From contig CAIOZA010000147.1 of assembly GCA_903862655.1 (NCBI GenBank), positions 1-39,113 on the forward strand: DNA of 39,113 nt, in the 5' to 3' direction. Origin of the DNA: an uncultured Ignavibacteria bacterium (GTDB lineage Bacteria; Bacteroidota; Ignavibacteria; Kapaibacteriales; UBA2268). A program made the translations under genes and the position numbers. Every line of letters starts with the position of its first letter. Position 1 is the first letter of the stretch. This document shows positions 1 through 39,113 of this stretch, in pieces. Under the pieces are notes generated by a model that made no database searches, had not been told where the DNA came from, and worked only from the letters and a program-made list of their open reading frames with translations.

Positions 1-1971
1 ATCGGCAAAATTCTTAAATCATCTAAAGATAATTGCACAATAATATATTGTGGAACTCGCAAACGAGTTGAGCAGACGGCTAAAGATCTAAGGGAGCTGA
101 AACATCACATTCTTGCTTATCATGCAGGGTTGCCCGATGATCAGCGAAAAAGAGTACAGGAAGAATTTATCTCTACGCCCAATGCCAGTATCGTAGCTAC
201 AAATGCATTTGGTATGGGTATAGATAAATCCAATGTACGTAATGTTATTCATACCGATTACACAGGGACACTCGAAGCTTACTACCAAGAGGCTGGCAGA
301 GCAGGCAGAGACGGAGATCCTGCCGATTGTTTTCTTTTGTTTAAATCTGCTGATAGAATGTTGCAGGAGTATTTCATTAAAACTAACTTTCCATCTTATC
401 AGGAGCTAAGATCAGTTTATGAAACAATATACGATACTGCTCAGGTAAGCATTGGAGCCAGATCCTACAATCCTCTTTATCTAAGTGACAATGAAATAGG
501 AGTAAAAGCAAGCGTTTCATCGAATCTTGTCAAATCATCACTAAAATTATTCGAAAATGCCGGAATTCTCTACTCCGGAATGCCTGGCGGTCTGGGACAG
601 ATGAAGATTACAGTTGATAAGGATTATCTGTATAATTATTATGAGACCCTGAAAGAGTCTGAACAGAACGTATTAGAATGTCTTCTGCGTTACGTCAGCA
701 GGGAAGCATTCTACAAACCAATTGAATTCGATGAAGCCCGTTTCCTTTCGAAGTTTATGCTCAATGAATCCGCTTTCAGTCAGGCTATAAGGATTTTTTC
801 TTCAGCCGGAATTTTGCATTTCTTTCCTCCGGCATCCGCCAAGGGAATCATGTTTGCTCTCGAAAGAATGAATTTCAAAAATGTTCCTATGAACTTCGAA
901 AAACTTGATCTACGAAGAGAATTAGCCTATAAAAAGCTGGATCTGGTAATTCAATATTCCGAAACTACCCAGTGCAAACGTAACTTCATTCTGGGTTACT
1001 TCGGTGAGACTGACATTTCAGGCGTTTGCGGCAAATGCGATTCGTGCAAATCACATTCTAAGATCGACCTTAACTATTCCAGCAAGAATGAGTATCTTAT
1101 CGATTTGTTACTTAATGCCATTTCAGAGCTGGGAGACAAATTCGGCAAAAATGTTATAATCGATTATCTGCTTGGAAAAAAAGGAAAGATGATTCAGGAC
1201 TGGAAGCTGTTTAAAGGTAAGTTCTATGGTGAAGCTAAGGATAATTCAAAATCAGAGCTTTTATCTGCCCTGGAAATTGCCGAACATAACGGCTTGATTT
1301 CAATTAAGTCCGGACTATACCCCATACTTCAGATAACTAAAAAAGGTGAAACTCATCTTGGAATACTTCCCAAAAGGCTATTCCCCAAAAAAGAAGAGGC
1401 AGACCACAACGTTCAATCCGCATATAAAATTCTGGGTGATCTCCGTAAGGAGCTTGCTGATAAGTTGTCATTAGAAACACGTGGAATTGTGTCAGACCGA
1501 ACTTTACGTCTGATTGCCCGCGAGCTCCCTCAGGATAAAGCTTCACTGCTGGCTATAAACGGTGTCAGTCAGGCTTTTTCAGATAATTTCGGAACTTCTT
1601 TCCTGAATGCTATCAGGGCGATGACTACAAGTGATGATTATCCTATTGAAACAGTTACTGTTTCAAATATCAGACATTTTGAACTGATAAAGAATGAGTT
1701 TTCAAGACAAACTTCACTTACGAATCTGGCTAAGATATTAGAGATGACTGTTCCCGATCTGGCTAAACTTATTCAGGATATACTCCAATCAGGCGAAAAA
1801 CTAAGCATTTCTCATATTATACCGGACTCTGATTATAAAGAAATACTCAAAATTGCCCGATCTAAACCACAAATCATTCTCAAAGACCTAAGAGCTTCTT
1901 TGACAAAAGATATTGATCTTCCCATACTTAGAATAGCACTGGCAAAAGCCAGGAGTGAATTATTTATCTAG
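1..1971 (+). CDS. recQ: ATP-dependent DNA helicase RecQ, 5'-truncated
   Basis: The reading frame is open from base 1, so the start and helicase motifs I to III lie outside the window; 656 residues remain. Visible are the second RecA lobe (IIYCGTRKRVEQ, then TNAFGMGIDK as motif V and QEAGRAGRDG as motif VI with its arginine finger), a RecQ zinc subdomain with Cys325, Cys343, Cys346 and Cys349 of the fragment, a winged-helix region, and an HRDC domain near residues 480-550 (LRKELADKLSLETRGIVSDR). RecQ is a superfamily 2 3'-5' helicase acting in recombination and fork repair in the cytoplasm. After the HRDC there are about 100 further residues of uncertain role. It converges on adk with only 26 bases between the stop codons. 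Family call is secure. Confidence 0.95.
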   Translation: MGKILKSSKDNCTIIYCGTRKRVEQTAKDLRELKHHILAYHAGLPDDQRKRVQEEFISTPNASIVATNAFGMGIDKSNVRNVIHTDYTGTLEAYYQEAGRAGRDGDPADCFLLFKSADRMLQEYFIKTNFPSYQELRSVYETIYDTAQVSIGARSYNPLYLSDNEIGVKASVSSNLVKSSLKLFENAGILYSGMPGGLGQMKITVDKDYLYNYYETLKESEQNVLECLLRYVSREAFYKPIEFDEARFLSKFMLNESAFSQAIRIFSSAGILHFFPPASAKGIMFALERMNFKNVPMNFEKLDLRRELAYKKLDLVIQYSETTQCKRNFILGYFGETDISGVCGKCDSCKSHSKIDLNYSSKNEYLIDLLLNAISELGDKFGKNVIIDYLLGKKGKMIQDWKLFKGKFYGEAKDNSKSELLSALEIAEHNGLISIKSGLYPILQITKKGETHLGILPKRLFPKKEEADHNVQSAYKILGDLRKELADKLSLETRGIVSDRTLRLIARELPQDKASLLAINGVSQAFSDNFGTSFLNAIRAMTTSDDYPIETVTVSNIRHFELIKNEFSRQTSLTNLAKILEMTVPDLAKLIQDILQSGEKLSISHIIPDSDYKEILKIARSKPQIILKDLRASLTKDIDLPILRIALAKARSELFI

Positions 1972-1997
1972 AAAAATGCAGAATAGTAATCAAATTT

Positions 1998-2657
1998 CTA
2001 CTTATGATTCCCTATTTTATCCAAAACAGATTTGATCGATGAATAAATATCGTCGATTTCACCGACTCCATTTATCATCATAACTTTGTCCTCATTCTGG
2101 TAAAAATCTATAAGTGGCTTTGTCTGTGCTTCATATACATTCAACCGATTCTTTATCGCTTCTTCCTGATCGTCATCGCGTTGGTAGAGTTCACCATTAT
2201 CGAAATCGCAAATACCTTCCACCTTTGGTGGGTTGTAAATAATATGATATGATCTGTTGCATGAACGGCATGTTCTGCGTGCTGTCAGCCTTTTGATTAA
2301 TTCGTCAGCAGGAACCGACAGAACAAGCACTCCATCCAGATTGTCTCCTAGCTCTTCGAGCAGTTTGTCGAGTGCTTCTGCCTGTTTGACTGTACGTGGA
2401 AAGCCATCGAGAATATATCCATTTGCATATTCTGGTTTTATTATTTCATCGTTCAGCATTCCGATTACTATTTCATCGGGAACTAAGTTCCCGCCACCCA
2501 TATACGACTGTGCTTTTTTCCCGAGTTCTGTACCAAGCTTCCGGTTCAATCTAAACAAATCACCCGTTGACAATTGGACAGTATTATATTCTTTACAAAT
2601 ACGTTCTGCTTGTGTGCCCTTGCCTGCTCCGGGAGGACCAATAAAAATTAGTTTCAT
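1998..2657 (-). CDS. adk: Adenylate kinase
   Basis: 219 residues, a normal long-type adenylate kinase, converting ATP + AMP to 2 ADP in the cytoplasm. The P-loop GPPGAGKGTQ is at residues 7-16, the AMP-binding STGDLFR at 30-36 and DGFPRT at 84-89. The LID carries Cys130, Cys133, Cys150 and Asp153, the same CCCD zinc set and the same numbering as the Bacillus subtilis enzyme, so this is a structural-zinc form. The start is the ATG at 2655-2657, right before the usual MKLIFIGPPGAGKG. It lies alone on the minus strand, convergent with recQ and divergent from the LOG-family gene. Confidence 0.97.
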   Translation of the reverse strand: MKLIFIGPPGAGKGTQAERICKEYNTVQLSTGDLFRLNRKLGTELGKKAQSYMGGGNLVPDEIVIGMLNDEIIKPEYANGYILDGFPRTVKQAEALDKLLEELGDNLDGVLVLSVPADELIKRLTARRTCRSCNRSYHIIYNPPKVEGICDFDNGELYQRDDDQEEAIKNRLNVYEAQTKPLIDFYQNEDKVMMINGVGEIDDIYSSIKSVLDKIGNHK

Positions 2658-2780
2658 AACAAATTAATATTTTGAGATAAAAACTTTAATGAATTTTAAA
2701 ATAAGAAATTAATTCATTCTTTTCAAGTCATTTTCATTTTTTCATTGATTTAATGCTTATTTAATGTGTTTCGAATTCCT

Positions 2781-2788
2781 TAACTTTG
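2781..2788 (+). promoter_or_regulatory. Possible Bacteroidota-type -7 box before the LOG gene
   Basis: TAACTTTG matches the Bacteroidota -7 consensus TAnnTTTG exactly. A convincing -33 TTTG is not seen at the usual spacing. If real, transcription would begin near 2794, which is after the upstream ATG at 2764 and before the ATG at 2818. This supports the shorter protein. Confidence 0.4.
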
Positions 2789-2817
2789 TGAATTGGTTAA
2801 ATGATAAAAACAAGAGA

Positions 2818-3408
2818 ATGATTAATAGTATATGTGTTTTTTGTGCATCGAGCAAAAATGTAAATCCATTTTTTCTTGATTCTGCTTTCAAGCTTGGATC
2901 TGAACTAGCTAAGATGAATATTGACATTATCTATGGCGGTGGCAAAGTAGGGTTAATGGGACGTCTTTCCGATGGTGCACTTGCCAATCGCGGTAAGGTT
3001 ATCGGCTTTATACCGGAGTTTATGGTAGCAAAGGAATGGGGCAGAGATGATATCGATGAACTGAATGTGGTTGAAACTATACATCTTAGAGAATCTAAAT
3101 TGATTCACAGTGCAGATGCGATTATTGCACTTCCCGGTGGTATCGGCACAATGGAAGAGCTGTTGCAGGCTTTAGCATGGAAGTTCCTCGGCATCATCGA
3201 TAAGCCCGTTTACATCATCAATCTCGACGGCTACTATGACGATCTTCTCAGAATGATGGAGAAATCAATCTCAGAAAAATTCATGGGTGAAGCATTCACT
3301 ATATCGTGGAAGGTCTTCAATTCTATCGATGAGGTTCTGACCGAAATTAAATCTGTTAATGAAAGCAATAAATTTTCGGATTTTATTCCCGATCAAAATT
3401 TAACTTGA
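2818..3408 (+). CDS. LOG family protein (TIGR00730), cytokinin riboside 5'-monophosphate phosphoribohydrolase-like
   Basis: Rossmann-like LOG/lysine-decarboxylase-like fold of 196 residues from this start. Typical motifs are SICVFCASS at the N-terminus, YGGGKVGLMG for nucleotide binding, and the signature PGGIGTMEE with its catalytic glutamate. Characterised relatives split nucleoside 5'-monophosphates into base and ribose 5-phosphate; the bacterial role is often nucleotide salvage or housekeeping. I prefer the ATG at 2818 because the family normally starts within a few residues of SICVFC and because a -7 box lies at 2781-2788. The frame could also open at 2764, adding 18 residues without family similarity. 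The old label 'lysine decarboxylase' is not supported. Confidence 0.88.
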   Translation: MINSICVFCASSKNVNPFFLDSAFKLGSELAKMNIDIIYGGGKVGLMGRLSDGALANRGKVIGFIPEFMVAKEWGRDDIDELNVVETIHLRESKLIHSADAIIALPGGIGTMEELLQALAWKFLGIIDKPVYIINLDGYYDDLLRMMEKSISEKFMGEAFTISWKVFNSIDEVLTEIKSVNESNKFSDFIPDQNLT

Positions 3409-3420
3409 AATTAATGTATT

Positions 3421-3446
3421 GGTAGGTTAAGCATCCTTGCTTGACC
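3421..3446. repeat. Short palindromic repeat (GGTTAAGC / GCTTGACC arms)
   Basis: Arms GGTTAAGC (3425-3432) and GCTTGACC (3439-3446) pair with one mismatch around a 6-base loop, preceded by GGTA. It sits between the LOG and Dabb genes. It has the same GTAGG-plus-palindrome style as the elements found inside sorting domains elsewhere in the window. It could act as a weak terminator, but there is no T-run after it. Confidence 0.6.
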
Positions 3447-3493
3447 AAATAGAATTTTAAACATAAAAATAATTAAATATATCAAGATATAAC

Positions 3494-3796
3494 ATGATAA
3501 GACACATAATATTGATAAAATTCTACGATGAAGCTGACGGCAGATCCAAAGCCGAGAATGTGCAGCTTGTAGCAAAAATGCTCAGAGCTCTACCGGCACA
3601 GATAGAAACAATCAAAAGCTTCGAAGTCGGAATCAATGAATACGATTCTCCCAGAGCATTCGATCTTTCGATTTTTGCTGATTACGATAATTGGAATGAT
3701 TTGGAGTTCTACATCAAGCATCCGGCTCACGTTGCAGTAGTCGAATTCCTTAACAAGGTGCGCGAGGTTACACATTCCTGCGATTATGAGGTTTAA
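3494..3796 (+). CDS. Dabb (stress-responsive A/B barrel) domain protein
   Basis: 100 residues, the length of a single dimeric alpha-beta barrel (Dabb, ferredoxin-like) domain. It opens with IRHIILIKF, has a central helix pair, and ends with the typical FYIKHPAHVAVVEFL segment and a VTHSCDYEV tail strand. No catalytic residues can be assigned; Dabb proteins range from unknown stress proteins to polyketide cyclases. Its stop is 7 bases before the next gene, so the two are probably co-transcribed, although nothing links their functions. Confidence 0.85.
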   Translation: MIRHIILIKFYDEADGRSKAENVQLVAKMLRALPAQIETIKSFEVGINEYDSPRAFDLSIFADYDNWNDLEFYIKHPAHVAVVEFLNKVREVTHSCDYEV

Positions 3797-3803
3797 CGGA
3801 TAA

Positions 3804-5417
3804 ATGGAAGAAGCAAAAGTCTGGTCGAATTCAAAATTTTTCACTAAGTTCCTGTTGGTTCTGGCTGTGCTCCCATGGCTTGGATACATCACAGTCGGAA
3901 TCATTAACGAAGACTTTTTAATATTAAGTTGGATGTCGCCTCATACATTCTTCGAAGCATTCAATAACTTCTTTCAACGTGAAGTCGGTGGACCATATTG
4001 GCGTCCCGTCGTTTGGACTCTGGACACGATGACCAAGTTCCTCTTCCAATACAACTCTATCCCATATCATATCACAAACATAGCCATCTATGCTACAATT
4101 TGCTGGCTATTCTACAAACTCCTTCAAAAGCTGGAGTTCGAGGAAATATCTGCCCGCATCGGAGCATTTATATTTACGATTTTACCTGCACATGAATTAT
4201 CCGTCGCATGGATCGCAGGACGCACCGATACCGTAATGGCTCTGTTCCTGCTTCTGTCGTTGCATCTATATCTAAGACCAGAAAAGAAAATCCTTCTAAT
4301 CATATTATCAGCATTTCTTTTTCTGCTTTCAATCATGAGCAAGGAACCTGCTTATGCCGCAGTTCTGCTCCCATTGCTCTTACTTCTGAAAGAAGATACA
4401 AATAAATCAAGGATAAAACCTGCTCTATACGCAACAATCACTGCATTTGCTCTGGTTTCGTTTGTGCTACTTTACAGATTCTTCGTAATCGGCGGAACTC
4501 CTTTCCAATCCTCGAACTTCGAGAGTATAAGCTTATGGAAATTTGCTCAGAACTTCCTCCTATATATTCCTATTAGCTTCATACAGGCAGACCAGTTCGA
4601 GATTATCATTTCTTGGCTGAGATCAAATTTTGTCTATGCTCTTTTCGGCTGGACAATCGCATTTTCAGTGCTTTATCTTGTCATCAGAAAGCTAATCACA
4701 CTTCGAGGAAAACAACTGAAGCTCTTCCTCTTCGGGATAGGATGGTTCGTCATTTTCATCATTCCTGCATGTGCCAGGTTCGGGCAGTGGTATTCGTTCA
4801 CAGCTTCTATGGGATTGATTATCGCAGCTCTCAGCCTGTTCAAAATAGATTATCGCAAACCACTGCATCAGGCTGTAATGCTCATAATCATCATCACAGG
4901 AATTTTCTCGATCACCGTTACTGCTGTGCGAGCAGGCAAGTGGCATCACGCAGCGAATGTTGCCCAAACATCGCTCTCGAATCTCAAATACAAACCTGCG
5001 ACAGTTGATACAATGATCTTCCTTGCCGTTCCCGATAAGATTGACAGAATTAACACCTACAAAATCGGTTTCACGCAGGCTGTCTGGTACTATCTGAACA
5101 ACAGAAACATCGAAGTATCGCCACAGCTGAGAATCGAAATGCAGAAGGACACAAAAATTACCTATAAGATACTCACTCCAAGCCAAATCGAGCTGACAGC
5201 CACAAATGCCCGTTTCGTAAACTACGGCACAATCTCGCGTGCTGTAATCAAGGACGAGAAGCTCTCCTATCGCGACGGTTTCCAGACAATCGAAATCACA
5301 ACCGAAACAATGCCCCAAATCACGACCAAAGCCATCGTAAATATATTAGACACAACGCTTCTGAACAAAATTTTCATTTTCGATGGAAAGCAGTTTGTGA
5401 GGCTGAGGAAATATTAG
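3804..5417 (+). CDS. GT-C fold multipass membrane protein, glycosyltransferase family 39-like
   Basis: 537 residues with roughly ten hydrophobic segments through residue 370, then a soluble C-terminal domain of about 160 residues. The first periplasmic loop has the pattern GGPYWRPVVW...YNSIPYHITN and a later loop has LPAHELSVAWIAGRTD. These match the WRP and HP..E.VAWI.GR.D signatures of O-mannosyltransferase/TMTC-like GT-C enzymes, which use lipid-linked sugars. Unlike many homologues it has no TPR tail. Substrate and acceptor cannot be read from sequence. It follows the Dabb gene by 7 bases. Moderate confidence in the fold, low in a specific reaction. Confidence 0.7.
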   Translation: MEEAKVWSNSKFFTKFLLVLAVLPWLGYITVGIINEDFLILSWMSPHTFFEAFNNFFQREVGGPYWRPVVWTLDTMTKFLFQYNSIPYHITNIAIYATICWLFYKLLQKLEFEEISARIGAFIFTILPAHELSVAWIAGRTDTVMALFLLLSLHLYLRPEKKILLIILSAFLFLLSIMSKEPAYAAVLLPLLLLLKEDTNKSRIKPALYATITAFALVSFVLLYRFFVIGGTPFQSSNFESISLWKFAQNFLLYIPISFIQADQFEIIISWLRSNFVYALFGWTIAFSVLYLVIRKLITLRGKQLKLFLFGIGWFVIFIIPACARFGQWYSFTASMGLIIAALSLFKIDYRKPLHQAVMLIIIITGIFSITVTAVRAGKWHHAANVAQTSLSNLKYKPATVDTMIFLAVPDKIDRINTYKIGFTQAVWYYLNNRNIEVSPQLRIEMQKDTKITYKILTPSQIELTATNARFVNYGTISRAVIKDEKLSYRDGFQTIEITTETMPQITTKAIVNILDTTLLNKIFIFDGKQFVRLRKY

Positions 5418-5496
5418 AGAAGTTATGTAACTATTTTATCCTTTGATGTGTCTTTACTGTAATAATGGTAACAAATTGAATCATTACTTATTCTGA

Positions 5497-6369
5497 ATGG
5501 ATTATAAAATGAAAAAAATATTTGCTATTTTGTTCTTTATTGTCATAACAGTTATCATTGTTCAAGCTCAGGTAGTTAAATATTATCCTGCAAAAGATGG
5601 ATTAGATTATATTTTATCGGAATATAAATCTGTTATTGGAGACACAGCCCAGTTATATTCAATTGTAAGCCATAGATGGAATGAGTTCGATTTTTACAAT
5701 AATAAGGGATTAAGCCGAAATTGGGGTTATACATTTTGTACAAACGATAGTTGTTTTGAATTCATTGTTACGAATATTGACAATGTGAATTCCTATATAA
5801 TTAAAAGAAATTTAAATTACTTTGATGATTACGATGACTTCCCAATTCCGGTAGACTCAATAAATTGTTATAGCGACTCACTCCAATATTTAAGATGTGA
5901 TATTTATAATACTGTATGCTCTGAATATAGTTTATATAATCTTGGTTATAGGAATAATTCAACTTGGATATTTATTTTTATTAGCGGTTTTGACACCACA
6001 AACAACAGACCTATACACGAAGTAAGTGATCAACATGTTTATGTTTTTAACAATACAGGAGATTGCTTTGTCGGCAATATGGATGTTAAAGATAATCCTA
6101 AATTGAAAAATAATTCTAATATAATTCTTTCTCCCAATCCTTCTCACGATTTCATTGAAATTTCTGTAGGGACACGGCGTGCCGTGTCCGAACAAAGCGA
6201 TGTTAGGATATATAATGTGTTTGGGCAGAGCGTGTCCACCCCTTACCCCACCCCAGCCCTCCCCGCTAGCAGGGAGGGAGTAAGAATCGATGTCTCCGGC
6301 TTGGCTCCGGGTATTTATTTCGTGAGGATTGGGGATAGAGTTCGGAAGTTTCTGAAAATTAATAATTAA
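5497..6369 (+). CDS. Secreted protein with T9SS type A sorting domain, body of unknown function
   Basis: 290 residues. A signal peptide is clear (KKIFAILFFIVITVIIVQAQ). The start may be the ATG at 5497 or the one at 5509, which gives MKKIFAILFF directly. Residues about 25-200 are rich in Asp, Asn, Ser and Tyr and match no family I recognise. From about residue 207 comes a T9SS sorting domain: SPNPSHDFIEISVG, DVRIYNVFGQ, RIDVSGLAPGIYFVRIGD, ending in RKFLKINN. Two palindromic repeats are read in frame inside it, encoding TRRAVSEQ after EISVG and a proline-rich stretch after FGQ. The protein should be exported by Sec and then attached to or released from the outer surface by T9SS. Confidence 0.85.
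   Translation: MDYKMKKIFAILFFIVITVIIVQAQVVKYYPAKDGLDYILSEYKSVIGDTAQLYSIVSHRWNEFDFYNNKGLSRNWGYTFCTNDSCFEFIVTNIDNVNSYIIKRNLNYFDDYDDFPIPVDSINCYSDSLQYLRCDIYNTVCSEYSLYNLGYRNNSTWIFIFISGFDTTNNRPIHEVSDQHVYVFNNTGDCFVGNMDVKDNPKLKNNSNIILSPNPSHDFIEISVGTRRAVSEQSDVRIYNVFGQSVSTPYPTPALPASREGVRIDVSGLAPGIYFVRIGDRVRKFLKINN
6170..6189. repeat. In-frame palindrome inside T9SS sorting domain, site 1
   Basis: Arms GGACACGGC and GCCGTGTCC flank a 2-base centre. The element lies immediately after the codons for EISVG and is followed by AACAAAGCGATGTT, which resumes the sorting domain. At the same point the genes at 15119 and 31161 carry different palindromes. Confidence 0.85.
6257..6278. repeat. In-frame GC-rich palindrome inside T9SS sorting domain, site 2
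   Basis: CCCTCCC (6257-6263) pairs with GGGAGGG (6272-6278), with GCTAGC at the centre and one mismatch. It sits in a C-rich run (about 6229-6281) between the codons for FGQ and RIDVSG. It is the second recurrent insertion position in this sorting-domain lineage. Confidence 0.75.
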
Positions 6370-6423
6370 AATATTTAATGGAATTATTAGTTATTTAATT
6401 AAAATATGGAATAAAAATTCGAT

Positions 6424-6910
<487 letters not shown>

Positions 6911-6939
6911 ATAATTCAATTTCATTGAAATTTCCGTAG

Positions 6940-6959
6940 GGGCGAACGGCCGTTCGCCC
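6940..6959. repeat. 20-bp perfect palindrome, sorting-domain site 1
   Basis: GGGCGAACGGCCGTTCGCCC is a perfect palindrome within GTAGG...TTACA context. The same 20 bases with the same flanks occur in the sorting domain of the gene at 15119-17215. Confidence 0.9.
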
Positions 6960-7010
6960 TTACAAAGCGAGATCGAAATCTTCAATGTTTATGGTCAAAC
7001 TGTATTGTCT

Positions 7011-7038
7011 GTAGTGGTAATTCATGAATTGCCCCTAC
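7011..7038. repeat. Palindrome at sorting-domain site 2 of fragment 1
   Basis: GTAG ... CTAC ends enclose an AATTCATGAATT core, giving an imperfect 28-base palindrome between the codons for the VYGQ and RVDVSG motifs. Its outer GTAG/CCCCTAC ends match those of the GGGCGAAC-type elements. Confidence 0.75.
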
Positions 7039-7128
7039 GAGTGGATGTCTCCGGCTTAGCTCCAGGCATGTATTTTGTGAGGATGGGGGAGACAGTTCAA
7101 AAGTTCATAAAGTTGTAAAGATATATTC

Positions 7129-7198
7129 AGCTACGGAGTAGCGACCTGTTTGTAGAAAACGGAAAATAAAATGAACAAGAGCTCCATCGGAGCGACCT
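7129..7198. repeat. Two degenerate copies of an AGCNNCGGAG..AGCGACCT repeat
   Basis: CAGCTACGGAGTAGCGACCT followed by GTTTGTAGAAAAC at 7129-7160, and GAGCTCCATCGGAGCGACCT at 7179-7198, share the core AGCT..(A)CGGAG...AGCGACCT. They separate the two orphan sorting-domain fragments. From memory, very similar short repeats (GGAGCGACCTGTTTGTAGAAAA) are common in FCB-group genomes. The second copy runs directly into the second fragment, which starts truncated. Confidence 0.65.
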
Positions 7199-7202
7199 AA
7201 AA

Positions 7203-7364
7203 ACATCAGAGATAATGAATGTATTTGGTCAAATCCTGTCCACCCCTGTCTGCTCCGCAGCCACCCCCACCAGCGGGGGACAGAGAATCGATGTCTCCGG
7301 CTTGGCTCCGGGCATGTATTTTGTGAGGATTGGAGATAAAGTCGAGAAGTTTATAAAGTTGTGA
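7203..7364 (+). pseudogene. Orphan T9SS sorting-domain fragment 2, truncated
   Basis: The frame reads SEIMNVFGQILSTPVC, then RIDVSGLAPGMYFVRIGDKV and EKFIKL to the TGA at 7362-7364. It lacks the PNP...FIEISVG half of the domain and begins right after a repeat copy. A proline-rich insert with local self-complementarity (GTCCACCCC.., GGGGGACAG) occupies site 2. The last 75 bases are almost identical to those of fragment 1 and of the full genes at 5497 and 31161. It is not a functional gene. Confidence 0.83.
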
Positions 7365-7369
7365 TGATA

Positions 7370-7395
7370 CTTAGCAATTATTTCATGTTGCTAAG
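7370..7395. terminator. Hairpin between convergent units
   Basis: CTTAGCAA (7370-7377) pairs with TTGCTAAG (7388-7395) around a 10-base loop. It sits between the last sorting-domain fragment (plus) and the stop of the UvrD-type helicase (minus). There is no strong T-run on either side, so it may only be a weak bidirectional terminator. Confidence 0.4.
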
Positions 7396-7408
7396 CTTAA
7401 TTCTCAAC

Positions 7409-9406
7409 TCAGTTCTCATTCGTTTCGAATTCCTGAAGAACGAAGTAATCGGCAAGCGATTCGTCTATTCCATCCAGGAAGCGGCTTGGTTTGGATAGCA
7501 CCAATCCCGACTCGCGATCGTATACATTTATCGGATAACTGACAAAGAGCTGATCCTTGGCTCTTGTTGATGCCACATAGAAGAGTCTGCGTTCCTCTTC
7601 CAGGTTCTCCAGTGTGTCGGCAGCCTTAGATGACGGAAATTTCCCATCTAGTGCCCAGATTATGAAGACTACCCTCCACTCTAGTCCCTTTGCTGAGTGT
7701 ATGGTTGAAATAGTCAGGAATTCTTCTTCCTTTGACTCTGCTTCTATGTCCACGACGGTTTCTGTGGGCGGCTCGATTGCCATATCATTCAGAAAATCGG
7801 AGATGCTTGTGTACCTTCCGGCAATAGCAGCGAAAGTTTCTATATCTTTCTGTCTCTTCTGCCAATCATCATACTTTGCTGTCATCATAGGTTTGTAGAA
7901 ATCAGATATCATGTTCGCTTTCTCTGCGATTCCGATCTTCAACTCTTTCAGATTTTTTACAAACTCAAACAAGCGGTTCACTCCGTCCTTGCCTTTGACA
8001 GCATAATTCAGATCAGTCTTTTCTTTCAGATTGAAGTCCGGATCGGATATAATGTCCACCATCTTCGAGGCAGTTCGCGGACCAACACCCTCGAGCATGA
8101 GCAGAAGTCTGTGCCAGCTAATAACATCCTTCGCGTTGACCAGAATCTTGAAGAATGACACCATGTCTTTGATGTGTGCCGTCTCCACGAATTTCATTCC
8201 ACCGAACTTGAGATAGGGTATATTGGCTTTGTTCAGCTCAATTTCGAGATCGAAAGAGTGGTAGCCCGATCGAAAAAGAATGGCGATGTCCTCTAACGCA
8301 TAGTTCTCCTCACGAAGTTCAAGTATCTGCTGCACTACGAATAGTGATTGCTGACGCTCATTTTCGGCAGCGATAATCTTCGGCAAATTATCGGATTCAC
8401 GCCTTGAGAAGAGCTCTTTCTCATATTTGATTGAGGCACTTTCTATTATCTTGTTTGTCATATTCAAAATTGGCTGAGTGCTGCGGTAGTTTTCCTCGAT
8501 CTTGAATACCTTGCAATCCGTGAAATATGATGGGAAAGTGATAATATTCTGATACTCTGCTCCGCGGAATGAATAAATACTCTGTGCATCATCGCCTACA
8601 GCCATAACATTCTGAGATTCTCCGGCCAGCTGGATAACAATATCATGTTGAAGTCTGTTTGTGTCCTGATACTCATCAACCATTATAAATTTATATTTTG
8701 CATTCATTTCGCTTTTTATCTTTGGGAACGAGAGCATCACTCTGTTGAGATTCAACAGCAGATCATCATAGTCCATCATGTTGAACTTAATTTTGTAGGC
8801 ATTGTACTGACTGCAGAGTAAAGCAATGTTGTCAATATCATCCATAAAATAAGGATAGTCGTTGATCACGATGTCCTCAACAGTTTGACAGCGATTTACC
8901 GAAAGATTGAATATTTTAGCAAGAGTGTCCTTTCTGGGGAATCTCTTCTTAGTCTTATCCAGCTTCAATTGCGAGCGGAGAAGATTAATTGTATCCTCGG
9001 AATCAGTCGAATCAAGCATCGTGAAATTAACATCATAACCGAGAATTGTGGCATACTTACGAAGAACAAGAAGTGCAAATGAATGAAATGTACCTCCTGA
9101 AACTCTCTCGCATCTTCCGTCAAGCATGATTGCAGCCCGACGGAGCATCTCTGCTGATGACTTTCGGGTAAAAGTTAGAAGTACGATAGATTCCGGTGGT
9201 ATACCATCTTCAACCATTCGCGAGAGTCGATAGATCAATGTCCGTGTCTTGCCTGTTCCTGCACCGGCTATAACGAGTGCAGGACCAGTTTTGTGCAGCA
9301 CTGCTTCTAACTGAGCCGAATTAAGTTCGCTTTCATAATTTATTTTATAGCCAATGGTTCCGGAAGACGGCTCATAGCTTGACTTTTTAAGTTGAAGTTT
9401 TTTCAT
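7409..9406 (-). CDS. UvrD/PcrA/Rep-type ATP-dependent DNA helicase
   Basis: 665 residues, superfamily 1A. Motifs in order: Q-motif LNSAQLEAV, Walker A AGAGTGKT at 47-54, Ia LLTFTRKSSAEM, Walker B VDEYQDTNRLQ, motif III VGDDAQSIYSFRGA, motif IV EENYRST, motif V TIHSAKGLEW and motif VI RRLFYVASTRAKDQL. These unwind DNA 3' to 5' in repair, replication restart or plasmid processing. The length is a little below PcrA/UvrD (about 720), mainly for lack of a long C-terminal extension. It stands alone, divergent from the T9SS cargo gene at 9521. I cannot tell UvrD from Rep or PcrA, so no symbol is given. Confidence 0.95.
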   Translation of the reverse strand: MKKLQLKKSSYEPSSGTIGYKINYESELNSAQLEAVLHKTGPALVIAGAGTGKTRTLIYRLSRMVEDGIPPESIVLLTFTRKSSAEMLRRAAIMLDGRCERVSGGTFHSFALLVLRKYATILGYDVNFTMLDSTDSEDTINLLRSQLKLDKTKKRFPRKDTLAKIFNLSVNRCQTVEDIVINDYPYFMDDIDNIALLCSQYNAYKIKFNMMDYDDLLLNLNRVMLSFPKIKSEMNAKYKFIMVDEYQDTNRLQHDIVIQLAGESQNVMAVGDDAQSIYSFRGAEYQNIITFPSYFTDCKVFKIEENYRSTQPILNMTNKIIESASIKYEKELFSRRESDNLPKIIAAENERQQSLFVVQQILELREENYALEDIAILFRSGYHSFDLEIELNKANIPYLKFGGMKFVETAHIKDMVSFFKILVNAKDVISWHRLLLMLEGVGPRTASKMVDIISDPDFNLKEKTDLNYAVKGKDGVNRLFEFVKNLKELKIGIAEKANMISDFYKPMMTAKYDDWQKRQKDIETFAAIAGRYTSISDFLNDMAIEPPTETVVDIEAESKEEEFLTISTIHSAKGLEWRVVFIIWALDGKFPSSKAADTLENLEEERRLFYVASTRAKDQLFVSYPINVYDRESGLVLSKPSRFLDGIDESLADYFVLQEFETNEN

Positions 9407-9434
9407 TTCAGAGTTATATTAATCATATTAATAA

Positions 9435-9442
9435 CAAAATTA
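9435..9442 (-). promoter_or_regulatory. Possible -7 box for the UvrD-type helicase
   Basis: On the minus strand this reads TAATTTTG, an exact TAnnTTTG match, 28 bases before the helicase ATG. No -33 TTTG at the expected spacing was seen. Confidence 0.35.
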
Positions 9443-9520
9443 AGCATTGAACGTAATTAGTTTTAAACCAATTCAATTTAATACTAGATTGACGTAAAAA
9501 CAAATATTTAGAGGTAAGAC

Positions 9521-10393
9521 GTGAAAAAAATTATTATACTATTTCTTATAGCTGCAATAGCAAGTACTGTAGCTTATTCACAGACTCCTTATAAAGCTAA
9601 GGAAGGTATTAGCACAACATCAATAGCAGCTAAGAAAGTAGCCTCCGATGCCAAACTGATGATAGTTGGAACAATAGCCGGACAGGTGCCGGCTATACCG
9701 ATAGTATTAACGTTTGACGAGTCTAAAGGTACATGTACGGCATGGATCTATGCTTTTAGATCAGATTCAAAGGATACAATGCTTTACTATATCGCGACAA
9801 AGTTTCCTATCATTGGATTAACAGCTGTAGGAATTCCATTGAATACATCTGCCCTCAAATTACCATTTAAACCTGATTCATCACTAGATGGCAGGACAAT
9901 GATTGATAGTGATATTATGATTCAGGCAGTTCGAAATACTCAGAAATATATCGACTTCAAAGCAAAGAACGCCGATGCAGCACTCAAGATGACAGGACTT
10001 GCTGTTCAGCCAAATAACAATCAAACAGTCTGGGGTGTTACAATTGCGGCTACTGCAGGAGAGCTACAGTGTATTATTAATGCTGAGACAAGCGCAGCTA
10101 CTTGTTTTGATTTTTCCTCTGTCGATGAATTAACATCATTAAAATTAACTGTCACACCTAATCCGGCATCTGAAACAGCGGTGCTGACAGTTCCTATTGC
10201 TTATAGCTATTCGAATGCTACAATAGCCATTTTCGATTCTCAGGGAAGAATCGTTAAAGCTTTCGGTTCTCTGGAATTGAATTCTACTGGTCAGACTGCC
10301 TTCCAGGTTGATAACCTAAGTGCCGGAGTCTACTATCTCATGTTCAGCAATGGAACAGACACAGACGGCTGTTCGTTTGTTGTTGTGAAATAG
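9521..10393 (+). CDS. Secreted protein with T9SS type A sorting domain, body of unknown function
   Basis: 290 residues from a GTG start, with GAGG 6 bases upstream. Signal peptide MKKIIILFLIAAIASTVAYS with probable cleavage before QTPY. The body (about 25-205) is rich in Ala, Thr and Ile and has no family I recognise; it contains repeated hydrophobic strands and a pair of Cys near residues 188 and 199. The C-terminal 85 residues form a T9SS sorting domain (VTPNPASETAVLTV, IAIFDSQGRIV, VDNLSAGVYYLMF, SFVVVK). This domain belongs to a different sequence lineage from the DVSGLAPG type in this window and has no palindromic insertions. It is divergently oriented from the helicase. Confidence 0.85.
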   Translation: MKKIIILFLIAAIASTVAYSQTPYKAKEGISTTSIAAKKVASDAKLMIVGTIAGQVPAIPIVLTFDESKGTCTAWIYAFRSDSKDTMLYYIATKFPIIGLTAVGIPLNTSALKLPFKPDSSLDGRTMIDSDIMIQAVRNTQKYIDFKAKNADAALKMTGLAVQPNNNQTVWGVTIAATAGELQCIINAETSAATCFDFSSVDELTSLKLTVTPNPASETAVLTVPIAYSYSNATIAIFDSQGRIVKAFGSLELNSTGQTAFQVDNLSAGVYYLMFSNGTDTDGCSFVVVK

Positions 10394-10528
10394 AAAATGA
10401 GCTTTTGAATTAGGGCTAAAAACCTTAAACAATTCACATCTGCTTAGCCAATGCGGAGGAGTGTTGCAGAGCTGACTTGGGTGGACACATTTTGTCCATA
10501 TAAATTGGAAATTCTAATGTCGAAATCG

Positions 10529-10562
10529 ACATCAACCGTAGGGTTAACCCTACGGTTGATGT
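10529..10562. repeat. 34-bp perfect palindrome between the T9SS gene and the ATPase gene
   Basis: ACATCAACCGTAGGGTT (10529-10545) is followed without a gap by its exact reverse complement to 10562. It lies between convergent genes (stops at 10393 and 10618) and could work as a transcription barrier. There is no T-run, and the GTAGGG/CCCTAC core matches the style of the other dispersed palindromes here. A weaker hairpin, GGACA...TGTCC, lies nearby within 10474-10498. Nothing else is seen in 10394-10617. Confidence 0.8.
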
Positions 10563-10617
10563 TCGAAATATCTATTTAATCAGCGGCTGTGATTGGGGAT
10601 ATATATAGATTTAAAAC

Positions 10618-11757
10618 TTACAATTTCTTCAGCCATGCCGAAAAGAACACATCCGAAACAAAATATGATCCCTTTTGGGTATATATCAGCTCTTTGTCCA
10701 GAAGTGATTTCAGAGCCTGGCTGACTGTGCTTGTAGAACTCAACTGATATTTCCTGATAAATTCCCCGGAAGTTGGTTCTTTTATGGAATCCTCTCCGGC
10801 GATGGCTCTAAGCAGTTGCCATTGGTGGTTTGTCAGAAGGCTTCTGTAGCTGTGATATATTGATTCATTTCCATTGATAATATTGTTCAAAGTTGTTTCG
10901 ATGTCCTCAGCTTTTATCGTCTTTAGTCTCTGCTCAAACAATCTGTTGCATAAAAACTGTACATAGTAAGTGTGCGTACGAGTTTTGCTGAGTATTGATT
11001 TTGCTTCTTTGTCCGATATAGTCTGCTTGCCTTTTCTGAATTGTTTGATTATAAAGTCTATATATTTTTTTTCATTAATTTTTTGCAATTCAAAAAAATC
11101 GCTGCTCTGGTAGAATGGTCTTCCTGCGTCGCTGAACATTGAAATCAGAAGATGCTTCTTACTGCCCGAAAAGACGAAATTTGCATTGGAAGAAGATTGA
11201 ATATGCGAACGCAGCACAGCTTCGACATTTTTCTCTGGATATTCGGATATTTGCTGAAATTCATCGATGCAGATGTAAAAATGCTTTTTTACAGACTTGA
11301 TATATCGGAAAACATCATCAATCGTGCTGAGGGCTTCATCATCGTCACTTATTTTCAGTTCAATCGATGGAAGATTTGTTGTAGAGTCAATTGTCAGAGA
11401 GGGCGTTATCCTTGTCAGTAATGACTTAATCGCGACAAATGACTTCATTGTCAGAGTTGCTGACTGCTCGAAAATACTTTTTGCAAATACTCTTGTGAAG
11501 GAAGCCAGGTCTGTCGTAGGCATGATATCGATATAGACAGGAACAATCTCATTCTTCGACTGCATAATATTCTGAACATGTTTAACCAGAACGGACTTGC
11601 CGAGTCTGCGAATTGAAGCCAGAACTACATTTCTGCCATTAGTGGCAGCATTCGTGAGTCTTTTGGTTTCCATCTCCCTGTCGCAGAAGAATTCCGGTGA
11701 ATCGTATCCAAATATCACGAAAGGATTTTTTACGTCATTTCTTATATCGTATGTCAT
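10618..11757 (-). CDS. ATPase_2 (archaeal-type AAA) family ATP-binding protein
   Basis: 379 residues, resembling the PF01637-type STAND/AAA ATPases. The N-terminus NPFVIFGYDSPEFFCDRE is typical. A P-loop IRRLGKSVLVKH sits near residues 49-60, Walker B FYICIDEFQQI and sensor-like FVFSGSKKHLL follow, and the C-terminus (about 300-379) looks like a winged helix (SGEFIRKYQLSSTSTVSQAL) that may bind DNA. The function of these proteins is generally unknown; many copies are scattered in archaea and Bacteroidota. No nuclease domain is fused. A perfect 18-bp inverted repeat lies just before its start. Confidence 0.85.
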   Translation of the reverse strand: MTYDIRNDVKNPFVIFGYDSPEFFCDREMETKRLTNAATNGRNVVLASIRRLGKSVLVKHVQNIMQSKNEIVPVYIDIMPTTDLASFTRVFAKSIFEQSATLTMKSFVAIKSLLTRITPSLTIDSTTNLPSIELKISDDDEALSTIDDVFRYIKSVKKHFYICIDEFQQISEYPEKNVEAVLRSHIQSSSNANFVFSGSKKHLLISMFSDAGRPFYQSSDFFELQKINEKKYIDFIIKQFRKGKQTISDKEAKSILSKTRTHTYYVQFLCNRLFEQRLKTIKAEDIETTLNNIINGNESIYHSYRSLLTNHQWQLLRAIAGEDSIKEPTSGEFIRKYQLSSTSTVSQALKSLLDKELIYTQKGSYFVSDVFFSAWLKKL

Positions 11758-11764
11758 AGTATGT

Positions 11765-11811
11765 ATTCCATATTTTACGTTACATGTTTTATATAACGTA
11801 AAATATGGAAT
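11765..11811. promoter_or_regulatory. 18-bp perfect inverted repeat upstream of the ATPase gene
   Basis: Arms 11765-11782 (ATTCCATATTTTACGTTA) and 11794-11811 are exact reverse complements separated by 11 AT-rich bases. The element ends 7 bases before the ATPase ATG (minus strand) and lies in the 114-base gap after the kinase gene. Its position at the start of the ATPase gene rather than directly after the kinase stop suggests an operator or an mRNA leader hairpin more than a terminator. Confidence 0.7.
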
Positions 11812-11871
11812 TATAGTTTATTTTACAAAAAAAATATGTTTTTGGGAGGTAGCTCTGTTGAGGATACTCAA

Positions 11872-14800
11872 TTACTCTGGGATTATTTCAGTGAAAACAT
11901 CTTTGGATGGAACTGTAAAATAGAAGCTGGTACCTTTGCCCAATCGTGACTCTACGCGGATCTTACCGTGGTGTTTATCTACAAATTCTTTGCATAAAAC
12001 CAGACCAAGTCCAGTGCCCGGTTCGCCTTTTGTGCCTATGGATATTATTTTTTCGTCAATCTTGAACAGCTTTCTGCGGATTTCTTCGCTCATCCCAACG
12101 CCATCATCTTTGATGCAGATTTCCACCATATCGTCATCAATAACATTTGAAGTGATGTCAATATGTCCGCCTTCATTGGTGAACTTCAGTGCATTTGAAA
12201 CAAAATTGCGGACGATTGTGTTTATCATATTAAGATCAGCAAAAATAAAAATGTTCTCGTCAGTATTATTTAATAATTCTATCTTTTTGGTTGAGGCATT
12301 CGACATCAGAATATCCATCGGTATATCGATAGCATCCCGTAAGGAGAGATTTTCGGGATTGAACGGGATTGCACCATTCTGAATCCTGGACCATTCCAGA
12401 AGATTGTTGAGCAAGCGGTTCAATCTATTGGCATTTATATTCAGTTCCGACAGGAACTCGCTAAGATCTGTAAAGCTAAGGTTATAGACTTCCTTTGTCA
12501 GCATTTCGGTTAACATCAGGAACGAAGACAATGGACTTCTAAGGTCGTGGGCAATAATTGAAAAGAATCTATCCTTGCTTGCATTGAGCTCCTTCAGCTG
12601 AGTTGCTGATTCCGATAGTGAAAGATTGAGTTCCTGAACCACTTTCGCTTCTTCTTCTATTTTGTCATGTGAAATCTGAAGCTCATCGATTAGCTTTATT
12701 TTCTCATTCTCACGGATTTTATCTATTGTAACGTCCTGTATAAAGCCCATTAATTTGTTTGGTTTATGATAATCGTCAAAAAGAACTTCATTGGAAGTGA
12801 TAACGTAGCGGACAGAACCATCAACCCGGATAATTCTATGTTCAAACTCAAACATTCCTGAACCTGAAATTGAGTCTTCAATTCTGCTAGTATATTCTTC
12901 AAGATCATCGGGATGAATGAACTTCTTCATTATTTCGTAGGAAGGCTCTATCTCGCCAACCATCAAGCCGTAAATTCTATAAATCTCGTCAGACCAGTAA
13001 GATTCACCAGATTTGAGATTTACCTCCCAGCTTCCCAGATGAGCAAGTTTTTCTGAGTAAAGGAGGCGCTTTTCATTATTCTTCAGAATTTCCTCAAAAT
13101 GTTTTGCTTCGGTCACATCACGTCCAATTGCTTCATAGGTACGCACATACTTGCTTTCATCTCTCACCGGAATAAACGTGAATTCCATCAATCTGTGCTG
13201 ACCTTTTCTCGTAATCCATGTCAGAAGCTGGTTTTTGACGATTTTTTTTCCGCTCTTCAGCATTTCGATTATATTGATGCTGGTTTCTATCGAATCCGGA
13301 TGAAGAATTTTGAAGGATAGACTCGAATCTTCCTGGAATTCCGATAGTCTGTATCCAAGCAATTGCTCAGCGGCAGGGTTCAGAAATATAATCTGACCTG
13401 TATCAGCTTCCGCTCTGTATATAGCTTCACCTGCGTTGAGTGTTAATCGTTCATAAGTATCACTCAATTCTCTAAGCTTGTTCTTTAATTTCTTGCTTTC
13501 GGTTCTGTCTATTATTGTTATCAGCCCATGCGGAGTATTGTTCTTTGTGAATGGTACTATGATATAATCCAGCCAGATTTCGCGACCGTCGTAGCTTTCT
13601 GAGAGAATCTCGCCGTAAGCTTTTTTGTCGGTTTCCATAACAAACTTAAATTCATCATAGATAGTCGAAGTGAGGCAGATTATACTTTCCTTGAGAGTAA
13701 GTTTCTGCATTTTGTCGAGCTCTACACCAAGTATCTTGCAAAAAGAGGTGTTTACAAATACGCAATCACCATTACAGTTGTAAGCCGCTTTACCCAAAGG
13801 AGATGCTTCAATAATTTTGATGTTAAGATCGAGTTCATCCTGGATTTTCTTCTCAAGAATTTTTCTTTCGGTGATATCTCGTGCAATACCTGTTGTGCCC
13901 AGGATTTTGCCTTCCTGATCAATGATTGGTGCATTATGAATTTCTATCCAGCTGTCTTCACCATTTATCTCTAAATGTTCTTCTGTACTTATCTTTTTTC
14001 CTAGTGTCATCACTTCTATATCGTTCTGAAGATGTCGGTAAGCCAGATCATCAGGGAAGACATCGTGATCGTTTTTGCCGATTAATTTATCCGGATCGTT
14101 TTCGGGACTAAGCTCTGCAAGTGTTTTATTTACAAGGAGATACTGTCCATTCTCATCCTTAAACCAAGAGTAGAAGGGGAGGTTGTCGAATATTGCACGG
14201 AAATGTGCTTCTTTAACTCTGAGAGCGTTTTCAGTTTTAAGTCTCTCGGATATATTTCTCGATATGCTGAGAATCACTTCTCTGCCATTGAGGTCTATTA
14301 TACTGCTCTTGGCTTCAACTGGAATTATCTCACCGGCTTTATTCACATGGAATGAATCGAATGTTATAACTCTTTTCTCAATAAGCTGAGCCAGTTTCTG
14401 AGGACGAATATCCTGAATATGTTGTGGCATGAAGTCATACAGAGTTGAGCTGGTAAGTTCTTCGTAGCTGCATCCAAAATGCTGTATGGCTGCATAGTTG
14501 GCTTCAATTATCCTTCCGTCGAACTCATGAATTAGCACAGGATCGAGCAAATTGTCAAGAATAGTCTTGAAGTAGTTTCTGGCAGCACGAAGCTCCTTTT
14601 CGATACTTATTAGCTTTGTAATATTCCTGCAAACGATAATTGTAGCTTTATAAGCACCATTCTCATCAAGATCGGGTGTAGCTGCGATGGATAGAATCTT
14701 TATTTCTCCGTTTGGACGGGTAATATGTAATTGATAATTACTGCTTTCTCCGCGCTTACGTTTTTCGGTTTCGTTACGCAGAAGCATAATCTGGCTTTCG

Positions 14801-15030
14801 GGAACGAGATCGATCAGACTTTTGCCTGGAAGCTCACCGTGAGTAACACCGAATATTCGCGATAGTGCTTTGTTGCAGTATATAATGATTTCATTTTCAT
14901 CAACTACGAAAAATCCATCATTGATGTTTTCAATGAGTCTGTTATAGTCTAATTTATAACCCTGCTCTATGAGTGAACCAGTTGTACTCCCGCTCTTCAT
15001 TTCAGATGCCTTATGTTTGCTCTCAGCCAA
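11872..15030 (-). CDS. Soluble multi-PAS sensor histidine kinase
   Basis: 1052 residues from a TTG at 15030; the ATG at 15000 (1042 residues) is an equally good start. Six PAS/PAC units can be followed: near residues 30 (ENINDGFFVVDENE), 155 (LDNLLDPVLIHEFDG), 280 (FDNLPFYSWFKDENG), 405 (EASPLGKAAYNCNG), 530 (AGEAIYRAEADTG) and 655 (LAHLGSWEVNLKSG, PAS_3 type). Then come a coiled coil, the HisKA H-box with His828 (IIAHDLRSP), N-box Asn946, G1 DDGVG and G2 GEPGTGLGL. No membrane segment or receiver domain is seen, so it should sense a cytoplasmic signal and phosphorylate an unlinked response regulator. None is encoded nearby. Confidence 0.93.
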   Translation of the reverse strand: MAESKHKASEMKSGSTTGSLIEQGYKLDYNRLIENINDGFFVVDENEIIIYCNKALSRIFGVTHGELPGKSLIDLVPESQIMLLRNETEKRKRGESSNYQLHITRPNGEIKILSIAATPDLDENGAYKATIIVCRNITKLISIEKELRAARNYFKTILDNLLDPVLIHEFDGRIIEANYAAIQHFGCSYEELTSSTLYDFMPQHIQDIRPQKLAQLIEKRVITFDSFHVNKAGEIIPVEAKSSIIDLNGREVILSISRNISERLKTENALRVKEAHFRAIFDNLPFYSWFKDENGQYLLVNKTLAELSPENDPDKLIGKNDHDVFPDDLAYRHLQNDIEVMTLGKKISTEEHLEINGEDSWIEIHNAPIIDQEGKILGTTGIARDITERKILEKKIQDELDLNIKIIEASPLGKAAYNCNGDCVFVNTSFCKILGVELDKMQKLTLKESIICLTSTIYDEFKFVMETDKKAYGEILSESYDGREIWLDYIIVPFTKNNTPHGLITIIDRTESKKLKNKLRELSDTYERLTLNAGEAIYRAEADTGQIIFLNPAAEQLLGYRLSEFQEDSSLSFKILHPDSIETSINIIEMLKSGKKIVKNQLLTWITRKGQHRLMEFTFIPVRDESKYVRTYEAIGRDVTEAKHFEEILKNNEKRLLYSEKLAHLGSWEVNLKSGESYWSDEIYRIYGLMVGEIEPSYEIMKKFIHPDDLEEYTSRIEDSISGSGMFEFEHRIIRVDGSVRYVITSNEVLFDDYHKPNKLMGFIQDVTIDKIRENEKIKLIDELQISHDKIEEEAKVVQELNLSLSESATQLKELNASKDRFFSIIAHDLRSPLSSFLMLTEMLTKEVYNLSFTDLSEFLSELNINANRLNRLLNNLLEWSRIQNGAIPFNPENLSLRDAIDIPMDILMSNASTKKIELLNNTDENIFIFADLNMINTIVRNFVSNALKFTNEGGHIDITSNVIDDDMVEICIKDDGVGMSEEIRRKLFKIDEKIISIGTKGEPGTGLGLVLCKEFVDKHHGKIRVESRLGKGTSFYFTVPSKDVFTEIIPE

Positions 15031-15118
15031 ATAAATACTTAATTAAATTAATGTAGTTTAATATTATCGGCAATATCGTGAGTATATTGAGTTAAGTTAT
15101 AAAATATTAGCGTTCAAT

Positions 15119-17215
15119 CTATAATTTCACAAACTTACCGACTCTATCCCCAATCCTCACAAAATACATACCCGGAGGCAAACCTGATACATCAATTCTA
15201 ACTTTTTCCCCTCCTTTCCAAGGAGGGGTGTCACGCAGTGACGGGGTGGTCTGGATTTCTCCTAGAACATCAAATATCCTCACATCGCTTTGTAAGGGCG
15301 AACGGCCGTTCGCCCCTACAGAGATTTCTATGAAATCGGAGGTGGGATTGGGGGAAATGCTGAATATATCATTAGAATTTATTACTTCATCTGTATTTGT
15401 AATATTTTGAATATCGATCTTCTCTATCTGAGTTATTGAGAAATATGAAATATCATCATTTTTCATTTCTATTAAAAGTGAATCCGTTTCGGCTGGTTCG
15501 GTTTGAGCATTCAATTTCAAAATCCAGATATCTCTGAGTCCATGGTTATTTAAAACAGCACCATCATTAGAACCCGATCTGCCTGATAGAACAAAACCAC
15601 CGTCTTGAGTTTGAACAATTCCATTAGCATAATCAGATTTACTGCCGCCATAAGATTTCTGCCAAATAATTTCACCATTTAAGCTCAATTTAGCAATCCA
15701 ATAATCATTAGAAACAGTATTATTGATATGACCTGTCATGTCGCCACCGTTGGATTGTGTAGAGCCCAAAATAACATATCCATCCTGAACAACAAGTAGT
15801 TGACAGAAATTATCATCTTCCCCAAACCCAATGATTGGTTTCTGCCATAGCATTAACCCGCTTGAATCCAATTTAACAATCCAGTAGCTGTTCATCCCAA
15901 TAGAGCCAATAAGATCTCCATCGATAGAATTTGAATTGCCTACAATAATGCATCCTTTATCCTTAGTAATCTCTACGCCTAGTGCATAATCATTACCACT
16001 TCCGCCCAAAGAATTTGTCCAAACAATTTTACCTATACTATCTAATTTTACAACCCAAATATCATTATTGCCATGACTTTTGATCACATCACCATTGTCA
16101 GATAATGAATTGCCTACTACAATAAATCCATGGTCTTCTGTCTCACGAATTGAAGTTGGTTTATCTTCATCACTGCCACCTAGTGCTTTCTGCCAAACTA
16201 TATTACATACAGAATCTAACTTTACAACCCAGAAATCCCAGGTTCCATTCTTTTTAATCCCCTTTAGATCCCCATCCGTTGAACAAGTAACACCTAACAG
16301 AATATATCCTTTATCTGAAGTTGAAATGAACGAAGTTAAATATTCTGAGTATGAGCCACCATATGACCTTTGCCATTCAATACCACCATTCTTGTTAAGT
16401 TTAATTATCCAAATATCATCAGGATGATTGCCCGGAGCCGGATTTTTTGGTGAAGATCCGGCAACTATAGCACCAGCATCGCTTGTAGGTATAATCTGAA
16501 GCCCTAAATTGCCATTTTCGCCATACACTATCTCCCAAAGCAGGTAACCGGTGTCACTGTATTTTGAAATAAAGTTTTCATTCTTGTATGATCTGTTGTA
16601 TTGATGTCCACCAATGATATAACAATTATCTAATGTCTTTTGTACATTTGTATAATCAAGGTCAATATCTTTGTTCTGAGGTTCTTGCCACTCTATTACA
16701 CCATTCGAATTTATTTTAACAATCCAAAGCTTACCGGTTCCTGTATTCCCAATAACATCGCCATCAATCGAACTTGTTTCACCAAATATCATATAACCGC
16801 CATCATCTGTTTGTTGAAGCGATATAAGAAAGTCCTCTTTACTGCCACCAAATGAATTCTGCCATTCTATCGATGGAGCTTTTTGAAGATGATCGAATTT
16901 TATGCTGTCAATTTTTGATAAGTTTAGATACCAAGCATAACCCATTTCGATGACAGTCATCATTCTGTCTTTTTCAAAAAAAGTATTAAACCGGATTGAA
17001 TCAATATTACATGAATGATATGTATATTTGAAACTATCCTGACAGTAGGCTTGCATCAAACATTCTTCTGTCTTATTGAGAAAAGCAAACTTTCGGATAT
17101 CACTCGAATTATAATCGCGGGTTGTGCCGTCAGACAAATAAATTCTTAGGACTTGCTCTGCATTAGCAGATGATACAACAAACAAAAGTGTGATAACCAA
17201 TAATAATGTTTTCAT
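15119..17215 (-). CDS. Secreted eight-repeat propeller-like protein with T9SS sorting domain
   Basis: 698 residues. Signal peptide MKTLLLVITLLFVVSSANA. Residues about 130-600 hold eight repeats of 50-60 residues built on GGS..D, T.DGGY...G.S.S.DGD, WIVKL.S.G.I.WQ, as expected for an eight-bladed beta-propeller. A Gly-rich loop and Trp end each repeat. The C-terminal 85 residues are a T9SS sorting domain of the DVSGLPPG..FVRIGDRVGKFVKL type. It carries two in-frame repeat insertions, encoding ANGRSPLQ after EISVG and a longer stretch TTPSLRDTPPWKGGEK before RIDVSG. It is probably displayed on or released from the cell surface; ligand unknown. Confidence 0.87.
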   Translation of the reverse strand: MKTLLLVITLLFVVSSANAEQVLRIYLSDGTTRDYNSSDIRKFAFLNKTEECLMQAYCQDSFKYTYHSCNIDSIRFNTFFEKDRMMTVIEMGYAWYLNLSKIDSIKFDHLQKAPSIEWQNSFGGSKEDFLISLQQTDDGGYMIFGETSSIDGDVIGNTGTGKLWIVKINSNGVIEWQEPQNKDIDLDYTNVQKTLDNCYIIGGHQYNRSYKNENFISKYSDTGYLLWEIVYGENGNLGLQIIPTSDAGAIVAGSSPKNPAPGNHPDDIWIIKLNKNGGIEWQRSYGGSYSEYLTSFISTSDKGYILLGVTCSTDGDLKGIKKNGTWDFWVVKLDSVCNIVWQKALGGSDEDKPTSIRETEDHGFIVVGNSLSDNGDVIKSHGNNDIWVVKLDSIGKIVWTNSLGGSGNDYALGVEITKDKGCIIVGNSNSIDGDLIGSIGMNSYWIVKLDSSGLMLWQKPIIGFGEDDNFCQLLVVQDGYVILGSTQSNGGDMTGHINNTVSNDYWIAKLSLNGEIIWQKSYGGSKSDYANGIVQTQDGGFVLSGRSGSNDGAVLNNHGLRDIWILKLNAQTEPAETDSLLIEMKNDDISYFSITQIEKIDIQNITNTDEVINSNDIFSISPNPTSDFIEISVGANGRSPLQSDVRIFDVLGEIQTTPSLRDTPPWKGGEKVRIDVSGLPPGMYFVRIGDRVGKFVKL
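15208..15250. repeat. CCCCTCC..GGAGGGG repeat plus GTCACGCAGTGAC, sorting-domain site 2
   Basis: Two adjacent hairpins: CCCCTCCTT/AAGGAGGGG (15208-15228) and GTCAC/GTGAC around GCA (about 15230-15242), ending in GGGGTGGT. Read on the minus strand it lies between the codons of the first half of the sorting domain and RIDVSG. From memory, the same composite is a frequent dispersed repeat in FCB-group genomes. Confidence 0.8.
15296..15315. repeat. 20-bp perfect palindrome, sorting-domain site 1
   Basis: GGGCGAACGGCCGTTCGCCC again, with CTACA/TTACA flanks identical to the copy at 6940-6959. On the minus strand it follows the EISVG codons of the gene at 15119-17215. Confidence 0.9.
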
Positions 17216-17275
17216 AATTTTTCAATCTATTTTTGTAAAAAATATTTACATATTAATATAAACATAACACAATAA

Positions 17276-17452
17276 AACACTATAAGTTACAAAACAATTA
17301 AAGATATTCCTTTTCTAAAATTGTCACACCCGTACATACTAAGACACAGAAAAACGCAAAACGTCTCACGGATTTTGAAAATACATTGGTATGAGTTGAT
17401 GGATGCCGAGAAACAGGGATTGGGAATTTTGGGGAAAATGAAGGAAAAATAA
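17276..17452 (+). other. Startless open stretch, possible gene remnant
   Basis: A 58-codon open stretch on the plus strand reads KDIPFLKLSHPYILRHRKTQ, then NVSRILKIHWYELMDAEKQG and LGILGKMKEK to a TAA at 17450-17452. No ATG occurs until DAEKQG, and neighbours on both sides are on the minus strand. The wording looks protein-like but I recognise no family. It runs into the PPK2 terminator. It may be the 3' remnant of a lost gene or chance. The rest of 17216-17503 shows nothing else. Confidence 0.25.
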
Positions 17453-17485
17453 CAAAACGCCCGAAAACGGGCGTTTTGTTATTTT
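17446..17485 (-). terminator. Strong intrinsic terminator after ppk2
   Basis: AAAATAACAAAACGCCCG (17446-17463) pairs perfectly over 18 bases with 17468-17485 around an AAAA loop. On the minus strand the GC-rich CGCCCG core is followed by GTTTTGTTATTTT. It lies 18 bases past the PPK2 stop and could also act on plus-strand transcripts. Confidence 0.85.
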
Positions 17486-17503
17486 ATAATATTAAATATT
17501 TCC

Positions 17504-18391
17504 CTAATATATCTCCGGAACGTAAGTATTTTCGTCAATCGGCGGCCTCAGGTAACTGCCTGTGATTTTGCGCTCAGGCAATTCCATTGGAGGAGGTGTT
17601 ACATCCTGATACGGGATTGACGACAATATATGATGTATGCAGTTCAGACGCGATTTCTTTTTATCGTCCGAAGGCACATTGAACCATGGTGACTGCTTCG
17701 TATCAGTATATTTGAACATTTCGTCTTTAGCGCGTGAATAATCTTCCCATTTGAGCCAGCTCTTAATGTCCATTTCGCTCAGTTTCCAACGCTTTGAGGG
17801 ATTCAAGCCTCTTTCGCGGAAACGAACTTCCTGCTCATCATCGCTTACGGAGAACCAATATTTCAGCAGGATAATTCCCGATCTTATTAGCATTTTCTCG
17901 AACTCAGGAGTAGATCGTAGGAATTCCTGATATTCATCGGGTGTGCAGAAGCCCATCACATACTCAACACCGGCACGGTTGTACCAACTTCTGTCGAATA
18001 TGACGGTTTCACCGGCAGAAGGAAGATTTGAAACATAGCGTTGAAAATACCATTGAGTAGATTCCTTGTTTGAAGGCTTATCCAGAGCAACCACGCGTGC
18101 ACCGCGTGGATTGAGTGGTTCGGTGATTCTTTTAATAACTCCACCCTTGCCTGCTGCATCACGACCTTCGAAAAGAATGACTACTTTCAGTCCTTTATCT
18201 TTGACCCAATATTGCCATTTGACAAGTTCATCCTGAAGCTTTGCTAGTTCAGCTTCATAAAAACTGTTTGTAATTCTGCCATGTTTATTGAATTTTGGAG
18301 TATCTGAAGGAAGTTCCACGATTTCAGATGAATTTTCATTCGGAAGATTTTTCTCTTCCTTCTTTTTGTCTTTCTTGTTTTTGTGCCCCAT
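17504..18391 (-). CDS. ppk2: Polyphosphate kinase 2
   Basis: 295 residues. PPK2 enzymes move phosphate between polyphosphate and nucleoside di- or monophosphates. Diagnostic motifs: Walker A FEGRDAAGKGG, the following RITEPLNPRGARVVAL and KPS, Walker B DRSWYNRAGVE, and the RF.ERGLNPSKRWKLSEMD lid region. Length and layout fit a one-domain class I PPK2. The frame also opens 12 bases earlier at a TTG (18403), but that TTG overlaps the GGAGG Shine-Dalgarno site that serves the ATG at 18389-18391, so the ATG is preferred. The first 25 residues are a Lys-rich tail. A strong terminator follows. Confidence 0.94.
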   Translation of the reverse strand: MGHKNKKDKKKEEKNLPNENSSEIVELPSDTPKFNKHGRITNSFYEAELAKLQDELVKWQYWVKDKGLKVVILFEGRDAAGKGGVIKRITEPLNPRGARVVALDKPSNKESTQWYFQRYVSNLPSAGETVIFDRSWYNRAGVEYVMGFCTPDEYQEFLRSTPEFEKMLIRSGIILLKYWFSVSDDEQEVRFRERGLNPSKRWKLSEMDIKSWLKWEDYSRAKDEMFKYTDTKQSPWFNVPSDDKKKSRLNCIHHILSSIPYQDVTPPPMELPERKITGSYLRPPIDENTYVPEIY

Positions 18392-18443
18392 AATATCCTC
18401 CAATAATCTTTAAGAATAGAACAATATATTTTGAATCATTTTT

Positions 18444-19430
18444 TTAACTTTGTTGTCTGTTCAGAACTATTTTACGGGCTAATTCCAGTGCATCGAGTGT
18501 GCTTTGTGGATTAGCCAGCCCCTTACCAGCTATTGCAAATGCCGTGCCGTGATCGGGCGATGTACGTACAATTTTCAATCCTGCAGTGAAGTTAACTCCA
18601 CCACCGTTAGCAGAAAATTTTAGGGGTATCAATCCCTGATCGTGATACATAGCAACAATGCCATCATAGTTCTTATATTCACCATGAGCGAAGAATCCAT
18701 CCGATGCGAAGGGACCGCTGACATTTGCGCCACTGTTTCTGAACTCAGCAATCACAGGATCTATGATTTCTTCTTCTTCTTTGCCCAGAGAACCACTTTC
18801 TCCAGCATGTGGATTCAATCCCAGAACAGCTACAGCCGGATTATTAATACCATAATCCTGAGCCAATGATTTATTAAAAACTTCAATTTTTCTTTTCAAT
18901 AAATCCCGAGTCAGAGTAAGTGAGACCTTACTTATCGGAATATGTACTGTTGCTAGAGCAACTCTCATTGAGTCAGTCGAGAGAATCATCAACTCATCTC
19001 CACCGCCACAGAAGTCAGCAAGCATCTCTGTATGCCCGGGATATCTCCAGCCTGCAAGATAAAGAGCTGATTTTGCTACAGGCATTGTTATCATTGCATC
19101 ATATTTACCGGAAATAGTCCTCTCAAGCGCAAGTTCGATAGCTTCTGCAGAGAGCTTTCCGGCATCTTTGTCAATTTTACCGAAATTGATTTCCGGCTTT
19201 GTTTGACATTTAAGCACAGGAAACAGCAAATCTCTAATTACAATACTATTATCGGTATATTTCAGATCAAAATTAATTTTTTTTGAATATTCTATGATTG
19301 TGTCGAGTCGGCCGGCAATAGATATTGAAATATCCTTACATTCGGGACGGGTTATAAAGTCTGGAAGTGATTTCAGCATGACCTCGATGCCGATTCCGTT
19401 GCAATCGCCAATAGAAATGATAAATTTCAA
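18444..19430 (-). CDS. pdxA: 4-hydroxythreonine-4-phosphate dehydrogenase
   Basis: 328 residues. PdxA oxidises 4-phosphohydroxy-L-threonine with NAD(P) in the DXP-dependent pyridoxal phosphate pathway. Seen here: N-terminal IGDCNGIGIEV (usually GDP.GIG.E), PGHTEMLA at 131-138, LNPHAGE, FASDGFF and YHDQGLIPLK. The three metal ligands correspond to His163, His208 and His263, each three positions before E. coli His166, His211 and His266. The start is a TTG at 19428-19430; the protein then begins directly with the expected first strand, so an upstream start is unlikely. A -7-like box lies 39 bases upstream. It is separated from the sulfonation block by a terminator and about 210 bases. Confidence 0.95.
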   Translation of the reverse strand: MKFIISIGDCNGIGIEVMLKSLPDFITRPECKDISISIAGRLDTIIEYSKKINFDLKYTDNSIVIRDLLFPVLKCQTKPEINFGKIDKDAGKLSAEAIELALERTISGKYDAMITMPVAKSALYLAGWRYPGHTEMLADFCGGGDELMILSTDSMRVALATVHIPISKVSLTLTRDLLKRKIEVFNKSLAQDYGINNPAVAVLGLNPHAGESGSLGKEEEEIIDPVIAEFRNSGANVSGPFASDGFFAHGEYKNYDGIVAMYHDQGLIPLKFSANGGGVNFTAGLKIVRTSPDHGTAFAIAGKGLANPQSTLDALELARKIVLNRQQS

Positions 19431-19469
19431 GTTCTATCCATTAATTGTAATTATTGATATGTACAAAGG

Positions 19470-19477
19470 CAAAACTA
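19470..19477 (-). promoter_or_regulatory. Possible -7 box for pdxA
   Basis: Minus strand TAGTTTTG is an exact TAnnTTTG match 39 bases before the pdxA TTG start. A TTTG on the same strand (19501-19504) lies 23 bases further up, slightly more than the usual 19-21. Confidence 0.4.
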
Positions 19478-19579
19478 CAAAAAAGATAGATACAATTCAG
19501 CAAAAAAAGTGAGTTAAACTATCTTGCATTTGTATAGGAAATCCAATATATTTTTCATTCATTGCCGAAGCCTCCAATA

Positions 19580-19614
19580 AAAATCCCCAATTGCAGTGTA
19601 CAATTGGAGATTTT
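19580..19614 (-). terminator. Terminator after the arylsulfotransferase gene
   Basis: AAAATC.CCAATTG and CAATTGG.GATTTT pair around CAGTGTA, giving a stem of 13 pairs with one mismatch. It lies 30 bases past the stop at 19644 and closes the large minus-strand block. Confidence 0.7.
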
Positions 19615-19643
19615 AAAATAAACTGAATTTGTGAGTGTTTTTA

Positions 19644-22181
19644 CTATTTCATAATAACAATCTTATCTACTATTGCATTTCCATGGGAACTAACAATGCA
19701 AAGATATACACCCGGCTGCAAGTGACTTAGATTAAGATTAAAGTTATGTGCTCCTTCAGGAATAAATTGATCGATAATATCAGATCTTAATGTACCCAAC
19801 ATATCCATAATTTTTACTTGAACCATTCCACTTTGTTGTGCATAATACTTAAGCATTACGTTACCATTAGTAGGATTAGGAGTTATATTCAAATTTTCCT
19901 TAACAACAGAAGCATAAGGAACATCAGAAGGAAGTTTTAATATTGAAAAATTCTCGCTGGTTGCCAATAAATTATTGTCTTTCATGCTTTTTACGACAAT
20001 CGAATAATCTGATCCCTCAGCTAGAGTTTTGGGAACTTTCCATCCATATGCGTTTGTTAAACTTAGTAAAATATTTTTAATAACTAATACCTGTGTGCCA
20101 TTCTTTAACAATGTAATCGACACAGAATCAGAGATATTTGTTTTCCATCTGATCACTGCAATTGAATCAGAATAATACTTATCGGAGATAACTGGCTTCG
20201 TAATTGTTATTGATGGAGCTCCTGTTGAAAAACTAAAGATTGGTGACCAATCACTTGAGATATCACTATAATTTGTCTTAACTCTCCAATAGTAGGTCTT
20301 GTTTGATTCAAGATCCAGAGAGACGCTTGTTTCTATTGTTGTAGGTTTTAAAGTATCCTGATCAATAAAAGAAGAATCAGGAGCAATTTGATAAACAAAA
20401 TTAGCGTATCGTCCCGTAGGTGTCCAAAGAAGATTTACTTTTTGGTTATTTATCAATAATGCATTGTTACTAGGAGACATAAGAACGGGAGCATTAATAA
20501 CTGTCGATTCTCTTCTAAATCCAATGATGTATTCACCAGTGTCAGATGCCATTGCAACTAACATATTATCATTGGGATCAAATGTAGTTGGAATATCGAT
20601 AAATATGCCGTTGCCTTCAGTTTTTCTGAAAAACACTTTCATGCTGTCGTATTGATATAATGGTGGCAGAGTAGAAACATCAAATCTGATTTCACCACTA
20701 AATGAATAAATATTCTCTGTATGAACCGTAAACCTTCCGGGTACAATTACAGGTGCCTCACCAACAAATCTGGGGTTCATAGTTGCACACTCATACTTCT
20801 TCACTTGGCAAAAATTGTACATAAATGCATTCATTGTTTCTAAAAATATAACAGTACCAGTTTGCGATTTTTTGCTATTGAATTTATAAGTGTTACCTTC
20901 CAAAAGGTCTCTCATTATCACATCGCCAACTGGCTGACAAGCGGGTAGCTGGTATTTAAGACCTCTATAACTGTAATAATATGGCGGTAGAGATAATTCA
21001 TAAACAATCTTTTTATCAGGAGTAACTTCTGTTACTGTTCTGAACGGACCAGATAGAATCATTCCCCAGTTAATCAAAGTGTTTCCGTTGGGCAAACGTT
21101 GAGCCGAGCCCATAGCAAAAGTAGCAATATCACCAAGTGGATGCTTGAATTCCCAAGCTAAATTCGCTGTTCTATTTTTTTCATCCACAGAATATTCAAC
21201 AGCACGGGAGAACGCCGGATCTTTACCGTACCCATCATCAAAAAATAGGAAATTACCATTAGGAAGTCGCTTTATGTCATGCTGTAAACGAAAATAAAGT
21301 GGTGCAAACTCCTCATGCTCACCTTTGATTGCAAAATTACTTTGATTGCCTCCAAATCGCCAGATGATTTTGCCGGAAGTCATGTCTATTTTTACAATTT
21401 CACAGGTGGTTGCAAATGAAACTAACAGGTTCCCATCTGTATCCAGATGATATGCATTTGCATGAACATGTTCGAACGTTGCATTCAGAAAATTGTCTAA
21501 GGTTTGAGTTATTGGAATATGGTCTAAACTTCTCCACTGGAAGATACAATTTTTGTTTGCATCGAGCTCCTGGATTACAGAACCTATGACTGTCGCATTA
21601 GGGTTGCCTCCGGTTACAATCTTACTCATATCGACAGGTACAACTTCATACGAAAGCATCATATAATTGCCATTTGGTAACATTCTAAATTCATGCGTAT
21701 CCGACAAATATCCATTCTTACACTGAACACTGTCAATAAGATTGAATTTCGAATCCAAAATATAATCAATAACTTTTGCATTTTGGACTTTGAAAGGACC
21801 TACCTGATGAACATCTCCTACTCCAATAGCACTTGCATAAGTGAACAATCCATTAGGTGCCATTTTAAAATCAATTCCACCCAATATAGGTTTCTGATAA
21901 AAAAGTGGTTTAGCGACACTGTCGAGTACTAATAAATAAGTAGGTGTGTTGGGTGCTATGTTGAATGTTGTTAGGAATAAATAACCCGGTGATGGATTGA
22001 CCAGTGAATCAACCTTTATTACAGGGAAATCAACGGGAAGATCTCCAAGAACTTCTGGAATATTAACATACATCAGTTCTTCAACTGTTGATAAAGGTCT
22101 GCTATCAATTACTGATACAGGTTGAGAAAATGATAATTGAGTTATGATTACCAGTGTTAGTAGAGTAAATAGAATTTTCAT
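19644..22181 (-). CDS. T9SS-sorted arylsulfate sulfotransferase (ASST family)
   Basis: 845 residues. Signal peptide MKILFTLLTLVIITQLSFS. Residues about 25-440 match the Arylsulfotran family beta-propeller: LPNGNYMML, FEHVHANAYHLDTDGNLLVS, GKIIWRFGG, FRLQHDIKRLPNGNFLFFDDG and RLPNGNTLINWG, with conserved His in HVHAN and QHD. ASST enzymes move sulfate from one phenolic sulfate ester to another phenol without PAPS. Then come a fibronectin III-like domain (about 565-655), a second Ig-like domain and a T9SS sorting domain (ITPNPTNGNVMLKYY to IVDKIVIMK) of the lineage without palindromes. It should therefore act outside the outer membrane, unlike periplasmic E. coli-type AssT. It is the last gene of the sulfur block, 82 bases after pstB-like. 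Confidence 0.87.
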   Translation of the reverse strand: MKILFTLLTLVIITQLSFSQPVSVIDSRPLSTVEELMYVNIPEVLGDLPVDFPVIKVDSLVNPSPGYLFLTTFNIAPNTPTYLLVLDSVAKPLFYQKPILGGIDFKMAPNGLFTYASAIGVGDVHQVGPFKVQNAKVIDYILDSKFNLIDSVQCKNGYLSDTHEFRMLPNGNYMMLSYEVVPVDMSKIVTGGNPNATVIGSVIQELDANKNCIFQWRSLDHIPITQTLDNFLNATFEHVHANAYHLDTDGNLLVSFATTCEIVKIDMTSGKIIWRFGGNQSNFAIKGEHEEFAPLYFRLQHDIKRLPNGNFLFFDDGYGKDPAFSRAVEYSVDEKNRTANLAWEFKHPLGDIATFAMGSAQRLPNGNTLINWGMILSGPFRTVTEVTPDKKIVYELSLPPYYYSYRGLKYQLPACQPVGDVIMRDLLEGNTYKFNSKKSQTGTVIFLETMNAFMYNFCQVKKYECATMNPRFVGEAPVIVPGRFTVHTENIYSFSGEIRFDVSTLPPLYQYDSMKVFFRKTEGNGIFIDIPTTFDPNDNMLVAMASDTGEYIIGFRRESTVINAPVLMSPSNNALLINNQKVNLLWTPTGRYANFVYQIAPDSSFIDQDTLKPTTIETSVSLDLESNKTYYWRVKTNYSDISSDWSPIFSFSTGAPSITITKPVISDKYYSDSIAVIRWKTNISDSVSITLLKNGTQVLVIKNILLSLTNAYGWKVPKTLAEGSDYSIVVKSMKDNNLLATSENFSILKLPSDVPYASVVKENLNITPNPTNGNVMLKYYAQQSGMVQVKIMDMLGTLRSDIIDQFIPEGAHNFNLNLSHLQPGVYLCIVSSHGNAIVDKIVIMK

Positions 22182-22219
22182 AGCTTTTCCAATAATGTTT
22201 CTTTTAAATTATAATATCG

Positions 22220-22227
22220 CAAAATTA
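22220..22227 (-). promoter_or_regulatory. Possible -7 box for the arylsulfotransferase
   Basis: Minus strand TAATTTTG (TAnnTTTG) stands 38 bases before the start at 22181, in the 82-base gap after the PstB-like gene. The gene may thus have its own promoter in addition to read-through. Confidence 0.35.
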
Positions 22228-22263
22228 GTGCTTTTGTTACAAAAATATGAGATTTAATTACAT

Positions 22264-23019
22264 TTAACTAATAACACCACTAACATACTCAATTGTTTTG
22301 GGATGCTTTGGGTGATTCAAAACGTCTGACGCCTCACCATGCTCGATTATTTCTCCATCATACATATAGACGATATAATCGGCAATTCTTTTTGCCTGGC
22401 GAAGGATATGTGTTACAAGAATAATGCTGTAATCAGCTTTCAATTTAAGGAACATTTGTTCGATATAAGCACTTGATTGTGGATCGAGAGCAGACGTTGG
22501 TTCATCACCTAGAATAACCAAAGGCTGAACCGCCAATCCTCGGGCAAGGCACAACCGTTGCTGCTGACCGATTGAAAGCTTAGAAGCAGGGCTGGAAAGC
22601 CTGTCCTTTACTTCGTCCCAAAGATTTGCTTCTTTCAAATAAAATTCAACAATCGATTTAAGTTCATTTTTTTTGGTTGTTCCATGCAACCGGGGACCAT
22701 AAGCTACATTGTCAAAGATTGACATAGGTAGTGGGTAAGGCTTTTGTGAGAGTAATCCCATTTTTTTTCTTAGATGGGTTACTTCAGTTTTTGGACTATA
22801 TATATCCTCTCCATCGACATATACCTGTCCTGTTACATTAACTTCATCAGTTGATTCAATGAGTCTGTTAAGACATTTTAACAGAGTAGTCTTCCCACAG
22901 CCCGATGGTCCGATAATAGCTGTTATCTGCTTATTGGGAATATCTAAATTAATATTTTTCAGTGCTTGTGTAGCACCATAGAAAACATTCAAATTTCTTA
23001 CTTTTATATTTGATTCCAT
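22264..23019 (-). CDS. pstB: PstB-like ABC transporter ATPase
   Basis: 251 residues, the usual PstB size. Walker A GPSGCGKTT, Q-loop LLSQKPYPLPMSIFDNVAYG, signature LSIGQQQRLCLARGLAV, Walker B LVILGDEPTSALDP and H-loop ILVTHILRQAKRIAD are all intact. PstB energises high-affinity phosphate uptake at the inner membrane. The canonical motif LSGGQQQR reads LSIGQQQR here. Transcription follows pstA by 7 bases. No phoU follows, as it often would in a phosphate operon. The family call is firm; phosphate specificity is an open question given the sulfate-activation genes upstream. Confidence 0.92.
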   Translation of the reverse strand: MESNIKVRNLNVFYGATQALKNINLDIPNKQITAIIGPSGCGKTTLLKCLNRLIESTDEVNVTGQVYVDGEDIYSPKTEVTHLRKKMGLLSQKPYPLPMSIFDNVAYGPRLHGTTKKNELKSIVEFYLKEANLWDEVKDRLSSPASKLSIGQQQRLCLARGLAVQPLVILGDEPTSALDPQSSAYIEQMFLKLKADYSIILVTHILRQAKRIADYIVYMYDGEIIEHGEASDVLNHPKHPKTIEYVSGVIS

Positions 23020-23026
23020 TTCTATT

Positions 23027-23875
23027 CTATATTTTGTATTTGTTATGTCTGTTTGTTAGTAACCTGGACAATAAGCTAATGCATAGGACAATAATTGTCA
23101 AAATAAGAACGGCAGCAAAAGCACGATCCTGTACTTCCTTGATGGGACTTGACAGCTGAAAGAAAATCGTTAGAGGAAGTGTTGCAGCAGAATCAGTCAA
23201 ACTCGTAGGTATAGAGTCACTATAACCGGCTGTGAACAAAACAGATGCAGCATCTCCGATGGCACGTCCAAAAGCCATTAAGACTGCCGTGAGAATCCCG
23301 GGTAATATCTGCTTTGCATTCACCTTAAACCCTGTTTCGAGTTTGGTTGCGCCTAGCGATAGAGAAGCATGAAACAGACCTTCTGGTATTGTTTGAGATA
23401 TTTCATCGATTGCTCTTATAATAATTGGCAGAATAAGAATACTGACAACGATGATCCCGGCGATTAGTGATGCTTTCAGTCCGAAGAAAATCATTAAAGT
23501 AAACCCAAAAGCACCATAAACTATTGATGGTACTCCCCAAAGTACATCAAAACATAGCCTCAAAACTGCTGAAACTTTTGAATCTGCCTTCAAGTAAACA
23601 TTCATTAGCATTACTACCGGTATCCCCAAAGCAGTAGCCAATGCTGTGGCTCCTCCGGCTATGTAAAATGAACCTATAATTGCATTGAGTATGCCACCCT
23701 CTTTGCCTAAATAGTAGCCTCCTTTTGGAGTTTGACTCACCATAGCCAAGTTGAATGAAGAAAAGCCTTTAATAATAATACTGGTTAATATCAATACTAT
23801 TATTGACACTATCAGAGTAGCGGATATAATCATCAATACAAGGAAGAATTTTTCTTCTATTACTTTTCTTTTCAT
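23027..23875 (-). CDS. pstA: PstA-like ABC transporter permease
   Basis: 282 residues with six predicted membrane helices and a binding-protein-dependent transport inner-membrane domain. The conserved EAA-type cytoplasmic loop reads LFHASLSLGATKLETGFKVNAKQILPGI, followed by GRAIGDAASVLFTAG, typical of PstA. It would pair with the PstC-like protein as the transmembrane channel. Stop and start codons are 7-9 bases from both neighbours, so translation is probably coupled. Confidence 0.92.
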   Translation of the reverse strand: MKRKVIEEKFFLVLMIISATLIVSIIVLILTSIIIKGFSSFNLAMVSQTPKGGYYLGKEGGILNAIIGSFYIAGGATALATALGIPVVMLMNVYLKADSKVSAVLRLCFDVLWGVPSIVYGAFGFTLMIFFGLKASLIAGIIVVSILILPIIIRAIDEISQTIPEGLFHASLSLGATKLETGFKVNAKQILPGILTAVLMAFGRAIGDAASVLFTAGYSDSIPTSLTDSAATLPLTIFFQLSSPIKEVQDRAFAAVLILTIIVLCISLLSRLLTNRHNKYKI

Positions 23876-23884
23876 TGTCTAAGA

Positions 23885-24799
23885 TTAATATTTTAAATAT
23901 TTAATCAGTCTGTTCAGGAATAATTTTGAAACGAGATTAAAAAAAAGAACAACGGCAAACAAGACTAATGCTGAAAACATCAAAGCTGAATCATACAATG
24001 GTATAGAGAGCATTTCTCCATAATTATTTGCAATCAATGCTGGCAATGGATATCCCGGATCAAAAACTGACTTCGGTATTTGTACTACATTCCCTACAAC
24101 CATCAATACTGCCAGTGTTTCACCAAAAGCTCTTGACAATCCAAGTATAATGCCTGCAATAATCCCGGGTATAGATTTCCTCAGAACCACAAATTTTATC
24201 GTTTCCCATCTTGTTGCGCCCAGAGATAGTGAAGCTTCTCGCAGCTCTTGAGGTATTGTTTTCAGGATTTCAATGAATACCAGAATAATATTTGGGACAA
24301 GCATAATCGAAAGTACGATACTTCCGGCAAGGATGCTATAACCCGTTGAATGTACCCCAAAAAATGGAGCCAGATAATCTCTTATGAACGGAACAATTAT
24401 GATCACACCCCAAACACCAAGAATCACAGAAGGAAGCCCTGCTAGTATATCAATAATAGGAAAGAATAAGTTCAAAACTTTTTTACTTGCATATTCTATT
24501 AAATATATCGCTGTCAAGAGGCAGACAGGTACCGATATAATTAATGCCAATAACGACACATAGCAAGAACTTACAAGAAAAGGAAGTAAACCAAATTTAC
24601 TTTTAAGCGGATACCAGTCAATAGAAAATATGGAATTGAAGAACCCATGGCTTTCGATTATCGGATAGGATTTTATCAATAATCCAATCCCAATTACCAG
24701 AACTAAAGAGGCACTTATAGCACCAATGAGATAGAACAAATAGTATGCTAAGTTGTTGGTACGGACTCTTGATCTGAGTGAAGTTCCAAGTTTAAACAT
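23885..24799 (-). CDS. pstC: PstC-like ABC transporter permease
   Basis: 304 residues, six hydrophobic helices after a short cytoplasmic N-terminus. The periplasmic loop FSIDWYPLKSKFGLLPFLVSS and the EAA loop ELREASLSLGATRWETIKFVVL followed by SRAFGETLAVLMVVGN are diagnostic of PstC. Its start lies 28 bases after the substrate-binding protein gene. The gene order S-C-A-B is the usual pst order. Confidence 0.92.
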   Translation of the reverse strand: MFKLGTSLRSRVRTNNLAYYLFYLIGAISASLVLVIGIGLLIKSYPIIESHGFFNSIFSIDWYPLKSKFGLLPFLVSSCYVSLLALIISVPVCLLTAIYLIEYASKKVLNLFFPIIDILAGLPSVILGVWGVIIIVPFIRDYLAPFFGVHSTGYSILAGSIVLSIMLVPNIILVFIEILKTIPQELREASLSLGATRWETIKFVVLRKSIPGIIAGIILGLSRAFGETLAVLMVVGNVVQIPKSVFDPGYPLPALIANNYGEMLSIPLYDSALMFSALVLFAVVLFFNLVSKLFLNRLIKYLKY

Positions 24800-24827
24800 T
24801 GCATTTTGCTCTAAAATTATTGAAAAC

Positions 24828-25790
24828 TTATTTGATTTTATTTATTGATGATGCAATCTTTTCGGTTGATAGTTCAATATAACCATTGCTTTTCACAAAC
24901 TTCTGACCATCTGTCAGAATCCAGTTTAGAAAATGAATTGTTGCCGGATTAGCAGGCTTTCCTTTGGATACAAAGTACAAATCTCTGGCCGGAGGCGATG
25001 GATAAATGTTGTTTGCTATTGCCTGAACAATTTGATCCTGATTATTGTAGAATTTCTCAGAAGGCTCCAATATTCCATTTTTATTCAAATCTAATGGAAT
25101 AGCGAATAATTTATCATTCATGGCTTTAGTTTTAGGATTGTATGCAAACCCAATATTATTATATCCAATTCCATTAACATCATTTTGAACAGCCTGAGCA
25201 ACTCCTGGATCACCAAAAACACCAACTCCTTTCAAGTCTTCCTGTTTTTTCCCAAGCAACTTTGCCCAGATATCAGCAGCACCGCAAGCATCTGATCTTG
25301 AATAAACCTGAATAGGAGCATTAGATTTTGAAGGATCTCCAATTGCTTCTCCCCATGTTTTGATTTCATTAGTAATGAATATCTTTATCAAGATTTCAGT
25401 AGTCAAACCCTTTTGCAAAATATCATTCAAAACCGGATTTCTGGCGTTAATAACCCCAACAACAGCATCTTTGACAACAGGTACAAACCACGCACCTTTA
25501 TCTACTTCTGTCTTCGAAATCTCTCTTGAAACCATACCCAAATCAACTATACCGGATAAAGCATCGGCTATACCTTTTCCGGCTCCACCGGCTGAGATAT
25601 CTATCTGAACATTTGGATATAACTTGTTGTATTCTTCCTTCCACTTTTGAGCCATCGGATACAAAGCAAATGCACCGGACATTGATATTTTCCCATTGAT
25701 TTCCTTATTTATTGTCTTTACCTCTTCGTTTTTGCTGCAACCAATCAATAGAGCAAAAAATAAGCACATCAGTATTTTCATTTTATACAA
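24828..25790 (-). CDS. PstS-like periplasmic substrate-binding lipoprotein
   Basis: 320 residues from a TTG (25788-25790) with AAAGGA 6 bases upstream; the ATG at 25779-25781 is an alternative. A lipoprotein signal ends in LLIGC, so it is anchored by Cys18. The PBP-like fold is clear: SGAFALYPMAQKW, SAGGAGKGIADALSG, DLGMVSREI, and an anion-loop region YSRSDACGAADIWAKLLG, where PstS proteins commonly have RSDGSGT. The aspartate that in E. coli PstS selects protonated phosphate (SDAP) aligns with Arg (SREI) here, a variation also found in other PstS-like groups. It lies 31 bases after cysNC. It could bind phosphate, sulfate or another oxyanion, so no symbol is given. Confidence 0.85.
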   Translation of the reverse strand: MYKMKILMCLFFALLIGCSKNEEVKTINKEINGKISMSGAFALYPMAQKWKEEYNKLYPNVQIDISAGGAGKGIADALSGIVDLGMVSREISKTEVDKGAWFVPVVKDAVVGVINARNPVLNDILQKGLTTEILIKIFITNEIKTWGEAIGDPSKSNAPIQVYSRSDACGAADIWAKLLGKKQEDLKGVGVFGDPGVAQAVQNDVNGIGYNNIGFAYNPKTKAMNDKLFAIPLDLNKNGILEPSEKFYNNQDQIVQAIANNIYPSPPARDLYFVSKGKPANPATIHFLNWILTDGQKFVKSNGYIELSTEKIASSINKIK

Positions 25791-25821
25791 AATTTATCCT
25801 TTCAATTAAAAAAATTATCAA

Positions 25822-27711
25822 TTATTTTTTTAGAATCTTTTGTCTTACCAGATAATCCAAAATACAACTTACAGACTCATCAACTGACAATCGATCTGTT
25901 TTTACAACAATTTCAGGATTGTCAGGTTCTTCATAATCGGAGCTGATACCGGTAAAGTCAACAATTTCTCCGACTCGGGCTTTAGAATAAAAACCTTTAG
26001 CATCTCTCTTCTCGCATATTTCAATTGGAGCATCTATAAATACTTCTACAAAATGAAAATCGGATAATATTCTTCTTGCAGCCTGTCTGTCCTTTTCAAA
26101 AGGAGAGATAAGGGAGCACATAACATTAACACCGGATTTTAATATCAATTTAGCAATCTCCGCTGTTCTGCGAATATTTTCACTCCTGTCAGAATCAGTA
26201 TAGCCAAGATCTGTGCATAGTCCTTTTCTTAGTATGTCTCCATCCAATAGAACACTATGATAACCTCGTATTGATAATTCAGCATTTAAATTCTCAGAAG
26301 TAGTTGTCTTGCCGCTTCCGGACAAACCAGTGAACCATAATACAAATGGTTTTTCCTGATTAAAATTTCTTTTACCTTCTTTGCTCAAATCATTATCAAT
26401 TAATTCATTTATCATTCCACATCCTACTGTTAAATTGGTCAATCTGTCAATTATAATGAAAGAACCAAATTGCTTGTCTGATTTATAATTATCTATAAAT
26501 ACCCTGCTGTTGCAATGAATATCAACTATTCCAACTTCGTTGATCTCCAGCTTGTCTGCAGATATTTGATTGAAAGATTCGAGGTTATATTTATATGCAA
26601 TGTTTCTTATGTTAATATTAGCATAACCAAAACACCCTTTGATTATATAATTTCCATTTTTCTCAAGTGGTTTAGCATCCATCCAGATAATCGTGGCGTT
26701 CACATCCGAATATTTAACAAGTTCAATTTCTTCAGATACGATGACATCACCTCGGGAAATATCTATCTCATCTTCAAGTATCAATGAAATCGAATCACTC
26801 TGAATCGCAGAATTTACAAATTGAAAGCCCTTGATAATACCTTTGACAGTTGTTTTAATGTCCGACGAAGATACTTTGACTCTTTGACCCAAGGACATAT
26901 TACCCGAAATTAATTTTCCGGAATATGATCTGAACTTTCTCATTTCATTATCAGTTAAACTATCCATTGCCGATAACTGATAACTGTTTTCTTCATTAAA
27001 AGATTTAATAACATATTGTACTGCAAATCTTGATGAAGAACTGCCATTTACACTTTCAAATTCCAGATCATCAAGCCACTCATACGCAGTTAGACCATTG
27101 TACCATGGCATATTCTCAGAGCGGTTCAATAGATTGTCCCCATAAAGTGCAGAAATGGGAGTACAGGAATATGATATATCGGACATCCCGATTTCAGAAA
27201 GATCCCGCATCAGCTTGGAACAATCCTCTTCAATCGACCTGTAAATGTTTTCGTCCCAATTCATAAGATCGAATTTATTTACAGCGAACATGACACTTTT
27301 AATCCCCATTAAAGCACAGATCAGCGTATGTCTGCGGGTCTGCAAACCTAATCCCTTGCGTGCATCTATTAGGATTATACCGGCATCACAATGAGAAGCT
27401 CCTGTCGCCATGTTCTTGGTGTACTGTGTGTGACCGGGAGTGTCGGCAACAATGTATTTCTTATCACCCATTGTAAAATATCGGTAAGCCACATCTATTG
27501 TAATTCCCTGTTCACGTTCAGACAATAGTCCGTCTAGCAAAAAAGAGTAATCGAGAGCATTAATGTCCTTTCCATTCTTTTCTAATTCTAATCTCAGGGA
27601 CTGCAACTGATCTTCAAATATCAATCCGGCATCGAACAATAATTTTCCTATCATTGTTGATTTACCGTCATCAACGCTGCCACAGGTAAGAAATTTAGTG
27701 ACTTTATTCAT
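25822..27711 (-). CDS. cysNC: Bifunctional sulfate adenylyltransferase GTPase subunit / APS kinase (CysN-CysC fusion)
   Basis: 629 residues. The N-terminal 420 residues are a CysN GTPase: G1 GSVDDGKST at 11-19, switch II DTPGHTQYTKNMATGAS, NKFDLM, then EF-Tu-like beta-barrels. Residues about 440-629 are APS kinase: P-loop GLSGSGKTT near 460, LDGDILRKGLC, NIRRTAEIAKL, VFIDAPIEICEKRDAKG. CysN drives ATP sulfurylase (sulfate to APS) and CysC phosphorylates APS to PAPS in the cytoplasm, as in NodQ. The fusion favours delivery of PAPS to a sulfotransferase; no PAPS reductase gene lies in this window. The ATG overlaps the cysD stop by one base (TGATG), so translation is coupled. Confidence 0.96.
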   Translation of the reverse strand: MNKVTKFLTCGSVDDGKSTMIGKLLFDAGLIFEDQLQSLRLELEKNGKDINALDYSFLLDGLLSEREQGITIDVAYRYFTMGDKKYIVADTPGHTQYTKNMATGASHCDAGIILIDARKGLGLQTRRHTLICALMGIKSVMFAVNKFDLMNWDENIYRSIEEDCSKLMRDLSEIGMSDISYSCTPISALYGDNLLNRSENMPWYNGLTAYEWLDDLEFESVNGSSSSRFAVQYVIKSFNEENSYQLSAMDSLTDNEMRKFRSYSGKLISGNMSLGQRVKVSSSDIKTTVKGIIKGFQFVNSAIQSDSISLILEDEIDISRGDVIVSEEIELVKYSDVNATIIWMDAKPLEKNGNYIIKGCFGYANINIRNIAYKYNLESFNQISADKLEINEVGIVDIHCNSRVFIDNYKSDKQFGSFIIIDRLTNLTVGCGMINELIDNDLSKEGKRNFNQEKPFVLWFTGLSGSGKTTTSENLNAELSIRGYHSVLLDGDILRKGLCTDLGYTDSDRSENIRRTAEIAKLILKSGVNVMCSLISPFEKDRQAARRILSDFHFVEVFIDAPIEICEKRDAKGFYSKARVGEIVDFTGISSDYEEPDNPEIVVKTDRLSVDESVSCILDYLVRQKILKK

Positions 27712-28622
27712 CAGAAATATCCTTCCTGCTTCTTCTTTTCCATACTACCGTTTTCATCAAAGTCGATCAATCTGCCAATTCTTTCGGAGAAATGTGTTGT
27801 TTCAAGCTCGCGGACGATATCCTCGAGTGTTTCTGAGTCTGATTCTATTGCTGCTGTAAGCGGATAGCAGCCCAAAGTCCTGAAGCGAACCTTTTTCATC
27901 TGCACAACGTCATTGGGATTTAATTCAAATCTATTATCATTAAGATTTATCATCTGGCCGTTTCTTATCACTACCTCACGTTCCTTCGCAAAATAAAGCG
28001 GTACGACATCGATGTTCTCCATCAGAATATAACGCCAGATATCGACTTCAGTCCAGTTTGAAAGAGGAAAAACTCTAAAGCTCTCATTGGGTTTACGTTT
28101 AGTGTTGAACAGATCCCATAATTCAGGTCTCTGCTCTTTGGGATTCCAGGAATGATTACTGTCTCTGAAAGAAAAGATTCTTTCCTTTGATCGGCTTTTT
28201 TCTTCTTCTCTTCTTGCTCCACCGATTATAATGTCAAATTTATATAGATTCAAAGCCTGCTTCAAAGCATCTGTCTTCATAATGTTTGTATAGATCGAGC
28301 TCCCGTGAGTAAATGGATTGATATTTTGCTTCAATCCTTCTGCATTCTTATAAACCATTATATCTATGCCATAGATTTTTGCAATCTTTTCTCTGAATTC
28401 AATCATTTCCTTAAACTTCCAGGTAGTATCCACATGCAGAAAACGCACTGGTGGCTTGATCGGATAGAAAGCCTTCATTGCAAGGTGCAGCATCACACCG
28501 GAATCTTTACCTATTGAATACAAAATTACTGGATTCTCCGCTTCTGCAATTGCTTCGCGAAGAATATAAATACTTTCGTTTTCAAGATCTTTCAAATACT
28601 CGTACAAATCAATAAGCTCCAA
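27711..28622 (-). CDS. cysD: Sulfate adenylyltransferase subunit 2
   Basis: 303 residues of the ATP pyrophosphatase (PP-loop) family. Motifs: [14 protein letters not shown]-loop [13 protein letters not shown] at 35-47, [38 protein letters not shown] and [15 protein letters not shown], ending with [14 protein letters not shown]. CysD with CysN forms APS from ATP and sulfate. The start is TTG at 28620-28622; in-frame codons upstream reach a stop within six codons and offer no ATG. It lies 53 bases after the sulfotransferase gene and overlaps cysNC. Confidence 0.96.
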
Positions 28623-28675
28623 AAATTCAAAATGTGTTTATGCTTTCACGTCATATAATCCATGCATTAACAATT

Positions 28676-29758
28676 CTATGAGAAAAAAGTTTCATATATT
28701 TTAGCATAATCTTTGCGAATTCTATCTTCGCTCAATCCAAACTTTGCTAGATCATATTTATGATTACTTTTAAAATTACGTTGCTTATCAGCAGTAATCC
28801 CTACACTTTCAATAAGCTCAGCCGTTGGTTCTATTTCAATAAATTCAAATATTTCGTCCATCAAGGCTTCAAAATCATTCATCATTCTATCGAACCTGAC
28901 AACTTTAACCTTAGATGTATTAATCCTTCCACTTACAAAATCATCATGGAATCTCAAGCTGAGTTCCAAGAATGCATTATAAAGTCTTTCGATGTAAAAT
29001 GAACGCTTTTCCTCTGGCAGAGTCCAGAAGCCATACCTGCCGTCCAATACACCTGTCACCAGGCTTAGTCCTGATGGTACCGTGTCCATAGGGTCGCGCA
29101 GAGTATATAATATCTTTGCATCGGGGAAATGTTCCAGGAACTCAGGCAATCTGATACCGAGCGAAAAGAGTTTTGCGACAACCTGATGATGTTCCTCACC
29201 TATAAGATTTCTTTTCCAGACTTCTTTAAGCCAGTTGAAATCCCGCTTCGATGTATCTCGGAACTTGGGATCAAAATCATTCTTCAAATCTTCCTCTGCC
29301 CAAGCCAGGAAAAAGCCATAAACAAAGAATCCATCGAAATATCTGAACAATAATGAGGGATCATCTGTTTCTATAGCTGTTAAATTTGTTTCATGTGCAG
29401 CATGACCATGAAATCGTGCTGGACTGACTTTTTCCATAGATGGTAGAAATGGTTTGACCATTTTTTGTATTGTTAGTGCCGGGAAAAGCATTTTCCACAA
29501 TTTCATCCCAACTCCAACTTTGTTATTTACTAGGAATCGTTGAAGAAAGGTGGTTCCACTTCTTGGATTTCCAACAATAACAATAGGTTTGACTATTTTC
29601 TGTTCCTTGATTCTGCTAAATAAAAGTGAATCCAAAGTCATCCCGATACCAACTATCACTCTTAGGAAAATTAAACCTAAAAAAGTGAAAATAGGTGTTA
29701 TCGGCTTTTTAAAATTCTTTGCTATAGCAACATAGGCTTTCGCCATGTAAGAAAGCAT
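28676..29758 (-). CDS. PAPS-dependent sulfotransferase family protein (Sulfotransfer_3)
   Basis: 360 residues. The 5'-phosphosulfate loop GNPRSGTTF is at 63-71 and the 3'-phosphate motif LRDPMDTVPSGLS has Arg221 and Ser229. An AHETN segment near 121-125 probably holds the catalytic His. A hydrophobic stretch at about 20-45 may anchor or dock it on the inner membrane. These enzymes move the sulfuryl group from PAPS to a hydroxyl or amine of a small molecule or lipid. AAGGAG precedes the ATG by about six bases. It sits 13 bases after the ketosynthase gene and just before cysD/cysNC, which would supply PAPS. The acceptor is unknown; a long-chain or phenolic lipid is suggested only by context. 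Confidence 0.88.
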   Translation of the reverse strand: MLSYMAKAYVAIAKNFKKPITPIFTFLGLIFLRVIVGIGMTLDSLLFSRIKEQKIVKPIVIVGNPRSGTTFLQRFLVNNKVGVGMKLWKMLFPALTIQKMVKPFLPSMEKVSPARFHGHAAHETNLTAIETDDPSLLFRYFDGFFVYGFFLAWAEEDLKNDFDPKFRDTSKRDFNWLKEVWKRNLIGEEHHQVVAKLFSLGIRLPEFLEHFPDAKILYTLRDPMDTVPSGLSLVTGVLDGRYGFWTLPEEKRSFYIERLYNAFLELSLRFHDDFVSGRINTSKVKVVRFDRMMNDFEALMDEIFEFIEIEPTAELIESVGITADKQRNFKSNHKYDLAKFGLSEDRIRKDYAKIYETFFS

Positions 29759-29771
29759 CTTAACTCCTTGA

Positions 29772-30740
29772 TCAGAATCGAATTATGGAAAAGGCGATAG
29801 ACAAACCTGCACCGGTTCCGCCCATCAGACATAAATCACCGCGTTTCACCAAACCGGCTTTATGGTAAATTGCTAATGTCATTGGTATAGAAGCCGCTAT
29901 GCAGTTACCATGCAACTTAATAATATTTGCTATAATATCCTTTTTAAAACCAAACATCTGAGCCGCATCTACGGCATGTCCTGAGGCTTGATGAGGAATA
30001 AACCAGTCAAATGAAGATGGCTTAAAGTTATTGCGTTCCAAAAGTGTGCTCAGTGTTTTCTTTACACTCGATAAAGCAAAGCGGAAAACCTTCGTGCCCT
30101 GCATCGAAAACAAATTGTCTTCAGGTTTTGTTAGTACAGGATTATTGGGTGGATGGTTTGTGCCACCGCCTCTAAACTCTGTCAGTTCAGCACCTTTTGG
30201 ATAGGTGTTCATTTCCCAGTCAATCCATTTGCTATCTTCTCCGGCTGGCGTTGGCTCCAAAATAACAGCTGCTGCTGCATCACCAAATAAAGAAGCACTT
30301 TCCGGTTCCTTTAGATTCCTCCAGGGCGTTCCTGCTTCCGAAGAAACAATAAGTATTCTTTTGTAAACACCACTCTGAATCAATGCTCCAGCTGTATTCA
30401 TTGCCACAAGAAAAGACAGGCAGGTAGAATGAATTGACCACGACGGAATACCATCATATCCTAAAGCTTTTTGGATAAACACTGAGCTGTCCGGAATCAA
30501 TTGTAATGGAGTTGTAGAAGCATTGATAATGCAATCAGGCGGCGGACCATCCTGCAAAGCGTCTTTTGCTGCTTTAGCTGCCATAATGTCCATCGATTCT
30601 TCAGCTATTCTTCGTTCCGATATACCTGTTCTGGAAACAATCCAATCTTCGCTAACTCCAAGCAAAGGAGCAAGCTCTTGGGACGTTTGGATTCTCGGTG
30701 GCAGATATAAACCCGTATTTGCAATTTTGACATTAAACAT
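29772..30740 (-). CDS. 3-oxoacyl-ACP synthase III (FabH-like ketosynthase)
   Basis: 322 residues, thiolase fold. The catalytic triad of FabH-type enzymes is present as Cys107 (HSTCLSF), His249 (FIPHQAS) and Asn278 (HGNCIAAS). RTGISERRIA and FGDAAAAVIL are further family marks. FabH condenses an acyl-CoA with malonyl-ACP to start fatty acid synthesis; related enzymes prime polyketides, alkylresorcinols, olefins or esters. Its place at the head of a sulfotransferase/PAPS operon, away from other fab genes, suggests a specialised product rather than housekeeping synthesis. Its ATG has only a weak AGAG upstream. Confidence 0.87.
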   Translation of the reverse strand: MFNVKIANTGLYLPPRIQTSQELAPLLGVSEDWIVSRTGISERRIAEESMDIMAAKAAKDALQDGPPPDCIINASTTPLQLIPDSSVFIQKALGYDGIPSWSIHSTCLSFLVAMNTAGALIQSGVYKRILIVSSEAGTPWRNLKEPESASLFGDAAAAVILEPTPAGEDSKWIDWEMNTYPKGAELTEFRGGGTNHPPNNPVLTKPEDNLFSMQGTKVFRFALSSVKKTLSTLLERNNFKPSSFDWFIPHQASGHAVDAAQMFGFKKDIIANIIKLHGNCIAASIPMTLAIYHKAGLVKRGDLCLMGGTGAGLSIAFSIIRF

Positions 30741-30789
30741 AAAATGCTCTTATTTGCGATATTAATAATAATAGATTATTCATCATAAG

Positions 30790-30824
30790 TGTAAAGTAAT
30801 AATAGTATTTGATAACACTTTACA
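30790..30824. promoter_or_regulatory. Inverted repeat TGTAAAGT-N19-ACTTTACA upstream of the sulfonation block
   Basis: Two exact 8-base arms at 30790-30797 and 30817-30824 lie 50-84 bases before the first gene of the block. A second small repeat, AACAAT-AAT-ATTGTT, is at 30837-30851. Either could be an operator, but AT-rich DNA makes such pairs likely by chance. The rest of 30741-31004 is non-coding AT-rich DNA in which I see nothing else. Confidence 0.25.
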
Positions 30825-31004
30825 GATTTACAAAATAACAATAATATTGTTGAAATAAAACAAATACATTGCTTGGCGATGGAGGCATTCTACTTTTTAA
30901 GCAACTATTTTCCAACAACGATAAATTATGTTATAAATCATCATTTATCTGGGATCTAATTTTCTGATTTTTTTAGCTTTTCTCGGCTTATCCGTAAATT
31001 TGCT

Positions 31005-31033
31005 AAAAAAAAGCTGCCCCTAATAGAGACAGC
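31005..31033 (-). terminator. Terminator after the regulator-propeller T9SS gene
   Basis: On the minus strand GCTGTCTC...GGGGCAGC is followed by eight Ts. It lies about 130 bases past the stop at 31161. Stem sequence and T-run closely resemble the terminator at 32849-32875. Confidence 0.65.
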
Positions 31034-31160
31034 ATTTTTTATATATTGATCCTGTGTTTAGATTGGTCATAGGCTTTTATAGTGGCTCTTTTTATATTTT
31101 GTATTGTCATGCCAAGCCTTTGATCTAATGAATCAAACAAATCAAACTATAGACAACACT

Positions 31161-32402
31161 CTATAACTTCACAAATTTGCTGACTTTATCCCCAATCCTC
31201 ACAAAATACAAACCCGGAGCCAAGCCGGAGACATCGATTTGTATTGTAGGGGCGGGTTCAAAACCCGCCCTAATTGATACCAGGGTTTGTCCAAATATAT
31301 CATATATCTTCACATCGCCTGTAAGGGCGGGTTCAGAACCCGCCCCTACGGATATTTCAATGAAATCCGTTGCCGGATTGGGAAATATTAATTGTGTTTC
31401 ATCATTATTCGTGTAATTCTCCTCTATTCCATTTATCCCCTGCAAGCCGTCTTCGTTGTAAACTACAAGGTTTTCGCACCTTAAAACTTCATTATAGTTC
31501 ATAAACCATTTATTGTTATGGTTGTCAACTTTAATGTTGTACGCAGGACCATATACAACTTTAAAATCTTTACCGTCAAACCTCGCCAATGAAGTGTTTG
31601 TTCCTACCCAAAGATTGTTCTTTTTATCCCTAACAATTTCACCAAAAGATTTATAATAGTAATCAGTATTTGAAGTGTCAATATAGCTAAATTTATCATC
31701 TTTTAATATGATTATGCGTTTACTTGATGTAAAATACTTTGTACCGGCAGAATCAATACAAATTGACCAGACTGCGGAATTATAAGGTGTTTTAAAAATA
31801 GTTTGCCAACTGTTGCCGTCATATTTAACAACACCTGCTTCTGTACTGAACCAATAAGAACCATCGTCATCCTGAGCCATTGTGTATATAGCATTATTCA
31901 GCAATCCTGAATTAGTATCATTGAATATACGAGAATTTAATCCATCGAACCTGATGATGCCACTATTGATATTACTAACCCGAAAAACAATCCACAAATT
32001 ATTCTCTTTATCCACAAATATCGGAAATAGATATTTTGCTAATGGAAGTGTAGAATTCTCATGATTAAATAACTCCCATGTTTTATCATCGTACTTAATC
32101 AAACCACGAGAAGAACCCATCCATTTATTGTTTTTATTATCAACAATTATCTTGTTTAAAGAATAATCAGGAATATCTGAATTGTTAGTATCTAAAAATT
32201 GCCATGTGTATGTATCAGTTCTAAAAATCCCACCATATACTAGAGAAATCCAAATTTGATTAGTTGAATCAACAGCATAATAATAAATATTTCTTTGTGG
32301 CAAAGGTGAATTATGATAATTCCAGGAATTTATATTGGCTGCGATGGAATTATAATTAACAATAAAAATTAATATTATTATTATAAATTTTGATTTTTTC
32401 AT
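31161..32402 (-). CDS. Secreted two-component-regulator-propeller repeat protein with T9SS sorting domain
   Basis: 413 residues. Signal peptide KKSKFIIIILIFIVNYNSIAA. Residues about 25-320 hold repeats of the reg_prop type: IWISLVYGGIFRTD, NKWMGSSRGLIKYDDKTWELF, NLWIVFRVSNINSGIIRFDG, SYWFSTEAGVVKYDGNSWQ, NLWVGTNTSLARFDGKDF. Such blades form beta-propellers, usually in sensor kinases; here there is no kinase and the protein is exported. The C-terminal 80 residues are a T9SS sorting domain of the DVSGLAPG..FVRIGDKVSKFVKL type with palindromic insertions at both usual positions (encoding AGSEPALTG, and IRAGFEPAPTIQ). Transcription ends at the hairpin near 31020. Confidence 0.88.
   Translation of the reverse strand: MKKSKFIIIILIFIVNYNSIAANINSWNYHNSPLPQRNIYYYAVDSTNQIWISLVYGGIFRTDTYTWQFLDTNNSDIPDYSLNKIIVDNKNNKWMGSSRGLIKYDDKTWELFNHENSTLPLAKYLFPIFVDKENNLWIVFRVSNINSGIIRFDGLNSRIFNDTNSGLLNNAIYTMAQDDDGSYWFSTEAGVVKYDGNSWQTIFKTPYNSAVWSICIDSAGTKYFTSSKRIIILKDDKFSYIDTSNTDYYYKSFGEIVRDKKNNLWVGTNTSLARFDGKDFKVVYGPAYNIKVDNHNNKWFMNYNEVLRCENLVVYNEDGLQGINGIEENYTNNDETQLIFPNPATDFIEISVGAGSEPALTGDVKIYDIFGQTLVSIRAGFEPAPTIQIDVSGLAPGLYFVRIGDKVSKFVKL
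31250..31270. repeat. GGGCGGGTT palindrome, sorting-domain site 2
   Basis: GGGCGGGTT and AACCCGCCC arms surround a 3-base centre, with GTAGG on the left. Read on the minus strand, it is in frame just before the IDVSGLAPG codons of the gene at 31161-32402. Confidence 0.9.
31325..31345. repeat. GGGCGGGTTC palindrome, sorting-domain site 1
   Basis: GGGCGGGTTC and GAACCCGCCC arms around one base, with GTAA/CCTAC flanks. It lies after the EISVG codons on the minus strand. It is nearly identical to the copy 55 bases away, so the two could recombine and delete the DNA between them. Confidence 0.9.
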
Positions 32403-32414
32403 AACTTCTTACTC

Positions 32415-32711
32415 TCAAAAAATAAAAACAGGAATTTGTTTAACTGCACCGCCGGCATTCAGCCGGATGAAATACATTCCTTTTGATAATCCAAATGAAC
32501 TAAATGTCAAAGAATTACTACCAATAACATTGATACCGTTAAATATCGTCTTAACAAAACCACCTAGGATATCATAAACATCAAGATTAATATTAGTAAT
32601 ACTATTAATTTCAAAATTTGAAGACCCAGTATCAGAGATATTCCGTTTACAAATGCTTTTGTCATTTTTCTTATTATTCAAAAATACAATTGTATTTCCT
32701 ATATAACACAT
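32415..32711 (-). pseudogene. Orphan T9SS-type sorting-domain fragment, different lineage
   Basis: 98 residues from an ATG, ending with a domain that looks like a degenerate T9SS C-terminal domain: NINLDVYDILGGFVKTIF, LTFSSFGLSKGMYFIRL and IPVFIF. There is no body. The frame continues upstream of the ATG for about 20 hydrophobic codons (FIFEILVTFLSFMCYIGN) without another start codon, so a signal peptide may once have been present. It precedes the reg_prop gene by 12 bases. Most likely the leftover of a deleted cargo gene; a real short secreted protein cannot be excluded. The remainder of 32712-32848 shows nothing I can support. Confidence 0.6.
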
Positions 32712-32848
32712 GAAAGATAAAAAAGTTACAAGAATTTCAAAAATAAATGAAAATAAATTTAAATAGTAGTGTTTTTATGATTGCTGATATTTATATTAGT
32801 ATAAACTAATATAATATTTAGGTTGATACCGGGTATATAGTTTAACAT

Positions 32849-32875
32849 AAAAAAAGCTGCCTTTGTGAGACAGCT
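32849..32875 (-). terminator. Terminator after the DHOD-like gene
   Basis: On the minus strand AGCTG...CAGCT is followed by TTTTTTT, 30 bases past the stop at 32905. It closes the nifJ/DHOD-like unit. Confidence 0.75.
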
Positions 32876-32904
32876 CATTAAATTCATCATAAATTCACAT
32901 CAAA

Positions 32905-33897
32905 TTAGAATTTATACTTCACAATTGCCTTCATGTACTGTGCTCTTTCGAATGCACTCGGATCGGGAATATTCTTCTGACTCATGCTACCAATCATCTG
33001 CTTAACAGATTTATATTCATGTTCATTCATCCATTCTACTATTTCTTTTTCGATGTCTGTCAGATAATATATTCCATTCTGCAATAAAGCAGAGCAGAAC
33101 ATTGTTACATTAGCGCCAATCATAAGCATTTTGATAGCATCGTAACCCGTATGGATACCGCTTGTAGCGGCTAAGTCGGCTTTGATTCTTCCTTTGAGTA
33201 TGGCAATCCATCTCATCGGGAGCTTAGAGTTTGGTGAATGACTCAGCTGAACCTGAGGTCTGATCACTAATTCTTCGAGATCAACATCCGGCTGATAGAA
33301 ACGGTTGAAGAGAACCAACGAGTTAGCACCGGCATCATCGAGTTTCTTTGCCATATTGACCATATTGGTGAAGTATGGGCTAAGCTTGACGGCAACGGGA
33401 ATTGTTACTGCGGCTTTGACTTCTTTTAAAATATCGACATAAGAATTTTCAATTTCTTCGCCTGATTGGTTTGAATCAGTTGGTATATTATAGATGTTCA
33501 ATTCAATTGCGTCTGCACCGGCTTGCTGAAAATCCTTTGCAAATTTAGTCCAGCTGCCTGGTTTTGAACCATTAAGACTAGCTATAATAGGAATTTTCAC
33601 TGCTTCTTTGGCTTTGCGTATGTGCTCCAGATATTTTTCCGGTCCTGCGCGGTATTCTCCGGGTTCAGGAAAATACGTAAGTGCTTCTGCAAAACTGTGT
33701 GTGCCTGCTGTTGTATGAAAATCCAATTCTTTTTGTTCACCGATTATCTGCTCTTCGAAAAGAGAATAAAGTACAACTGCTGATGCTCCGGCATCTTCCA
33801 TTTTTCTGATATTATTGAGATCCTCAGAAAGCGGAGAAGCTGAAACAACAAGAGGTGACTTAAGATTAAGCCCTAAGTATGTTGTTGTTAAATCCAT
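32905..33897 (-). CDS. Dihydroorotate dehydrogenase-like flavoprotein, NifJ-associated
   Basis: 330 residues, FMN-binding TIM barrel of the DHOD class 1-like group: LGLNLKSPLVVSASPLS, AGASAVVLYSLFEEQI, PIIASLNG, ADAIELNIYN, VAVKLSPYF, LAATSGIHTGYDAIKMLMIGA. The active-site loop of true class 1A enzymes (ELNLSCPN) reads ELNIYNIP, with Asn137 in place of the catalytic Cys, so dihydroorotate oxidation is doubtful. This subfamily is often encoded beside pyruvate:ferredoxin oxidoreductase, as here, where it follows nifJ by about 80 bases and has its own AGGAG site. A role in redox coupling with ferredoxin is plausible but unproven. Not called pyrD for this reason. Confidence 0.88.
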   Translation of the reverse strand: MDLTTTYLGLNLKSPLVVSASPLSEDLNNIRKMEDAGASAVVLYSLFEEQIIGEQKELDFHTTAGTHSFAEALTYFPEPGEYRAGPEKYLEHIRKAKEAVKIPIIASLNGSKPGSWTKFAKDFQQAGADAIELNIYNIPTDSNQSGEEIENSYVDILKEVKAAVTIPVAVKLSPYFTNMVNMAKKLDDAGANSLVLFNRFYQPDVDLEELVIRPQVQLSHSPNSKLPMRWIAILKGRIKADLAATSGIHTGYDAIKMLMIGANVTMFCSALLQNGIYYLTDIEKEIVEWMNEHEYKSVKQMIGSMSQKNIPDPSAFERAQYMKAIVKYKF

Positions 33898-33945
33898 TAT
33901 TAACTCCTGTTATCTTTTGTAATATTTCTAATTTTCAATTTTTAA

Positions 33946-33969
33946 GGGAGGAGAAGCTAATCTCCTCCC
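33946..33969. terminator. Hairpin between nifJ and the DHOD-like gene
   Basis: GGGAGGAG and CTCCTCCC pair perfectly around an 8-base loop, 11 bases after the nifJ stop on the minus strand. No T-run follows in that direction. It could trim or stabilise the mRNA rather than stop transcription. Confidence 0.45.
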
Positions 33970-33979
33970 ATTATTTTAA

Positions 33980-36900
33980 CTATTTTGTTTCTTCTTCCTG
34001 AACTTCAGGGTTAAATCTTCTGTTTGCCAGATAATCATAGAACTTATAACGATCTTCAACAAATGTCTGAGTCTGCTTGAAGTATTCCTTTGCAATTTCA
34101 GGATGTGATACCTTGAGCATCTTGAATCTGTTTTCGGTATTCAGATAATCAGCCACAGGTAGCTTAGGTGCTTTAGAATCCAATGACATTGGATTTCCAC
34201 CCTGAGCCGCCAGGACTGGGTTATACCTGTATAGCAGCCACTGGCCTGAGTCAACAGCTAATTTCTGCTGTTTCAAAGGTGCAGTCATATCGATTCCATG
34301 AGCTATACAATGACTGTATGCAATGATGATCGATGGTCCGTCATAAGCTTCAGCTTCGAGGAATGCTTTGAGTGTGTGTTCGTCTTTAGCACCCATAGCA
34401 ACTGATGCAACGTAAACGTTGCCATAAGCCATTGCCATCATTCCTAAATCCTTTTTATTTGTAGGCTTACCCTTCATTGCAAATTTTGCAACTGCACTTA
34501 GGGGTGATGCCTTTGAAGCCTGACCACCTGTGTTTGAGTACACTTCAGTATCGAGAACGAGAATGTTGACGTTCTTTCCTGATGCTATAACGTGGTCTAA
34601 TCCACCGTAACCGATATCATAAGCCCAACCGTCACCACCAACAATCCAAACTGTTTTCTTCACCAGATAATCTTTTACAGATAGTAATCTCTTAGATTCG
34701 GGGCTACCGATTTTCGATACTATCTCAACGAGTTTCTCAACTCTCTTACGCTGATTGAATATATCCGATTCATCTTTCTGTGGGCTATTCAATATTTCTT
34801 CGGCAAGTTCATTACCGATTTGAGATTTCAATTCATTAACAAGCTGCCTTGCAATATCCTTCTGTTTATCAATTGCCAAACGATATCCTAAACCAAATTC
34901 AGCATTGTCTTCGAATAATGAATTCGACCATGCTGGACCTCTTCCTTCGGCATTCTTTGTATAAGGTGTTGTCGGAAGATTAGCTCCATAAATCGATGAA
35001 CATCCTGTGGCATTTGCTATAACTGTATGGTCTCCAAATAGCTGTGTGAGCAGTTTAATATATGGAGTTTCACCGCAACCCGAACATGCACCCGAGAACT
35101 CAAATAGTGGTCTCTGGAGCTGTTGTTGCCTTATGTTTGACAATTTGATGTTACTTCTGTCAACTTCCGGTAACGACAGGAAGAATTCCCAGTTCTTGGC
35201 TTCTGATTCTCTCAATGGAATCTGAGGCACAAGGTTGATAGCTTTTAGTGATGTATTTGATTTATTCTTAACAGGGCAAACTTCAATACATACTCCGCAT
35301 CCTGTACAATCTTCCGGAGCAACTTGAAGTGTATATTTCATTCCTGCATATTCTTTGTCGCGTGCTTCCACTGATTTAAATGTTCCAGGAGCATTTCCAA
35401 GTAAAGCAGGATCATAAACCTTTGCTCTGATTGTTGCATGAGGGCAAACCATGAAGCACTTACCGCACTGGATACAAATTTCTTCATCCCAGACTGGAAT
35501 TTCGAAAGCAATATTCCTTCTTTCATACTGAGCTGTTGCCGTAGGCCATGTACCATCCTGAGGGAAAGCACTTACGGGAAGTTCATCTCCACGTCCGGCA
35601 ATAATCTCACCTATAACATTTCTTACAAATTCCGGAGAATCTGCCGGTACTGGCAAACTCAGATCAAAAGTTGCAGATACAGTATTTGGTACCGGAACTT
35701 CAAATAAATTCTCAAGAGAATTGTCAACTGCCTGGAGGTTCATATTGACTATCTCATCGCCTTTTCTGCTGTATGATTTGACAATTGAATCCTTGATAGC
35801 CTTAATAGCTTCTTCTCTGGGCAATACACCGGAAATAGCAAAGAAACAAACCTGCATAACTGTATTAAGTCTTCTTCCCATTCCACTGGCTTCAGCCACT
35901 TTTTGTGCGTCAATAGTGAAGAGTTTGACTTTCTTCTTAATAATTCTTTCCTGTGTTGTTTTGGGAATATTATTCCAAACTTCTTCAACAGACCAGGGAG
36001 AGTTAATAAGGAAAGTTCCGCCTTCACCGATATTCTTTAGCATGTCGTATTTTTCCAGGAATACTGTCTGATGACAAGCTATAAAGTTTGCTTTATTAAT
36101 TAAATATGTAGAGCGAATTTTGTCCGGACCGAACCTTAAGTGAGATACTGTTAAAGCACCAGCTTTCTTTGAATCGTAAACATAATATCCTTGAGCATAA
36201 TTATCTGTATTTTCACCAATAATCTTAATGGAGTTCTTGTTTGCTCCGACTGTTCCGTCAGAACCAAGACCATAAAACATAGCACGGACAACTTTATCTG
36301 ATTCAATTGATAGTTCAGTATCATAATCAAGACTTGAGTGGTAAACATCATCGTTGATACCGACTGTGAAATTATGTTTCGGTTTGTCGAGTTTAAGATT
36401 ATCAAATACTGAAATAATCATTGATGGCGTGAATTCCTTAGAGGATAATCCATATCTTCCACCGACGATTTTAGGTATTTCAGTGATTCCAGACCAACCA
36501 TTACTTACTGCTTCATAATATGCATTGATAACATCAAGATAAACTGGTTCGCCTGTTGCACCTGGTTCTTTTGTTCTGTCGAGTACAGCAATTTTCTTAA
36601 CTGATTTAGGGATTGCAGCAATGAATCTCTTCATATCAAAAGGTCTGTACAAACGAATCTTGAGAACACCGACTTTTTCACCCTGCTTGAGCAAATAATC
36701 AATCGTTTCATGTGCTGGTTCACAGCCCGACGCCATAAGAATAATTACTTTATCTGCATCAGGAGCGCCATGATATTCAAATAACTGATATTGACGTCCT
36801 GTGAGCTGGGCAAACTTATCCATATGCTTCTGAACGATATCAGGGCAATCAGTGTAAAATTTATTCATTGTTTCGCGGTTCTGGAAGAATACATCAGGAT

Positions 36901-37564
36901 TCTGAGCTGTTCCGCGTAGAACAGGATGATCTGGTGACAAGGCTCTGTTTCTGTGTGCTTCTATAAGCTCGGCATTCATCATCTGGCGCATAACATCTTC
37001 GCTAAGAAGTTCAATTTTCATTTCTTCATGCGATGTGCGGAAACCATCGAAAAAATGAACAAAAGGCAAACGAGATTCAAGTGTTGATGCTTGAGCGATA
37101 ATTTCAAAATCCATAACCTGTTGCACGGAGTCAGCGGCTAAAAAGGCAAAACCTGTAGTTCTTGCTGCCATAACATCACTATGATCACCAAATATTGATA
37201 ATGCATGGGTGGCAAGTGTACGTGCGCTAATATTAAAAACGGTGGAAGTTAATTCACCTGCAATTTTAAACATGTTAGGAATTTTCAATAGAAGTCCCTG
37301 AGAAGCTGTAAAGGTTGTAGTAAGAGCCCCTGCCTGAAGTGAGCCATGTACTGCACCTGCAGCTCCGCCTTCACTCTGCATTTCGCAGACTGTGGGAATA
37401 GATCCCCAAATATTCTTTATTCCCTTAGATGCCCATTCATCAGCCCATTCACCCATATTCGAGGATGGGGTTATTGGATAAATTGCAATTACTTCGTTAA
37501 CACGATAAGCAACATAAGCAGCGGCTTCGTTACCATCAATTGTTACATAAACTTTGTCTTTCAT
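33980..37564 (-). CDS. nifJ: Pyruvate:ferredoxin (flavodoxin) oxidoreductase
   Basis: 1194 residues, the full single-chain homodimeric form. It oxidises pyruvate and CoA to acetyl-CoA and CO2, reducing ferredoxin or flavodoxin, or runs in reverse. Domain order: pyruvate-binding N-terminus (VNEVIAIYPITPSSNMGEWAD), CoA-side domain, gamma-type domain, two 4Fe-4S motifs (CIQCGKCFMVCP near 695 and CTGCGVCIEVCP near 751), then the TPP domain with the proximal cluster cysteines (CSGCGETPY near 825), GGDGWAYDIGYGG near 975 and DTEVYSNTGGQASKAS. All cluster ligands are intact. An AGGAG site precedes the ATG and a -7 box stands further upstream. It marks anaerobic or fermentative (or reverse TCA-like) carbon metabolism and forms a unit with the DHOD-like gene. 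Confidence 0.97.
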   Translation of the reverse strand: MKDKVYVTIDGNEAAAYVAYRVNEVIAIYPITPSSNMGEWADEWASKGIKNIWGSIPTVCEMQSEGGAAGAVHGSLQAGALTTTFTASQGLLLKIPNMFKIAGELTSTVFNISARTLATHALSIFGDHSDVMAARTTGFAFLAADSVQQVMDFEIIAQASTLESRLPFVHFFDGFRTSHEEMKIELLSEDVMRQMMNAELIEAHRNRALSPDHPVLRGTAQNPDVFFQNRETMNKFYTDCPDIVQKHMDKFAQLTGRQYQLFEYHGAPDADKVIILMASGCEPAHETIDYLLKQGEKVGVLKIRLYRPFDMKRFIAAIPKSVKKIAVLDRTKEPGATGEPVYLDVINAYYEAVSNGWSGITEIPKIVGGRYGLSSKEFTPSMIISVFDNLKLDKPKHNFTVGINDDVYHSSLDYDTELSIESDKVVRAMFYGLGSDGTVGANKNSIKIIGENTDNYAQGYYVYDSKKAGALTVSHLRFGPDKIRSTYLINKANFIACHQTVFLEKYDMLKNIGEGGTFLINSPWSVEEVWNNIPKTTQERIIKKKVKLFTIDAQKVAEASGMGRRLNTVMQVCFFAISGVLPREEAIKAIKDSIVKSYSRKGDEIVNMNLQAVDNSLENLFEVPVPNTVSATFDLSLPVPADSPEFVRNVIGEIIAGRGDELPVSAFPQDGTWPTATAQYERRNIAFEIPVWDEEICIQCGKCFMVCPHATIRAKVYDPALLGNAPGTFKSVEARDKEYAGMKYTLQVAPEDCTGCGVCIEVCPVKNKSNTSLKAINLVPQIPLRESEAKNWEFFLSLPEVDRSNIKLSNIRQQQLQRPLFEFSGACSGCGETPYIKLLTQLFGDHTVIANATGCSSIYGANLPTTPYTKNAEGRGPAWSNSLFEDNAEFGLGYRLAIDKQKDIARQLVNELKSQIGNELAEEILNSPQKDESDIFNQRKRVEKLVEIVSKIGSPESKRLLSVKDYLVKKTVWIVGGDGWAYDIGYGGLDHVIASGKNVNILVLDTEVYSNTGGQASKASPLSAVAKFAMKGKPTNKKDLGMMAMAYGNVYVASVAMGAKDEHTLKAFLEAEAYDGPSIIIAYSHCIAHGIDMTAPLKQQKLAVDSGQWLLYRYNPVLAAQGGNPMSLDSKAPKLPVADYLNTENRFKMLKVSHPEIAKEYFKQTQTFVEDRYKFYDYLANRRFNPEVQEEETK

Positions 37565-37637
37565 TCAAATTCTCCTATAAAACATTTGTTTGTTCCTGGT
37601 ATATTTATCTTTTTCTTTTAATAATTGAATCAGATAA

Positions 37638-37645
37638 CAAAATTA
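37638..37645 (-). promoter_or_regulatory. Possible -7 box for nifJ
   Basis: Minus strand TAATTTTG matches TAnnTTTG, 73 bases upstream of the nifJ ATG. No clear -33 box was found. Confidence 0.35.
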
Positions 37646-37852
37646 CGAAACTTATCTGATTATTTGATTAAATATGTTATGAATAAATTAATAATTCATA
37701 ATATTGTAACTCCTTTTGTTTATTAGAATTAAGAATGCCCCAATAAATAATCTGCAAATTGTATTCATTGTGTTGCTATTTAGATAAATAATTTTTTTTC
37801 CTATTTTCTGTCATAGACAAAGACATTGTTATAAATTTAATATGAATAATAA
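37646..37852. other. AT-rich divergent intergenic region
   Basis: About 200 bases between the nifJ promoter region and the open frame of the MFS gene. It is very AT-rich. On the plus strand an ATG at 37842-37844 opens only MNNKK before a stop. No RNA gene or repeat is visible. Confidence 0.5.
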
Positions 37853-37948
37853 GAAATAAATACTACAAATATCATAGCATTACTAAAATCTAGAGAACAA
37901 AGCTGGAAAACAAATCTTATTTTCCTGATTATTGCTCAGTTTATTGCT

Positions 37949-39091
37949 ATGATAGGCATGAGTGCTTGTGTGCCTTTCCTGCCAATATATGTTCGTCAGC
38001 TTGGAATAACCAATATTCATGAAGCCCAGTTCTGGAGCAGCATTGTTTTTGCCGGTCCTTATGTCCTTTCCATCGTTACTGTTCCGATTTGGGGAAGTCT
38101 TGGCGACAAATACGGACGGAAGAGTATGGTAGTCAGAGCGATTATCGGGCTTGCAATTGCAATGTTTCTCATGGGATTTGCCCGAAATGTCTGGGATTTA
38201 TTCTTACTCAGGGTGCTTCAGGGTGCCGTAAGTGGTTTCATAGCAGCCTCTTTGGCTTTTGTCTCGGCAGAAACACCTTACGATCGTTCTGGGTTTGCAA
38301 TAAGTATGCTTCAGAGTGCACAATCAGCAGGAGCTATAATAGGACCATTCGCCGGGGGAGTATTTTCTGATTTATTCGGAATCAGGCCCGTTTTCTATAT
38401 TGTTTCCTTTCTTTGTTTGATTAGTGGTATCTTGATTATCTACTATGTTCACGAACAAAATTTTATTCCTTCCGGGAAAATGCATTCTTCTGTCATTCAG
38501 AATTTGAAGTATATTATTGCCCAAAAAGAATTAAGAATGTTACTCATTCTCGTAATGATTACTCAAGGTGGAATTCATTTCACATCGCCTGTTTTTCCTT
38601 TTTTTGTAGAAACACTCCACGTTCCAAAAGAGTATTTTTCTACTATCACCGGCTTTTTAATAGGCACGGTAGGGATATTCAGCATTCTGTTTGCTACGAA
38701 GTGGGGTAGACGAAATGATACAAAACATTATAAGAAAACTTTAATCGTATCATCGGCAATAGTTGGAGTGTTTACGATTCTTCAGTTATTCATTACTAAC
38801 TGGATTTGGCTGTTTCCGATCCGAATGATTATAGGCGTATTTGTCGGGGCTATCGTACCAACGATTTATTCAGCATTGAGTAAACGTTCAAATGCCGATA
38901 ATGTCGGCGGAGTTATGGGGATTGCGTCTAGTGGGAACCTGCTGGGTGCATTGATCAGTTTTCTTCTATGTGCAGTGATTTCGTCTCAGTTTGGATATGC
39001 ATGGGTTTTTATCTTATCGGGTATAACTCTGCTTTCAGTAATTCCAATTTTAATAGGATTTAAGCCAAATTCTAATGAAAAATTATCTTAA
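37949..39091 (+). CDS. MFS transporter, drug:H+ antiporter-like; true start unclear
   Basis: 380 residues from the first in-frame ATG, about eleven to twelve hydrophobic helices. GSLGDKYGRKSM between helices 2 and 3 is the MFS motif A, and the second half has a matching KWGRRND loop. PFLPIYVRQLG and IGPFAGGVFSDLFG suggest the TetA/MdtG-like drug:H+ antiporter group. The frame is open back to a stop before 37853, and these codons read SREQSWKTNLIFLIIAQFIA, exactly the first helix such proteins begin with. No ATG, GTG or TTG occurs there. Either a rare start (ATA, ATT or CTG) is used or a small indel separates it from the ATG at 37842. The substrate is unknown. Confidence 0.88.
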   Translation: MIGMSACVPFLPIYVRQLGITNIHEAQFWSSIVFAGPYVLSIVTVPIWGSLGDKYGRKSMVVRAIIGLAIAMFLMGFARNVWDLFLLRVLQGAVSGFIAASLAFVSAETPYDRSGFAISMLQSAQSAGAIIGPFAGGVFSDLFGIRPVFYIVSFLCLISGILIIYYVHEQNFIPSGKMHSSVIQNLKYIIAQKELRMLLILVMITQGGIHFTSPVFPFFVETLHVPKEYFSTITGFLIGTVGIFSILFATKWGRRNDTKHYKKTLIVSSAIVGVFTILQLFITNWIWLFPIRMIIGVFVGAIVPTIYSALSKRSNADNVGGVMGIASSGNLLGALISFLLCAVISSQFGYAWVFILSGITLLSVIPILIGFKPNSNEKLS

Positions 39092-39113
39092 AATTAAATT
39101 ATAGCTAAATAAT

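Follow-up and report, generated by a model that had tools for sequence, protein, structure and literature searches.

Palindromes of many families occupy two fixed loops of the T9SS sorting domain in an uncultured Ignavibacteria bacterium and its relatives

Introduction

Rickettsia palindromic elements (RPEs) belong to one element family and are found at varied positions in many different, unrelated proteins. Like the inserts reported here, they consist of palindromic DNA lying in frame within protein genes (PMC3733652). Repetitive palindromes of the GTAG and CGTC REP types are, according to the same source, mainly intergenic, and their intragenic copies occur in varied proteins (PMC3733652). 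Two Xanthomonas recB genes are described there as carrying different REPs at about the same site (PMC3733652), which is a direct small-scale precedent for different REPs at one site. RAYT transposase genes are bordered by REPs, and cleavage takes place at a CT under guidance of the GTAG (PMC2817692, PMC8266576). The mechanism of REP mobility is described as still poorly understood (PMC8266576).

Here we report palindromic inserts in T9SS type A sorting domains. The region analyzed, referred to as the window, has a length of 39,113 nucleotides and is the whole of contig C147 in a 4.07-Mb draft genome of 148 contigs from a relative of Kapabacteria. The system shares with GTAG-type REPs and RAYTs (Nunvar 2010, PMC2817692; Di Nocera 2013, PMC3733652) palindromes of 20-40 bp, the GTAG head, intergenic and paired copies, and a RAYT-like gene accompanied by palindromes. 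It differs from them in location: the known elements are, as far as these sources describe them, mainly intergenic and their intragenic copies mostly sit at variable sites in unrelated proteins, whereas here two fixed loops are occupied and 34 of 37 places with the pattern GTAGGGGC-N12-GCCCCTAC are in sorting domains. The initial annotation had likened the inserts to RPEs. This likeness is one in spirit; roughly half of the inserts are more closely related to GTAG-type REPs and the RAYT transposases that go with them. RPEs as defined above are one family in many proteins at varied sites, whereas here one domain is affected at two fixed positions, and the elements, about 17-43 bp long, belong to many families. 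Among the papers listed in searches of mainly open-access literature, none dealt with palindromes inside T9SS sorting domains. Intragenic REPs are known; that REP-like elements turn over within a bacterial family at two constant loops of a single secretion signal was not found in print and is to that extent new.

Insert-bearing sorting domains of the window

Gene 5497-6369 carries both in-frame palindromes that had been noticed initially, GGACACGGC-GT-GCCGTGTCC at 6170-6189 and CCCTCCCCGCTAGCAGGGAGGG at 6257-6278. The insertion point of the first one had been placed after EISVG and has to be moved to a position after EIS. Copies of this element elsewhere begin and end at the same bases and have unrelated flanks, so that its start is the GTAG, four bases earlier (6166), and the residues VG of EISVG are thus encoded by the element itself. 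The two points of interruption are called slot 1 and slot 2 in the following, and the features of the window are listed in Table 1.

All three window proteins with intact insert-bearing domains exceed the cut-offs of both TIGR04183 and PF18962. That homologous domains of the window are broken at the same two points by other palindromes, as claimed initially, is seen in genes 15119-17215 and 31161-32402. Domain and palindrome scans of the window detected no such insert in genes 9521-10393 and 19644-22181, whose sorting domains belong to another subtype. The decayed domains at 6915-7361 and 10465-10611 are not genes; their reading frame is broken, yet their palindromes are nearly perfect.

Table 1. 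Sorting domains of the window and the palindromic inserts they carry.
Feature	Position	Strand	Characteristics
Secreted-protein gene, 290 aa	5497-6369	+	T9SS type A sorting domain at residues 212-285; TIGR04183 32.4 bits (cut-off 23), PF18962 40.8 bits (cut-off 27)
Slot-1 insert, family b, GTAG-headed 24-bp palindrome	6166-6189	+	Codons VGTRRAVS; identical copies with unrelated flanks in L273, L274, L275 and L276
Slot-2 element, family A	6229-6282	+	Palindrome core 6257-6278; encodes SVSTPYPTPALPASREGV; similar copies beyond sorting domains at C12:52825 and C50:69569
Decayed sorting domain	6915-7115	+	Family a palindrome in slot 1 (6936-6963), family E palindrome in slot 2 (7011-7038)
Second decayed sorting domain	7200-7361	+	Slot-2 peptide TPVCSAATPTSGGQ retained
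Decayed sorting domain	10465-10611	-	Slot 1 filled by a perfect palindrome (10529-10562, encoding NRRVNPTVDV) that by eye resembles the slot-1 palindrome of G024 and other relatives
Secreted-protein gene, 698 aa	15119-17215	-	Intact sorting domain; family a palindrome in slot 1 (15292-15319), family B palindrome in slot 2 (15208-15228)
Secreted-protein gene, 413 aa	31161-32402	-	Intact sorting domain; family c palindrome in slot 1 (31321-31349), family C palindrome in slot 2 (31250-31270)

Two fixed insertion points in the genome and its relatives

A genome-wide search for the domain gave 123 matches at E <=10, 78 of them below 1e-6, and the best 75 of the 123 were analyzed. The parsed set comprised 121 domains, 57 from the genome of the window and 64 from relatives; 18 of the 75 matches and eight rows of relatives were unparsed and left out, some of them decayed and several apparently intact. 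Slot borders are misplaced in a few of the parsed rows (C86:9044, L193). The group of relatives includes CROMO_A_116 (titled Desulfobulbaceae), SulCav (Chloroherpeton), RX1 ('bacterium') and ChocPot (Bacteroidetes/Chlorobi), which were assigned to it by us.

The 121 parsed domains contained 127 palindromes with a score of at least 11, of which 66 were located in slot 1, 59 in slot 2 and two elsewhere in the domain. Shuffling of the sequences yielded on average 1.0 palindromes for the 57 domains of this genome, compared to 69 observed, and 0.8 for the 64 domains of the relatives, compared to 57 observed. For the control group of other Bacteroidota (16 domains parsed out of 45 loci) the observed number was one, in slot 2, against a shuffle mean of 0.1; this group is not quite clean, because an origin from a genome of the same family is indicated for at least one member (L213). 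In homologues outside the clade the loops at these two points are mostly shorter. A stricter parse of 52 copies of this genome showed both slots filled in 24, one slot in 19 and neither in nine (score >=11). With 125 of 127 palindromes in the two slots, the scatter along the domain that had been named beforehand as the contrary outcome is absent, and the alternative of one conserved peptide in the relatives does not apply either, as they often have other palindromes there. The presence of palindromes at two fixed loops is thereby confirmed as real and beyond chance, and the observation is stronger than first stated. The genomes are draft assemblies and the named relatives are MAGs, which might raise the question of an assembly or binning artefact; the pattern, however, recurs across the assemblies of different projects and the frames are open through the inserts, so that this explanation has next to no probability.

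Predicted structure of the domain

In the predicted structure of the domain (pLDDT 77.8) the strands are well predicted and both inserts are of low confidence. The best structural matches were T9SS CTDs, with 8glk at the top (Z 9.2, rmsd 2.2, 71 aligned) followed by 8qb1 (8.9), 5m11 (8.2) and 8glj (8.1). The model thus has the beta-sandwich fold of solved CTDs, with which the sequence search agrees; a Foldseek search gave no match to the predicted domain at E <=0.001. Profile and predicted fold are the same as in the T9SS type A sorting domain (TIGR04183, PF18962), from which the domain differs in that two loops are lengthened by palindromic DNA; its role in secretion is predicted. The model bears out the proposed location of the inserts in loops, as both map to loops of low confidence that connect well-predicted strands. 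Judged by the order of the strands, slot 1 is the loop between strands 2 and 3 and slot 2 the loop between strands 4 and 5. In the sequence the two slots flank the 3-4 loop, and judging from strand direction both would be positioned at the edge of the sandwich opposite this loop. Relevance for T9SS function is reported for the 3-4 loop and the C-terminus, the other loops being highly variable in length, and the CTD of mirolase has a long 2-3 loop (PMC11285876).

Palindrome families and GTAG heads

Our own clustering grouped 126 slot palindromes into 24 families, which often differ between genera; the clustering is loose, and its cluster 15 merges two unlike sequences. Eight families nominally occur in both slots, three of which rest on misparsed rows (C86:9044, L193) or loose clustering (L118), so that five were counted as clearly present in both slots, in different copies or genomes. 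The palindrome GTAGGGGCAATTCATGAATTGCCCCTAC, for instance, is located in slot 2 in this genome and, slightly changed, in GWF2_33_9, and in slot 1 in G009, and GTAGGGGTTCAAAATCTTGAACCCCTAC occupies slot 2 in this genome and has a near copy in slot 1 of G035. Family a of slot 1 is combined with five classified slot-2 families in this genome. The insert at C24:69886 looks like a mosaic of two families. Several slot peptides of relatives (L131, L141, L144, L147, L159), such as VISNEVRNP, VILSEAKNL, TFLSVQDGQTGMSDP and SFLRMQES, are presumably translations of other widespread bacterial repeats.

The elements of families b, a and c have 24, 28 and 29 bp, respectively, which is within the 20-40 bp of REPs. 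A GTAG at a 5' end was found in seven of the 24 clusters, which account for 69 of the 126 slot palindromes (families a, b, c/C, E, F and g as well as the GTAGAGAC families of relatives). Families d, e, f, A, B, D, G and others lack this head and were not filed as GTAG-type REPs. As GTAG heads are limited to these seven families and 69 palindromes, mobility by RAYTs is not indicated for the remaining ones. GTAG[GA]G strings in the slot region share the same codon phase in 69 of 77 cases; of the eight off-phase strings, only that at C121:46601 heads a GTAG-type element, whereas seven stem from elements of other kinds.

Distribution of palindromes in the genome

The background frequency was determined in a sample of 439 kb, which consisted of the window and 20 stretches fixed beforehand, non-randomly, on large contigs, with simple open frames taken as genes. 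Domain tails (3.6 kb) contained 14 palindromes with a score of at least 12 and a G+C content of at least 45%, compared to 12 in non-coding DNA (45.8 kb) and seven in other coding DNA (389.7 kb). Among these seven 'coding' palindromes, one belongs to a missed sorting domain (C15:68122) and three are no more than about 310 bases away from a decayed domain (C6:69619), while two of the 12 non-coding ones sit in the decayed domains of the window.

The families differ in their dispersal. The pattern GTAGGGGC-N12-GCCCCTAC, which covers families a, E and F, coincides with sorting-domain matches at the 34 of 37 genome places mentioned above, and the pattern of families A and D at 23 of 27. Family b was found at 14 genome places with sharp common ends, five in sorting domains and nine outside, the latter including a match with three mismatches at C24:39358. 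An even dispersal of every family is thus ruled out for the a/E/F and A/D patterns, and family b is mostly outside the domains. Palindromes of families b and c occur beyond the domains and are paired in three places; there (L275, L277, L279), one palindrome of each family lie about 20-30 bp apart in a BIME-like arrangement.

Families a and E are almost restricted to domains in the genome of the window. In G005, which represents a genus of the same family, the same pattern occurs at 34 places, and no match to this sorting domain was obtained there at E 1e-6. Fifteen of the G005 loci were examined and the element was visible in ten: six are in no frame of at least 80 codons, and four overlap or border frames of 101-198 codons that are possibly spurious. 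In the other five loci the element was below the threshold, and further stretches agree with a mostly non-frame placement. Dispersed copies beyond the gene family are therefore documented for family b in this genome and for families a and E in G005.

RAYT-like transposase genes

Two genes for Y1 transposases were identified in this genome, P0001 (in L098) and P0002 (in L170). Their best family is the REP-associated tyrosine transposase NF047646, but with 63.3 and 54.1 bits, respectively, they do not reach its curated cut-off of 80 bits and are called RAYT-like only. The HUH motif is present in both (PNHLH in P0001, PNHIH in P0002), and P0002 is broken by a stop. Known RAYT genes are located between two inverted REPs, whereas P0001 has a family c palindrome on its 5' side only and P0002 is flanked by unlike palindromes, of family c on the 5' side and of a different kind on the 3' side. 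Both genes also harbor related, partly degenerate palindromes in frame after the HUH motif. These in-frame palindromes (genes at L098 1462-2006 and L170 1515-2110) are kin to those on the 5' side, L304 and L320 of relatives likewise have a palindrome at this point, and L315 and L317 show similar peptides there. The point after the HUH motif in the transposase itself is possibly a third fixed insertion point.

A search of relatives yielded 18 readable RAYT-like genes from 30 loci, one of them being P0001 again. Palindromes are located within the frame in four of the 18, in L304 and L320 in the loop that follows the HUH motif, and in the flanks in ten. The flanking palindromes of L317 are of the GGGCACGGCATGCCGTGCCC kind, which also occurs in a slot of G009, and those of L300 and L319 are headed by GTAGAGAC and differ in their interiors. 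The bases preceding GTAG in the copies of family b vary (CT, CC, AC, TT, AT or GT), and the CT cleavage site of the studied RAYTs is therefore not consistently present.

Age of the inserts relative to the domains

Silent-site divergence (pS) was compared for the ten families with at least four copies of equal length. In all ten, pS of the insert (0.05-0.25) was below that of the adjacent core (0.38-0.88) and the C-terminal segment (0.43-0.80) of the same copies, with non-overlapping bootstrap intervals. For the 23 copies of family a, the silent-site difference was 0.094 per site in the element and 0.45 to 0.75 in the flanking strands. Differences per codon in this family dropped from 0.98 just 5' of the insert to 0.09 in the first insert codon and reached 0.70 and 1.03 in the two codons that end the slot, so that divergence is higher, in a step, beyond either end of the element. 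Family e behaves alike, with a less sharp step; in family C of slot 2 the step is not clean, as the low stretch begins within the slot and divergence is also low in the downstream flank. A pairwise table of upstream and downstream identity was too noisy, in part due to shortened flanks, and was excluded. The elements appear much younger than the sorting-domain tails that carry them, and because their silent divergence is low next to diverged flanks they seem to have arrived in domains that had already diverged. This also supports the 'repeated' insertion proposed in the initial annotation.

These data bear on the possibility that the inserts are ancient and were inherited through duplication and shuffling of sorting-domain cassettes, with two loops that merely tolerate them. 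The domain is indeed multi-copy, and similar passengers occur with different domains (C95:43670, C36:11421). Moreover, unrelated genes share sequence after the stop codon (C139:49750, C47:2975, C24:103927 and C95:45113 of G000), as if the domain and its 3' flank moved or were converted together. On the weakly supported core tree, the slot labels require at least 16 changes for slot 1 and 24 for slot 2, compared to means of 21.6 and 32.0 after shuffling; as these numbers are lower than the shuffled ones, some inheritance of slot inserts also takes place. However, silent divergence of the inserts several-fold below that of the flanks in all ten families, the step at the element ends in family a and the presence of other families in the same slots of relatives make inheritance unlikely as the explanation, and plain domain duplication as the whole cause is disfavored by the silent divergence. 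Homologous conversion would be expected to drag the flanks along.

Low silent divergence could also be read as constraint, if the palindromes were retained because their hairpins serve the DNA or mRNA of these genes, for instance by slowing translation or protecting the message. Pairing is strong, and both slots carry hairpins in 24 of 52 copies. Yet all 24 pair changes among the 23 copies of family a are one-sided and none is compensatory, and in nine of the 52 copies, all from the same genome, neither slot holds a palindrome that reaches score 11. The absence of compensatory change speaks against hairpin conservation, and a hairpin function is very unlikely to account for the inserts. Constraint at the DNA level may contribute to the low silent divergence; strong constraint is opposed by the one-sided changes.

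The amino acid constraint is relaxed in the insert of family a, with a pN/pS of 0.65 compared to 0.13-0.28 around it. Such a value might be expected from selection for variable surface peptides, by which the inserts would diversify exposed loops of secreted proteins. The ratio nevertheless stays below 1. Removal of the sorting domain after export is described for Porphyromonas gingivalis, so that the loops would not remain on the cell; we regard selection for variable surface peptides as highly improbable.

Discussion

The sequence comparisons argue for REP-like mobile palindromes that have probably been captured recurrently, in frame, in two tolerant loops of the T9SS sorting domain. This recurrent capture is supported by the fixed positions, the many unrelated families, the differences between genera, the copies outside of domains, the RAYT-like genes and the younger inserts, as analyzed in one genome of the species of the window. 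Short mobile palindromes would arrive again and again in the 2-3 and the 4-5 loop. Roughly half of the inserts are of the GTAG-headed REP kind, whose spread is attributed to RAYT (HUH single-strand) transposases, and RAYTs would accordingly be candidates for moving them; the rest are palindromes of other kinds. The loops may be targeted, or they may accept inserts since they would be located away from the edge needed by the translocon, and the many copies of the domain would offer many landing places. Copying of whole domains adds to the spread and is insufficient by itself.

A more specific version is conceivable but doubtful. In it, the loops would serve as sockets in which RAYT-type enzymes insert or swap REPs in frame, a new element replacing an old one at the common GTAG head, and the secretion signal would be where a mobile element of this genome mainly resides. 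Swapping in place would fit the nearly single codon phase of the GTAG-headed inserts (all but one) and the mosaic insert at C24:69886.

With dozens of paralogous domains per genome, two positions and many families, recurrent capture in the sorting domain would represent a natural replicated experiment on the entry of mobile DNA into proteins, in which the ages of the inserts can be read against the host domain. It would also mark loops of the T9SS signal that seem to tolerate foreign peptides, and it provides a testable case for REP mobility.
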